A stretch of DNA of 64,000 bases, taken from an uncultured Bacilli bacterium (GTDB lineage: Bacteria; Bacillota_I; Bacilli_A; RF39; UBA660). The stretch's first letter is position 1, and each line of letters begins with the position of its first letter. Position numbers and translations under genes: made by a program. The notes beneath the pieces were generated by a model. The model saw only the letters and a list, made by a program, of their open reading frames with translations, did no database searches and was not told where the DNA came from. The stretch is from assembly GCA_949505625.1 (NCBI GenBank), contig CATBQD010000004.1:1-64000 (forward strand). Reading direction: 5' to 3'. Shown here one piece after another: positions 1 through 64,000 of this stretch.

Positions 1-1656
1 TTTTATTTGGTCTAACGTTTCTTGATATGGGAATTCTTTTTCAAACGCTAATTGTTCTTCTGAATCTTTTTCAAATGCATATCCCTCTATCGATTCTCTT
101 GAGGCATAAAGTTCTAATAATTCTCCTGCTATGCTTTCAGCTCTTTCTCTTGCTTTTAACTTTTTCTTTTGCCATTCTGTTCCACCTAATTTATTTAATT
201 TTGGAATGGCTGTATCTTTGGAAGAATATTTATGGATAAATTCTATTTTTTCTACGGGTACATATAAATGGTCTCCATCTTTATATTCAATATTTAGATA
301 ATCTTTTTTAAATCCGTTTTTCATAAGTGTTTTTAATCCACAATATTTTCCAATTCCATGAGCTACATGAACAACATAATCCCCTTCTTCTAAACTAGAT
401 AAATTCTTTATTTTTGTTCCAATTTTAAAGTTACTTTTATATTTACTAGAATAATCTTGTTTCGCAAATAATTCTCGTTCACTAATAATAACATAATTCT
501 GAAATATAAATCCTTGAGTGATTGGATAAATGACGATATTGATTGCATTTTCAGTGATTTCTTCTATAGATGTAAAAATTAAAGGTATATCATTCCATTC
601 CTCTAATAGTTTATTTACTTGATAGCGATTTGATACACAAATAATAACAGTTTTCTTTTTATATTTTAAAATTTCTGCCTTTATTTTTTCACTAGTTCCA
701 TGGAACATTTCTAATTCTTGAGATTGAAACTTTTCTATTTTATTTTCCTTATTTATTTGATTATCAAAATTATTTAAATATAACATATCATTTGCTTTTA
801 TATTTTCTAAGGAATGCATATAAGGATATTTTTCATGGTTGTTACATTGATATTCAAAGATTTCTTCACAGAGCGTTTGATATCCTCTACTAATATCTTC
901 ATAATTTTCAAAAGCTAATATAGGATTATCTAAAAACTCTAATAACATTGATGGTTTGATATAATTTCCTAATTCTCTCTGTTTTGGTTCTATTTCTAAA
1001 ACTTCATTTACTAAAAATTCTGTATTCGGAGTAATCGCTATTTCTTCTATCTCTCTGATTGTTAACTGACTATCGATATTAAATTCCCTGATTGAATCTA
1101 TTTCATCTCCCCATAATTCGATACGAATTGGGTGATTTTCTCCAAGCGGGAAAATATCTAACACAAATCCTCTGATTGCAATTTCTCCTGTTTTATTTAC
1201 GATAGTTTCTTTTGTATAACCGAGTTTTAATAATTGTTCTATTAAAGTATGCATGTCAATTTGTTCATGAATGCGCAATGTGATTCTTGAATTTTGATAA
1301 ATTTCTTTTGATGGCAGAAAGCGTAGAAATCCCATTAAATTAGTTACAACAATACCAGAACCTTTTGAAGTTAATTGATTTAAAGTTTCTAATCTTGTTA
1401 CTTTTAATTCAGGACTAATTGCCAAAGCTTCACTAGTAAGAAAATCATCCATTGGAAAAAAATATACTTGTTCTGTATATTTACTTAGTCTTTGATAACA
1501 TCGATTTGCTTCATATAAACTATTCGTTACAAGTAATATATTTCTTTTTTGCTGTTTCCATAATTGAAACAAATATATCATTTTTAATTCTTGGGTTAAT
1601 CCTATTATTTCTCCAGATGTTTGAACAATTGGAAATAAGGAATGAAAAAGTTTCAT
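1..1656 (-). CDS. mfd: Transcription-repair coupling factor Mfd, N-terminal part (runs off left edge)
   Basis: Reverse-strand translation from ATG at 1656 (MKLFHSLFPIVQTSGEIIGLTQ...) with Mfd-like segments GEIAIRGFVLDIFPLGENHPIRIELWGDEIDSIREF and GDYVVHVAHGIGKYCGLK...DYLNIEYKDGDHLYVPVEKI; next to pth as in Bacilli. Confidence 0.93.
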   Translation of the reverse strand, partial: MKLFHSLFPIVQTSGEIIGLTQELKMIYLFQLWKQQKRNILLVTNSLYEANRCYQRLSKYTEQVYFFPMDDFLTSEALAISPELKVTRLETLNQLTSKGSGIVVTNLMGFLRFLPSKEIYQNSRITLRIHEQIDMHTLIEQLLKLGYTKETIVNKTGEIAIRGFVLDIFPLGENHPIRIELWGDEIDSIREFNIDSQLTIREIEEIAITPNTEFLVNEVLEIEPKQRELGNYIKPSMLLEFLDNPILAFENYEDISRGYQTLCEEIFEYQCNNHEKYPYMHSLENIKANDMLYLNNFDNQINKENKIEKFQSQELEMFHGTSEKIKAEILKYKKKTVIICVSNRYQVNKLLEEWNDIPLIFTSIEEITENAINIVIYPITQGFIFQNYVIISERELFAKQDYSSKYKSNFKIGTKIKNLSSLEEGDYVVHVAHGIGKYCGLKTLMKNGFKKDYLNIEYKDGDHLYVPVEKIEFIHKYSSKDTAIPKLNKLGGTEWQKKKLKARERAESIAGELLELYASRESIEGYAFEKDSEEQLAFEKEFPYQETLDQIK

Positions 1657-1701
1657 AAAATGCCTCCTATACGCCAAAAAAGTGACACTTTTGTATCACA
1701 A

Positions 1702-2262
1702 CTATTTTTTATTATATTTATTCATGACATTTTCAAAGGAATTGATACAAAAATCATCAAAAATGTCAGTTACTGTATTTAGTACACTATCTATTTTTTC
1801 CCTTTCTTCTAACGAAAAACGGCCTAATACATAATCTTTTGTATCATAGTTTTTATTATTTGAAATTCCTATTTTTAGCCTCTTATATTCTTGAGTTTTT
1901 AAATGAAGTTCTATATTTTTTAACCCATTATGGCCACCTGAACTGCCTTTATATTTTAACTTAATTTTTCCAGTTGGCATATCTAAATCATCACTAATTA
2001 CCAAAATATCAGAAATTTCTATTTTATAATATTGCATCAAAGCTTTTACTGCTTCTCCTGATTGGTTCATATAAGTTTGAGGTTTCAATAATAATATTTT
2101 TTCATGATTCTTTTCAAAAATTGTATAAATCCCATTTCCCTTTTTTGAATCCAAAGAAACATGATTTTTCAGAGCTATTTTATCAATTGCCATAAAGCCA
2201 ATATTATGTCTTGTATTTTCATATTCTTTTCCAGGATTTCCTAATCCAACTATCATTTTCAT
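1702..2262 (-). CDS. pth: Peptidyl-tRNA hydrolase
   Basis: MKMIVGLGNPGKEYENTRHNIGFMAID; GGHNGLKNIE. Confidence 0.97.
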   Translation of the reverse strand: MKMIVGLGNPGKEYENTRHNIGFMAIDKIALKNHVSLDSKKGNGIYTIFEKNHEKILLLKPQTYMNQSGEAVKALMQYYKIEISDILVISDDLDMPTGKIKLKYKGSSGGHNGLKNIELHLKTQEYKRLKIGISNNKNYDTKDYVLGRFSLEEREKIDSVLNTVTDIFDDFCINSFENVMNKYNKK

Positions 2263-3110
2263 AAATCCACCTGCTTTATTTGATGATAAATATTATAAAC
2301 TTCACTTGTTTTTACATTTCTATCTTTCGCTACTTTTTTAATTGCTTCTTTTACTGTATAACCTTGAGTTAAATAAATATTAACATGGTCTATCACAGAT
2401 AAGGAATCATAATTTTTTTCATCATGATTTCCTGATACAACCAACACCATCTCTCCTTTGGCTTCCGCTATCTCTACTAATACATTGCTAATTTTTCCCC
2501 GATAGACTTCTTCAAACTTTTTTGTAATTTCTCTAGAAATACTAATATCTCTTTCTCCAAAAATATCTATCATATTTTTTAATGTATCTTTTATTCGATG
2601 AGGCGCTTCATAAAAAATAATTGTATAAGGAATTTCTTTTAAATTTTCTAGTTCCTTTTTTCTTTTACTTTCTTTACTATTTAGAAATCCATAAAATAGA
2701 AAAGGATTCGGTTCTAATCCTGATGAGGTAAGTGCTGGAATAAGCGCTGTTGCTCCTGGAAGTGATACAACATTATATCCAGCTTCTATCGCTACTTTTG
2801 ATAATGCATATCCTGGGTCACTAATAATTGGTGTTCCTCTATCACTCGCTAGTCCCACATTTTTTCCATCTTTTAAAAACTGAATTAATTTTTCACTATT
2901 TTGTTTTTCATTATGTTCATGATTCGCGATTAAAGGCTTTTTAATATTTAAACTTTTTAATAGCTGTCCTGTTACTCTTGTATCTTCAGAAAATATAACA
3001 TCTACAAAATCTAATATTTTAATCGTTCTAAGTGTTATATCATCCATATTTCCAATCGGAGTTGGAATCAAGTATAAAGTTGGACTATTGTCATAACTCT
3101 TCTGTGACAT
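2259..3110 (-). CDS. rsmI: 16S rRNA (cytidine-2'-O)-methyltransferase RsmI
   Basis: LYLIPTPIGNMDDITLRTIKIL, SDRGTPIISDPGY. Confidence 0.95.
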   Translation of the reverse strand: MSQKSYDNSPTLYLIPTPIGNMDDITLRTIKILDFVDVIFSEDTRVTGQLLKSLNIKKPLIANHEHNEKQNSEKLIQFLKDGKNVGLASDRGTPIISDPGYALSKVAIEAGYNVVSLPGATALIPALTSSGLEPNPFLFYGFLNSKESKRKKELENLKEIPYTIIFYEAPHRIKDTLKNMIDIFGERDISISREITKKFEEVYRGKISNVLVEIAEAKGEMVLVVSGNHDEKNYDSLSVIDHVNIYLTQGYTVKEAIKKVAKDRNVKTSEVYNIYHQIKQVDL

Positions 3111-3123
3111 TTTCTCACCTCAC

Positions 3124-3861
3124 TTATGAAAAATATTTCATTACCTCTTCTGTATAACTTCCATCTTTTTGATGCACATACAATGGTGGAAGTATTTTTA
3201 ATCCTGGATTTCCATTCTTTTTTCCTTCTATTAACAATATATGACTATTTTCATTTTGATTTGGATATACATATTGAATTCGTTTCGGTTCTATATTATT
3301 CTTTCTCATTTCTACCAAAATATCAACTAATCGCTCTGGTCTATGAACTAAGGCTATCACGCCTTGATTCTTTAGTAGTTTTCGCGCTAATTTTAGTACA
3401 TCTTCTAAAGTTAGTGTTACTTCATGGCGTGCTATTGTTTTCTCATCCTTTTCATTAAAATGAGAATTTTCTGATACCTTGAAAAATGGTGGATTACAAG
3501 TAATTACATCATATTGGTCTGTTTCAAATGGATAACTCCTTATATCATCATGTATAATTTGAATCTGGTTTTCTAAATGATTTAATACTATAGATTTCTG
3601 CGCTAATTCAGCACTTTTCTTTTGAATTTCGATACCTGTTATTTGAGCATCCGTTTTTGTTGATAAAATAAGAGGAATTGGAGCATTACCAGTACCTATA
3701 TCTAATATCTTTTTTATATTTTTATTGATTGTAACAAAGTTAGGTAATAGGACTGAATCAATTGAAAATCGAAAACTATCACTATCTTGAATAATTTTTA
3801 AATTTTCATATCCTAATAAATAATTAATGGTTTCCACAAATTTCTTCTTCTCTGATTCCAA
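3124..3861 (-). CDS. tRNA1(Val) A37 N6-methyltransferase-like (TrmN6/YabB family)
   Basis: ILDIGTGNAPIPLILS SAM motif and YDVITCNPPFF (NPPY/F) motif. Confidence 0.88.
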   Translation of the reverse strand: MESEKKKFVETINYLLGYENLKIIQDSDSFRFSIDSVLLPNFVTINKNIKKILDIGTGNAPIPLILSTKTDAQITGIEIQKKSAELAQKSIVLNHLENQIQIIHDDIRSYPFETDQYDVITCNPPFFKVSENSHFNEKDEKTIARHEVTLTLEDVLKLARKLLKNQGVIALVHRPERLVDILVEMRKNNIEPKRIQYVYPNQNENSHILLIEGKKNGNPGLKILPPLYVHQKDGSYTEEVMKYFS

Positions 3862-4615
3862 TTCCTGGAATTTCCACAGAATATTTTTTATTCAAAATAT
3901 CAACAGATACTACTTTTCCACTACCTTCTTTTGTTTCTACAGTTTCCCCAATTTTAGGTAAGCATTTTCTACATTCTGAATAGGTTTCATCTTCATATTT
4001 TAGACAACATAATAGTCTTCCACAGGCTCCGTTTATTTTGGTTTGATTGAGAGATATATTTTGGTTTTTGGCCATATTAATAGAAACAGATTCAAAGTCT
4101 TTTAAAAAACAAGAGCAACATAATGGTCTTCCACATGGTCCTATTCCACCAATTTCTTTTGCTTTATCACGAACTCCTACTTGTCGTAATTCAATTCTCG
4201 TTTTATATATAGACGCTAATTCTTTGGCTAAATTTCTAAAGTCAATTCTAGAATCAGCTAAAAATCGAAATACAAGTTGTGTTCTATCAAATGTATAACT
4301 AGCATCTATTATCTGCATATTTAAATGTTCTTTTTGCGCTAATTCTTTGCATTTTTTTAAAGCTTCTATTGCATCTTTTACATTTTTCTTATTGGCATAA
4401 TAATCTTGTTTTGTTGCAATTCTTATTACGTTTTTTAACGGAGATATCAATTTTTTTTCTTCTATAGAAAAAGCTTCTTTTATTACTTTACCAAATTGTT
4501 GTCCTTTATCGGTTTCTACAATAACTGTAATATTATTTTTTAATTTCAAATTATTTGGAGAAAAATAATACATTCTTCCTTTTTCCTCAAATGAAATTCC
4601 TACTACTTCAATCAT
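3824..4615 (-). CDS. ricT: PSP1-domain protein (RicT/YaaT family)
   Basis: GIGPCGRPLCCSCFL...INGACGRLLCCLKYE Cys motifs; neighbour of holB. Confidence 0.9.
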   Translation of the reverse strand: MIEVVGISFEEKGRMYYFSPNNLKLKNNITVIVETDKGQQFGKVIKEAFSIEEKKLISPLKNVIRIATKQDYYANKKNVKDAIEALKKCKELAQKEHLNMQIIDASYTFDRTQLVFRFLADSRIDFRNLAKELASIYKTRIELRQVGVRDKAKEIGGIGPCGRPLCCSCFLKDFESVSINMAKNQNISLNQTKINGACGRLLCCLKYEDETYSECRKCLPKIGETVETKEGSGKVVSVDILNKKYSVEIPGIGIREEEICGNH

Positions 4616-5580
4616 TACCTCACCACCTTTGTTAATTCCAATATTAATTTATCAATTAAGAGATTGTTATTCATGTTTATTTTTATTTTCTTTTTTAATT
4701 CCATTATGATATTAATTTTTTTAGATATTTGTTCCATTTCATTTTTGAAAGCTAGTTCATTTATAAGGTTTTGCTCATCAAAGAATATATGTAAATTTCT
4801 TTCGCATTTCACATTCAATATATCGTTATAGAAAAACGTCATGATATCAAAAGCTAATAAAAATTCTTCCTTTTCTTTTATGGTTGTATGCCAAAGTTTA
4901 TTAGTATAAAGCAGAGTATCTATTCCTTTTTTTTCTACATATTCTACAAAGTGTATTACCTGATGAATAAAATTATAATATTTTTCTTTTTCTTCCTCTA
5001 TTTTTAAATCAAAAATATTATTTTTTATATATATCTGTGCTCTTGATATTGTTGTTTCTTCTATACTTTCTTTTTTCTCTTTTGTTAAAGATAAAATCTG
5101 ACAACGACTTCGTATTGTTTCTAAAACTTGAAATATATTTCCAGTTGTTAAAATTGCTATAATACCTTCCTCTGGTTCCTCTAAAAATTTAAGTAATGAA
5201 TTTGCGGCCGCTTTATTTAGACGTTCTACTTGATGAATAATATATATTTTATATAATCCTTCTAAAGATTTTTTACTGAATTCTTCTTGAAGCTCGTCCA
5301 TCTGTTCCTTTTTAATCCAAAGACCATCTGGTTCAATAATTTTTAACTCAATATAGTTAAAATCAGCAATTTTTTGACATTGTGTACATTGTCCACAATC
5401 TAAATTATTAGTTTTATGAGAAGGACATAATAGATATTTTACAAAGGAAAGTACCATTTGCTCACCAAAAACACAATTTTTGGTGTCTATTAAATATGCA
5501 TGAGATAATTTATTATTTACCACCGCATTTTTCATCATCTGATATACAATTGGCTGTTTTTCTTTGTAATCATCTAACAT
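4615..5580 (-). CDS. holB: DNA polymerase III delta' subunit
   Basis: C-x(n)-C zinc module NNLDCGQCTQCQ, AAANSLLKFLEEPEE motif. Confidence 0.9.
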   Translation of the reverse strand: MLDDYKEKQPIVYQMMKNAVVNNKLSHAYLIDTKNCVFGEQMVLSFVKYLLCPSHKTNNLDCGQCTQCQKIADFNYIELKIIEPDGLWIKKEQMDELQEEFSKKSLEGLYKIYIIHQVERLNKAAANSLLKFLEEPEEGIIAILTTGNIFQVLETIRSRCQILSLTKEKKESIEETTISRAQIYIKNNIFDLKIEEEKEKYYNFIHQVIHFVEYVEKKGIDTLLYTNKLWHTTIKEKEEFLLAFDIMTFFYNDILNVKCERNLHIFFDEQNLINELAFKNEMEQISKKINIIMELKKKIKINMNNNLLIDKLILELTKVVR

Positions 5581-5595
5581 ATATATCACCTACTT

Positions 5596-5784
5596 TTAAA
5601 AAACTGCTAATAAAATAACTAAAAATCCAAATAAGGCAGGAAGCCCCAATATAGAAATTGTCAAAACTGTTATAAAATTTAATGGAATACTAATATTGAG
5701 TGGAGCTACTATTAAGTTAAATCCATATAGTAAAAAACCACTCACTACAATTTTCTTAAAAAAAGAAAATATTTTTTTTATCAT
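5596..5784 (-). CDS. BofA-family small membrane protein
   Basis: NLIVAPLNISIPLNFITVLTISILGLPALFGFLVILL, and position between holB and recR. Confidence 0.75.
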   Translation of the reverse strand: MIKKIFSFFKKIVVSGFLLYGFNLIVAPLNISIPLNFITVLTISILGLPALFGFLVILLAVF

Positions 5785-5814
5785 ATTATCACCACTATAA
5801 TTTATGATAATATT

Positions 5815-6435
5815 TTAAGAATTATTTTCCTCTTTATTCGATATTTTTTTTCTATCCTCTAAAGCCATTTCTAACGTTAATGTATCTATATAATCCATAT
5901 CTGCTCCGAGTGGAACACCATGCGCTATTTTAGAAACAACTACATCTTTTTTCTCTAATAATTTTAGTATATAAAGAGAGGTCGTCTCTCCTTCAATACT
6001 CGGTTTCACCGCAATTATTACTTCTTTGATTTTATCTTTTTCAATTCTATCAATTAATGATTCTATTTTTATATCTTCTGGGTTAATTCCATCTAATGGC
6101 GATATCAACCCATCTAGTACATGATATAGTCCATGATAAGAACCCAACTTTTCAAAAAGTGCTACATTTTTAGGGTCTTCTACGACACAGACGATATCGC
6201 GTTCTCTTGTACTATCTTTACAAATACTACATACTTCTTCTTCTGATAAATTATTACAAACTTCACATCTTCTAATTTTCGTTTTGGTATTCTCTAATGA
6301 TTCAGAAAATAAATGAATTATTTCTTCATCCAAATTTAACGTAGAAAGCGCTAAACGTTCTGCTGTTTTTTCACCAATTCCTGGAAGTTTCTTAAAACAT
6401 TCAATCAGATGTTTAATTGTTGCTGGATAATTCAT
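5815..6435 (-). CDS. recR: Recombination protein RecR
   Basis: LPGIGEKTAERLAL, C4 zinc finger CEVCNNLSEEEVCSIC, TOPRIM. Confidence 0.96.
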   Translation of the reverse strand: MNYPATIKHLIECFKKLPGIGEKTAERLALSTLNLDEEIIHLFSESLENTKTKIRRCEVCNNLSEEEVCSICKDSTRERDIVCVVEDPKNVALFEKLGSYHGLYHVLDGLISPLDGINPEDIKIESLIDRIEKDKIKEVIIAVKPSIEGETTSLYILKLLEKKDVVVSKIAHGVPLGADMDYIDTLTLEMALEDRKKISNKEENNS

Positions 6436-6436
6436 T

Positions 6437-6733
6437 TTAGAAAAGTCCTGGAAGTCCTTGTGTATATTTTCCCATTTTTTGTTCTGTAGTATCATCTACT
6501 TTTTTTAGTGCTTCATTTGTTGCAACTAAAATCATATCTTCTAACATTTCAATATCATCTTTATCTAAAGAGTCTTGTTCAATTTTTACATTCAATACTT
6601 CTTTTTTTCCATTTACTTTTACTGTTACAAATGAGGAACTTCCTTCAAATTCCATTTTATCTATTTTTTCTTTTTCTTCCATCATATCTTTTTGTAATTT
6701 TTGTGCTTGTTTCATCATTGCTTGTATATTCAT
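6437..6733 (-). CDS. YbaB/EbfC nucleoid-associated protein
   Basis: MNIQAMMKQAQKLQKDMMEEKEK; dnaX-ebfC-recR synteny. Confidence 0.95.
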   Translation of the reverse strand: MNIQAMMKQAQKLQKDMMEEKEKIDKMEFEGSSSFVTVKVNGKKEVLNVKIEQDSLDKDDIEMLEDMILVATNEALKKVDDTTEQKMGKYTQGLPGLF

Positions 6734-6744
6734 TTTATCCTCTC

Positions 6745-8460
6745 CTATTCGCTATATTCTATAATATCTCCAAACATACTTTCTATTTTATTTTTTTCTT
6801 CTTTTGCTTCTTTCAAAGTTGATTGATTTTTATATTCTGGTTCTTCTTGCCATTCATAAGTTTTTAGCTTTGAATTAAATTCTTGTTTTATTTCATTCCA
6901 ATTATTTATATTGGTTGCAACTACTTTTATTTCTTCTGCATATGATTTTTTTATAATAGTTTCTATTGTTTGCCAATTATGGTTGAATAAATATTCCATT
7001 GGCTCATCTTTATATACAAAAATCATATATCCTTTTCCTGCCGCTTTCAACTCGCCATCTAAAATCAATGAAGCCCATTGACTACAATTTTCATCTGCTA
7101 AACAGGTAGAAATCATATTTATTTTTTCTTTATATTCTAGAAGTTGCTTCCTATTAAAAATACATAGAGTATTATTAATTCTTATTTTTTTTATTTTTTC
7201 TAATCTAATTTCATCTTCTTTTGCGTCATTTTCTTCTATTTCAACAGTTTTTCTTTTATTTTCAACGGTTTTTTCAATTTGCGTTTTTTCTACACTAAAC
7301 ACCTTTTTTGGCTCTTTTTCTTCGTTTTCTACTATTTTTGGTTCTTTTTCCTCTATTTTTTCTCTTTTTTCTACTTTTTTTTCTTCGCTCTGAGATAAAT
7401 TTAACATTTTTATCAAATGTAATTCCAAAGTTATTTTTTCATTATCAGAATTTTTCATTTCATAAATTGCCTCTGAAAATTGATGAATATAATTTAATAA
7501 TAAATCTTGATTCATATTTTGACCTAATTCTGAATAATTTTGTTGTTCTGATTCATCAAAATAATTAGGCGCTATTTGAAATACTAATATATTTCTTAAA
7601 TAATAAATCAATTCTTCTACCAGTTTTATTAAATTCTTACCTTTATCGTCCAATTCATCAAACTTTTTCAACAAATTCGTAATATCATTATTTAATATTA
7701 ATTTTATAATATCGTTCATTTCTTGATTTCCAATAGTTCCATTAATATCATGTACATCCTGACATGTTATATTATTTGGGCAATAAGAAATAACTTGGTC
7801 TAATAAACTAATAGAATCTCTCATTCCACCTTGGGATAAGATTGCTATTTCTTTTAAGGCTGCGTCCTCAATATTGATATTTTCTTGTTCTACTATTTTT
7901 TTCAAATTTTCTATTATTTTATTTACGCTGATTTTTTTGAAATCAAATCGTTGGCATCTTGATAGTATCGTCGCGGGAATCTTATGAGCTTCTGTTGTCG
8001 CTAAGATAAACAAAATATGTGACGGTGGTTCTTCCAATGTTTTTAATAAAGCATTAAAGGCTCCAGTACTTAACATATGTACCTCATCGATAATATAAAC
8101 TTTGTATTTGCTATTAGAAGGTACTAAATTAACTTTACTTTTTAATTCTCTAATTTCATCTACCCCATTATTAGAAGCTGCATCTATTTCAATGATATCT
8201 GTACTTTGTTTATTATTTATTTGAATACAACTATCACATTCATTACAAGGCTCTAACCCCTTTAGATTTTGGCAATTAATTGTTTTAGCCAATATTTTTG
8301 CAGTACTGGTTTTTCCCGTTCCTCTCGGTCCAGAGAATAGATAAGCATGTGTTAATTTATTATTGGTTATTGCATTTTTCAAAGTTTGAACAATTGTATC
8401 TTGCCCAACAACATCATCAAATCTAGATGGCCTATATTTTCTATATAATGCTTGATACAT
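6745..8460 (-). CDS. dnaX: DNA polymerase III gamma/tau subunit
   Basis: MYQALYRKYRPSRFDDVVGQD, GPRGTGKTSTAKI; start set to the internal ATG at 8460. Confidence 0.97.
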   Translation of the reverse strand: MYQALYRKYRPSRFDDVVGQDTIVQTLKNAITNNKLTHAYLFSGPRGTGKTSTAKILAKTINCQNLKGLEPCNECDSCIQINNKQSTDIIEIDAASNNGVDEIRELKSKVNLVPSNSKYKVYIIDEVHMLSTGAFNALLKTLEEPPSHILFILATTEAHKIPATILSRCQRFDFKKISVNKIIENLKKIVEQENINIEDAALKEIAILSQGGMRDSISLLDQVISYCPNNITCQDVHDINGTIGNQEMNDIIKLILNNDITNLLKKFDELDDKGKNLIKLVEELIYYLRNILVFQIAPNYFDESEQQNYSELGQNMNQDLLLNYIHQFSEAIYEMKNSDNEKITLELHLIKMLNLSQSEEKKVEKREKIEEKEPKIVENEEKEPKKVFSVEKTQIEKTVENKRKTVEIEENDAKEDEIRLEKIKKIRINNTLCIFNRKQLLEYKEKINMISTCLADENCSQWASLILDGELKAAGKGYMIFVYKDEPMEYLFNHNWQTIETIIKKSYAEEIKVVATNINNWNEIKQEFNSKLKTYEWQEEPEYKNQSTLKEAKEEKNKIESMFGDIIEYSE

Positions 8461-8525
8461 ATTCCACCTCCAAACAGTTTTATTATAACACAAATTTAAG
8501 CCATAATAAAAGGTCAAACTTCTAT

Positions 8526-8972
8526 TTAACCTCTTTTCTCTTTGAAAAACTTTTTTAGCAAACTAGCTGCTTCTTTCTCACAAACTCCAGTCTCGATTAT
8601 TGGCACATGATTATTTTTTTCATTGTTCAGTTTATTTAAACTTTCTATATATCCAAATTTAGGACTTGATGTAGCATATACAATTCTTTTAATTCTAGAT
8701 TGTATGATTGCCCCTGCACACATTAGGCACGGTTCTAACGTAATATATAGTGTACATTCCTCTAAGTGCCAATTTTTAAAATACTCACACGCTTCTTTTA
8801 TTACTAATATTTCTGCATGGTCTATCGCATTTTTATTTACTTCTTTTCTATTGTGATTTTTTGCGATAATTTTATTATCATATACTAGCACTGCACCTAC
8901 TGGAACATCTCCATTTTTATATGCGAGTTCTGCTTCTTTTAATGCTTCTCCCATATAATATTTATCTTGCAA
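8526..8972 (-). CDS. tadA: tRNA-specific adenosine deaminase
   Basis: HAEILVIKEA, TLEPCLMCAGAIIQSRI. Confidence 0.96.
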   Translation of the reverse strand: MQDKYYMGEALKEAELAYKNGDVPVGAVLVYDNKIIAKNHNRKEVNKNAIDHAEILVIKEACEYFKNWHLEECTLYITLEPCLMCAGAIIQSRIKRIVYATSSPKFGYIESLNKLNNEKNNHVPIIETGVCEKEAASLLKKFFKEKRG

Positions 8973-8989
8973 GCTATCACATCCTTATA

Positions 8990-9080
8990 CAAAAAAATGA
9001 CACACACACTTAGAGGTTCTTAAGGCTGCTATCTTCCAATTCTGACCTGGTTCAAACATAAATGTTGTGTCATATATAGA
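8990..9080 (-). ncRNA. ffs: Signal recognition particle RNA (small bacterial type)
   Basis: Reverse complement contains TGACACAAC...GAACCAGGTCAGAATTGGAAGATAGCAGCCTTAAGAACC...GTGTGTGTCA, the SRP domain IV GGTCAG/GGAAG/AGCAGCC core with closing ends; located between dnaX/tadA and gyrA. Confidence 0.88.
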
Positions 9081-9116
9081 ATATATCATTTGAAGATTAT
9101 TTGCAAACAAATTTAA

Positions 9117-9132
9117 TGTTCCACGTGAAACA
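9117..9132. promoter_or_regulatory. parS site 1 (TGTTCCACGTGAAACA)
   Basis: Exact match to the known Bacillus parS 16-mer consensus TGTTNCACGTGAAACA. Confidence 0.96.
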
Positions 9133-9153
9133 TTGTCTTTTTTCTGCCTTCGA

Positions 9154-9169
9154 TGTTTCACGTGGAACA
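9154..9169. promoter_or_regulatory. parS site 2 (TGTTTCACGTGGAACA)
   Basis: Exact 16-bp parS palindrome (reverse complement orientation of site 1). Confidence 0.96.
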
Positions 9170-9194
9170 TTGTCTTAAATTTTTTAATTTTATA

Positions 9195-9210
9195 TGTTTC
9201 ACGTGGAACA
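9195..9210. promoter_or_regulatory. parS site 3 (TGTTTCACGTGGAACA)
   Basis: Exact 16-bp parS palindrome. Confidence 0.96.
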
Positions 9211-9229
9211 TACAAAAAACAGAAGCATT

Positions 9230-11704
9230 TTATGCTTCTGTTTTATCATCAACTACTTCTCCCGCTTCTGTATCTTCAATTTCATTATTTTCTTCTTTGT
9301 CGATAACAGCCGCTGTAGCCACTTTCTGTTCCTCCTTTAAATTGATTAAACGAACTCCCTGAGCTACTCTTCCTGTCTTTGATACCTGCTCTAACGAAAT
9401 TCTTATAATAATTCCATTATCAGTTACTATCATCAAGTCTTCTTCTCCATGAACAGAATGGAATGCTACTATATTACCATTCTTTTCAGTAATATTTAAG
9501 GCTTTTACTCCTTTACTTCCTCTATGAGTAATTCTATATTCTTCTAAGTCTGTCTGCTTTCCATAGCCTTTTTCAGTTACTATCAATACTTGTTGATTGG
9601 CTTCTGCTATTTCTAATCCAACTGCAATTCCTTCATCCATTTCAATTCCTTTTACTCCTGAAGCACTTCGTCCCATAATTCTAATTTCATTTTCATCAAA
9701 TCGTATCATACGACCATTTGATGATGCAATTAAAATTTCATTTTCTCCTGTTGTCTTCTTTACAGAAATAAGTTCGTCATCTTCTCTTAGAGAAATTGCT
9801 AGTTTACCATTTGTTCTAATATTGTCAAATTCAGAAAGAGCTGTTCTTTTAACAAGACCTTTTCTTGTACAGAATACCAAATATTTTGATGATTCTTCAT
9901 TGCTAACTTTCAACATAACATTAATAGTATCATCTTTATCTATTGGTAATAAATTTACAATTGGTAATCCTTTAGATTGTCTACTATATAAAGGAATTTC
10001 ATAACCTTTCATCCGATATACTTTTCCCTTATTAGTAAAGAACAATAAGTAATCATGAGTTGTCATAGAAACTAAGTTTTCTACAAAATCTTCTTCATTT
10101 GTAGCCATTCCTTTTACTCCGACACCTCCACGATTTTGAGTCTTATAAGTCTCACTTGTCATTCTTTTTATATAACCTTTGTTTGTTAATGTTATAACAA
10201 CATCTTCTACTGGAATCAAAGACTCATCTTCTATGAAGTCGATTGCTGTCATATCAATATTGGTACGTCTTTCATCTCCATATTTATTTTTGATTTCTGT
10301 TAATTCTTCTTTTATAATTGCCAATACTCTTTCAGCTTTTTCTAAAATGTCTTTCAAGTCTGCAATTGTCAATTCTAATTCAGCTAACTCAGATTCTATT
10401 TTATCTCTTTCTAATCCAGTTAATCGTCTTAATTTCATTTCTAGAATTGCTTTTCCTTGAATTTCACTTAGATTAAATCTTTCCATTAATTCTTTTAAAG
10501 CTTCATCATCATTTTTAGATTTCTTTAATAACTGAACAATCTCGTCTATGTGGTCCAAAGCTATTTTTAAACCTTCTAAAATATGTTCTCTTGCTAATGC
10601 TTTGTCCAAATCAAATTGAGTTCTTCTAATAATAACAATTCTTTGATGCTCAATATATGTTTCTAATATTTCTTTTAAGCTTAATATTCTTGGTTCTTTA
10701 TTAACAATCGCTAAATTGTTAATTCCATACGTTGTTTGAAGTGATGTATGTTTATATAAATTATTTAATACTACATTAGGATTTGCATCTCTTCTTATTT
10801 CTATTACAATTCTAATTCCATCTCTATTAGATTCATCTCTTAAGTCTGTAATTCCATCTATTACTTTTTCTCTAACTAAGTCTGCTATTTTACTAATTAA
10901 TACAGCTTTATTTATCATATATGGTATTTCATTTACAATAATTTGAGCTTTCCCACTTTTGGTTTCATGAATCTCTGCCTTAGAGCGTACTGTAATGATT
11001 CCTTTACCAGTTTCATACGCTTTTCTAATTCCTGCATTTCCTAATATTGTAGCACCTGTTGGAAAGTCTGGCCCTTTAATATATTCCATTAATTCTACTA
11101 CTGATAATTCTGGATTATCAATTAACGCAATAATTCCATTGATAACTTCGGTTAAGTTATGTGGCGGTATATTGGTAGCCATTCCTACAGCTATTCCTGT
11201 TGCTCCATTTACTAGAAGATTCGGAAAACGAGCTGGTAATACACTAGGTTCATTTTCTTCTGCTGTATAAGTAGGCTCAAAGTCAACCGTATTTTTATTA
11301 ATGTCTCGAACTAATTCCATACTTAATTTTGACATTCTAGCTTCTGTATAACGTTGAGCTGCTGCTCCATCTCCATCTATTGAACCAAAATTTCCATGAC
11401 CATCTACTAACATATAGCGATAAGAGAAATCCTGAGCCATACGTACTAGAGCCTCATAAATACTAGAGTCACCATGTGGATGAAAACGTCCCATAACATC
11501 TCCAGTAATACGCGCTGATTTCTTATGTGCTACACTTGCAGTTGCCCCTAAATCATTCATTCCATAAATAATTCTTCGCTGTACTGGCTTAAGACCATCT
11601 CTTACATCTGGCAAAGCACGAGCTACAATAACGCTCATCGCATAATCTAGGAATGATTTTCTAATTTCTTTTTCAAAATGTAAATCTTTTAATATTTCTG
11701 CCAT
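9230..11704 (-). CDS. gyrA: DNA gyrase subunit A
   Basis: [44 protein letters not shown] active site. Confidence 0.99.
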
Positions 11705-11717
11705 TTTTATTCACCCC

Positions 11718-14769
<3,052 letters not shown>

Positions 14770-14899
14770 GAATTCTCCTCTTTTCCTATTTTTAAGCTCA
14801 TTTACACAATTTATAGAAAGATATGTACTCCTATACACATCTACTATTATACCATAGATTTGATTAAAATAATAAAAAATAAGCCTTAAAAGGCCTATT

Positions 14900-15349
14900 T
14901 TATGCAAGTTTTCTTTTTCTGAGAATCGATTCTAATCTTGTAGCCCTTAAAATCTGATTTTCTAATGAACCATATGAAATTTCTAACTCTAAATAATTTC
15001 CATTTTTAAACTGTACAAAAGTTGCACTTTCTTTTTTTGTATAGTCTACAATGTGATTTAATGAAATCCAAATACACTCTTTTATTCTTGGTGATGTTGT
15101 TGGAAAAAAGATTAACTCCATTGTTTCCTCAACAATAATTGGCGATTTATAATTTACTCCAATTAGATTCTTTGTTCCCTCATGCCTTCCCATATAAGAA
15201 CTTCCAAAAAACTTACAACTTTCATCAATGATTTCTGTAGCTGATTGATTGACTAAAAAACTATCTTCAAGTTCAATTACTTTTGATGTTGTTTGGTCTA
15301 TTGGAACAATTGCTACAGTAGCAGAATTAATTTCATAATTCTTTTTCAT
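14900..15349 (-). CDS. comK: ComK-family competence transcription factor
   Basis: YEINSATVAIVPI...IIDESCKFFGSSYMGRHEGTKNLIGVNYKSPIIV...FFPTTSP matches the ComK family pattern (SC.yFGSSY.GR, FPT.SP). Confidence 0.85.
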   Translation of the reverse strand: MKKNYEINSATVAIVPIDQTTSKVIELEDSFLVNQSATEIIDESCKFFGSSYMGRHEGTKNLIGVNYKSPIIVEETMELIFFPTTSPRIKECIWISLNHIVDYTKKESATFVQFKNGNYLELEISYGSLENQILRATRLESILRKRKLA

Positions 15350-15489
15350 AAAATCCCCTCCTAAAGATATTCTTCTACAAAAGAACCTCTTTGTCCTATC
15401 TTATAGCACTCTTTTTTGTCAAATATTGTAGAAAAAGGTCGATTTTGTTCAAAAAATGACAAAAAAAAGGAAAATTTGCTCTTTTCCTC

Positions 15490-16611
15490 TTAATAAGTTC
15501 TAATTGGCAATATTAATTGAATTAAATCATCTACTTCTGGATTCTTAATTATAATTGGTTTAATTTCTCCATTAAATAATAATTGCACGTCTTCTGCATC
15601 AAAAGATTTTAATGCTTCCATCATATATTTTGAACTAAATGCAATATTAATTTCTTCATCTTTATTTTTGATAATTTCTACCCTATCTTCTACATTTCCT
15701 ATCTCTGGAATATTAGAAGATATTGTTGCAATATCACTTTTTGTAGAAAGTTTAATTGTATTTTTATCCGCTTCATTTGTCAATAAAGATGCTCTATCAA
15801 TTGAATTATAAAGATTTGAAAGATTTACTTTAAAATCCATTGAAAACTCTGTTGGAATTAATTTTGAAGTATCTGGATATTGTCCATTAATTAATCTTGA
15901 CATTAAAATAATTGTATCAAATTTAAATATTATTTTATTATTAAAGATATGTAATTCAACATCATCGTCTTCTTCATCAAATAGACGTGTTAATTCGTTT
16001 AAATTTTTAGTTGGTACTATAATATTAATATTTTCTGTTAAACTTGTGGATAACTCTATTTTCTTTTTTGCTAATCGATAAGAATCTGTTGCTGTACATT
16101 CTAATATATTACCCTCTATTTTAAAATTGATTCCAGTTAAGACTGGTCTTGATTCTTGAGTTGATGTAGCAAATGATGTTTGATTAATAATTGTTTTAAA
16201 TAGTTTTTTTGCTATCGTAATTGGTGTTTTATTATCTTCTAATTCTAAATCTGGAAATTCAGATGCATTATTACAATTTAATGTAAAAGATGAATTTGTT
16301 GTTGTAATGTATATTTTAGAATCCATTACTTCTTCTATACTAATAAGGTCATTTGGAAGTTTTCTAACAATTTCATAAATATATTTTCCTGATACAACAA
16401 TATCTCCTGTTATTTCTATATTTTCGATATCTTTTTTATCAATAAATGTTTTAATTGCAATTTCATTATCTGTACTCATTAAATATAGTCCTTCAGAAGT
16501 TAATTCAAATTTAATACAGTTTAATATTGGAATTAAGTTTTTACTCGAAATTCCTTTTATTACATAATTTAAGTGTTTTAATAATATATTTTGTTTAATT
16601 AATAGTTTCAT
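15490..16611 (-). CDS. dnaN: DNA polymerase III beta clamp
   Basis: MKLLIKQNILLKHLNYVIKGISSKNLIPILNCIKFE; C-term QLILPIRTY. Confidence 0.97.
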   Translation of the reverse strand: MKLLIKQNILLKHLNYVIKGISSKNLIPILNCIKFELTSEGLYLMSTDNEIAIKTFIDKKDIENIEITGDIVVSGKYIYEIVRKLPNDLISIEEVMDSKIYITTTNSSFTLNCNNASEFPDLELEDNKTPITIAKKLFKTIINQTSFATSTQESRPVLTGINFKIEGNILECTATDSYRLAKKKIELSTSLTENINIIVPTKNLNELTRLFDEEDDDVELHIFNNKIIFKFDTIILMSRLINGQYPDTSKLIPTEFSMDFKVNLSNLYNSIDRASLLTNEADKNTIKLSTKSDIATISSNIPEIGNVEDRVEIIKNKDEEINIAFSSKYMMEALKSFDAEDVQLLFNGEIKPIIIKNPEVDDLIQLILPIRTY

Positions 16612-16674
16612 AAAAATCCTTCTTTCTTTATTCTTATTTTTATACTTATTATTCTTATTATTGGTGTGGATTCT

Positions 16675-16760
16675 GTGGAAAAGTGTCAAACACTTTACAA
16701 AATCAAATAAAATGTAAATTTTAAGGCTGTGGATAATGAAAAATGTAAATTGTCAGTTTC
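16675..16760. promoter_or_regulatory. DnaA-box-like cluster between dnaA and dnaN
   Basis: TGTGGATAA (about 16729-16737), CTGTGGAAAAG, TTTCCACA in one short intergenic stretch. Confidence 0.6.
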
Positions 16761-16772
16761 CACAAGAGAGCT

Positions 16773-18125
16773 TTATCTTATTTGATTTATAATCTTATTT
16801 ATCTCTTTTTCGAGGTTCACATCATTTTTTATTTCTTTTTTTATTTTGTCAACAGAATGCATAACAGTTGTATGGTCTTTTCCACCAAATTCGATTCCAA
16901 TTTTAGGTAATGATTCTTCTAATACTGTTCTGCAGATATACATAGCAATTTGTCTTGGAACTGCAATTTTAGCGACTCGCTTTTTGCTTTTCATTTCTTC
17001 TACTGTAATATTATAGTTGCTCGCTACAAGTTGCAAAACCTGCTCTACTTTACTTTTTGATATAATGCTTTTTACAAAATAGTCTTTTAGAGCATCCACT
17101 GCTAAATCCAAAGTAATATCAGAACCATTCATAATTGTTGCATAAGCGAATATTCTAGTAATAGCTCCTTCAAGCTTTCGAATATCAGAAGTACAATTAC
17201 TTGCAATATATTCTTTTACTTCTTGTGGAAAAGGTTTTGCCATATCGTGACCTTCTATTTTTTTATCAATAATATCCATACGAAGTTTAAAATCTGGTGG
17301 TAAGATATCAATAGTAAGTCCCCAGTTAAACCTTGTACGAAGACGTTCCTCTAATTTTTTTAAGTCGTCTGGAGAGCGGTCAGATGAAATAATAATTTGT
17401 TTGTTATTGCAATGTAGCTCATTAAATGTATTAAAGAATTCTTGTTGTGTTTTGCTTGCAATTTCTAAATATTGAATATCATCTATCATAAGAACATCAA
17501 TTTCGCGATATTTCTTTTTAAACTTTTCCACTGTTTCAAAGTTTGTTTCTTCATTATTTTTTCTATAAATATTTAAAAAGTCATCTACAAACTTTTCACT
17601 TGTTACATAAAGAACTTTTTTGTGGGTAGTTTTATAGATATAATTTCCTATAGCATGCATGAGATGTGTTTTTCCAAGTCCACTACTTCCATATATGAAA
17701 AGAGGGTTATACATGAATCCTGGCTGTTCAGCTACAGCAATGGAAGTCGCTTTTGCGAATTTGTTACTCTCCCCTACTATAAAATTTTCAAATGTATATC
17801 TTGGGTCTAAATTAGATTCAAAAGTTGGGTCTTCATTAGAATTTGTATTACCAGAAGCAATATTAACATTATTTTCCAAATCTTCTTCAATGAAAAATTC
17901 GAATTTAAAATTAGAACCTGCTACTTCTGTGAATATTTCTTCAATGATATCATTATAATTTTCTTTTAAATGTTTTTTATGCACTGGCATTGGTACCAAT
18001 ACTTTTGCGCTATTCCCTTTTAATTCTAACAATTTCGTCTCTGAAAACCATGTTTCGTATAACATTGGAGAAAGATTCTCTTTTATTTTTTCTAGAAACA
18101 TGTTCCAGATGGTGTCCAAATTCAT
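16773..18125 (-). CDS. dnaA: Chromosomal replication initiator DnaA
   Basis: NPLFIYGSSGLGKTHLMHAIGNYI, VDVLMIDDIQ-type Walker B, C-terminal KDHTTVMHSVDKI. Confidence 0.99.
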   Translation of the reverse strand: MNLDTIWNMFLEKIKENLSPMLYETWFSETKLLELKGNSAKVLVPMPVHKKHLKENYNDIIEEIFTEVAGSNFKFEFFIEEDLENNVNIASGNTNSNEDPTFESNLDPRYTFENFIVGESNKFAKATSIAVAEQPGFMYNPLFIYGSSGLGKTHLMHAIGNYIYKTTHKKVLYVTSEKFVDDFLNIYRKNNEETNFETVEKFKKKYREIDVLMIDDIQYLEIASKTQQEFFNTFNELHCNNKQIIISSDRSPDDLKKLEERLRTRFNWGLTIDILPPDFKLRMDIIDKKIEGHDMAKPFPQEVKEYIASNCTSDIRKLEGAITRIFAYATIMNGSDITLDLAVDALKDYFVKSIISKSKVEQVLQLVASNYNITVEEMKSKKRVAKIAVPRQIAMYICRTVLEESLPKIGIEFGGKDHTTVMHSVDKIKKEIKNDVNLEKEINKIINQIR

Positions 18126-18146
18126 GAATAGCACCCCCACTTCCAT

Positions 18147-18500
18147 AAATACACCCCTATTTTACAATATTTTTGTGGGAAATAAAAGCAAAAAGCCAAA
18201 AAAGTGTGGAAAAAAAGCAAAAAAATATGCAAATTTGCTTTCCACAAAATTATCCCCTTATTTTTCATTTAAAAAACAATTATTTCCCAACTTTTACACA
18301 CAGCCTGTGGAAAACTCTTACACATATTATTTCCCAGGTGGATTAATTATGCACAATAATGTGGAAAACAAAGGATAAAATAGGAATATAAAAAGAAATA
18401 TATGTTGAAAAGTATGTTGATTATAAAAAATATTTGGGAAATAATTTAAAAATATCCACTTTTTGATTGACAACAATAAAGGTTTCTAGTAAGATATGCC
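18147..18500. other. Probable oriC region (replication origin, DnaA-box cluster)
   Basis: Strand-switch point between leftward and rightward genes; several TGTGGAAA/TTTCCACA DnaA-box-like motifs; AT-rich; next to dnaA. Confidence 0.8.
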
Positions 18501-18503
18501 CTG

Positions 18504-19118
18504 GTGATTGGAGTGAAAAGAGAATTAGATGATATAGAATTGAAAGAATTTGAATGTTTCTATATAGACCAAACAACGTTAATCATAAAAACAAAAACAG
18601 AAGAGATTTCATATTCATATCCAAACTCGCTGGAGTTATTACGAAGAATTGGATATTTATTACATAGATATGAAGTAGAATATAATAGGAAAAAGGACCA
18701 AGCAAAAGATAAGTCTGATTCATCCTTAACACCAACTCAAAAGGAGTGTAAAAATCGTTTGATGAAAAGTCGTAATATTGTTTTTAGTGTATATGGATTA
18801 TATATGATTTTGTCTCTAATATTTCCAAATTACTCTTCAGTATTATTGAATTTATTTGTTGCAGCGGATGGAATTGTATTGATAGGTATTATGAGAGATA
18901 TTCAAATATTGAAGAGTGAAGCTTTAAAGCAGCAAAAAGAAAATCAAAATTATGAATCACAATTGAATAAAGGATTTGAATCATTGAAAGAAGCAGCACT
19001 TTCTTATTTGAATAGAATCACAAAAACAACAACAAGTTTTAATATGGAAGAAAAGCATTATATAGAAGAAATTGAAAAAGGTTTTCAAAAAAGAATTGGA
19101 ACTTATCCACAACAATAG
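18504..19118 (+). CDS. Hypothetical membrane protein
   Basis: 204-aa ORF with one hydrophobic hairpin (NIVFSVYGLYMILSLIF...FVAADGIVLIGIM). Confidence 0.6.
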   Translation: MIGVKRELDDIELKEFECFYIDQTTLIIKTKTEEISYSYPNSLELLRRIGYLLHRYEVEYNRKKDQAKDKSDSSLTPTQKECKNRLMKSRNIVFSVYGLYMILSLIFPNYSSVLLNLFVAADGIVLIGIMRDIQILKSEALKQQKENQNYESQLNKGFESLKEAALSYLNRITKTTTSFNMEEKHYIEEIEKGFQKRIGTYPQQ

Positions 19119-19190
19119 TTTGACAAAAAGGACATTTATCTATATAATGGAAAAAGCAACCAAAATTTTTAAAGTTCAGGAGGTGTGAAA

Positions 19191-19313
19191 ATGAAAAGAA
19201 CATATCAACCAAATAGTAGAAGAAGAAGTAAAAAAATGGGTTTTTTAGCACGTATGAAGACAAAAATGATTAATAGCCGTAGAAGAAAAGGACGTAAAGT
19301 ATTAGCTCATTAA
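19191..19313 (+). CDS. rpmH: Ribosomal protein L34
   Basis: [48 protein letters not shown] upstream; missing from the ORF track because it is short. Confidence 0.98.
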
Positions 19314-19376
19314 TAACCAGCACCACTGATAAGTTCAGTGGTGTTTCATTATATTAAAGTAGGAGTAGGGAAGCTT

Positions 19377-19715
19377 ATGAAAAAAATAAATGTCTTAAAA
19401 AAGAATGAAGATTTTAGTAGAATAATTGCTTCACAGAAGCCATATAAATATAAAGATTATATAATATATAAGGAAGAACAAGATAGTGGAGTATCTCATT
19501 TTGGATTATCTGTTGGTAAAAAAGTAGGGAATGCAGTTACTAGAAATCATATAAAAAGACAGCTAAAAAGCATAATTGACCAAATTCCCTATAAAAATAA
19601 CTTTAATTGTATTATAATAGTGAGGAAAGGAATTACAGAAAAATCATTTTTAGAAATGAAAGATGATTTAATTGAAGTAATGAAAAGAGTACACATATTG
19701 GAGGAAAATGAATGA
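19377..19715 (+). CDS. rnpA: Ribonuclease P protein component
   Basis: MKKINVLKKNEDFSRI...FGLSVGKKVGNAVTRNHIKRQLK. Confidence 0.95.
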   Translation: MKKINVLKKNEDFSRIIASQKPYKYKDYIIYKEEQDSGVSHFGLSVGKKVGNAVTRNHIKRQLKSIIDQIPYKNNFNCIIIVRKGITEKSFLEMKDDLIEVMKRVHILEENE

Positions 19716-20659
19716 AGAAAAAGAAAATATTATTAATTATGATGTTATGTGCTATAACATTATCAGCAACGGGATGTACAACATTTTTAAAAGATGAAAA
19801 AGGGAAGGCCGTACAAAATCCTGTAACTGGACAAAATCTTCCTAAGAATATCTTATGTAGACCAGAATCTAAGAAAACAATTGAAGTTTATGAAAATAAC
19901 AAAATTGAATTAAACAAACTACCAAAATGTTCTGAATTTGTTCCAGCATCTGGTGGATATGAGGGAATATGGACAACAATATTTGTAAAACCATTAGCAT
20001 GGATTATTATTCAAATTGGAAAAGTTGTTAAAAATTATGGATTGGCAGTTATTTTAATTACATTATTGATTCGTTTGATAATGTTCCCATTAACACAAAA
20101 ATCGGCAGTTCAATCAGAAAATTTAAAATTGGCAAAACCAGAACTAGATAAATTAGAGAAAAAATATAAAAATCGTCAAGATCAAGAAGCAATGATGCAG
20201 AAAAGTCAAGAAATGTTGGTTATTTATAAAAAATATAAAATTAATCCTATGGCAGGTTGTTTATATGCCTTTATTCAATTACCATTATTTTTAGCTTTCT
20301 ATGAAGCACTTAATAGATTACCACTTATTTTTGAAGGAAGTTTCTTAGGACTTCATTTAGGAATGACTCCGTTAACAGGAATTACATCTGGTAAGATTTA
20401 TTATATTCTTATTGTTATATTAGTTGGGTTGGTTACATATTTCTCATTTAAACTGAATAGCGGGGCAAGTATGAGTAGTGACCAAGCAAAGCAGATGAAA
20501 ATGATGACAAATATTATGACTGGCGTAATTACATTAAGTTCATTAACAATATCAAGTGCAATTGGTTTATATTGGATTACCAATAGTGGATTTACAATTG
20601 TACAAAACTTAATTGTAAAAAGGAGAAAAAATAATGGAAAAGATAGTAATAGAAGATAA
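19712..20659 (+). CDS. yidC: Membrane protein insertase YidC/SpoIIIJ (lipoprotein)
   Basis: Lipobox LSATGC, YGLAVILITLLIRLIMFPLTQKS, LYWITNSGFTIVQ. Confidence 0.95.
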   Translation: MKKKKILLIMMLCAITLSATGCTTFLKDEKGKAVQNPVTGQNLPKNILCRPESKKTIEVYENNKIELNKLPKCSEFVPASGGYEGIWTTIFVKPLAWIIIQIGKVVKNYGLAVILITLLIRLIMFPLTQKSAVQSENLKLAKPELDKLEKKYKNRQDQEAMMQKSQEMLVIYKKYKINPMAGCLYAFIQLPLFLAFYEALNRLPLIFEGSFLGLHLGMTPLTGITSGKIYYILIVILVGLVTYFSFKLNSGASMSSDQAKQMKMMTNIMTGVITLSSLTISSAIGLYWITNSGFTIVQNLIVKRRKNNGKDSNRR

Positions 20660-21239
20660 AGAAAAAGAAAATGCTTATCAAAAGTTAGAAGAAATCACAT
20701 CTTTAGATAATTTATATTATAAAGAAACAATAGAGGCTGGAAAATTATTTAAAAGTGGTAAATGTAAAATAGAAGCAATCAAAAAAGATGATGTGAAGCA
20801 ATATATCAAAGAATTTTTAAGTAAAATAGGAGATTTGATGGAAATAGAGCTTCGTTCTGAAATTAGAATGGATGAAGATGTTATAAATGTTAGTATCATT
20901 TCTGATAATAGTCCTATTTTAATTGGAAGAGAAGGAAAAAATTTGGATGCATTACAAACATTGTTAAGACAATCATTGAGTAATCAGACAAATATGTTAA
21001 TTAAGGTAAATTTAGATGCTTCAGACTATAAATTAAAAAAGCAAAAACGATTAGAACGAGAAATTAAAAATATAGCACGTGAAGTTTTAAAAACTCATAT
21101 TGATGCAAAACTAGACCCAATGAATGCTTTTGATAGAAGGATTGTTCACTCAGTCATTAGTACTTATGAAAATTTAGAAACAGAGAGCATAGGAGAAGCA
21201 CCAAATCGATATGTAACAATTAAATATAAGGAAAACTAG
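20634..21239 (+). CDS. jag: Jag/KhpB RNA-binding protein
   Basis: KH/R3H organisation: ILIGREGKNLDALQTLLRQ, MNAFDRRIVHSVIS. Confidence 0.93.
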   Translation: MEKIVIEDKEKENAYQKLEEITSLDNLYYKETIEAGKLFKSGKCKIEAIKKDDVKQYIKEFLSKIGDLMEIELRSEIRMDEDVINVSIISDNSPILIGREGKNLDALQTLLRQSLSNQTNMLIKVNLDASDYKLKKQKRLEREIKNIAREVLKTHIDAKLDPMNAFDRRIVHSVISTYENLETESIGEAPNRYVTIKYKEN

Positions 21240-21315
21240 AAGCCACAAAGGTTTCTTTTTTGTTCGTTGACTAATTATAACACTTATAGTAGAATACAAA
21301 AGAAGGAGAAGAAAT

Positions 21316-21855
21316 ATGTCAAAGAAAAGCTTAGAAAAATATTTGGTTCCAGGAAATGAATATTATGAAATTATAAAACCTATATTAGAACATCCAGAGT
21401 TTTTAAAAAGAAAAACATATGTACATCATGAAAGTTGTAGTGTATATGAGCATTGTTTGGCAGTATCTATTTTGTCATATCGATGGGCAAAGAAGTGGCA
21501 TTTAGATTATAAAAGTGCTGCAATAGGAGGATTATTACATGACTTTTATGATAAACCATGGCAAACTGCAAATCATAAAATAGAAAAGAAAGAGAAAACA
21601 AAATTTTTTAAGCAACATGGATTTGTTCATGCAGGGCAAGCAGTGGAAAATTCATATAAATATTTTCCAGAATTAATGAATAAGAAAATAGAAAATATTA
21701 TAAAAAGACATATGTTTCCATTAAATATTTGTCCTCCGAAATATAAAGAAGCTTGGATTGTAACTTCTGTCGATAAATATGTATCAGCAGATGTTTTGAA
21801 AACACCAAAAGCATGGCCAAAATATTTAGGATTAGGAAAGAAAGAAAAGAAGTGA
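21316..21855 (+). CDS. HD-domain hydrolase
   Basis: HHESCSVYEHCLAVSILSYRWA...GGLLHDFYDKPW. Confidence 0.8.
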   Translation: MSKKSLEKYLVPGNEYYEIIKPILEHPEFLKRKTYVHHESCSVYEHCLAVSILSYRWAKKWHLDYKSAAIGGLLHDFYDKPWQTANHKIEKKEKTKFFKQHGFVHAGQAVENSYKYFPELMNKKIENIIKRHMFPLNICPPKYKEAWIVTSVDKYVSADVLKTPKAWPKYLGLGKKEKK

Positions 21856-21859
21856 GAAT

Positions 21860-23212
21860 ATGGAAGATACAATTGCAGCAATATCAACAGCACTAGGTGT
21901 AGGGGCTATTTCGATTATTAGAGTAAGTGGGAAAGAAGCAATTTCAATTGTAAATAAAATATTTAAAGGAAAAGATTTAAATTTAGTATCAACTCATACC
22001 ATACACTATGGACATATTATTGATAACGCTGAAATAATTGATGAAGTGTTAGTATCCATTATGAAAGCTCCAAAAACGTTTACAGTAGAGGATATCGTTG
22101 AAATTAATGCCCATGGTGGAATCGCAACAACTCATCGTATTCTAGAATTATTATTAAAAAATGGATGTCGATTGGCAACTCCAGGAGAATTTACCAAAAG
22201 GGCTTTTTTAAATGGTCGTATTGATTTATTAGAAGCTGAATCAGTAATGGATTTAATTTCATCTAAAACAGAAGCAACAAGAAAAATGGCAATATCAGGA
22301 GTAGATGGAAAATTATCTTTATTAATTCATTCTTTACGAAGCAAGATTATTGAATTGTTAGCGAATATAGAAGTAAATATTGATTATCCAGAATATGAAG
22401 ATATAGAAGAAATGACAATTGAAGAACTAAATAAAAGTATGACTTCCATAGAACATGAATTAAAAGATATTTTAACAAATAGTAAAGAAGGAAAGATGAT
22501 AAAAGAAGGAATTAATACTTCTATTATTGGAAGACCAAATGTCGGAAAGAGTAGCATTTTAAATCGATTATTAAATGAGAATAAAGCAATCGTAACGGAT
22601 ATAGAAGGAACAACACGGGATGTAGTAGAGGGAAATATAATTATTGATGGCATTATGCTTAATATTTTAGATACCGCAGGAATTAGAGAAACAGAAAATG
22701 TTGTAGAACAAATAGGTGTTAGAAAAAGTCTAGAATTGTTAGAACAGTCAGACTTGGTTCTTGTTGTACTCAATAATAATGAGGCATTAACAGAACAAGA
22801 TATTGATATTTTAAAACAAGTGAAACATAAAAATCATATTGTAATTGTCAATAAAAAAGATTTAGAGAGACATTTGGATGTAACAACATTAGAACCTGAT
22901 TATATAGAAATAAGTGCCCTAAATGATGAAGGAATAGAAAAAATAAAAAACCGAATTAGAGAATTATTCCATTTAGAAAAATTTGAAAACCAAGATATGA
23001 CATATTTAACAAATGCTAGAAGTATTGCTCTTGTAGAACAAGCTTTAGAAAGTTTAAAAGAAGTCAAACGAGGAATTGAACAAAATATGCCAATTGATAT
23101 GGTAGAAATTGATTTGAAAAAAGTTTGGAATTTATTAGGTGAAATCACAGGAGAGACATATCAAGATGAACTAATTGAACAATTATTTAGTCAATTCTGT
23201 TTAGGGAAATAA
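21860..23212 (+). CDS. mnmE: tRNA modification GTPase MnmE
   Basis: DTIAAISTALGVGAISIIRVSG, GRPNVGKSSILNRLL, C-terminal FCLGK. Confidence 0.98.
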   Translation: MEDTIAAISTALGVGAISIIRVSGKEAISIVNKIFKGKDLNLVSTHTIHYGHIIDNAEIIDEVLVSIMKAPKTFTVEDIVEINAHGGIATTHRILELLLKNGCRLATPGEFTKRAFLNGRIDLLEAESVMDLISSKTEATRKMAISGVDGKLSLLIHSLRSKIIELLANIEVNIDYPEYEDIEEMTIEELNKSMTSIEHELKDILTNSKEGKMIKEGINTSIIGRPNVGKSSILNRLLNENKAIVTDIEGTTRDVVEGNIIIDGIMLNILDTAGIRETENVVEQIGVRKSLELLEQSDLVLVVLNNNEALTEQDIDILKQVKHKNHIVIVNKKDLERHLDVTTLEPDYIEISALNDEGIEKIKNRIRELFHLEKFENQDMTYLTNARSIALVEQALESLKEVKRGIEQNMPIDMVEIDLKKVWNLLGEITGETYQDELIEQLFSQFCLGK

Positions 23213-23242
23213 TATATAAGAGAAATCTTATATATTTTGTTG
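23211..23242 (+). terminator. Hairpin terminator after mnmE
   Basis: AATATATAAG-AGAAAT-CTTATATATT then TTGTTG. Confidence 0.55.
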
Positions 23243-23292
23243 TGTGATAAAAAAAATGATAGTATAATAAAACGCGAGAAGGAGGAAAAAAC

Positions 23293-25167
23293 ATGGATTA
23301 TGAAATTATTGTAGTAGGAGGAGGACATGCTGGTTGCGAGGCCTCATTAGCAGCAGCTAGAAAAGGGCATAAAACCTTACTTGTAACAGGAAATATTAAA
23401 AATATTGCGGATATGCCATGTAATCCTTCAATTGGTGGAAGTGCAAAAGGAATTGTTGTTAGAGAAATAGATGCTTTAGGCGGAGAAATGGGAAAAAATG
23501 CAGATAAAGGTCAACTGCAAATGAAAATGTTAAATCATAAAAAAGGTCCAGCCGTTCAAGCTCTTAGGGCTCAAGCAGATAAAGTGACATATCCAAAAGA
23601 AATGTACAAAACGTTAAGTGAAGAAAAGAATTTAACAATTAGAGAAGCTATGGTAGAAGATTTAATTGTAGAAAATGGAAAAGTAAAGGGAATTATATTA
23701 GAAGATGGGACTGAAATAGTGTCTAAAGCGGTTATTTTAACAACAGGAACATACTTAAAAGCAGATATTATGGTAGGGGATACAAGACATAGAGAAGGGC
23801 CTCATGGGGAAAAACCAAGTCAACATTTAAGTGATAATTTAAAAAGTCTTGGTTTTAAAATCATACGATTAAAAACTGGAACTCCGCAGAGAATTGATAA
23901 AAATACAATCGATTTTTCAAAAACAAAAGAAGAATATGGAAGTGATAGAAAATATACATTTAGTTTTGACCATGAACCTTCTTATAATTTAGAAGACCAA
24001 ATTCCATGTCATTTGATTTATACAACACCAGAAACACATCAAATTATAAAAGATAATTTAACAAAATCGAGTATGTATGGAGGACTAAATGATATTACAG
24101 GAGTAGGTCCGAGATATTGTCCGTCTATAGAAGATAAGATTGTTAGATTTAGTGATAAAGAAAGACATCAATTATTTTTAGAACCAGAAAGTTTATATTA
24201 TGATGATATTTATATTCAGGGATTTTCAACCTCTATGCCACATGATGTTCAAGAAAAGATGGTGCATAGTCTTCCTGGATTGGAAAATGCGAAAATCCTA
24301 AAATATGCATATGCTATTGAATATGATGCGATATATCCAACACAATTAAAACAATCGTTAGAAACAAAATTAATTGAAAACTTGTTTACAGCAGGTCAGA
24401 TTAACGGTACTAGTGGCTATGAAGAAGCTGCTTGTCAAGGTTTGATTGCTGGGATTAACGCAAGTTTAAAATTAGAAGGAAAAGAACCATTAATTTTAAA
24501 ACGAAATGAAGCTTATATTGGTGTATTAATTGATGATTTAGTAACAAAAGGAGTTATAGACCCATATCGTCTATTAACTTCGAGAGCTGAATATCGTTTG
24601 TTATTAAGACATGATAATGCTGATTTGCGTTTAAGAGAATATGGGTATCAAGTAGGATTAATTAGTGATGTTCAATATAATAAATTAAAGCAAAAAAAAC
24701 AAGATATTAAAAGTGCTATTGCATACTTAAAAGAACATAAAATTACTCCAACAGAAGAAGTAAATCAATATTTAGAGCAACAAGAATCGGCGACATTAAA
24801 AGATGGTATTTCATTATATGATTTATTAAAAAGACCAGAAATTAAAATGGAACACATTAATCATTTCTATGAATTACCGTTTGAAAATTCCGTATTAGAA
24901 CAAGTAGAAATTGAAATAAAATATGAAGGATATATAAAGAAAGCACTTCATGAAGCAGATAAAATGGTAGATTTGGATAATAAAAAGATACCAGAAGATA
25001 TTGATTATTCAAAAATTCATAATTTGGCAAGTGAAGCAAAACAAAAATTAAATGAGATAAGACCGACTTCAATTGGTCAAGCTTTAAGAATTAGTGGAGT
25101 AAATCCAGCCGATATATCACTTTTAATGGTATATATAAAAAAGGAGTATTTTCATGACAGAGGATAG
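23293..25167 (+). CDS. mnmG: tRNA uridine 5-carboxymethylaminomethyl modification enzyme MnmG
   Basis: IIVVGGGHAGCEASLAAARKGHKTLL. Confidence 0.98.
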   Translation: MDYEIIVVGGGHAGCEASLAAARKGHKTLLVTGNIKNIADMPCNPSIGGSAKGIVVREIDALGGEMGKNADKGQLQMKMLNHKKGPAVQALRAQADKVTYPKEMYKTLSEEKNLTIREAMVEDLIVENGKVKGIILEDGTEIVSKAVILTTGTYLKADIMVGDTRHREGPHGEKPSQHLSDNLKSLGFKIIRLKTGTPQRIDKNTIDFSKTKEEYGSDRKYTFSFDHEPSYNLEDQIPCHLIYTTPETHQIIKDNLTKSSMYGGLNDITGVGPRYCPSIEDKIVRFSDKERHQLFLEPESLYYDDIYIQGFSTSMPHDVQEKMVHSLPGLENAKILKYAYAIEYDAIYPTQLKQSLETKLIENLFTAGQINGTSGYEEAACQGLIAGINASLKLEGKEPLILKRNEAYIGVLIDDLVTKGVIDPYRLLTSRAEYRLLLRHDNADLRLREYGYQVGLISDVQYNKLKQKKQDIKSAIAYLKEHKITPTEEVNQYLEQQESATLKDGISLYDLLKRPEIKMEHINHFYELPFENSVLEQVEIEIKYEGYIKKALHEADKMVDLDNKKIPEDIDYSKIHNLASEAKQKLNEIRPTSIGQALRISGVNPADISLLMVYIKKEYFHDRG

Positions 25168-25858
25168 ATTTTATAAAGAACTTGAATTATTAGGTATTTC
25201 GCTTTCTGATATTCAAAAAAAGCAGTTTGAAGATTATTATAAATTATTAGTAGAGTGGAATCAGAAAATGAACTTAACAGGAATTACAGAAAAAGAACAA
25301 GTCTATTTAAAACATTTTTATGATAGTGCAACTTTAGTAAAAGTAATAGATTTAAATAAAGAAGATACACTTTGTGATATTGGAACAGGGGCTGGTTTTC
25401 CAGGAGTTGTATTAAAAATATTATTTCCAAATTTAAAAGTTACTTTAGTGGATGCATTAAATAAAAGAATTTTATTTTTGAATCACGTAATAGAAATATT
25501 AAAATTAAAAAATATTGAAACTGTTCATGCAAGGGCAGAAGAATATGCAAAGGAACATAGAGAGAAATTTGATGTTGTTACATCTAGAGCAGTTTCATCA
25601 CTTTCAACACTCATAGAATACTCCGTTCCAATCGTTAAAGTTGGTAAATATTTTATTCCTATGAAAGGCGATATTGCCCAGGAAATAAAGGCTTCCGAGC
25701 GTTCTATCGGTCTTCTCAGTGTCAAACTTGAATGTCAAGAAAAATTTGTTCTTCCTGTCGAAAATAGCACTAGAACAATATTAAAATTTCGAAAAGAAAA
25801 AAGTTCACATGTAAAGTATCCAAGAAAATTTAGTGAGATGAAAAAGAATCCATTGTAA
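25154..25858 (+). CDS. rsmG: 16S rRNA (guanine527-N7)-methyltransferase RsmG
   Basis: VEWNQKMNLTGI, DIGTGAGFPGVVLKI. Confidence 0.97.
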   Translation: MTEDRFYKELELLGISLSDIQKKQFEDYYKLLVEWNQKMNLTGITEKEQVYLKHFYDSATLVKVIDLNKEDTLCDIGTGAGFPGVVLKILFPNLKVTLVDALNKRILFLNHVIEILKLKNIETVHARAEEYAKEHREKFDVVTSRAVSSLSTLIEYSVPIVKVGKYFIPMKGDIAQEIKASERSIGLLSVKLECQEKFVLPVENSTRTILKFRKEKSSHVKYPRKFSEMKKNPL

Positions 25859-25970
25859 ATGAAATATCAAAAAAATATCATAAAAAGATATTTTTTTATT
25901 TTTGGGAAATGATATTGAAATATTTCCCAAAGTATAGTATGATAGTAACAGAATAAAAAGGAGGATGCCT

Positions 25971-27485
25971 ATGGACAATAGAAAAATTGTTGAGCTAGAC
26001 TTAAATGATATCTTGCCAAATAGATTTCAGCCAAGAATAAAATTTAATGAAGATTCTATTATGGAACTAGCTGAATCAATTAAAGAGCATGGTGTCATTC
26101 AACCTATTGTTGTAAGACCTTTAGGAGACCGATATGAAATTATAGCAGGAGAAAGACGTTATAAGGCGAGTGTCTTAGCAGGAAAAGAAACGATTCAAGC
26201 AATTGTGACTGAATTAAATGATAAAGATAGTGCTGAAGTAGCGCTAATAGAAAATGTTCAGAGACAAGATTTAACGCCAATAGAAGAAGCGATTTCATAT
26301 AATAAAATTCTTGATATGGGATATTTAACACAGGAAGAATTGGCACTTAAATTAGGAAAAACGCAATCAACAATTGCAAATAAATTACGGTTATTAAAAC
26401 TTGATGATGAAGTACAGGAAGCATTATTAGAATCGAAAATATCAGAACGACATGCAAGGTCATTATTAAAATTAACTGATAAAAATAAACAAAAACAGAT
26501 GTTAGCTAGAATTATTGATGAAAGATTAACTGTACGAAAAACAGATGAGGAGATAAGTAAAATGATGAATGAAAATGATAATAAAAATATAGAAATAATT
26601 GATTTTGGAAATGCGAATACAGCAGCTCCATTAAATCAAGGAATGAATTACAATATACCTACAACTCCAATTATAGAGGATGTAATACCTGAGGTAGCAC
26701 AAGCGCCAGTTCAAAATCAGGCAGCAGTGAACCCAGGGTTTATGAATGTAGAAAAGATAGAACAAACAGCCCAGGATATTAATGTGCCTCCAACATTAGC
26801 CAATATGGATGCGCTATTAACTCCAACAGCACCAGTAGCGCCAACAACTCCAGCAGATATGTTAAACTCAGTATCTGCAACGCCATTAGTTAATCCATTT
26901 GGTGTGCCAATGGATACAACAGAAACTGATGATGGTTCAGCAGAGGCAATGTTAAAACCAGGAAAGTTTTTTAACTTATCTGATTTGGAAAATGATGTAC
27001 CTGCAACACAAGAAACAGTTACTACTCCAATCCCAACAGTGGAACAGAATACAATTTTAACAGAACCAATAGTAAACTCTGTTACGCCAACTCCAGTAGT
27101 TGAAACAACTCCAACAGTACAACCAGTACCAGAAGTAGCAAACAATTTTGTAACGAATTTTGATAATAATATGGGGCAAAAACCAACTCCAATTATTCCA
27201 GTAAATCCAGAACCATTAATTCAGACTCCAATTACAGAACCAATGAGTAATCAAACAATTTCTGTTCCTAATTATAGTGAGTTAGAATCTACAATGTATG
27301 GTTCAGCAAGTCCAATAGCACCTTCTATACCTGAAATGCCAGTAGCTCAAAATAATATGAAGCAAGCAATAGATTTGATTAGAGAATGTGCATCAAAAAT
27401 AGAAGCATTGGGATTTGAAATTGAAACAGAAGAATATGATTTTGAAGATATGTATCAAGCAATCTTTAAAATTAATAAAAAATAG
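25971..27485 (+). CDS. parB: ParB/Noc-family partition protein with long Pro/Thr/Asn-rich C-terminal extension
   Basis: LDLNDILPNRFQPR, GERRYKASVLAGKETIQAIV, ALIENVQRQDLTPIEEA, HTH; residues from about 215 to 450 low complexity. Confidence 0.93.
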   Translation: MDNRKIVELDLNDILPNRFQPRIKFNEDSIMELAESIKEHGVIQPIVVRPLGDRYEIIAGERRYKASVLAGKETIQAIVTELNDKDSAEVALIENVQRQDLTPIEEAISYNKILDMGYLTQEELALKLGKTQSTIANKLRLLKLDDEVQEALLESKISERHARSLLKLTDKNKQKQMLARIIDERLTVRKTDEEISKMMNENDNKNIEIIDFGNANTAAPLNQGMNYNIPTTPIIEDVIPEVAQAPVQNQAAVNPGFMNVEKIEQTAQDINVPPTLANMDALLTPTAPVAPTTPADMLNSVSATPLVNPFGVPMDTTETDDGSAEAMLKPGKFFNLSDLENDVPATQETVTTPIPTVEQNTILTEPIVNSVTPTPVVETTPTVQPVPEVANNFVTNFDNNMGQKPTPIIPVNPEPLIQTPITEPMSNQTISVPNYSELESTMYGSASPIAPSIPEMPVAQNNMKQAIDLIRECASKIEALGFEIETEEYDFEDMYQAIFKINKK

Positions 27486-27560
27486 TGCTACAAATAGTGC
27501 TATTTTTTCTATCTTTTTTTATATAATTACGATATAATAACCATAGTTAGGGGGATATAT

Positions 27561-30500
27561 ATGTTAACGTATGAACAGTTTATGAATCTTGTTCCAGAAG
27601 AAACAGCCGCATTTGTATCAAAAGTGTTACCTTATTTAGAAGGGTATTTAAGAGATGATGTAAAACTTCGATTTAAAGGAGATCATCAATCAGAAAATAG
27701 ATATAGTAAAACTAATTTTCTATTATTATATTGTCTTTCAGAGCAGAAGGAATATGCTGCTTTCTTAAAAAAATATGGATTCGATTTAGATAAGTATAAA
27801 ATCAATCGTGATTGGGTAGATCCAAATGCCGATCTTGGAGTACTCTTTGAAAAGTTTAATAGAATCTTTAATATTTATGAAGATGAAACATTATATGCTA
27901 GTTTGACACCATTAGATCTTATAAAGAAAGCCTTTAAAGAATATGTTTCTAATTCTGGGTTAGCCGTTTTTGAATATTTATTTCCGAATATTAGTTCTAA
28001 TTCTTTTCTGGATGAATTAGAAAAAATAAGACAAGTAGAAAAGATGAAAATGGAACATCAGAACGAACAAGAAACCTATGGTAATCTTTCTATTTCTGTT
28101 ATTTCATATTTAGAAACAGCATCAAAAATAAGAACATTATTATATTCTAATTTGAGACAGAATAATGAATTAGTAAAATTGAATGATGAGGATATTGTTC
28201 CAGTATCATTATTATTAGCTTTATATTATTATAAAGATACGCCTTTACTGGAAGAAGAAGTAGCTGAGCAAAGTATTATTCAAAGTATGTTACAAGAAAA
28301 AGGGATCAATTTAGATAAAATTTCAAATGCAATCGGACAAAGTTTTTATGTAAATACAGTAAAAGATACCAAGAAAAATGTAGATGCACTTAGATTACTA
28401 TATTCAAAATATTATCATAGTGGTGCAAATGAAAAAATAGAAGAGAAAGAAATAACAGTGTCTAAGATATTGGAGAATGTGTTAGATCGTAGTTTTACAA
28501 ATAGTTATGCAATAGAAAAAATATTTGCAAAGTTAAATTGCTATGTAGGCTCTTTTTTGCCAGTAGAAGAAAAAGTAGAAGCAGTAAGGGTCTCACAAGA
28601 ACGTATAAATTCTTTATCTTATGTAAAAAGCTTTTATGCAGAGCTTTCTAAGGAATCTAGAGATTTTATTGAGTTTACAACAAAAACTTATTTACTATTA
28701 TTAGAAAAAATGAAAGAAAAAAAACATAATGAAGAAATATTAGTTGGAGAAGATGATGCAGATACATTGGCTTTATTTATAGCTTCTTATTATTATAAAT
28801 TAGATATTAGCGAATTTTTTGCGGATCATGGAATATCTTTAGAAAAAGTTTTAAGGCTTTTAAATTTAAATATTACAAAAGAAGAGATAGAAGCTGTAAA
28901 ATTAAATCAGAGAGTTTTAGTTGATCGTTATAAAAGGTTTGTCTATGAAGGAGTAAACCGAAATAAGTCTGCGAAAACAATACGTGTTACAGATATAGCG
29001 CATAACCTTTGTAATAGAGATTTTAATCGTAGTATGATTATGGAAAATATTTTCTTTGAACTAACAGAGTCTACAGACTTACAAAGTGACTTTTTAGAAC
29101 AATTAAGAGTACATTTAGAAAATAAAGAGCAAAAAAGAAAGATGCAATTAACACAACGTTTATTTAAAGATATGCCTGTGGTTACTATGGAATATTTAGA
29201 AAATACATCTATTATACATCAATACCTTCTTGATCATCTGAAACAATATAGTGAAATGGATATTCAGGTTCTTTCTCTTTTACTTTCATTATTTGTTTCT
29301 CAAAAATCAGATATAGCTGAATTTTTAAGTTCTAAAAATTTGACGTTAAATGGTGTTTGTAAATTTTTAAATATATCTTCAAGTAGTTTAACAAAAGGAA
29401 CGATTAATATAGATATTTTATCAGAGCAATATGGAGTATTTATTTTTAGTGGACATAACAAAGGAATAGAAAGAAAAGATTTAACTGTTTTTAATATCGT
29501 AAGAAATATTTTTTCAAAAGAAGTTTATAACAGTGTTTTAATAAGTAAGTTTTTAGGAAGCTTTGGATTATCTTATGAAGATTTTGAAGAATTAGAGGAA
29601 AAATTAAAAACATATTTAGAAGAAAACGAAGAATTAAAAAAAGAAAAAGAAGCAAAAACAATTTTGAATAGTTTTAAAGAAATGCCAAAACAATATATTA
29701 TAAATGTGATGCGTATTCATCAGAGATTAGTAAAAATTGCTTATCAAGATGAATCAGTAGCACGTTTAATTCCAAATATAGCAGATGTAAGAGAATTATC
29801 GCTTCTATTAGGAATGTTTACGATAGAAAATGATGTTCAACATTTTTTTGAAAAGAATAAGGTAACTTTTGAAAATATATGTGCCTTAATTGGATTGGAT
29901 ACAGATATTATAAAAGGATTAGAAGCAGAAGAAATTAATTATAAATTAATTCTGGAAACGTATGGAGCATGGATCCAATATGGAAGTACAAATTACAATA
30001 GAACAGTATCAGATTTAATTTCTAGAGTTTTTGATAAAACGATTGGAAAAGAAAGTTTAATTTTAGAAGAGATTGTATCTTTTGTTGGATCTAATTATGA
30101 TATTTTAAAAGAAGAAGTAGAATCAAAAAAAGACCATGAATTATCATTATCAATTGATGAAAGAATTAAGGTATTGTCAGAGGAAAGTGTGGATTCATTA
30201 GATTTGACAGATATAAAGAGCATTCTTCATTTTGGGAATTCATTATCGATTCATTCAAAGTATATTCATGATGAATTACCAAAATTAATGATGAGTGATG
30301 TTCATGATAAATCAGTAGAAACAATTAGTCATATTGTAGATAAAATATATGCAGAAGTTCCAGTCCCAAAAAAGAAAAGATCCTTATTTGATCGTTTGTT
30401 TGGAGTAACGATGGAGGATAATGAGCCAAAATTAGTATTGAATCCAAATGCGCTTCAAGAACTTAAAGATGCAATTGATTCGAATATAGAAACTTTATCC

Positions 30501-31187
30501 AAAGAATTATTAGGTTATGATGCAATCCGTAAGTATATTGAAATGTACCGAAGAAAAAATCGATCACATCTTCTTGTGGCATTAACTGAAACAGAGAAAG
30601 TAGAACAAGAAGTAAATAATTTAAGTCCAGATAAAGAAGAAGAATATGCAGCCTTTTTATTAGCAACTTCTAGATTACAGATTATGAGGGATAAGACAAA
30701 TCGTTTTAGTACTTCAAATCATTTGATGAAACAAGAATTATTGAAAGTAAATCAGGCAATTGTAAATCATTTTATTACAATTAATGCTTTAGAAATGGCA
30801 AGAGATGATTTGCTTCCGTTAATCGGATCTGAATTAGCGCTTACGCAAGGTAGAAATACCGAAAATAAAAGTTTGGATTTATCTGAAAATGTAATAGGAT
30901 TATTTCAATCATTATTATCTAGAAATGTAGCAGGTGCTGTAGAAAATATGGAAAAATTAAAGTCATCTAGTATATCTGCAGATACCTTTGCTTTATTGAA
31001 TAAAGATATTGAAGTTTATTTACAAGGTTTAAATCAAGCTGCTAAGTTAGAAGGAAGAGTAGAGTCATTAGATATTGATCAAGTTACTATGACTTCTGGT
31101 TATACTCCAAAATTGGTATTAACAGGACAAGAAGATTCTATAAATTCAAAAAATAAACAGATGATTTTAGAATACCCACAAGAGTAA
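27561..31187 (+). CDS. Large (1208 aa) repeat-containing protein of unknown function
   Basis: Single long ORF with good RBS context; recurring module (DIAxFLxxxxLTLxxVxxxLNI ... YxxFxxxGxNxxxxxxTVxxIxxxxFxxxxxNSxxIExI). Confidence 0.85.
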   Translation: MLTYEQFMNLVPEETAAFVSKVLPYLEGYLRDDVKLRFKGDHQSENRYSKTNFLLLYCLSEQKEYAAFLKKYGFDLDKYKINRDWVDPNADLGVLFEKFNRIFNIYEDETLYASLTPLDLIKKAFKEYVSNSGLAVFEYLFPNISSNSFLDELEKIRQVEKMKMEHQNEQETYGNLSISVISYLETASKIRTLLYSNLRQNNELVKLNDEDIVPVSLLLALYYYKDTPLLEEEVAEQSIIQSMLQEKGINLDKISNAIGQSFYVNTVKDTKKNVDALRLLYSKYYHSGANEKIEEKEITVSKILENVLDRSFTNSYAIEKIFAKLNCYVGSFLPVEEKVEAVRVSQERINSLSYVKSFYAELSKESRDFIEFTTKTYLLLLEKMKEKKHNEEILVGEDDADTLALFIASYYYKLDISEFFADHGISLEKVLRLLNLNITKEEIEAVKLNQRVLVDRYKRFVYEGVNRNKSAKTIRVTDIAHNLCNRDFNRSMIMENIFFELTESTDLQSDFLEQLRVHLENKEQKRKMQLTQRLFKDMPVVTMEYLENTSIIHQYLLDHLKQYSEMDIQVLSLLLSLFVSQKSDIAEFLSSKNLTLNGVCKFLNISSSSLTKGTINIDILSEQYGVFIFSGHNKGIERKDLTVFNIVRNIFSKEVYNSVLISKFLGSFGLSYEDFEELEEKLKTYLEENEELKKEKEAKTILNSFKEMPKQYIINVMRIHQRLVKIAYQDESVARLIPNIADVRELSLLLGMFTIENDVQHFFEKNKVTFENICALIGLDTDIIKGLEAEEINYKLILETYGAWIQYGSTNYNRTVSDLISRVFDKTIGKESLILEEIVSFVGSNYDILKEEVESKKDHELSLSIDERIKVLSEESVDSLDLTDIKSILHFGNSLSIHSKYIHDELPKLMMSDVHDKSVETISHIVDKIYAEVPVPKKKRSLFDRLFGVTMEDNEPKLVLNPNALQELKDAIDSNIETLSKELLGYDAIRKYIEMYRRKNRSHLLVALTETEKVEQEVNNLSPDKEEEYAAFLLATSRLQIMRDKTNRFSTSNHLMKQELLKVNQAIVNHFITINALEMARDDLLPLIGSELALTQGRNTENKSLDLSENVIGLFQSLLSRNVAGAVENMEKLKSSSISADTFALLNKDIEVYLQGLNQAAKLEGRVESLDIDQVTMTSGYTPKLVLTGQEDSINSKNKQMILEYPQE

Positions 31188-31205
31188 TTTATTACTCTTG
31201 TTTTA
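31178..31205 (+). terminator. Rho-independent terminator
   Basis: ACAAGAGTAA-loop-TTACTCTTGT followed by TTTTATTT. Confidence 0.8.
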
Positions 31206-31238
31206 TTTATGTTATAATATAAATTATAGGAGATAAAA

Positions 31239-32288
31239 ATGAAAAAGAAATATCAAATAATTATTATAGGAGCAGGTCCAGCGGGTCTGTCTACAGCTCT
31301 TCATTTAAAACAGTTTGGAATTAATGATGTATTAGTAATAGAAAAAGATGTATTTCCAAGGTATAAGTGTTGTGCTGGTTATATAACAGCAAAAACCAAA
31401 AAAGTATACGAAAAGTTAGGGTTAAATTTAAAAGAGTGTCATTATTGTTTAATTAAAGATTTTGGAATCTTTTATAAGTTAGAAAAAAGGCAAACTATTG
31501 AAAATAAGTTTCTATATACGAATAAACAAATTGATAGAGTGGAATTGGATTATGAGTTTTATAAGTTAGCTAAACAAGAAGGCATTTGTATAAAAGAAGG
31601 AACTCAGATAAAAAAGCATGATATGGAAAGGTCTGAGATTTATTTTTCGAATAATGAAAGAATCTCTTATGAAAAGTTGGTGTTTGCCGATGGCACTTTA
31701 GGGTATGGAAGCAAATATCAAAAATATAATAAGAGAAATATAGCTCTTCAACTTACTTTTCCGAGCTCAAAGTCAGATGAGATTCAAATTCATTTTGGTA
31801 TTACGAAACATGGTTATGGTTGGGTTAGTAGTTATCATGGAATTACAAATATTGGTTTAACTGATGTGTATAACAGAAAAAACAATTATAAAGCGTTATT
31901 TGAAAAGTTTATAAAGCAATTAAATATAGAAGTTGGAATGAAAGACTTAAAGGGTGCTTTTACTCCTATTGGAGTTAGGAAACCAATTTTGAATTCTAAT
32001 ATTTTCTATGTTGGAGATGCTGTTGGTGCATGTGACCCGCTTACATTATCGGGCCTTCGTTATGGACTCGCTACGGGAGAAAAGTGTGCTTTATCCATTT
32101 CTAAAAATAATAATAAAATTTATGAACATTATATACAAACGTTAAAGTGCAAATTTATAATAATGCAATTTGTATTGAAGTTATTTTATGTAAAGAGTAC
32201 TCTATTTTTAATATTTAATGTTGGATGCCGTTATTTTTGGAAAATCATTAGCTTTGTATTTAATCACTTTTTTGTTAATAAAAAGTAA
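31239..32288 (+). CDS. FAD-dependent oxidoreductase (geranylgeranyl reductase-like family)
   Basis: YQIIIIGAGPAGLSTALHLKQFG, FPRYKCCAGYI, VGDAVGACDPLTLSGLRYGL. Confidence 0.85.
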   Translation: MKKKYQIIIIGAGPAGLSTALHLKQFGINDVLVIEKDVFPRYKCCAGYITAKTKKVYEKLGLNLKECHYCLIKDFGIFYKLEKRQTIENKFLYTNKQIDRVELDYEFYKLAKQEGICIKEGTQIKKHDMERSEIYFSNNERISYEKLVFADGTLGYGSKYQKYNKRNIALQLTFPSSKSDEIQIHFGITKHGYGWVSSYHGITNIGLTDVYNRKNNYKALFEKFIKQLNIEVGMKDLKGAFTPIGVRKPILNSNIFYVGDAVGACDPLTLSGLRYGLATGEKCALSISKNNNKIYEHYIQTLKCKFIIMQFVLKLFYVKSTLFLIFNVGCRYFWKIISFVFNHFFVNKK

Positions 32289-32588
32289 TATTTTAGTAAA
32301 ATAAAATGCAAAAATGAAAAAATGAAAATAGCTAGTAATTATGTAAAGTAAGATATTATGAATGAAATAATATTATAATAAAAGTGAAACTTGAAGATAG
32401 TAAGGTAACGTATATGAGACATAGATGATATAAAATAAATGAAAAAAATTAAGCAATATAACAATCAAGAATAGAGCTAAAAGATATGAGAATGTTAAAA
32501 ATATTTCAGAATTATATGAAATTTTTCAAGAATCATGAATAGGAGTTAGAGGAACCAAGATTTTTTTTCATTAGAAAGGAGTATTTAT

Positions 32589-33221
32589 ATGAAATATTAT
32601 AAAGGACAATTGACAGAAAGAGAAATAATAGAGATAGCGGATGATATAAGAATTGGAAAAATTGTTGTATTTCCAACTGAGACTGTATATGGGATAGGTA
32701 CCAATGCTTGTCATGAACAAGGATGTAAGAGAATTTATCAAATAAAAAAACGGCCGAATGAAAAAGCTTTAATTGTATTAATATCAAATTATGAGCAGTT
32801 ACAAAAATTAGTGAAGACACCAAATCAAATTGAAAAGCAATTGATGAAAGCTTTTTGGCCAGGTCCTTTGACTATCGTATTTCAGAAAGGTGAGGATAAT
32901 AATCTTTCAAAAGTAATAAGTGCAGATTTAGATACAATAGGAATCCGTATGACGGATGGCGAATTTATCAGAAAATTGTTACAGATAAGTAATGTACCTA
33001 TTGTAGCTCCTAGTGCGAATTTATCTGGAAAATCAGATGGTTCAAGGATAGATATTATTATAGATGAATTAGGCAATGAAGTTGATGATATTGTGGATGT
33101 AGGAGATATTGTTAGTCCAGTACCATCTACTATAGTACAAGTTGTGAATGAGAAAATAGAGATACTTAGAGAAGGAAAGATAAAAAAAGAAAGTTTGTTA
33201 AAAATAGCCGAAATTAAATAA
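32589..33221 (+). CDS. L-threonylcarbamoyladenylate synthase (Sua5/YciO/YrdC family)
   Basis: GKIVVFPTETVYGIGTNA, KKRPNEKALIVLI, FWPGPLTIVF. Confidence 0.95.
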   Translation: MKYYKGQLTEREIIEIADDIRIGKIVVFPTETVYGIGTNACHEQGCKRIYQIKKRPNEKALIVLISNYEQLQKLVKTPNQIEKQLMKAFWPGPLTIVFQKGEDNNLSKVISADLDTIGIRMTDGEFIRKLLQISNVPIVAPSANLSGKSDGSRIDIIIDELGNEVDDIVDVGDIVSPVPSTIVQVVNEKIEILREGKIKKESLLKIAEIK

Positions 33222-33277
33222 TGATTTAGTTATGGAATCAACATTTTAATTATGTTATAATAAAAAAGGTGATGAGA

Positions 33278-33700
33278 ATGGGGAAATTTTGTACAAATTG
33301 TGGTGCAGAGTTAAAAGATAATGCAGATATTTGCATAGAATGTGGATCTAAAACACATCAAAATGAATTTCAAAATAATTCTTGGAGTAATCAGTCAAGA
33401 GAGTATGTTGTGAATTATAATATAGAAGAGGCTACAGAAATTGTGTTAAAAGCAATTAAGGATATTAAATCGTTTACTGTTAAGAATATAGATATAGAGG
33501 AGCATATTATATATGTTAATGTTCGCATGTCTATGTTTTCTTATGGGGAAAAAATAACGGTTTGTTTCAGTAAAATGGATGAAAATAAAACTATTTTAAG
33601 ATTTAATAGTAGGAGTAAACTAGGTACAGAAATAGCTGCTCAATCAAAGAATAGAAAAAATATTGAAAATTTGATTGATGCAATTAATAAATATATTTAG
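33278..33700 (+). CDS. Zinc-ribbon domain protein
   Basis: MGKFCTNCGAELKDNADICIECGSK. Confidence 0.75.
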   Translation: MGKFCTNCGAELKDNADICIECGSKTHQNEFQNNSWSNQSREYVVNYNIEEATEIVLKAIKDIKSFTVKNIDIEEHIIYVNVRMSMFSYGEKITVCFSKMDENKTILRFNSRSKLGTEIAAQSKNRKNIENLIDAINKYI

Positions 33701-33807
33701 CAAGTTTTTGCTTGCTTTTTTTGATATATTGTTGCTTTAAAAAAGATAAAATAAGATTTCTTGTGTTTCTCTATTTATAATGATAGAATTTTATTGAAGG
33801 TGTATTT

Positions 33808-34677
33808 ATGGAAAAGCTTATTTTAAGAAAAGGAAATTTATTTCATCCATTAGAAAATACAATTGATTTAAAGCTAATCGATTCTAGTCAATATGACTTA
33901 GAAGTTACATTGGATGGAAAGTCAAATTATTATCGGATTCGCTATAATAGTTCTTATTATGATGCAAAGCAGATATTTCCGAATGTATTTTCGCTTCCAA
34001 AGTTTAGTTCATCTGGAGTAGGAGCAACAGAAATAGATGAATTTTGTAAAACGGATTTATATAGAAGTAATCCTAACTACCGAAAAGTTATTGGCAGTAT
34101 TAGAAAAGATAATATGCTTCCAGGTTATTTTAAAGCTATGCAACGAATATCTGGAAAGAAAAATTTAAACAATGCAAAATCACTTTATTGTTTTTCTATT
34201 CCAGCTCTTGGTAATCGAAAAAAAATAGGAGTACTTTCTTACGATATTGAAATAGAATTAATTAGAAATCGATATTATATTGTATTTATTACGGAGAATG
34301 TAGTTCGAGGATATTTACAAAGAACAGAACCTCAGTATATCATTTATGATAGAAGAGAATTTGAGGCGACAAGAGACACGATGAATAATTCTATTTTAGA
34401 TTTGGCAATTCATGGAGATTATCCTTTAAATTTATTAGAATATGTTTATATTATGACTGGTGGAGATGAAACTTTAATTGCTCAGTTTTTTAGAATTTTA
34501 AAAGAAACACGTAATATTCAAGAATTATGTTGTTCTGAATTTTTCAGAATAATTTCTCCTAAATCTGAAATAGAAGAAGAAATAAAAAGAGAATTTAATA
34601 GATACTTAGCAGGAGAACAAGAAGATATACATTATTCATATTATAAAAAATGCTATACATTAGAAAAAAGAGGATAG
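33808..34677 (+). CDS. Hypothetical protein (289 aa)
   Basis: Intact ORF, no recognised motif. Confidence 0.65.
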   Translation: MEKLILRKGNLFHPLENTIDLKLIDSSQYDLEVTLDGKSNYYRIRYNSSYYDAKQIFPNVFSLPKFSSSGVGATEIDEFCKTDLYRSNPNYRKVIGSIRKDNMLPGYFKAMQRISGKKNLNNAKSLYCFSIPALGNRKKIGVLSYDIEIELIRNRYYIVFITENVVRGYLQRTEPQYIIYDRREFEATRDTMNNSILDLAIHGDYPLNLLEYVYIMTGGDETLIAQFFRILKETRNIQELCCSEFFRIISPKSEIEEEIKREFNRYLAGEQEDIHYSYYKKCYTLEKRG

Positions 34678-34756
34678 AAAGTATCAGGATATAAAATAAT
34701 TTTTCATCAAATTTATTAGAGAAGAATTTTAATTGTTATAAAAAGGAGGAAATAAG

Positions 34757-36712
34757 ATGTTTAAGATAAATAGTCCATATAAACCAAGTGGAGATCAACC
34801 AGAGGCTATAAAAAGGTTAGTAGAAGGAGTTAAAGAAGGAAAAAAACATCAAGTTTTACTTGGGGCAACAGGTACTGGAAAGACTTTTACAATTGCTAAT
34901 GTGATAGAGCAAACTGGTAAAAGAACTCTAGTACTTGCTCACAATAAAACTTTAGCTGGACAGCTTTACTCAGAGCTAAAAGAATTGTTTCCAAACAATC
35001 ATGTGGAATATTTTGTATCTTATTATGATTATTATCAACCAGAAGCGTATGTTGCTAAAACAGATACATATATTGAAAAAGATGCCTCTATTAATGATGA
35101 AATTGATGAATTGAGACACGCTGCAACCTCTTCATTACTTAATTTTGATGATGTAATTGTAGTAGCCTCTGTTTCCTGTATTTATGGAATTGGAGAAATA
35201 GAAGAATATAAAAATAAGATGTTAACTATTTTTTCTGGACAGCAAGTTGATAGAAATTTTATTGTTGAAAAATTAGTAGATATGTTATATGAGAGAAGTA
35301 ATCTTGACTTGAAGAGAGGAAGTTTTAGAGTACGTGGAGATATTTTGGAAATCATACCAGTTAGTCAGCATGGAAAAGGAATCAGAATAGATTTTTTTGG
35401 AGATGAAGTAGATCAAATCTGTGAATTTGACACTCTTACTGGAGTAGTTATATCAAAAAAGAAAAGTGTTAGTATTTTTCCAGCTAGTCATTTTGTAACA
35501 AGCGAAGAAAAATTAAAGTTAGCAGTTGTAAATATAAAAAAAGAGTTAGAAGAGCGATTAGAAGAATTTAAAAAGCAAAATAAATTATTAGAACATCAAC
35601 GTTTAATGGAAAGAACAAATTATGATATAGAAATGTTATCAGAGACAGGAGTTTGTAGAGGGGTAGAAAATTATTCTAGACACTTAGCGCTTAAAGGACC
35701 AGGGGAGACCCCAACTACATTAATTGATTTTTTTGGAGATGACTATTTACTCGTAATTGATGAATCACATGTAACCGTGCCTCAAGTACGCGGAATGTTT
35801 AATGGAGACCAGGCGAGAAAACAAGTTTTAGTTGATTACGGTTTTAGGTTGCCTTCTGCAATGGATAATAGACCACTTCGTTTTTCTGAGTTCGAAAATA
35901 AAGTATCGCAGGTTGTATATGTTTCCGCAACGCCAGGAGATTATGAGCTAGAAAAAAGTGGCGGACAAGTGGTAGAACAGATAATTCGTCCGACTGGTTT
36001 ATTAGATCCGACGATTGAATTAAGAAAAACAACGGGACAAATTGATAATTTGGTTGAAGAGATTCATAAGCAAATTAGTAAGAACGAGAGAACTTTGATA
36101 ACGACATTAACTATTCGAATGGCCGAAGAATTGACAGATTATTTGAAAAAGCTAGATATTAAAGTTGCATATTTGCATAGTGAAATAAAAACATTAGAAC
36201 GTCTTAGAATCATTAGAGATTTAAGATTAGGAAAATATGATGTAGTTGTTGGAATTAATTTACTTAGAGAGGGAATTGATATTCCAGAAGTAAGCTTAAT
36301 TGCAATTATGGATGCAGATAAGCAAGGTTTCTTAAGAAGTGAAAGAAGTTTAATTCAAACAATAGGAAGAGCAGCAAGAAATGCGAATGGTAGAGTAATT
36401 ATGTATGCAGATCATGTAAGTGAAGCAATGGATTTTGCAATCAAAGAGACAGAAAGAAGAAGAACTATTCAAGAAAAATATAATGAAGAACATCAGATTG
36501 TTCCAAAAACAATCATAAAAGAGATTAGAGAATTAATTTCAAATAATCAAAATATTGAAGAGAAGAAAACAGAAAAGCTAAGTAAAAAAGAATTACATTC
36601 TTTAATTCAGAATGTGGAAATGGAAATGAAGGAGGCGGCTAAGAATTTGGATTTTGAAAGAGCTACTGAATTAAGGGACATTTTATTTGAATTAAGAGGA
36701 GAGGCAAAATAG
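34757..36712 (+). CDS. uvrB: Excinuclease ABC subunit B
   Basis: [67 protein letters not shown]-type motif. Confidence 0.99.
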
Positions 36713-36826
36713 TCTTTCTTTTTCATTTCATAAAAATGATTTTGATATTTTTCTCGTTTTAAACTTGTTATTTTTATTTAGAATTTTAATAATATTATGC
36801 TATAATAGAAATGGAGATGGTAAAAG

Positions 36827-37234
36827 ATGTCAAGAAAACAGTCGAAGGCACTTCTTTTATTAGAATGGGCTTTGCATATGGTGGCATATGGCCTAATATT
36901 GATTAGTGTTTCGGTCCTTTTTAGCAAAACGATTTCTATAGACAATTCTTATTTTGGTTTTTGGGGGTTATTAGCTGCTATTATTATTTATGGACTTAAT
37001 AGGACAGTAAAACCATTTTTAGTGTGGTTAACGATTCCTATAACGGGTTTAACTTTAGGTTTATTTTACCCTTTTATTAATGTATTAATTTTAAATATGG
37101 TAGATTGGATCTTAGGAGAACATTTTGAAATTCACGGTTTGTGGATGTCGTTTATAGTTGCAATATTAATTTCTATAATGAATGAAGTTGTAACAGATTG
37201 TGTTATAAAGCCATTGATGAAGAAAGAGGGATAA
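36827..37234 (+). CDS. Phage-holin-family 4-TM membrane protein (DUF360-like)
   Basis: Four hydrophobic segments, RTVKPFLVWLTIPITGLTLGLFYPFINVLIL. Confidence 0.7.
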   Translation: MSRKQSKALLLLEWALHMVAYGLILISVSVLFSKTISIDNSYFGFWGLLAAIIIYGLNRTVKPFLVWLTIPITGLTLGLFYPFINVLILNMVDWILGEHFEIHGLWMSFIVAILISIMNEVVTDCVIKPLMKKEG

Positions 37235-37235
37235 T

Positions 37236-38045
37236 ATGAATGCAGTTTTATTAGATTTTGGAGTTATTAAGATATATTGGTACTCAGTAATTATGTTTTT
37301 CGCGATTTTAATAGGAGGGTCATTGGCATTAAAAGAATCAAAAAAATGGAAAATACCAGAAGATTTTATGGTAAATCTATTTTTCTTTATTATTCCAATT
37401 GCACTAATTGGAGCAAGATTATATTTTGTTGCATTCCATTGGGATCATTATGGAAATCATTTAATTGATATTTTTAAAGTATGGGAAGGTGGATTAGCAA
37501 TCCATGGAGGAATAATAGCTGGTCTGATTTTTGTAATATTCTATGCTAAAAAATATAAAATTAATACTAGACGACTTATAGATATTATAGTTGTCAGCTT
37601 GTTATTAGGCCAGGCGATTGGGAGATGGGGGAACTTTTTTAATGGTGAAGCTCATGGAGCTATAACTTCATTAGAAGCGTTAAGATGGTTACCAGAGTTC
37701 ATTAGAGAGGGAATGCATATTAACGGAGCATATTATCAGCCAACTTTCCTTTATGAATCAATCTGGTGCTTAGTAGGGTTTATTATAATCATTGTAATTA
37801 GAAATTGGCCATATTTAAAAATTGGAAATTTGACTAGCTTTTATTTGATATGGTATGGAGTGGGAAGATTTTTTATAGAGGGATTTAGGACAGATAGTTT
37901 AATGTTAGGTGGATTAAAAATGGCTCAGATTGTATCTATTGCTATGATTGTAATAGGAATCTTCTATATTTTTATATGTAACCGAGGTTCTAAATTTGAT
38001 AATCGCTATAATGATAAGGAGAATGTGGAGCATGTCTTATTTTGA
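37236..38045 (+). CDS. lgt: Prolipoprotein diacylglyceryl transferase
   Basis: GGLAIHGGIIAG, GQAIGRWGNFFNGEAHG, GVGRFFIEGFRTDSL. Confidence 0.97.
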   Translation: MNAVLLDFGVIKIYWYSVIMFFAILIGGSLALKESKKWKIPEDFMVNLFFFIIPIALIGARLYFVAFHWDHYGNHLIDIFKVWEGGLAIHGGIIAGLIFVIFYAKKYKINTRRLIDIIVVSLLLGQAIGRWGNFFNGEAHGAITSLEALRWLPEFIREGMHINGAYYQPTFLYESIWCLVGFIIIIVIRNWPYLKIGNLTSFYLIWYGVGRFFIEGFRTDSLMLGGLKMAQIVSIAMIVIGIFYIFICNRGSKFDNRYNDKENVEHVLF

Positions 38046-38946
38046 TTGCGTTGTAATAGGAGCAGGAGTAGCAGGAATGACTTCTGCTATTTATTTAAAA
38101 AGATATAATTTAAATGTTTTAGTATTAGAAAAGGGAGCCCCAGGAGGTCAAATTACTCAGACTCCAAATGTAGAAAACTATCCTGGCTATTCTACTATTG
38201 ATGGAGCGACCTTAGCTCTTAATATATTTTCCCAAATGACAAATCTGGGAGTTTCCTATAAATATGGAGATGTAATTAGAATAGAAGATACAGGAGAAAT
38301 AAAGGTAATTTATACAGAAACAGAGAAAATAGAGACCAAATCCATTATTATTGCGACAGGGAGGAAGCCAAGAAAATTAGGACTTCTAAAAGAAAATGAA
38401 TTAGTAGGAAGTGGAATTAGTTGGTGTGCTACTTGTGATGGAATGTTTTATAAAAATAAATGTGTTGCCGTAGTAGGTGGTGGGAACAGTGCCTTAGAAG
38501 AAGCTCTATTTCTTTCTGATATTTGTAAAAAAGTAGATATTTTGTATCGCGGTGGGAACTTAAGAGCAGATACAATAATACAAAATCGAGTTCAAGAAAA
38601 AAATAATATAGAAATTCATTATAATACGGAAGTAAAAGAATTACTTGAAGTTGGAAATAAGTTAGTTGGTATCAAAATATTAAAGCAAAAAGAAAAACAA
38701 GAATTAAATATCCAGGGATTGTTTATATATATAGGTTATGAACCAGATACAGGTTATTTAGAAAATTTAAAATTAAACTTAGAAGATCAATATATTGTAG
38801 TGGATTCAAAAATGCAAACGAATATTTCGGGCGTTTATGCATGTGGCGATGTTATAAAAAAAGAGTTATATCAGTTAACTACAGCGGTTGGTGAGGCTTC
38901 TTTAGCAGCATATCAAGTAAAAAAATATTTGGAGAATGTAAAATAG
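38032..38946 (+). CDS. trxB: Thioredoxin reductase
   Basis: DCVVIGAGVAGMTSAIY, redox CxxC in GISWCATCDG; start set to ATG 38032. Confidence 0.93.
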   Translation: MSYFDCVVIGAGVAGMTSAIYLKRYNLNVLVLEKGAPGGQITQTPNVENYPGYSTIDGATLALNIFSQMTNLGVSYKYGDVIRIEDTGEIKVIYTETEKIETKSIIIATGRKPRKLGLLKENELVGSGISWCATCDGMFYKNKCVAVVGGGNSALEEALFLSDICKKVDILYRGGNLRADTIIQNRVQEKNNIEIHYNTEVKELLEVGNKLVGIKILKQKEKQELNIQGLFIYIGYEPDTGYLENLKLNLEDQYIVVDSKMQTNISGVYACGDVIKKELYQLTTAVGEASLAAYQVKKYLENVK

Positions 38947-38952
38947 CTGTAA

Positions 38953-39000
38953 AAAAAGAACATTTTATGATAAAAAATCAATAATGTTCTTTTTTTTGCC
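38953..39000 (+). terminator. Terminator after trxB
   Basis: AAAGAACATT...AATGTTCTTTTTTTT inverted repeat with T-tract. Confidence 0.75.
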
Positions 39001-39084
39001 AAAAAAGCAGATATTTTTTAGAAGTGGGGGGAAAGATATTAATACGAAAAAAAGTCTTTTAGCCCTTAAAAGACTAAAAGAAAA

Positions 39085-39321
39085 TTATTTACCACTTTTA
39101 TGTTTTATAAAAAGTTTATCATTATCTGTTCCACCCTCAACTAAATAATCTACAGAAACGTTGTAAAGCTTCGATAAATTGATAAGACAAGAAACTGGAA
39201 TTTCACGAACCCCATTTTCATATCTACTATAAACAACTCTGTGGATATTTAAATAGGTAGCGACGTATTGTTGCGTGAAATCATGGTCTTCACGTAAGTT
39301 CTCAATTCTCTTAAAATGCAT
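39085..39321 (-). CDS. XRE-family helix-turn-helix repressor
   Basis: MHFKRIENLREDHDFTQQYVATYLNIHRVVYSRYENGVREIPVSCLINLSKLYNVSVDYLV. Confidence 0.92.
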   Translation of the reverse strand: MHFKRIENLREDHDFTQQYVATYLNIHRVVYSRYENGVREIPVSCLINLSKLYNVSVDYLVEGGTDNDKLFIKHKSGK

Positions 39322-39333
39322 AAGTACCACCTA

Positions 39334-39362
39334 TTGACATTGTATCCGTTTGGTAATATAAT
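39334..39362 (+). promoter_or_regulatory. Perfect-consensus sigma-A promoter for the DGR target gene
   Basis: TTGACA (39334-39339), 17-bp spacer, TATAAT (39357-39362). Confidence 0.88.
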
Positions 39363-39386
39363 ATACTAAATTGTAACCATATGGTT
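39344..39386. promoter_or_regulatory. Candidate XRE operator pair
   Basis: Perfect palindrome AACCATATGGTT (39375-39386) and related half-palindrome ATCCGTTTGGTA (39344-39355) inside the promoter spacer; centres about 31 bp apart. Confidence 0.5.
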
Positions 39387-39458
39387 TCCAAAAACCGTTT
39401 TTTTGCTCTTTTGTGTAACTGAGTGGTGACAATAATAGAAAGGATAAGGAGTTTTAGT

Positions 39459-42400
39459 ATGATGTGTAGTAGAAAAAAAGGGTTCACTTTGATTGAACTA
39501 CTAGCAGTAATCATAATCATTGGAGTAATCGCTTTGATTGTTACACCAATTGTAATTGACGTAATAAAAAAACAAGAGAAGAAAACATTCGAAGAGAGTG
39601 TCCATGGCATTATGGAATCAATTAGAATTGATACAGCAGATGATAATTTTACAATTCCAAGAGAATATCTTTATAAAGATGGGACATTAACATTGTTGAC
39701 AGCAGGTGGAAAAGAAAGAAATGATATTGTAAAAGTAAATGGTAAATATGATGGAGTTGGAGTTTTCATTGTAGATGGGGATGGGGACATTATTGTAGAA
39801 AAAGCCTGTGGACCAACATATTGTGTTAATAATTCAAAAGATGATAGTGATCTTGTATTTAAACCAAGTGATGGAAATGGAAATCCAATAATTGATCCTT
39901 TGGATCCAGTAATTACATTAAATGGTAGTAAAGAATTATTAGTAGGGTTGGGTTCAACTTTTACAGATCCTGGAGTAAATTCTAAAACAGAATCAGGGGA
40001 TGCTATTGCCTATACAACAGTAATTAAACATGGTTCTGAAATAGTAGAAAGCATAGATACAAGTGCAATAGGAACATATGAAATTACATATACAAATGAA
40101 AGCAATGGTAAACGTGCCAGTGTAAAAAGAATTGTAAAAGTAGTAGAGATGAAGCCACAAATTACTATTACCAAAGCAGATAGTAATTATGTAAGAAGTA
40201 AAACGGTAGTAATAAAAGTAACAGCAGTTTCTCCAAATAGAATAACAGGATTTACATATCAAATTGAAGGAGAAAATCCAGTTCAAGTAAATGGTGCAGA
40301 AAAGACAATTACATTAAATTCGACAGGAATCGTAAGTATTGTAGTAAGGGCGACAGATGATAATGGACACAGTGATAGTATAACTGGAGGTCCATATAGA
40401 ATAGATGCAACAGGACCAGAGATAACAATAAATCCAGAAACAGTAACTTTAGATTCAGCGGCAGCAGGAAACTATAACATATTTGAGGGAGTAAGTGTAG
40501 TAGATAATATAGATGGAACAATAGATAATAGTAAAATTATTACAAGTGGAGATACTTTATTATCAATACCAGGAACATATAGAGTAAATTATACAGTAAG
40601 TGATAGATTAGGAAACACAAGTACAGCAACAAGAACATTTGTAGTAAGCGATTCGACAAAACCACAAATTACAATAGCGCCAGAAGAAACAACAAGATTT
40701 GTAAAATCACAAAATGTAAAAATAACAGCAACAGATAATAACAGAGTAGATAGTATAACATATGTGATAATAAAAGATGGAGTAAGAGGAGCAAGTAATC
40801 CAATAAATAATGGAGGAAGTGTAACATTAAATAGTACAGGAAGTTACCAAATAGAAGTAACAGCGACAGATGATAGCGGAAATACGGAAGTTAAAACAAG
40901 TAAAACGTATATGATAGATACAACAGAGCCAGAATTAGTATTTGAGAATGTGACATTAGCGGTAGATGAAGTAGCAGGATTTAATCTAATGACAGGAGTA
41001 ACAGCAACAGATAATAGTGGATTAACGCCAACAATAACATATACAGGAGGATTAAGCGCAACAGTAGGAACGCAAACAATAACATATAAAGCAATAGATG
41101 AAGCTGGAAATGTGGGAACAAGAACAAGAACATTTACAATAACAGCAGCAACGGCTCCAATAATAAGTTTCTCACCAATTCAAACAAGTGGATGGGTAAA
41201 ATCAGTAAATGTGACGATAAGTGCAACAGTAAAAGTGGGAGAAAACTTATCAGCATTTACATATAGTATTAATAATGGAACAACACAGAATGGAACAAGA
41301 GATGGATATCAAGGGACAGCAAGTGTAACACTAAATGCAACAGGAACATATACAATAAGTGCAAGCGCTACTGGAGGATATGGAAATAGTAAGACTGAAG
41401 GAAGTGGAACATACTATATTGATGCAACAGTACCAACAGTAGGAGATATAGCAGGGAATCCAACGGGATGGGTAAAAAATGCGACATTAACAGCAACATT
41501 ATCAGATTCACATAGTGGAATAGTGGCATATGCATGGACAACAAGTAGTGCGACCCCAACAAGTTGGACAAATGTAACAAATACAGCAAATTATTCATTT
41601 AGTCAAAATGTAACAGCAAACGGAACATATTATTTATGGGCAAAAGATGCAGCAGGAAATATATCAGCAGCGAAGAGTGTAACAGTAAGTAAGATAGATA
41701 CAACAACACCAAGTATTACAAGTAGTTATACAAGTACAGCATATTCAACAAATGAGAAAACAAGTGTAGCAGTAAGTACACTATATACAGCAACATTCGG
41801 AGGAATGGGAGGAAGCACAACTTGTAAGAATGGAACAACAACAATAACAAACTTAAATCAATTAGCAGTGGGAAGTTATACATTAACATGTACAGCAACA
41901 GGAGCAAATGGAAAGACAGCAAGTGTAAAACCAAAAGTAACAATTAAATCTGCAGGAACAAGTGGAAGTGACTTGGTAAATAAAGATAATTTGCCTTCCG
42001 TAGGTGGAGGAAATAGATATACTGGCGCAAGTCCAAATAACTTTGTAACATTTAATGGAGGAGCGTATAGAATAATAGGAGTATTTAATGGTCAAATGAA
42101 AATCATATATTGGGGAAGCTATTCAGCAGCAGGAAGCCAATATTTAACAGGAACAGCATGGGATACAAGTAATAGTAATAACTGGGCAAGACCAGCGACA
42201 TTAAATACAACATTAAATAGCACATATTGGAATTCATTAAATTCAACAGCACAAGGAATGGTAGATCAAAGTCACAGTTGGGGAATAGGAGGAATCAGTT
42301 CAGGATATACAAGAAGTCAATTCCAGGCAGCAGAGAATAATACGAAATGGACAGGAAAAGTTGGATTGATGACAGCAGCAGATTATGGATATGCAAGTAC

Positions 42401-42680
42401 AAGCAGTAGTTGTACCGATAGTTTAAATATGAACAGTTCAGCGGCTTGTAAAGATAATAACTGGCTATTTACCAGCTCATACTACCAATGGACGATCACT
42501 CCTCGTAGCGGCAACTCGGGTAGCGTGTGGTATGTGGATACGGGCGGTATTGTCAGCTGGCTTAGCGCGAACTGGGACTATAGCAGTCTTGGGGTGCGCC
42601 CAGTCCTATATCTGAAATCCAATGTAAAAATAACAGGAGGAAGTGGAACAATAAGTTCTCCATATACACTTGGAACGTAG
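39459..42680 (+). CDS. DGR target: prepilin-type N-terminus, Ig-like (DUF5011-like) repeats, C-terminal variable (C-type-lectin-like) domain
   Basis: SD AAGGAG then ATG 39459; KKGFTLIELLAVIIIIGVIALI prepilin signal; repeated Ig-like units (AVDEVAGFNLMTGVTATDNSG...); C-terminal WTITPRSGNSGSVWYVDTGGIVSWLSANWDYSSLGVRPVLYLKSNVKITGGSGT overlapping VR. Confidence 0.9.
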   Translation: MMCSRKKGFTLIELLAVIIIIGVIALIVTPIVIDVIKKQEKKTFEESVHGIMESIRIDTADDNFTIPREYLYKDGTLTLLTAGGKERNDIVKVNGKYDGVGVFIVDGDGDIIVEKACGPTYCVNNSKDDSDLVFKPSDGNGNPIIDPLDPVITLNGSKELLVGLGSTFTDPGVNSKTESGDAIAYTTVIKHGSEIVESIDTSAIGTYEITYTNESNGKRASVKRIVKVVEMKPQITITKADSNYVRSKTVVIKVTAVSPNRITGFTYQIEGENPVQVNGAEKTITLNSTGIVSIVVRATDDNGHSDSITGGPYRIDATGPEITINPETVTLDSAAAGNYNIFEGVSVVDNIDGTIDNSKIITSGDTLLSIPGTYRVNYTVSDRLGNTSTATRTFVVSDSTKPQITIAPEETTRFVKSQNVKITATDNNRVDSITYVIIKDGVRGASNPINNGGSVTLNSTGSYQIEVTATDDSGNTEVKTSKTYMIDTTEPELVFENVTLAVDEVAGFNLMTGVTATDNSGLTPTITYTGGLSATVGTQTITYKAIDEAGNVGTRTRTFTITAATAPIISFSPIQTSGWVKSVNVTISATVKVGENLSAFTYSINNGTTQNGTRDGYQGTASVTLNATGTYTISASATGGYGNSKTEGSGTYYIDATVPTVGDIAGNPTGWVKNATLTATLSDSHSGIVAYAWTTSSATPTSWTNVTNTANYSFSQNVTANGTYYLWAKDAAGNISAAKSVTVSKIDTTTPSITSSYTSTAYSTNEKTSVAVSTLYTATFGGMGGSTTCKNGTTTITNLNQLAVGSYTLTCTATGANGKTASVKPKVTIKSAGTSGSDLVNKDNLPSVGGGNRYTGASPNNFVTFNGGAYRIIGVFNGQMKIIYWGSYSAAGSQYLTGTAWDTSNSNNWARPATLNTTLNSTYWNSLNSTAQGMVDQSHSWGIGGISSGYTRSQFQAAENNTKWTGKVGLMTAADYGYASTSSSCTDSLNMNSSAACKDNNWLFTSSYYQWTITPRSGNSGSVWYVDTGGIVSWLSANWDYSSLGVRPVLYLKSNVKITGGSGTISSPYTLGT
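42497..42607 (+). repeat. DGR variable repeat (VR) within the target gene
   Basis: Near-identical to the downstream TR1; 13 substitutions at TR1 adenines and 1 non-A; invariant GGGGTGCGCCCAG (IMH-like) at its 3' end. Confidence 0.95.
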
Positions 42681-42690
42681 AAACAATAAT

Positions 42691-42722
42691 GTCGTCCAAG
42701 AAGCTCATCGCTTCTAGACGAC
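42691..42722 (+). repeat. Hairpin H1 downstream of the target gene
   Basis: GTCGTC-ca-AGAAGC-tcatc-GCTTCT-a-GACGAC. Confidence 0.8.
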
Positions 42723-42756
42723 TAGCAAATAGGATAAAAAGTAAAAAAATGATAGA

Positions 42757-42786
42757 GAAGTACAATATATTTTGTACTTCTTTTTC
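42757..42786 (+). terminator. Rho-independent terminator after the target gene
   Basis: GAAGTACAA...TTGTACTTC then TTTTT. Confidence 0.88.
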
Positions 42787-42838
42787 AAAAAGAAAGATAT
42801 GAAATTAATTATTTTGAGATTAAATCGAAGTTTTAGAA

Positions 42839-42870
42839 GTCGCCCAAGAAGCTCATCGCTTCTAGGCGAC
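42839..42870 (+). repeat. Hairpin H2, second copy of H1 with compensatory change
   Basis: GTCGCC-ca-AGAAGC-tcatc-GCTTCT-a-GGCGAC; T:A in H1 becomes C:G. Confidence 0.8.
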
Positions 42871-43023
42871 TAGCTAATTATCGAATATTTTTACGCAAGA
42901 ATCTTATAGAAACTAAGTAGTAACAAAACAATGTCTTTTTTAATAAATAGCTTATAATCAAAATAAGATGGTAGGAAGAATAGAACTTTAGTAGTGTGTT
43001 GTATATCTAGGAGGTAGAAAAAA

Positions 43024-43389
43024 GTGAAAGATTGTATAACACTAAAAAAACTAGGGGGGTTTTATAATGTTTACAACGATGATGCCTATATTCTATTTTA
43101 TTTATTTCATTATAATATAAAAAATAATAAATCAGGATTCCCTTTGACAGCTTATAATAAAGTAATTAATTGTTTAGAAGAAAATGATATTAATTATATA
43201 GTAGAAGGAAAAGAAGAAGTGAAAAGAGACTTTAAAAAGAAAAATAAATATTGTTTTATTGTAGATAAAGGAAAGAAATTATATGAAAGAGAACAAAGGT
43301 CTAATTTTATTTATGAGCGGATTTCTGATTTAAAAGAGTCTGAGATAGATGAACTATTGACTTTGATTGAAGATTATGTTTTCCAGTGA
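43024..43389 (+). CDS. MutS-domain-I-like (MSL) DGR accessory protein
   Basis: GGFYNVYNDDAYILFYLFHYNIKNNKSGFPLTAYNKVINCLEENDINYIV resembles the MutS mismatch-binding domain pattern (G.FYe.f.dDA...L....GfP......V..L....i.y.v); GTG start after AGGAGG. Confidence 0.6.
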   Translation: MKDCITLKKLGGFYNVYNDDAYILFYLFHYNIKNNKSGFPLTAYNKVINCLEENDINYIVEGKEEVKRDFKKKNKYCFIVDKGKKLYEREQRSNFIYERISDLKESEIDELLTLIEDYVFQ

Positions 43390-43735
43390 TAAATTTTTAA
43401 TTGTTAAATATATGAAACAATTTATTCTTTCCTTAGATGAAATAGTAATTAATTATCCTAATAAAGAGATGGTTGTAAAAAATAGATTGCATTCAGATTC
43501 TTTAGATATACTAGAATTTATATATCAGGCAAATATTGAGGATAATCCAGAAAATAGAAAATATTATCAAAATAAGATATTAAGTAAAATAAGTATGTTA
43601 GATTTTTATTTAGAAAAAAGTTATAAGAAGAAATATATAAGTGAAAAAATGTGTCAGAAGAAGAGTAATGAACTAATAAAAATTTCAAAAATGGTATATC
43701 AATGGAAAAGTGCAAAACAACAAGACATATCGTAG
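43376..43735 (+). CDS. avd: Avd-like four-helix-bundle DGR accessory protein
   Basis: All-helical, C-term KMCQKKSNELIKISKMVYQWKSAK like Avd; immediately upstream of and overlapping the RT. Confidence 0.7.
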   Translation: MFSSDKFLIVKYMKQFILSLDEIVINYPNKEMVVKNRLHSDSLDILEFIYQANIEDNPENRKYYQNKILSKISMLDFYLEKSYKKKYISEKMCQKKSNELIKISKMVYQWKSAKQQDIS

Positions 43736-44810
43736 AATATTAGATATATATGAGAATGAAGTATCAAAAAATACAAAAAATAAAAGGAAAGTTTACCAAT
43801 TTGAAAAAAATAAGATGCAAAATTTAGAATTTATATATCAATCTTTGCAGACGACAAACTATAGTGGTGGAAGATATAATATTTTTTTAGTCAAGTATCC
43901 TAAGTATAGAGTTGTTATGTCCTTGAATATGCGCGATAAGGTAATTAATCATTATTTTACACGTTATATTTTAATGCCTAAATTGACTAGATTTCTTGAC
44001 GATCGAAATGTTGCTACAAGAAAAGATATGGGTACACAAGCAGGTCTTAATTATGTAAAAAAGTATTTAGAGAAAAATAAAAAATATGATAAATTTTATA
44101 TTTTAAAAATTGATATTAGTAAGTATTTTTATAGTATTGATCATGAAATCTTAAAGAATATGTTAAAAAAACATTTAAATGATTTTGAATATAAATTCGC
44201 AGAAGCAATTATAAATAGTACCAATCATTCTTATATTAATGATAGTATTAAATTCTTGAAAGATAGAGAATATGAAAAAACAAATAGAAAGAGTGAAATT
44301 GAGAAAATACCTTACTATTCAAATGGAAAAGGATTACCAATTGGAAATATGAGTAGTCAATTTTTATCAATCTTTTATTTAAATGCATTAGATCATAAAA
44401 TAATTCATGATTTTCATATAAAACATTATGTTAGATATATGGATGATTTCTTATTAATTCATCCAGATAAAAAGCATTTAGAATTTTGTTTAAAAGAGAT
44501 AGAAAAAATATTAGTAAATGATTATAAATTAGATTTTAATAAAAATAAAACTAAGATTTATAGTAGTTCAGAAGGATTTGAGTTCTTAGGTTATCGCTTT
44601 AGAATTTATAATAAAAAAACTATTATGACACTTCGTAAAGATACTATTGTACGGATGAAAAAAAGAGTGAAAGAAGTGAATTATTTATATAAACATAATC
44701 GAATGACGTTTGAAAGTGCTTTTAGCAGTATTAATAATTTTTTGAATACTTATCAAGGCAGTAAAGAGAAAACAAGAAGAATTATCGATAGATATTGGTT
44801 TAATGGGTAA
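43710..44810 (+). CDS. DGR-type reverse transcriptase
   Basis: Catalytic YVRYMDDFLLI, block-4 GLPIGNMSSQFLSIFYLN (GxxxSQ typical of DGR RTs), FEFLGYRFR; next to VR/TR. Confidence 0.95.
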   Translation: MQNNKTYRRILDIYENEVSKNTKNKRKVYQFEKNKMQNLEFIYQSLQTTNYSGGRYNIFLVKYPKYRVVMSLNMRDKVINHYFTRYILMPKLTRFLDDRNVATRKDMGTQAGLNYVKKYLEKNKKYDKFYILKIDISKYFYSIDHEILKNMLKKHLNDFEYKFAEAIINSTNHSYINDSIKFLKDREYEKTNRKSEIEKIPYYSNGKGLPIGNMSSQFLSIFYLNALDHKIIHDFHIKHYVRYMDDFLLIHPDKKHLEFCLKEIEKILVNDYKLDFNKNKTKIYSSSEGFEFLGYRFRIYNKKTIMTLRKDTIVRMKKRVKEVNYLYKHNRMTFESAFSSINNFLNTYQGSKEKTRRIIDRYWFNG

Positions 44811-44828
44811 ATGAATGCAAATAAATTC

Positions 44829-44944
44829 GCACTCCTCATAGCGGCAACTCGAATAACGTGTGGTATGTGCATACGGACGGTAATGTCAACTGGAATAACG
44901 CGAACTGGAACAATAGCAATCTTGGGGTGCGCCCAGCCCTTTAA
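44829..44944 (+). repeat. DGR template repeat unit TR1 (best match to VR)
   Basis: Matches VR apart from adenine sites; same orientation; ends GGGGTGCGCCCAGCCCTTTAA. Confidence 0.95.
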
Positions 44945-45012
44945 AAGTAAATGATAAAATTAATATACATAATTTATACAATTTATGGATAAATGTGAGT
45001 AAAAAAGTGCCA

Positions 45013-45128
45013 GCACTCCTTATAGCGGCAACTCGAATAATGTGTGGCGTGTGAATACGAACGGTAATGTCAACAATCCGAACGCGAACAATACCAACAG
45101 TAACAATGGGGTGCGCCCAGCCCTTTAA
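45013..45128 (+). repeat. TR unit 2
   Basis: Same start CACTCCT..., AAY-codon-rich core, GGGGTGCGCCCAGCCCTTTAA end. Confidence 0.9.
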
Positions 45129-45220
45129 AAAGTAAAAAATGAATTTATATAAATCATTTATTTTTATAGTTATATGCAAGAAAGTGATATTAAAGTTTTG
45201 GGTAAATGATATGCAAAATA

Positions 45221-45334
45221 GCTCCTTGGAGCAGCAACTCGAATAACGTGTGGTGGGTGCAAACGAACGGTAATGTCAACACACCGAACGCGAACAATAC
45301 CAACAGTAACAATGGGGTGCGCCCAGCCCTTTAA
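45221..45334 (+). repeat. TR unit 3
   Basis: As above, followed by element D1. Confidence 0.9.
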
Positions 45335-45460
45335 GCATGTAATGAGATATTATGATTAAGGTTATAATAGAGAATTTTAAAGGACATCATTTATCCTTGG
45401 ATCAAAGATCCAGAAGAAAGTATATATATGAAATAAGATACGTCTTATTTCTTCATAGTG
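45335..45460 (+). ncRNA. Conserved structured element D1
   Basis: GCATGTAATGAGATATTATGATTAAGGTTATAATAGAGAATTTTAAAGGACATCATTTATCCTTGGATCAAAGATCCAGAAGAAAG... with stems AAGGA/TCCTT, GGATC/GATCC, GAAATAAGA-TACG-TCTTATTTC. Confidence 0.65.
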
Positions 45461-45516
45461 TATAGAAAATTAATAAATAATAATAAATTAGGGTAAGTAA
45501 TAGTAAAAAAGTGCCA

Positions 45517-45632
45517 GCACTCCTTATAGCGGCAACTCGAATAATGTGTGGTATGTGCATACGAACGGTAATGTCAACAATACGAACGCGAACAATACTA
45601 ACAGCAGCTTTGGGGTGCGCCCAGCCCTTTAA
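45517..45632 (+). repeat. TR unit 4
   Basis: As TR2; carries non-A bases at some otherwise A sites (AGCAGCTTT vs AGTAACAAT). Confidence 0.9.
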
Positions 45633-45689
45633 AATAAAAGTTAATATTAATAAAATGAGTATAGGATAAATGTTGGTAAAAAGGTGTTA

Positions 45690-45804
45690 GCACTCCTCAT
45701 AGCGGCAACTCGAATAACGTGTGGCTTGTGAATACGAACGGTAATGTCGGCACTAACAACGCGAACAATACCAACAGTAACAATGGGGTGCGCCCAGCCC
45801 TTAA
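45690..45804 (+). repeat. TR unit 5
   Basis: As above; GTCGGC where other copies read GTCAAC. Confidence 0.9.
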
Positions 45805-45872
45805 AACATGCGGAGAAAAATATTAAATATAATAAAATAGGTGGGTAAATGTTAGTATAAAAAAGTGTGAAA

Positions 45873-45982
45873 ACACTCCTTATAGCAGCACTAACGTGTG
45901 GAATGTGAATACGAACGGTAATGTCAACACTAACAACGCGAACTGGGACAATAGTAGCCTTGGGGTGCGCCCAGCCCTTTAA
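45873..45982 (+). repeat. TR unit 6 (6-nt in-frame deletion)
   Basis: AGCAGCACTAACGTG versus AGCGGCAACTCGAATAACGTG; followed by D2. Confidence 0.9.
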
Positions 45983-46110
45983 GCATGTAATGAGATATTA
46001 TGATTAAGGTTATAATAGAGAATTTTAAAGGACATCATTTATCCTTGGATCAAAGATCCAGAAGAAAGTATATACATGAAATAAGATACGTCTTATTTCT
46101 TCATAGTATA
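45983..46110 (+). ncRNA. Conserved structured element D2
   Basis: Nearly identical to D1; terminal stem GAAATAAGA/TCTTATTTC. Confidence 0.65.
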
Positions 46111-46322
46111 TAAAATAATTAATAATTAAAATGAGTTTTAGTTTGTATAACGAAAAGTTGTTATTATATAGTTTATAGTAGAATTTTGAATAGTATATAT
46201 AATTAAATAATAATATTGGTACTAGTAGTATGTCTTTGACTTACATATACTTTTATATTTTATAAATAATAAAAGCATTGAAGAAATATAGGGTAAATGA
46301 CATAAAAGGAAACTATGCGTTA

Positions 46323-46429
46323 GCACTCCTTGGAGCAGCGACTCGAATAACGTGTGGAATGTGAATACGGGCGGTAATGTCAACACTAACAACGTGAACA
46401 ATACCAATGGGGTGCGCCCAGCCCTTTAA
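46323..46429 (+). repeat. TR unit 7 (9-nt in-frame deletion)
   Basis: ACCAATGGGGTG versus ACCAACAGTAACAATGGGGTG; followed by D3. Confidence 0.9.
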
Positions 46430-46550
46430 GCGTGTAATGAGATATTATGATTAAGGTTATAATAGAGAATTTTAAAGGACATCATTTATCCTTGGAGATA
46501 TTCCAGAAAAAGGTATATATATGAAATAGGATAAGTCCTATTTCTGTAAA
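46430..46550 (+). ncRNA. Conserved structured element D3
   Basis: As D1 with terminal stem GAAATAGGA-TAAG-TCCTATTTC (compensatory change) and middle stem GGA-GATAT-TCC. Confidence 0.65.
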
Positions 46551-46646
46551 ATATATAATATAGTGTTAAAAATATGAATTATTAAAATGGTTGAAAATCT
46601 TAGATTAATAAATAATTTTGTGGATAAATGTTTCAAAGAAATGTTT

Positions 46647-46761
46647 GATTCCTCATAGCGGCAACTCGAATGCTGTGTGGAATGTGAATACGGACGGTAA
46701 TGTCAACACATGGAACGCGAACAATAACAACAGTAACCTTGGGGTGCGCCCAGCCCTTTAA
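46647..46761 (+). repeat. TR unit 8
   Basis: As above; followed by D4. Confidence 0.9.
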
Positions 46762-46878
46762 GCATGTAATGAGATATTATGATTAAGGTTATAATAGAGA
46801 ATTTTAAAGGACATCATTTATCCTTGGATTATATCCAGAAGAAAGTATATATAGAAAGTAAAATACGTTTTACTTTCA
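46762..46878 (+). ncRNA. Conserved structured element D4, 5' leader of the next ORF
   Basis: As D1 with terminal stem GAAAGTAAAA-TACG-TTTTACTTTC; AGGAGG RBS follows immediately. Confidence 0.65.
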
Positions 46879-46890
46879 GGAGGTATATAA

Positions 46891-47175
46891 ATGAGTTTAA
46901 AAACAAGATATGATTTTATAAAAAGAAAACACAAGGATTATTTAGTATTGTTTAATGAAAATAATCGTTATTTTTCTTGTGATGAAGATAAAGAATTGTT
47001 GAAAGATATAAGGTTTTGGAATAATTTAAAAGATTTGGAAAAAAGGCATATTAGTTATATGGTATTTACAAATGTAGTAAGAGTGAGAAAATTCGATTCC
47101 AAAGAAAATAATTATACAAGATATTGTAAGATGTTAAAAGCCAAAAAGATTATTGCAAAGCTAATAGAACGTTGA
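46891..47175 (+). CDS. Small MutS-domain-I-like protein (divergent)
   Basis: YDFIKRKHKDYLVLFNENNRYFSCDEDKELL...LEKRHISYMV; weak similarity to the MutS domain I pattern; SD AGGAGGT. Confidence 0.45.
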   Translation: MSLKTRYDFIKRKHKDYLVLFNENNRYFSCDEDKELLKDIRFWNNLKDLEKRHISYMVFTNVVRVRKFDSKENNYTRYCKMLKAKKIIAKLIER

Positions 47176-47268
47176 CAGTATGATAAAAAGACTATATACT
47201 AAGTGTAGTAATAAATAGCAAGCAGTACTTTTTGAATTAGTACTGTTTTTTTAATAGTAGGTGATATT

Positions 47269-47694
47269 TTGAGTAAATTATATACAAGATATTTAGAATT
47301 AAAAAGAGAAAATCCAAATAAGATGTATTTGATAAAGGCTGGACTTTTTTACATATTTATCGGAGAAGATGCAATTACGATGAGTAATATGACAAAATTA
47401 AAATGTGTTCCTCTTAATGATAGAGTTATGAAATGTGGCTTTCCAGAAAGCGCAAAAACAAAATATTTAAGAAGACTAAAAGAAAATGGAAAAGAAGTTG
47501 AAGTCATAGATTTAAAAGAAGATAAAAAAATAGATCCAGCATTTACATCACAATTAGATTGTCTATTAGCTTTAGAATCTTTAGACCTTAATACGATTAC
47601 TCCTATACAAGCAATTGAATATTTATCTAGTATTCAACGTGAATTATTAAGAATAAAAGCTGAGGAAGAGGAAAAGAAAGAAAAAGTTTTTTAA
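47269..47694 (+). CDS. MutS-like mini protein (domain I plus MutS-tail-like helix)
   Basis: YTRYLELKRENPNKMYLIKAGLFYIFIGEDAITMSN...KCGFPESAKTKYLRRLKENGKEVEVID, then LDLNTITPIQAIEYLSSIQREL (like the MutS C-terminal LTPxxALxxLxxL tail); TTG start. Confidence 0.75.
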   Translation: MSKLYTRYLELKRENPNKMYLIKAGLFYIFIGEDAITMSNMTKLKCVPLNDRVMKCGFPESAKTKYLRRLKENGKEVEVIDLKEDKKIDPAFTSQLDCLLALESLDLNTITPIQAIEYLSSIQRELLRIKAEEEEKKEKVF

Positions 47695-47788
47695 CAAATT
47701 TTACCAAATCTATTTACAAATGAAAATTCTTTCTATATAATAACTCATCAATAGTAGGAGGCCTCTGCAGGAGGCGGACTATAATAAG

Positions 47789-47817
47789 GAGAGAGGTCTA
47801 CATAAGACTTCTTTTTG
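47789..47817 (+). terminator. Terminator closing the DGR locus
   Basis: AGAGGTCT-ACATA-AGACTTCT followed by TTTTTGTG. Confidence 0.65.
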
Positions 47818-47872
47818 TGTTATCAGTTTTATTATTGTATAAATTATAGTATAATATAATGGGGATGGTAAA

Positions 47873-48823
47873 ATGAATAAAAAAATTGTCGTATTGGGTG
47901 GAGGAACAGGGATGTCTACTCTATTACGTGGATTAAAACAATATCCAATTGATATAACAGCAATTGTATCTGTTTGTGATGATGGAAGAAGTACTGGAAG
48001 ACTCAGAGAAGAATTTAATACTCCAGCAGTAGGAGATATTAGACAAGTCTTAGTTGCACTTTCAGAAACCGAACCTTTATTTCAACAGCTATTAAATTAT
48101 CGTTTTGATACAACTAGTGATTTAAACGGGCATGCATTAGGGAATCTCCTTTTAACAGCAATGCAGGAAGTAGCTGGTAATATGTCGGATGGAATTGAGT
48201 CTATTGGAAAAGTTTTAAATTTAAAAGGAAAAGTATTACCGTTAACGGAAGAAAATGTTACTTTAGTTGGCAAAATGTCAGATGGAAGCATTATAGAAGG
48301 GGAACATTATATTACGGAATCTGACCAAGTTATAAAGGAAGTTTATTATTTGAAAGAACCTAAAGTATGTCCAAAAGCGTTAAAAGCTGTAAAGGAAGCT
48401 GATTTGGTTATACTTAGTATGGGGAGTTTGTTTACTAGTATTATTCCGAATTTGATATGTGCTGAAATGGTAGATGCATTGGCAAAAAGTAAGGCTAAGA
48501 TCATGTATGTATGTAATATGATGACTCAACCAGGAGAAACGGATGACTTTAAAGCAAGCGATCATGTGAAATTATTAAATCAATATTTAAAAAAGAGACA
48601 AGTAGATGTTTTAATTGCTAACAATGGAGAAATAGAAGAAAAGTTATGTAGAAAATATGAAACGATGGAGCAAAAGGATCCAGTCTTATTTGATGAAGAT
48701 GAATTAGAAAAATTGGGTCTTGAAATAATAGCTCAAGACTTTGCTAGTATTGATGGTGAATATTTAAGGCATAATGTGAATCGATTAGCATTTCATATTT
48801 TCGCATATTTGATGAACGTTTAA
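47873..48823 (+). CDS. yvcK: YvcK/CofD-like gluconeogenesis factor
   Basis: IVVLGGGTGMSTLLRGLKQYP, VSVCDDGRSTGRLREEF. Confidence 0.96.
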   Translation: MNKKIVVLGGGTGMSTLLRGLKQYPIDITAIVSVCDDGRSTGRLREEFNTPAVGDIRQVLVALSETEPLFQQLLNYRFDTTSDLNGHALGNLLLTAMQEVAGNMSDGIESIGKVLNLKGKVLPLTEENVTLVGKMSDGSIIEGEHYITESDQVIKEVYYLKEPKVCPKALKAVKEADLVILSMGSLFTSIIPNLICAEMVDALAKSKAKIMYVCNMMTQPGETDDFKASDHVKLLNQYLKKRQVDVLIANNGEIEEKLCRKYETMEQKDPVLFDEDELEKLGLEIIAQDFASIDGEYLRHNVNRLAFHIFAYLMNV

Positions 48824-49758
48824 TGTCATTTACAAGTATAGTTAAAAATGAAGTAAGCAAATTAGACGCAATTGAAACAGAAAATATAGCAGAATTATCT
48901 GCAATTATAAGAAATATTGGAAACTATAAAAATGAATTTATTAGAATTAGTACTGAGAATTCCAGTGTTGCTAGATGTGTTTTCGGACTTTTAAAAGATA
49001 CTTATGCAGTAACTCCAAAAATCACTGTTCGGAAAGGTTACAATTATAATAAAAATCTTATTTATATGTTAGAATCAACATATAAAAAAGAATTTATTTT
49101 AAATGATTTAAGCTTATTAGAAAAAGAAGCGTATTTGGATATTCCAAAAGATTATATTATTGCGGATGATGATTTAAAACGGGCCTATTTGCGTGGCATT
49201 TTTCTTGCAGTTGGAAGTATTAATGATCCTAAAAAATCTAGATATCATTTAGAATTCTTAGTAGATAGTGAAAAATATGCTATGTTTGTTTGTGATATTT
49301 TAAATAAGTTTTACTTAAATGCAAAATATATTAAGAGAGACAGTAAATATATGGTGTATTTGAAAGAAGCTGAAAAAATAGGAGATTTTTTAAGAATTAT
49401 TAGAGCTTCAAATGCAGTTTTATATTACGAAGACATTCGAATTTATAGGGATCATAAAAATATGACAAATAGACTTAATAATTGTGAGCAAGCAAATGTA
49501 GACAAAATGATTTTGGCGGCTTCTATTCAAGTAAAAGAAATAGAAGAAATAGAGAAAGCTGGAGTTTTAGACCTATTAGATGAAAAAGTAAAAGAAGTTA
49601 GTAGGTATCGTAAGAAATATCCAGAGGCTTCATTACAAGAATTAAGCGAAATTATTAGTATTGAAACTGGAAATCCAATTACAAAATCTGGGTTACATCA
49701 TCGTTTAAAAAAAATACATGAACTAGCGAATAAAATATCAAAAGAAAATCAAGGCTAA
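48823..49758 (+). CDS. whiA: Sporulation/cell-division regulator WhiA
   Basis: LRGIFLAVGSINDPKKSRYHLEF, C-terminal HTH ASLQELSEIISI...TKSGLHHRLKKI. Confidence 0.96.
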   Translation: MSFTSIVKNEVSKLDAIETENIAELSAIIRNIGNYKNEFIRISTENSSVARCVFGLLKDTYAVTPKITVRKGYNYNKNLIYMLESTYKKEFILNDLSLLEKEAYLDIPKDYIIADDDLKRAYLRGIFLAVGSINDPKKSRYHLEFLVDSEKYAMFVCDILNKFYLNAKYIKRDSKYMVYLKEAEKIGDFLRIIRASNAVLYYEDIRIYRDHKNMTNRLNNCEQANVDKMILAASIQVKEIEEIEKAGVLDLLDEKVKEVSRYRKKYPEASLQELSEIISIETGNPITKSGLHHRLKKIHELANKISKENQG

Positions 49759-49771
49759 AACCTTGATTTTA
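49744..49771. terminator. Bidirectional terminator
   Basis: AAAATCAAGG-CTAAAA-CCTTGATTTT. Confidence 0.75.
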
Positions 49772-50350
49772 ATTATTTTCTTTCAATAAGGGATTGCCAC
49801 AATTAGTGCAAAAATTCATAGAATTATTTGGAGCCTTTTTTCCGCATTTTAAACAATGCTTAATGGTAGGAACCTTATTTTTCTGGTTAGAAACAAAGTC
49901 ATTAATTGGATTTGGCCCTTTGTATGTATCTTCACCAAATGCCAATATCATCAGAAAGATATAGGGCATAAATACAAGTCCTATTAAAAAAGCGTCATCT
50001 TTGCTAAAACATCGACATAAATTAATGCACATACAAATCATAATGTACCAAACAATAATTAAAATTAGAAGTGAAGAAGAGAATAATAAAATTGGTATTA
50101 AATTTAAAGTGTAAAAGAAAGTAAATAAGAAAGGTCTAAAAAAGTAAATACTAAATAAAATTAATAACCACCATGGGCTCATTCCTATAATTTCAAATAG
50201 AGTAAAAATATTATAAAAAGGGATTATGGAAAACCATCCTGGCTTATTTGCCTTTTTAAATATTTTCCATAATGCAAGAATATTCATCATTGCAATAATA
50301 ATCATAATAGCAGCCATTACAAAAGAATACACTAATTGCATTAAAGTCAT
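49769..50350 (-). CDS. Membrane protein with C-terminal zinc ribbon
   Basis: Multiple TM segments (KANKPGWFSIIPFYNIFTLFEIIGMSPWW) and HCLKCGKKAPNNSMNFCTNCGNPL. Confidence 0.7.
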   Translation of the reverse strand: MTLMQLVYSFVMAAIMIIIAMMNILALWKIFKKANKPGWFSIIPFYNIFTLFEIIGMSPWWLLILFSIYFFRPFLFTFFYTLNLIPILLFSSSLLILIIVWYIMICMCINLCRCFSKDDAFLIGLVFMPYIFLMILAFGEDTYKGPNPINDFVSNQKNKVPTIKHCLKCGKKAPNNSMNFCTNCGNPLLKENN

Positions 50351-50474
50351 AAAATCAACTCCTTTATATTTATATTGTACCACATTTTTCAATAACGAAA
50401 AGTTTTCTTTGGATTTTTAAAGACATAAAAAATATTTTATAGTATAATAAATGTTATAGATGAAGAGGTGAGTT

Positions 50475-51449
50475 ATGATAGATGTTTTTCATACATTAAC
50501 TGAAATAATAAAAAAATATAATAAAGTTTATATTATGACACATAAAAATCCAGATTTAGATGGATTAGGGGCCTCTATCTGTTTGTATAAAATTATAACA
50601 TCTTTTAAAAAAGAATGTTATATTATTGATACAGATGAATCAAAAGACAGATCTGTTTTAAAAATGTATGAATTATTACAAGAAAATAAAGTTGAGGTTA
50701 AATTAAAAAAAGAGAAAGAAGCATCACAAGATATCACAGATAATACTTTATTAATTATATTAGATGTCCATAAAGTCGAAATGATCGAGAATAAAGAAAT
50801 ATTAGAAAAGAGTAAACATGTAATTGTGTTAGATCATCACATTAAAGGTACAAGTTATATTAAAGAGACTGAGCTTTCTTATATCAACTCTAGTATTTCT
50901 AGTGTTACAGAGTTTATGGTTTATTATCTAAAATATTTAAATAAAAGTGTAGAACCAGTAATTGCAACAATTATGATAACAGGAATGGAAATAGATACAA
51001 GCAATTATAAGTTGAAAACCACAGAGAAAACTTATGAAGCAGCCGCTATTTTGACTTCTATGGGAGCAAATTCTATTTTAAAACAAGAATTATTAAAAGA
51101 GACAAAAGAAGCATATTTAAAAAGGAGCTATTTTGTTAATAAAAGTGATATGATTAACGAAAATATGGCTCTTTGTATGATGGATGATTCTATTTATACA
51201 CCGAAAGATTTAGCGGAAATAGCAGAACAATTATTGCAATTTGATAAAGTAGAAGCGTCGTTTACAATTGGAAAAATAGAAGAAAATACTGTGGGAGTAA
51301 GTGCCAGGTCATTAGGGAACGTAAATGTAGAAGAAATTATGAGTGTTTTAGGTGGCGGAGGACATTTAACAGATGCAGCAGCTCAACTAGTAAATTTGAA
51401 AATGGAGGAAGTAAAGAACAAAATTATAGAAATCGTAAATCAGAGGTGA
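50475..51449 (+). CDS. DHH/DHHA1 phosphoesterase (short GdpP-like)
   Basis: [42 protein letters not shown]. Confidence 0.88.
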
Positions 51450-51453
51450 TAAA

Positions 51454-51900
51454 ATGAAAGTAATATTTTTGAAAGATGTTAAAAATCAAGGAAAAAAAGG
51501 AGAAATAAAAGAAGTAAAAGACGGATATGGGATGAATTTTTTAATAAAAAACGGTTATGCAGTACAAGCAACAAGTACAGGCGTTAATCGTTTAAAAAAA
51601 GAGCAAGCAGAAGCGGAATTACAAGAAAATTTAAGAATTAAAGATTGTGAGATGCTAAAGGAAAAATTAGAAAAAATAATGGTAGAGATTCCTGTTAAAA
51701 CCGGAGATCAGGATCGTGTATTCGGAAGTGTTAGTTCAAAACAGATTGTTTCTGAATTAAAGCATCTTGGATATGATATTGATAAAAAAGGAATCGAAAT
51801 CGATAGTGGTTTAACAAGTTTAGGAGTACATCAAGTAAAGATTGCATTACATAAAAAAGTAATAGCGATAGTAAAAATAAAGTTGGTAAAACAGAAATAA
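51454..51900 (+). CDS. rplI: Ribosomal protein L9
   Basis: [36 protein letters not shown]. Confidence 0.98.
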
Positions 51901-51909
51901 GGTGAAAAA

Positions 51910-53253
51910 ATGGCAGAAAGAATTATGCCTCATAATCTAGATGCTGAGCAATCTGTGTTAGGTTCTATGTTTTTATCTAAGTATGCTTTGCAAAAAGGAG
52001 TAGAATCTTTAAACAAAGAATTGTTTTATTTGGATGCTCATGCGAAGATTTTTACTGTATTAAGTGATTTATTAGAAAAAAATGTTCCAGTTGATTTAAC
52101 AATTGTGACAGATGAATTATCTAAGCGTGGATGGCTAAAGCCAATCGGTGATGTTGAGTACTTGATGGAAGTTATTAATAGTGTTCCAACAGCAGCTAAT
52201 GTCGATGAGTATATTAAAATAGTAAATGAAAAGGCAATTTTAAGAAAGCTCATAGAGGAAGCGACCAATATCATATCAGAAGGATACAATGGTAGTGAAG
52301 AATTAAGTGAAATATTAGATAATGCTGAAAAAAAGATTCTAAGTGTTGTAAAAACAAGAAAAGGATCAGAATTTAGAACTCTCCAAGAAGTATTATTAAA
52401 AACACAAGCAGATTTGGATAAATTGTCGCAAAGGAAGGGAGAAGTTACTGGATTAGCTACAGGATTTTATGATTTAGATAAAGTAACAAGCGGCTTTCAT
52501 CCGAATGAACTTATTATTATAGCAGCGCGTCCAGCAATGGGGAAGACTGCGCTTGCTGTAAATTTGGCAGTTAATATAGCACAAAATAATAATAAAAGTG
52601 TTGCCTTATTTAATATGGAAATGGGTGCAGAACAACTTGCGACTAGAATGATTTCTTCAGCTGGTCAAATCGATGGTTATAAACTTCGAAATGGAAGTTT
52701 TGAACATAATGATTGGAAAAGAATTAATGAAGCGATTAGCCGTTTATCAGAAACTAAAATATTTATAGATGATACTCCAGGAATGACAATTGGAGAAATT
52801 CGAGCAAAATGTAGACGATTAGCAAGTTCCGAAGAAGGATTGGGAATTGTAATTATTGACTATTTACAATTAATTAGTGGTTCGGCCAAATATGCTGGTA
52901 ATCGTCAACAAGAAGTATCAGAAATTTCTCGTTCTTTAAAAACATTAGCAATGGAATTAGAAATTCCTGTAATTGCGTTAGCACAGCTTTCTCGTAGTGT
53001 AGAGGGAAGAGATGACAAGAGACCTTTATTAAGTGATTTAAGGGAATCTGGTTCAATTGAACAAGATGCAGATATTGTAGCGTTTTTATATCGTGATGAT
53101 TATTATACTAAACAGGTTTCTATCGATGAGAATACTAGTAAAAGTGAATTTATTATAGCAAAACATCGTAATGGACCAACAACAACAATTGATTTAATTT
53201 TTAGAAGGAATACCAGTACATTTGTTAACATGACAAATAGAGAAGAAGAGTAG
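51910..53253 (+). CDS. dnaB: Replicative DNA helicase
   Basis: PHNLDAEQSVLGSMFLS, ARPAMGKTALAVNLA, LSDLRESGSIEQDADIV. Confidence 0.98.
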   Translation: MAERIMPHNLDAEQSVLGSMFLSKYALQKGVESLNKELFYLDAHAKIFTVLSDLLEKNVPVDLTIVTDELSKRGWLKPIGDVEYLMEVINSVPTAANVDEYIKIVNEKAILRKLIEEATNIISEGYNGSEELSEILDNAEKKILSVVKTRKGSEFRTLQEVLLKTQADLDKLSQRKGEVTGLATGFYDLDKVTSGFHPNELIIIAARPAMGKTALAVNLAVNIAQNNNKSVALFNMEMGAEQLATRMISSAGQIDGYKLRNGSFEHNDWKRINEAISRLSETKIFIDDTPGMTIGEIRAKCRRLASSEEGLGIVIIDYLQLISGSAKYAGNRQQEVSEISRSLKTLAMELEIPVIALAQLSRSVEGRDDKRPLLSDLRESGSIEQDADIVAFLYRDDYYTKQVSIDENTSKSEFIIAKHRNGPTTTIDLIFRRNTSTFVNMTNREEE

Positions 53254-54753
53254 GTGAAAAACTTGAAAAGATTTGGAATTATAATAACTTGTATTTTGAT
53301 AGGTGGATCGATTTTCTTACTTGGTTTTAATTATAAGAGTTTAAGTGAACCAAATGCTTATTATCAGGTTTATCTTGATGATGAAGTAATAGGTGTCGTA
53401 AAGTCAAAAAAAGCTTTAGAGCGTTATATTGACCAAGAGGGAAGTCAAATAAAAAGAAAATATAATTCAGATATAGTTTATGCTCCAGAAGGATTGGAAA
53501 TAAAGAAAATCACAACATATGATAAAAAGCTAGATTCTGTAAAAAGTATTTATAATAAGATAAAAGAGCAGAGACCATTTAGAATTAAAGGGTATCAAGT
53601 TACGATCAGACAAACTGTTGCATCAGCTGAAAAAGAAGATGAAACAGAGGAAAAGATTAGTAGATATTATGTACTAGATGAGGAGATATTTAATAAAGCC
53701 GCAGAAGAAATTGTAAAAATATTTGTAGGTGAAGAACAATATGAAGCATATAAAAATAAAACTCAAGACCCAATAGAGACTACAGGAAATATTATTACTG
53801 ATGTTTATATAGATGGGGATAAAACAATTAAGGAGGTAAAAATTCCAATAACAGAAAATATTTATACATCTGCGGAAGAATTAACTCATGATTTGGTATT
53901 TGGAAAAGATAGTTCAACAAAGAAATATGTTGTTCAATTGGGTGATACGATTGAAAAAATTGCGTTTAATAATCAAATTAGTGTTGGGGAGTTTTTAATA
54001 TCAAATCCAGAATTTACGAGTGAAAATAGTTTATTATATCCAAATCAAGAAGTTGTAATAGGTATTACCAATCCACAGCTTAGTGTTGTGAAAATAGTTT
54101 ATTCTGTAGAAGATCTTGAAAGCAATTATAGTCAGGAAATTATCAAAGATGAACAAATGATGCTTGGTGAAGAAGTGGTAGAAACAAAAGGCGAAAAAGG
54201 TTTAGATCGTGTTTCTCAAAATATGAAATATGTAAATGGAGAAATTAGTTATATTAAGCCCGAAGGAAAAGAAGTCTTAAAAGTCCCTGTAAATGAGGTT
54301 ATTAGAAGAGGGACTCACTATGTTCCACATATTGGTTCATTAACTTCCTGGCATTGGCCAACAACAAGTGGATGGACAATTACATCTTATTATGCTTGGA
54401 GAATTAATCCAATTAATGGAAAGCGTGAATTACATGATGCAATTGACATTGCTGGAACAGGATATGGATCTCCAATTTATGCCGCAAATAATGGAACAGT
54501 AGAAGTGGCTAGCTATACCAATATTAATGGTAATTATGTGGTTATTAATCATAATAATGGTTACTATACTTATTATGGGCATATGTCAAGATTTGGTCAA
54601 ATTAAAGTAGGACAAACTGTTGCTCGAGGTAGCATTATCGGATATGTTGGAGATACAGGATGGGCTACTGGACCACATGTTCATTTTGGTATTTGGTCTG
54701 GCTTCCCATATCGAAGTGGTAGTAGATCTCAAAATCCACTCAATTTCTATTAA
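53254..54753 (+). CDS. M23-family peptidase with LysM-like domain, membrane anchored
   Basis: LGDTIEKIAFNNQISVGEFLISNP LysM-like; HDAIDIAGTGYGSPIYAANNGTV...GYYTYYGHM...GPHVHFGIW. Confidence 0.9.
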   Translation: MKNLKRFGIIITCILIGGSIFLLGFNYKSLSEPNAYYQVYLDDEVIGVVKSKKALERYIDQEGSQIKRKYNSDIVYAPEGLEIKKITTYDKKLDSVKSIYNKIKEQRPFRIKGYQVTIRQTVASAEKEDETEEKISRYYVLDEEIFNKAAEEIVKIFVGEEQYEAYKNKTQDPIETTGNIITDVYIDGDKTIKEVKIPITENIYTSAEELTHDLVFGKDSSTKKYVVQLGDTIEKIAFNNQISVGEFLISNPEFTSENSLLYPNQEVVIGITNPQLSVVKIVYSVEDLESNYSQEIIKDEQMMLGEEVVETKGEKGLDRVSQNMKYVNGEISYIKPEGKEVLKVPVNEVIRRGTHYVPHIGSLTSWHWPTTSGWTITSYYAWRINPINGKRELHDAIDIAGTGYGSPIYAANNGTVEVASYTNINGNYVVINHNNGYYTYYGHMSRFGQIKVGQTVARGSIIGYVGDTGWATGPHVHFGIWSGFPYRSGSRSQNPLNFY

Positions 54754-55517
54754 TGAAAGTTTGTGTTTTAGCAAGTGGCTCAAAAGGAAATTGTACTTAT
54801 GTTGAAACAGGGCATGTAAAACTTTTAATTGATATAGGTACAACTTCTTTATATGCCGAAAGAAAATTAAAGGAAATAGGAGTGGATCCAAAAGAAATCG
54901 ACGGGATTTTAGTTACTCATACTCATACAGACCATATTAGTGGAATTCGTGTTTTTATAAAAAAATATCATACAAAGTTATATTTAACTTCAAAAATTTA
55001 TGAAGAATTAAATTTATTATTCCCAGTTTTCCAATATGAGATTGTCAAAGAAAATTTGATTTTAAGAGATTTAACTGTAGAAATATTTAAAACGTCACAT
55101 GATGCTCCCGATTCAAATGGATATATATTATCTAGTCATGGAGAATCTGCAGTTTATATAACAGATACTGGATATATTAATATTAAGAATCACAGTAGAC
55201 TTAAGAATAAAAACTTATATATAATTGAGAGTAATCATGATGTAGAAATGCTTATGAATGGAAATTATCCTTATAATGTGAAACAAAGAATATTAGGAGA
55301 TGTTGGTCATTTGTCTAATAAAGATTGCTCTAATTACATTATAAAATTTATGGGAGAAAAAACGAAAAACATTATTCTCATTCACTTAAGCGAGGAAAAT
55401 AATACTCCAGAAAAGGCATTAGAAACTTTGAATGATACATTGATAAAAAAGCAAAAGAAAATAGACCATATTTATGTAGCAAGTCAGACAGAAAGAACGG
55501 AATTGATCGAGGTATGA
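54753..55517 (+). CDS. walJ: MBL-fold metallohydrolase WalJ/YycJ family
   Basis: VLASGSKGNCTYVE, VTHTHTDHISGIRVF. Confidence 0.92.
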   Translation: MKVCVLASGSKGNCTYVETGHVKLLIDIGTTSLYAERKLKEIGVDPKEIDGILVTHTHTDHISGIRVFIKKYHTKLYLTSKIYEELNLLFPVFQYEIVKENLILRDLTVEIFKTSHDAPDSNGYILSSHGESAVYITDTGYINIKNHSRLKNKNLYIIESNHDVEMLMNGNYPYNVKQRILGDVGHLSNKDCSNYIIKFMGEKTKNIILIHLSEENNTPEKALETLNDTLIKKQKKIDHIYVASQTERTELIEV

Positions 55518-55969
55518 TTAAAATATTATGTGTAGGGAAAATAAAAGAACAATATTGGAAAGATGCGCTAATGGAATATCAAAAACGTTTATCAAAATAT
55601 GTTAAACTTTCCATTATTGAGGTAAATGATTGTGATGATAATCATATTCCTACAACATTGGCGAGAGAAAGTGAATTGTTGATGCGGCACATAGAAGTAA
55701 AAGATTATGTGGTAGCATTGGCAATTGAAGGAAATATGCTTTCTTCTTTAGAATTCAGCGAAAAAATAGATGCTACATTTTTATCTTATTCTAATTTAGT
55801 TTTTGTGATTGGTGGATCTTATGGCTTGCACCAAGATATCAAAAACAGAGCAAATTATCTACTATCATTTTCAAGGTTGACTTTTCCACATCAATTGTTT
55901 AGAGTTGTGCTACTAGAACAATTATATAGAGCATATAAAATAAAAAATAATGAAAGTTATCATAAATAA
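55514..55969 (+). CDS. rlmH: 23S rRNA pseudouridine1915 N3-methyltransferase RlmH
   Basis: MIKILCVGKIKEQYWKDALMEYQKRLSKY, FVIGGSYGLHQDI, FPHQLFRVVLLEQLYRA. Confidence 0.97.
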   Translation: MIKILCVGKIKEQYWKDALMEYQKRLSKYVKLSIIEVNDCDDNHIPTTLARESELLMRHIEVKDYVVALAIEGNMLSSLEFSEKIDATFLSYSNLVFVIGGSYGLHQDIKNRANYLLSFSRLTFPHQLFRVVLLEQLYRAYKIKNNESYHK

Positions 55970-55984
55970 TGAATAAAATAAAAG

Positions 55985-56021
55985 AAAATCGTCCACAAAG
56001 AAATAGAGGGGACGATTTTTT
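55985..56021 (+). terminator. Terminator-like hairpin abutting the spoIIR start codon
   Basis: AAAATCGTCC...GGACGATTTT (10/10 bp) plus T-tract; next base begins TATG. Confidence 0.75.
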
Positions 56022-56543
56022 ATGAAAAATACAATAGCTTTGATTATAGTAATTTTATTTTTTTATATTATTGTAGGGCATGTAAGTGCAGAAAAGTTGA
56101 TTCCAGATGATGCAATTAGACTAAGAGTATTAGCGAATAGTAATAGTGAATATGATCAGAAAATAAAAGGAAAAGTAAGGGATTTAGTGCAAAGAGAAAT
56201 GTATGTTCTTTTAAAAGATACAAAGGGAAGCAAAGAGGCCAGAGAAAAAATATTATTAGAACTTCCCAATATAGAAAAGGAAGTGAAACAATTACTGACA
56301 ATAGAAAAATATCCTCTTAATTATCAAATTCATTTTGGACAAAACTATTTTCCTGAAAAGCAATATAAAGGAGTTACTTATGATGCGGGGATGTATGAAT
56401 CTTTATTAATTACTTTAGGCAGCGGAGAAGGAGATAATTGGTGGTGTGTATTGTTTCCACCACTTTGTTTAATAGAAGCAGAAGAAAGTACAGAAGTAGA
56501 ATATAAGTCTTTTGTGGCGGAAATGATAGAAAAGTTTATGTAA
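56022..56543 (+). CDS. spoIIR: Stage II sporulation protein R
   Basis: DDAIRLRVLANSNSEYDQKIKGKVRD, GEGDNWWCVLFPPLCLIEA. Confidence 0.95.
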   Translation: MKNTIALIIVILFFYIIVGHVSAEKLIPDDAIRLRVLANSNSEYDQKIKGKVRDLVQREMYVLLKDTKGSKEAREKILLELPNIEKEVKQLLTIEKYPLNYQIHFGQNYFPEKQYKGVTYDAGMYESLLITLGSGEGDNWWCVLFPPLCLIEAEESTEVEYKSFVAEMIEKFM

Positions 56544-56549
56544 ATATAA

Positions 56550-56584
56550 AAAAATGAAACTATTTATTGAAGTTTCATTTTTTT
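56550..56584. terminator. Bidirectional terminator
   Basis: AAAAATGAAAC...GTTTCATTTTTTT. Confidence 0.75.
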
Positions 56585-57798
56585 ATAATGTGATAAATTT
56601 TTTTTAGAAAAGGGAGAAAGAATTCAATTGGATAATAAAGATATTTTTTTATAGGTAAATCATACTCACCAGCGAATTCCATCACGATAGGATTGAATTT
56701 TGACTTAAAAGTAGATAGATGGTCATTTAAGTTTCCATCGACTCCTCCTAAATTACAATAAGAACAATTTTGCTCTATAGAGTATTTACAAATATCAAAT
56801 ACTAGTCCTAATGAAACCTGAAGTTTGCTAGCTAATAAATGATTACCAGCATATAAATATTCTGAGATTCTAGTACCAGATTGATTGCATGGCATAATTA
56901 CTAATGCAGTAGATAATGTAATGATATCTTTTCCGGCTGCAATTAAGTTTCTTATTTGTTCAATATCTTCTTTTTTGGCATCATTGTTTTCTAGAAACTC
57001 CAAATAAGTTTGTAATTTAATTTTACCAAAAAATAAAACAGCTTTTTCTTTAAATTTATCCATAATTTCTTCAAAATATTCTTTATTTCTAAGATGAATA
57101 TCCTGTCTTTTTTCGGTTTCTTTAATGATATTCATAAAATCGTTTAGATATTTTTTGTCAGTAGTATGTTCAAAAAATACTCCACGTTTGGCATGGTAAT
57201 TTCCAATTTGATCTCGAATTTTTCTTTTGAATGATTTTATGAATTCTTCTTCATTAATGTGTTTAAATTCTTTATCAATGAAAGGAACCATCATATGAAA
57301 TCTTGGCTGAAAGGTTTTGGATAACTCTTTAGGATAACCTTTATGTTTATAATGAAAAGCCAATAAAGTTTTGTGGTATTGTTTATTATTTTTGGAAAGA
57401 ATAATAGGAATGTCAATTTTTTCATTTTTTTTAATTTCAGAAACACTTGTTTCGTGAAAACAGAAATTCGGATCCATTTTAATCATATAGCAATGATTTT
57501 CCTTAGCTACTTTTTTTATTCCATTTGTAAATTCGCCAACTATTTTTTCGTTTGATAAGTCGCCTACAAAACCTCTAGGTAAGTATCCAATGTAAATTCC
57601 TTTTATAATTTTCTTTATTAATAATAATCCAACTGCAACTAGTTGTTTATTATGATATAATCCTAAGCGAAATGATTTCCAATCTTTTTTTATAAAAGCC
57701 CAATTAGGATCTTGCATGAAGGATACGATTTCAGAATTTGATATAAATGATTGATATTCTTTTATTTCAATATTTTCTTTAAATGTGTATTGGTCCAT
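56575..57798 (-). CDS. FemA/FemB-family peptidoglycan bridge aminoacyltransferase
   Basis: FAB-like organisation: GIYIGYLPRGFVGD, IRDQIGNYHAKRGV, CSYCNLGGVDGN. Confidence 0.82.
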   Translation of the reverse strand: MDQYTFKENIEIKEYQSFISNSEIVSFMQDPNWAFIKKDWKSFRLGLYHNKQLVAVGLLLIKKIIKGIYIGYLPRGFVGDLSNEKIVGEFTNGIKKVAKENHCYMIKMDPNFCFHETSVSEIKKNEKIDIPIILSKNNKQYHKTLLAFHYKHKGYPKELSKTFQPRFHMMVPFIDKEFKHINEEEFIKSFKRKIRDQIGNYHAKRGVFFEHTTDKKYLNDFMNIIKETEKRQDIHLRNKEYFEEIMDKFKEKAVLFFGKIKLQTYLEFLENNDAKKEDIEQIRNLIAAGKDIITLSTALVIMPCNQSGTRISEYLYAGNHLLASKLQVSLGLVFDICKYSIEQNCSYCNLGGVDGNLNDHLSTFKSKFNPIVMEFAGEYDLPIKKYLYYPIEFFLPFLKKIYHIIKK

Positions 57799-59030
57799 TA
57801 ATGATTACCCTTTCTAATATTTTTGATTGAGGATAAAAGCTTATGTAATTGATAGTGTTTTGTAATTGGAAGTTCAAAGCCGCCGATTAATTCAACAACT
57901 TTTCCATTGAAGCCCCTTTTAAAATCATAAACTCCATAATCTTTATGGGATTTATTTGTAAATTCAGTAATGCCATAAAAATTGTATCTTTTATAGTTAT
58001 TTTTTATAGAATAATTTATCATTTCATATTGAATTTTATACTGTGCATTAAATTCCATATATTTTTTGTAATTTCCACTACATAAATATACGACTTCATC
58101 TCCATATAAGATAAACATTCCACCTGATAAAATTAAGTTGTTACCAACTTCATTTTTTATTTTTTCAGCGTTATTTAATTTTTTAATTGTACTATCAATA
58201 ATAATTTGTAATTCTTTTCTTTTTCCATCATTAGCTTTAGCGTCGCTTAATTTATTCAATTTTGCTTCTGTACTATTGACTTCATTTTTTAGACTATCTA
58301 TATATTCTAAAATATCAATTTCTGCAATTAAAAATTTTATTTGATGAAGTGGATGAAACAATTGATACATAGTTTGATAATACGCTAAAGATTTATCTTC
58401 GAAATGTTTGCGTTCGCTTGTTTCTTCTGTGATTTTTTTAAATAAATGTAATTCTTCATATGTTAATTCTCGAACTTTGATATTGGATTTTAAAACTTTA
58501 TTTAGTATATTTCTAGTGCTTTGTCTGAAATCTTTTTTTAATTCCTCGTAAGTTTTTCCATTAATATCTAGAACAAACATCCATTTAGCTTGTTCAGAAG
58601 AAGTTTGTTTAAATCCAATTTTCTGTAAAAAAGAAACTGTATTTTTATGATGAAATCCATTTGGAACAGCTTTTCCATCAAGATCTCTTTCCATTAGTTC
58701 ATAATAAGGGTCCATCTTAAATATATAACCTTGTTTCAGTTTTATAAATTTTTTTAGTTCTGTAAAAAAACAATTTAATAAGGTTTCATCCTCATAGTCA
58801 ATTAAAACTCCTCTAGGAGCATAAAATATTTTTTTACCAAGAAAGTTTCCACCAGATAACATCATAGTAGCAGCAACAATTTTTTCATCTTCTTTTAATC
58901 CAACATAATAACATTTCCATCCAAATTGAACTCTCAATTTAGCGATTTCTGGAGTTTGCAAAAATGTTTTTAATGGATGGCAATTTAAGAAATCTCTAAA
59001 TTCTTGTTCTGTTAGTTCATATAGTTTCAT
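57798..59030 (-). CDS. FemA/FemB-family aminoacyltransferase (tandem paralogue)
   Basis: FLQTPEIAKLRVQFGWKCYYVGLKE, KKIFYAPRGVLIDYED, FRQSTRNILNKVLKSNIKV, FYGITEF. Confidence 0.88.
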   Translation of the reverse strand: MKLYELTEQEFRDFLNCHPLKTFLQTPEIAKLRVQFGWKCYYVGLKEDEKIVAATMMLSGGNFLGKKIFYAPRGVLIDYEDETLLNCFFTELKKFIKLKQGYIFKMDPYYELMERDLDGKAVPNGFHHKNTVSFLQKIGFKQTSSEQAKWMFVLDINGKTYEELKKDFRQSTRNILNKVLKSNIKVRELTYEELHLFKKITEETSERKHFEDKSLAYYQTMYQLFHPLHQIKFLIAEIDILEYIDSLKNEVNSTEAKLNKLSDAKANDGKRKELQIIIDSTIKKLNNAEKIKNEVGNNLILSGGMFILYGDEVVYLCSGNYKKYMEFNAQYKIQYEMINYSIKNNYKRYNFYGITEFTNKSHKDYGVYDFKRGFNGKVVELIGGFELPITKHYQLHKLLSSIKNIRKGNH

Positions 59031-59143
59031 AATCTCACGTTCTTTCTATTATTAGTATAAACAGAAATGTATAGATAGTCAATTGATAAACATATAGTTT
59101 TTTTGACAAAATACTGTTATAATAAAGTCATGGGGGAGATAAT

Positions 59144-59911
59144 TTGGAAACAAAACAAAGAGAAATTATGGATCAAAGTAGACATTTATGGATTTATGGA
59201 AGAAATGGTGATCAAAGAAAAAAGATATTGTCTGAGCTAGAATCATTATATCCTATAAAATTAGATCAAAATACTCCAATAGCAATTTATATGAACTCTT
59301 TTATATTACCTTCTGTTACAGACAAAAGAGAAAATTGTGACAAGACATTAGTTAATATTGCTGCTAGGAATCATTTGGATTTTGCCATAGCAGAAAACAT
59401 AATAAGAAAAATAGAAAAAGATAACATTGTTCTTTCAGAAGAGTTTCTTTCACATGTCAATAGATTATTTTTAAATAAAAAACATTCTAGGATTGAGTCA
59501 ATTGATGAATTGCTACAAGTGCTAAAAACTAGTAGGCAGTTTTTTGAACAATATTATATTTCAGAGTTGACAGGGATAACAGAAAAAGGAAATATAGAAG
59601 ATTTAAAAATAGCTTTTTTAATGATAGATGGATTTATTCGTTACTTAAAAAAAGCAATTAATAATCAGTCTTATTTTGGAATTATATTAGATCATCAAGC
59701 ACCATTTCCAATTGAAACTACGATAGCTATTAATGGCTTTGTTTCAAGAAGGTGTAACGATGATATTTCTATTAAAGTTGCATTATATCCAGACGAGTGG
59801 GAATCTTATTATGATGCTAATGGTTTACCAATAGAGGCTATTCATGATTATGGAACTGTAGAGTTAGATGATTCTTTAAAACAATATGTCATAAAAAAGA
59901 GTAATTATTAG
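59144..59911 (+). CDS. Hypothetical protein (255 aa, TTG start)
   Basis: Intact ORF in a co-directional gene run. Confidence 0.6.
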   Translation: METKQREIMDQSRHLWIYGRNGDQRKKILSELESLYPIKLDQNTPIAIYMNSFILPSVTDKRENCDKTLVNIAARNHLDFAIAENIIRKIEKDNIVLSEEFLSHVNRLFLNKKHSRIESIDELLQVLKTSRQFFEQYYISELTGITEKGNIEDLKIAFLMIDGFIRYLKKAINNQSYFGIILDHQAPFPIETTIAINGFVSRRCNDDISIKVALYPDEWESYYDANGLPIEAIHDYGTVELDDSLKQYVIKKSNY

Positions 59912-59940
59912 AAGAGAACAAAGGAGAAAGAGATGATAGA

Positions 59941-60576
59941 GTGAAAGTTATTTATATACCAGGAATGTCAATTACAAAAGAAGAATTAAAAAAAATAAGA
60001 ATGGTATTCAGTGAAGGTGGTATTCAGATAGAGCCACTTATCAGTGACTATTTATCAATTGCTAAAATGAGCAAACACAATATAGAAAGAACAATTATGG
60101 ATCGAATAGATTCTATTTCAGAAGAAGATGATACTCATTTATTGTGTCATTCAATGGGGTGCAATTTTGGAGTGCTTGCATCTAATCATCCAATGGTTCA
60201 AAGTATTACTTTGATATCTCCAGAATTTAGGCGTGCAACAAAAAAAGAGAGAGAGGAGATTATTGCCATCTCTGCTACAAAATATCAAAATGAAGTATTA
60301 GAAAAAGTAACCAAAGGAACAATTAGTGAACAATTATTATTAGTAGGCCTTTTCTTACGTTCCAGAAAATGGGCGTTAAAAGAGCTTGTTAAGGTTGAGG
60401 TTCCAATGATGGTTGTTTATTCAGAGGGAGACCCGTTTGTATCTAGAAAAGGAATTGATGAAATAGGGGATGAAATTACCCGTAAAATAGTGATGGAAAC
60501 ATCTAATCATAATCCTTTATTAAGTGAAGTTGGTCCTACACTTGTAAAAAGATATCGTCATTATATAGGAGGTTAA
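59941..60576 (+). CDS. Alpha/beta-hydrolase-like protein
   Basis: HLLCHSMGCNFGVLA nucleophile-elbow-like motif, late His in SNHNPLLSE. Confidence 0.65.
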   Translation: MKVIYIPGMSITKEELKKIRMVFSEGGIQIEPLISDYLSIAKMSKHNIERTIMDRIDSISEEDDTHLLCHSMGCNFGVLASNHPMVQSITLISPEFRRATKKEREEIIAISATKYQNEVLEKVTKGTISEQLLLVGLFLRSRKWALKELVKVEVPMMVVYSEGDPFVSRKGIDEIGDEITRKIVMETSNHNPLLSEVGPTLVKRYRHYIGG

Positions 60577-60577
60577 T

Positions 60578-61024
60578 ATGAAAATAGGAATTGCAACAGA
60601 TCATCATGGAATAGAAATAAAAGAAGAATTAATAAATTATTTGAAAGAAAAAGATGATGAAGCCATTGATTATGGAACAAAAGGAACCGAAATGGTAGAT
60701 TATCCAGAGTTTGCCTTCAAAGTAGGAGAAGCGGTGGCACATAATGAAATTGATTATGGAATTTTACTTTGTGGAACTGGAATTGGAATGAGTATTGCTT
60801 GTAATAAAGTAAAAGGAGTACGATGTGCTAAAGTCAGTTCAGAGGAAGAAGCAAGGCTATCAAGAGAACATAATAATGCTAATGTAATAGCTCTCAGTTC
60901 TAAAATGCCTATTCATGAAATAACAGAAATTATAAGTATATTTTTGAATACAGAATTTTTAGGAGAAAGACATCTTAGAAGGATCAATAAAATAAGTGCT
61001 TATGAGGTGGAGCATGACAACTAA
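60578..61024 (+). CDS. rpiB: Ribose-5-phosphate isomerase B family
   Basis: MKIGIATDHHGIEIKEEL, DYGILLCGTGIGMSIACNKVKGVRCA. Confidence 0.93.
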   Translation: MKIGIATDHHGIEIKEELINYLKEKDDEAIDYGTKGTEMVDYPEFAFKVGEAVAHNEIDYGILLCGTGIGMSIACNKVKGVRCAKVSSEEEARLSREHNNANVIALSSKMPIHEITEIISIFLNTEFLGERHLRRINKISAYEVEHDN

Positions 61025-61211
61025 AACAATTTTGTATATTGTAATTGTACCATTATCTATTTGGGCATTTGATAGTTTGAACATAAATGGACTATTTAAA
61101 AAAAATAAGTATTATCAAGCAAGATTGTTATATTTTATGCTTAGTATGGGGTTATCTTACTTAGTAGTTAATTTTTTATATGATTTTGTGGCATATTCAA
61201 AATTTATTTAG
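61014..61211 (+). CDS. Small membrane protein (DUF1146-like)
   Basis: Two hydrophobic segments; overlaps rpiB end. Confidence 0.5.
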   Translation: MTTKTILYIVIVPLSIWAFDSLNINGLFKKNKYYQARLLYFMLSMGLSYLVVNFLYDFVAYSKFI

Positions 61212-61221
61212 GCGGGATATT

Positions 61222-62484
61222 ATGGATAAAAGAATAGAGACAATTATAGATAGATTGCAAAGGAATGGTTCTATCTTTGATAGTAAAGATTTAAAAACAA
61301 TAAGAGAAGAATTAGAACGAGAATTAAAAAAAGATTTGGGAATCAAAGAAAGTCTAAAAAAACTTACAGCAGAATTAGAAGAGTATAGTTCACATTTTAT
61401 TTATACTGCCAATCAAGTAATTAGTGGTTTATCTAGTTGTATTTATTTGCCGAATTTAAATGGCAGTTATTCTATTACCATATTTGGAGGTACAACAGAT
61501 TATAATAAAGCGACGAAAATTAATGAGAAGACAGTTTTTGATTTAGCGTCTATTACCAAACTTTATACCTATATTTTGACTTTGTTTTTAATGGAAAAAA
61601 GATATTTTAAAAAAGAAGATAAAATAAAAGATTTAGATTCTAGATTTGAAGGCCTTGGAGATTATACAGTAGAAGACATTTTAAAAATGTCAGGAAAAAT
61701 CTTAACAAATGAAAAGATAACAGCGAGTGAAGATAAAGAAGAGGCCTTAAAAATATTAGAAACAATTTATGTTGCTGATTCTGATTTTTCTTATAACAAT
61801 TATACCGATTTAGGTTTTATTGTATTATCAAAAGTAATTGAGAAAATTGTAAGTAAACAAAGTGGAAAAGTACTTTCATTTGATGAAATTATGAATGAAT
61901 ATTTGTTAGTACCATGGGGACTGGAAGAAACGATGTTTCATCCAGATAAAGCTAAATATAATATTGCAGGAAATGGAAATAACGAAGGGTTTGTACATGA
62001 TCCAAAAGCTCGTTTATTAGGAGGAGCAGTGGGATCAGCTGGTTTATTTGCAAGTTCTGAAGCAATCAGAAAGTTAGCCGACAATTTATTTAAAGTAGAA
62101 AATGTAAATTATACGAAATTAGCTGGAACTATTATATATCCAAATGCTAAACAGAACCAAAAAGGGTACGCAGGAATTTATCAAAAACATCCGCAAGGAT
62201 TAGACAAAACGTTTGTACCTAGTGAATATGCAACAGGAAGCTTCGCTCATCAAGGATTTACAGGTTCCGTTGCAGTATTTGATCCAACGAATAGAATTCA
62301 TAATCATATACTAGTAAATTCAATTAAGAATGGGGAGCCAAAAAAGCCAGATGGATTTATTGGTGCATTAACCATATATCAAACAATGCTAACAAAAATA
62401 ACACTAAAAGCATATTTGTTAAATCGTTATTATGAAATGATTCAGAAAAATGAAAGTGTGGAAATCAAAAGGAGCATAAAATAG
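61222..62484 (+). CDS. Serine hydrolase (beta-lactamase/class C PBP-like)
   Basis: TVFDLASITKLYTYI (SxxK), YNNYTDLGFIVL (YxN-like), GFTGSVAVFDP. Confidence 0.85.
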   Translation: MDKRIETIIDRLQRNGSIFDSKDLKTIREELERELKKDLGIKESLKKLTAELEEYSSHFIYTANQVISGLSSCIYLPNLNGSYSITIFGGTTDYNKATKINEKTVFDLASITKLYTYILTLFLMEKRYFKKEDKIKDLDSRFEGLGDYTVEDILKMSGKILTNEKITASEDKEEALKILETIYVADSDFSYNNYTDLGFIVLSKVIEKIVSKQSGKVLSFDEIMNEYLLVPWGLEETMFHPDKAKYNIAGNGNNEGFVHDPKARLLGGAVGSAGLFASSEAIRKLADNLFKVENVNYTKLAGTIIYPNAKQNQKGYAGIYQKHPQGLDKTFVPSEYATGSFAHQGFTGSVAVFDPTNRIHNHILVNSIKNGEPKKPDGFIGALTIYQTMLTKITLKAYLLNRYYEMIQKNESVEIKRSIK

Positions 62485-62569
62485 CTCTCTTTTTTCGACA
62501 GAAGATTTAAAAAATTTGTATATACTAAAAGAAATGGACCGATAATAAAATAAGTACAAAGGTGATACG

Positions 62570-63496
62570 ATGGAACTAAAAAAATTGATAGTCATAACTC
62601 TTTTGTTACTTTTTCTACCATATTTTATTTTAAAAATATGCTTAAAAGAATCAGAAAACAATTTATTTTTTCAGTATGGAGAGAATACTTGTGTGAAAGT
62701 AAAACGAGAACAAAAAAATATAATTGAAGAAGTTCCATTAGAAGAATATGTAGTTGGAGTATTATCTGGAGAAATGCCACTTAGTTTTGAAGAAGAAGCA
62801 TTAAAAGCGCAGGCTGTGGCGGCAAGGACTTATGTATTAAAGAAAATGCAGGAGAAAAAAGAATATGATGTTGTAGATACAGTGAGTAATCAAGTTTATT
62901 TTAATGAAGAGGAAAGAAAGGAGAAATGGAAAGATCAATTTGAAGAAAGAAATGATAAAATAAAAAAAATAGTAAATGAAACAAAAGGAGAATATGTGGT
63001 TTATCAAAATGAAATAATAGAAGCTTTCTTTTTTTCAACATCAGTAGGCGTTACTGAAAATAGTGGTGAAGTTTTTTCAAAACAGCTTCCTTATTTAGTC
63101 AGTGTTGAATCGAAATGGGATGAAAAAGTGTCTCCCGTTTATCAAGTTGAATATGATTTTAAATTAACAGATTTTTATCAAAAATTAGGTTTGCCATATC
63201 AAGATCAGTTGACGATAAAAATTTTAAAATCTACTTCTAGTGGTAGAGTGAAGAAACTCTCAATTAACGGAATAGAATTAGAAGCGGGAATGGTATTTTC
63301 AAAATTAAATTTAAAATCTACTTTTTTTACAATAGAACAAATAGGATCAGTAGTACATATTGTAACAAAAGGATATGGTCATGGAGTTGGAATGAGTCAA
63401 TATGGAGCAAATGGTATGGCAAAAGAAGGGTATCATTATGACCAGATCTTAAAACATTATTATCAAGGAACGGAAATTAAAAAATTAAAAAAATAG
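62570..63496 (+). CDS. spoIID: SpoIID/LytB-domain protein
   Basis: VPLEEYVVGVLSGEMPLSFEEEALKAQAVAARTYVL, KGYGHGVGMSQYGANGMA. Confidence 0.95.
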   Translation: MELKKLIVITLLLLFLPYFILKICLKESENNLFFQYGENTCVKVKREQKNIIEEVPLEEYVVGVLSGEMPLSFEEEALKAQAVAARTYVLKKMQEKKEYDVVDTVSNQVYFNEEERKEKWKDQFEERNDKIKKIVNETKGEYVVYQNEIIEAFFFSTSVGVTENSGEVFSKQLPYLVSVESKWDEKVSPVYQVEYDFKLTDFYQKLGLPYQDQLTIKILKSTSSGRVKKLSINGIELEAGMVFSKLNLKSTFFTIEQIGSVVHIVTKGYGHGVGMSQYGANGMAKEGYHYDQILKHYYQGTEIKKLKK

Positions 63497-63543
63497 TATA
63501 AAAAAATTCATTTTTGTTCACACTTAAAATAGAGGTGAGAAAA

Positions 63544-64000
63544 ATGACAAATAGAAAATTAAAGAAACCAGTTTTATATGGAATTTATGTTTCGTCTGTA
63601 TTTCTTATATTAGGAACTATTTTCTTAATAGAAGGGATGCTATCAAAAGATTCATTTAAAGATAATAAAGAAGGAAGACCTACTTATGTATCAGATACTA
63701 TTTTTAGTGAAGATATTCCAGTTGTAGGAAATGAAACAAAGATTATAAGACCTTATACAGATGCAGAAATTAAGATTGTGAAAAATTATTATGATTATCA
63801 GGGAGGTGCGGATTCCCAAGTTGATTCTATTCTTTACCATGAAAACACTTATTTGCAAAATAGCGGAGTTAGCTATGGTGGGAAAGAGAGTTTTGATGTT
63901 GTTGCAATTTTGGATGGCACAATAATTGATGTCAAAGAAGATTCTTTGCTTGGAAATATTGTACAAATAGAGCATAGTAATGAAATGATCAGTATTTATA
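63544..64000 (+). CDS. spoIIQ: SpoIIQ-like M23 family protein, truncated by the window end
   Basis: MTNRKLKKPVLYGIYVSSVFLILGTIFLIEG...FDVVAILDGTIIDVKEDSLLGNIVQIEHSNEMISIY; follows spoIID. Confidence 0.82.
   Translation, partial: MTNRKLKKPVLYGIYVSSVFLILGTIFLIEGMLSKDSFKDNKEGRPTYVSDTIFSEDIPVVGNETKIIRPYTDAEIKIVKNYYDYQGGADSQVDSILYHENTYLQNSGVSYGGKESFDVVAILDGTIIDVKEDSLLGNIVQIEHSNEMISIY

Follow-up and report, generated by a model that had tools for sequence, protein, structure and literature searches.

The locus described here raises the question what the four repeated elements (D1-D4) that alternate with the template repeats (TRs) of its diversity-generating retroelement (DGR) do. It lies in a 64-kb stretch of DNA (the window) whose host genome is a member of an uncultured gut Bacilli family, the relatives obtained by RT search including Candidatus Onthousia. 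The window contains a complete DGR, with genes for an RT and an Avd-type accessory protein, eight TRs (44830 to 46761) and one VR within the target gene (Table 1), and the differences between TR and VR are concentrated at TR adenines. Bbp7 of Bordetella phage BPP-1 (4dwl; E 0.041) was the top PDB match of the Avd profile. A second small MutS_I-like protein is encoded at 47269-47694 and together with that at 43024-43389 flanks the DGR. The 94-aa protein encoded next to D4 gave no family above cut-off in Pfam, NCBIfam and PHROG profile searches; its homologues occur at many other sites across the clade of this DGR and frequently lie just 5' of a TR-D unit or just 3' of the RT. Two inverted repeats, at 42691-42722 and 42839-42870 (GTCGTCCAAGAAGC...GCTTCTAGACGAC and GTCGCC...GGCGAC), follow the target gene, some 80 and 230 nt downstream of the VR; one compensatory pair distinguishes them. 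In this they are reminiscent of BPP-1, although its hairpin/cruciform target element lies 4 bp from the VR (PMC3240598).

Table 1. Features of the DGR cassette, with window coordinates
Feature	Position	Strand	Remarks
DGR target gene, prepilin-like protein with Ig-like repeats and C-terminal variable domain	39423..42680	+	Pfam N_methyl 2.9e-7, Bact_surface_Ig-like 1.7e-27; NCBIfam IV_pilin_GFxxxE
VR (variable repeat), near target-gene end	42497..42610	+	repeat of TRs
MutS_I-like small protein, conserved in cassette	43024..43389	+	Pfam MutS_I 0.011, below cut-off; homologues in many DGR loci of clade
Avd	43367..43735	+	PHROG 3206 'Avd protein of DGR' 5.6e-11; NCBIfam DivGenRetAVD 3.2e-7, below cut-off
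DGR reverse transcriptase (RT)	43710..44810	+	RVT_1 2.5e-20; PHROG 1423 7.4e-75
5' box of TR1 (GGGTAAATGA)	44805..44814	+	10/10 pairs with D TCATTTATCC; overlaps RT stop codon
TR1, without own D	44830..44944	+	best donor of VR
5' box of TR2	44987..44996	+	9/10 pairs with D
TR2, without D	45014..45128	+	
5' box of TR3	45200..45209	+	10/10 pairs with D1
TR3	45222..45334	+	last 7 nt CCTTTAA, start-helix strand with D1
D1, very probable RNA scaffold element	45335..45473	+	repeat copy 45335-45451; 125.9 bits
D1 TTAAAGG, partner of TR 3' end	45377..45383	+	followed by conserved A 45384 (proposed priming base)
D1 TCATTTATCC, partner of 5' box upstream of TR	45387..45396	+	
5' box of TR4	45491..45500	+	9/10 pairs with D
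TR4, without D	45518..45632	+	
5' box of TR5	45664..45673	+	9/10 pairs with D
TR5, without D	45691..45805	+	
5' box of TR6	45843..45852	+	9/10 pairs with D2
TR6	45874..45982	+	
D2	45983..46121	+	repeat copy 45983-46099; TR-end strand 46025-46031, A 46032, box strand 46035-46044
5' box of TR7	46291..46300	+	10/10 pairs with D3
TR7	46324..46429	+	
D3	46430..46566	+	repeat copy 46430-46544; full-length sub-threshold Rfam RT-14 match at 46424-46544
5' box of TR8	46622..46631	+	9/10 pairs with D4
TR8	46650..46761	+	
D4	46762..46898	+	repeat copy 46762-46875; terminal stem overlaps AGGAGG of ORF 46891
94-aa unnamed protein, conserved in this DGR clade	46891..47175	+	homologues in other DGR loci

The original prediction of four repeated elements interleaved with the TRs was borne out: the copies are 90-100% alike, and each starts at the base after a TR (TR3, TR6, TR7 and TR8). 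Locally, D forms three hairpins, namely P1 with a UUAAG-type loop, P2, which is the GGATC/GATCC hairpin already predicted, and a long P3 made of an outer and an inner helix and usually capped by UACG. The compensating terminal stem was likewise found as described, with GAAATAAGA/TCTTATTTC in D1 and D2, GAAATAGGA/TCCTATTTC in D3 and GAAAGTAAAA/TTTTACTTTC in D4. When 52 diverse relatives were aligned by MAFFT, blind to structure, and evaluated over 37 pairs including the start helix described below, standard pairs occupied 89.1% of cells, compared with 65.0% after shuffling and 39-48% when the partners were slid by one to three columns. The covariation score of 0.639 was reached by none of 500 shuffles (0.214 +- 0.010) and fell to 0.099-0.187 with slid partners; changes on both sides were detected in 35 of the 37 pairs. 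The structure of D thus withstood the expanded alignment, with significant covariation. The supposedly conserved local stem AAGGA/TCCTT did not: it pairs in only 73.5% of cells, one of its pairs turns from G-C to A.C in 11 of the 52 relatives without compensation, and both strands belong to the long-range helices. Nor did the TATAAT noted in D hold up as a promoter element, as it is present in only 8 of the 52 relatives and constitutes the 3' strand of P1, whose pairing is kept; a sigma-70 promoter was therefore rejected. A pseudoknot between AAGG of the P1 loop and CCTT was set aside because its CC is taken by the box helix. The most conserved bases of D are those of the P1 loop and of the ACA/TATCC segments, not those of P3. 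At two other places in the genome (C22:15180, C2:90249), short stretches matched D weakly and in part.

A BLAST search with D1 led to D in four other genomes of the genus, and a covariance model of D and its relatives (R1, 21 sequences) detected it directly 3' of TRs, and on the same strand, in about 20 genera of the family. TR ends were recognised from a VR of the locus that differs from the TR specifically at A; measured from them, D started at -9 to +12 nt in nearly all well-scoring R1 matches, and in most of these the TR-VR mismatches fell on adenines. Among the 67 copies of the held-out set, 40 had such a VR within the locus DNA examined, giving 673 mismatches at A and 84 others for TR/VR pairs that had been chosen for A bias. 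The expected co-occurrence with DGR RTs was also observed: D was present in 21 of 243 genomes of the family, 20 of which carry the RT, and in 59 of 65 RT loci not used for R1, where 68 of 69 matches lay on the RT strand. All matches among 395 genomes of the class fell in this same family, and a search around 80 distant phage DGR-type RTs (27-36% identical, 587 kb) gave no R1 match at E <= 1.

Besides its local hairpins, D takes part in two long-range helices that the original prediction had not recognised. In the start helix, the TR end CCTTTAA pairs with TTAAAGG of D, the 7 nt before D position 50, and variants such as CTCTTAT with ATAAGAG (L074), CCTAAAT with ATTTAGG (L173) and TCAAAAT with ATTTTGA (L268) preserve the pairing. 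The discovery set had 6.38 of 7 pairs, compared with 5.61 +- 0.10 after permutation of the partners, and the held-out set 6.73 compared with 5.74 +- 0.07 (0 of 5000 permutations in each); permutation of this kind leaves some relatedness between loci, a concern met only in part by the cases within one genome and by the held-out set. Some loci of the latter may be closely related to discovery loci. Pairing with the TR 3' end presents an internal adenine: the base after the start helix was A, beginning ACA, in 67 of 67 held-out copies and almost always A in the discovery set, with three exceptions (C in L054, T in L082 and L172). In the box helix, a box 25-35 nt 5' of the TR (GGGTAAATGA in the window, consensus GGGTAR or GGTTRA) pairs with D positions 53-62 (TCATTTATCC), so that D also pairs with RNA upstream of the TR; variants are GGGTAGACTT with AAGTCTATCC (L083) and GGTTAGG with CCTAACC in one unit of the G167 array. 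Here, 9.29 of 10 pairs were counted in the discovery set (7.82 +- 0.10 permuted) and 9.46 in the held-out set (8.32 +- 0.08), again with 0 of 5000 permutations, and the G167 array alone gave 9.0 compared with 8.43 (0 of 10000; 70 of 10000 if its six distinct D segments only are considered). The minimum-energy fold of box-TR3-D1 included the box helix, P1, P2 and P3, and lacked the start helix. Across 23 phage DGR clusters including that of BPP-1, the box helix was clearly retained (24.99 compared with 16.28 +- 0.70; 0 of 10000), with pairing not significant in a control region, whereas the start helix was not significant over this mixed set (15.12 compared with 14.74; 2019 of 10000) and was rejected as a general feature of DGRs. 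Several TRs of the window are preceded by, or start with, a short hairpin that lies 3' of the box and varies in sequence (AGTGCCAGCACT, GCTCCTTGGAGC), for instance at 45509-45520.

The high similarity of the copies in the window and the existence of degenerate copies (L029 3314, L032 7328) would also suit a passive repeat, mobile or spread by recombination, that travels with the TRs by chance. This is contradicted by the compensatory changes across about 20 genera, by the strict adjacency to TRs and by genome G239, in which three types of TR end each have their own D variant (two with 7/7 pairs, one with 6/7), all of which indicate selection on the structure of D and make a passive repeat extremely improbable. 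The nine TR-D units of G239 are spread over six contigs (L158-L163), and the genome is not listed with an RT match.

The two helices recall what has been reported for DGR template RNAs. In BPP-1, the structured spacer (Sp) recruits RT-Avd, an internal adenine of it primes cDNA synthesis, and a motif in the 3' end of avd stops the cDNA (PMC12875486). For DGRs, a trailing RNA of predicted conserved structure is also described as interacting with the RT and its accessory protein (PMC8867640). In the BPP-1 sequence (AY029185), TR123-129 can pair with Sp48-54, the segment immediately preceding C55-A56, and AGGGCAGG at the 3' end of avd can pair with Sp63-70, the helix search also giving other helices of similar length. 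Like D, this Sp is structured, lies directly 3' of the TR and has segments able to pair with the TR 3' end and with an upstream GGG-type box. The spacing is nearly the same, with 13 nt from A56, the adenine known to prime, to CC69 in BPP-1 and 12 nt from A50 to CC62 in D. On the other hand, D is AT-rich, occurs in several copies and is missing from half of the TRs, and in the window it precedes other TRs or an accessory gene, unlike the BPP-1 Sp, which precedes the RT. The latter Sp constitutes Rfam family RF03022 (Phage_DGR), whose model did not match the window.

A resemblance was also seen to Rfam RF02921 (RT-14). D3 scored 21.9 bits, below the cut-off of 48.1, which none of 13 other D loci reached either, but it aligned over positions 1-144 of 144 with the same order of elements, namely a UAAG-loop hairpin, UUAAAGG, UAU..UCCUU, a hairpin and a long terminal hairpin. 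RT-14 itself was located directly 3' of the TR in ten phage DGR loci (L287, L291, L297, L300, L301, L315, L316, L330, L340 and L348), and as its matches start at the TR end, RT-14 looks like a DGR template RNA. At the level of the models the two differ, since R1 does not find the RT-14 phage RNAs. The description of D as a new RNA therefore stands insofar as no Rfam family reaches its threshold, and is qualified by the full-length match to RT-14; no family unrelated to DGRs was matched. From the sequence comparison, D is probably a divergent, below-threshold relative of RT-14. Retron msr/msd RNAs and the ncRNAs of DRTs are likewise structured RNAs beside an RT gene, where they prime or template cDNA, and D resembles them in this location; retrons and DRTs, however, are without a TR-VR pair, A-specific mutation or an Avd gene, all of which the present DGR has.

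D closes the groups TR1-3, TR4-6, TR7 and TR8, which amounts to four D for eight TRs in the window; G001 of the same genus has eight TRs with three D and one degenerate D. Such a position at the end of each TR group, with the stable hairpin P3 closing every copy, might suggest a terminator or processing signal that ends each TR transcript, as had been proposed. No U tract follows P3, the inner stem being followed by TTCATAG in D1 and D2, TGTAAAA in D3 and AGGAGG in D4, so that an intrinsic terminator was rejected. Moreover, D4 is directly followed by a Shine-Dalgarno sequence and an ORF, the segments pairing with the TR end and the box are better conserved than P3, and in many loci D lies upstream of MutS_I-avd-RT on the same strand, where a terminator would cut the operon. 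We consider this reading very unlikely. A further proposal, in which D acts in cis as an attenuating leader and so regulates the gene that follows, agrees with D4 and its same-genus relatives, where the outer P3 strand overlaps the AGGAGG of ORF 46891, and with other genera, where D precedes accessory genes. It could hold for D4 at most, as D1-D3 precede TRs rather than genes; G167 carries 13 tandem TR-D units at intervals of about 280 nt, which leaves no room for intervening genes; and a leader does not explain why D covaries with the TR end and with the box 5' of the TR. As the main function it is therefore very unlikely, and D may affect downstream expression as a side effect.

No D would fit into the short gaps that follow TR1, TR2, TR4 and TR5, and these TRs nevertheless keep both pairing sequences (box 9-10/10, TR end 6-7/7). 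Compared with the core of TR1, the VR shows 18 changes at A and one other change (at C), whereas every other TR differs from it by at least six non-A core positions. Judged by this pattern, the VR is a descendant of TR1, which has no D; for the VRs of two same-genus genomes, no clear donor TR was found. Since the VR matches best a TR without D, an adjoining D does not seem strictly needed, unless it was lost afterwards. Were TR1, TR2 and TR3 transcribed together, the D that ends this transcript could pair with the box and TR end of any of the three and thereby choose among templates, and that one D serves several TRs in this genus is offered as a tentative possibility, somewhat short of an even chance. 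In the G167 array, by contrast, each of the 13 TRs has its own D; this array (L157, G167:C11:9500-18500) lies on a contig different from that of the RT, and several VR-like sites occur there and on other contigs. Several TR-D units per genome were also found in G239, G570 and G582.

Therefore, from the position of D directly 3' of the TRs, its folds, the two covarying helices that bracket the TR, its association with one RT clade and the counterparts in phages, D is very likely the 3' scaffold domain of the DGR template RNA and the counterpart of the BPP-1 Sp. Of the functions proposed originally, position and covariation strongly favour that of an RNA scaffold, and binding of RT and Avd would be expected of it. 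The helix, position and RT-14 comparisons suggest an RNA that plays the part of Sp and whose kinship with RT-14 is probably a remote one, below the thresholds of both families. In the transcript, the order would be box-TR-D, with D folding into P1, P2 and P3. Pairing of UUAAAGG with CCUUUAA would bring the next base, an A in nearly all copies, to the 3' end of the TR, where, by analogy to BPP-1 and from the geometry, it would prime cDNA synthesis. Pairing of UCAUUUAUCC in D with GGGUAAAUGA of the box would close the template into a loop, and on the same grounds copying would stop at the box helix, and RT and Avd would bind the folded box-TR-D RNA. By pairing with both ends of the TR, D thus probably shows the RT where copying starts and stops.

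For one phage system, biochemical work has established how a DGR RT recognises where its template starts and ends. The bacterial family described here provides an evolutionary test, in which the two helices defining the template ends co-vary and the box helix is also found in phage DGRs. The sequence rule of GGG box, TR end and ACA offers a means to locate template boundaries in other DGRs, the roles of the start and box helices become testable by compensatory mutants, and for Rfam RT-14 a function as DGR template RNA is pointed to. For the family itself, the TR-D arrays of up to 13 units and the genus in which D appears to be shared suggest that one RT may be supplied with many alternative templates.
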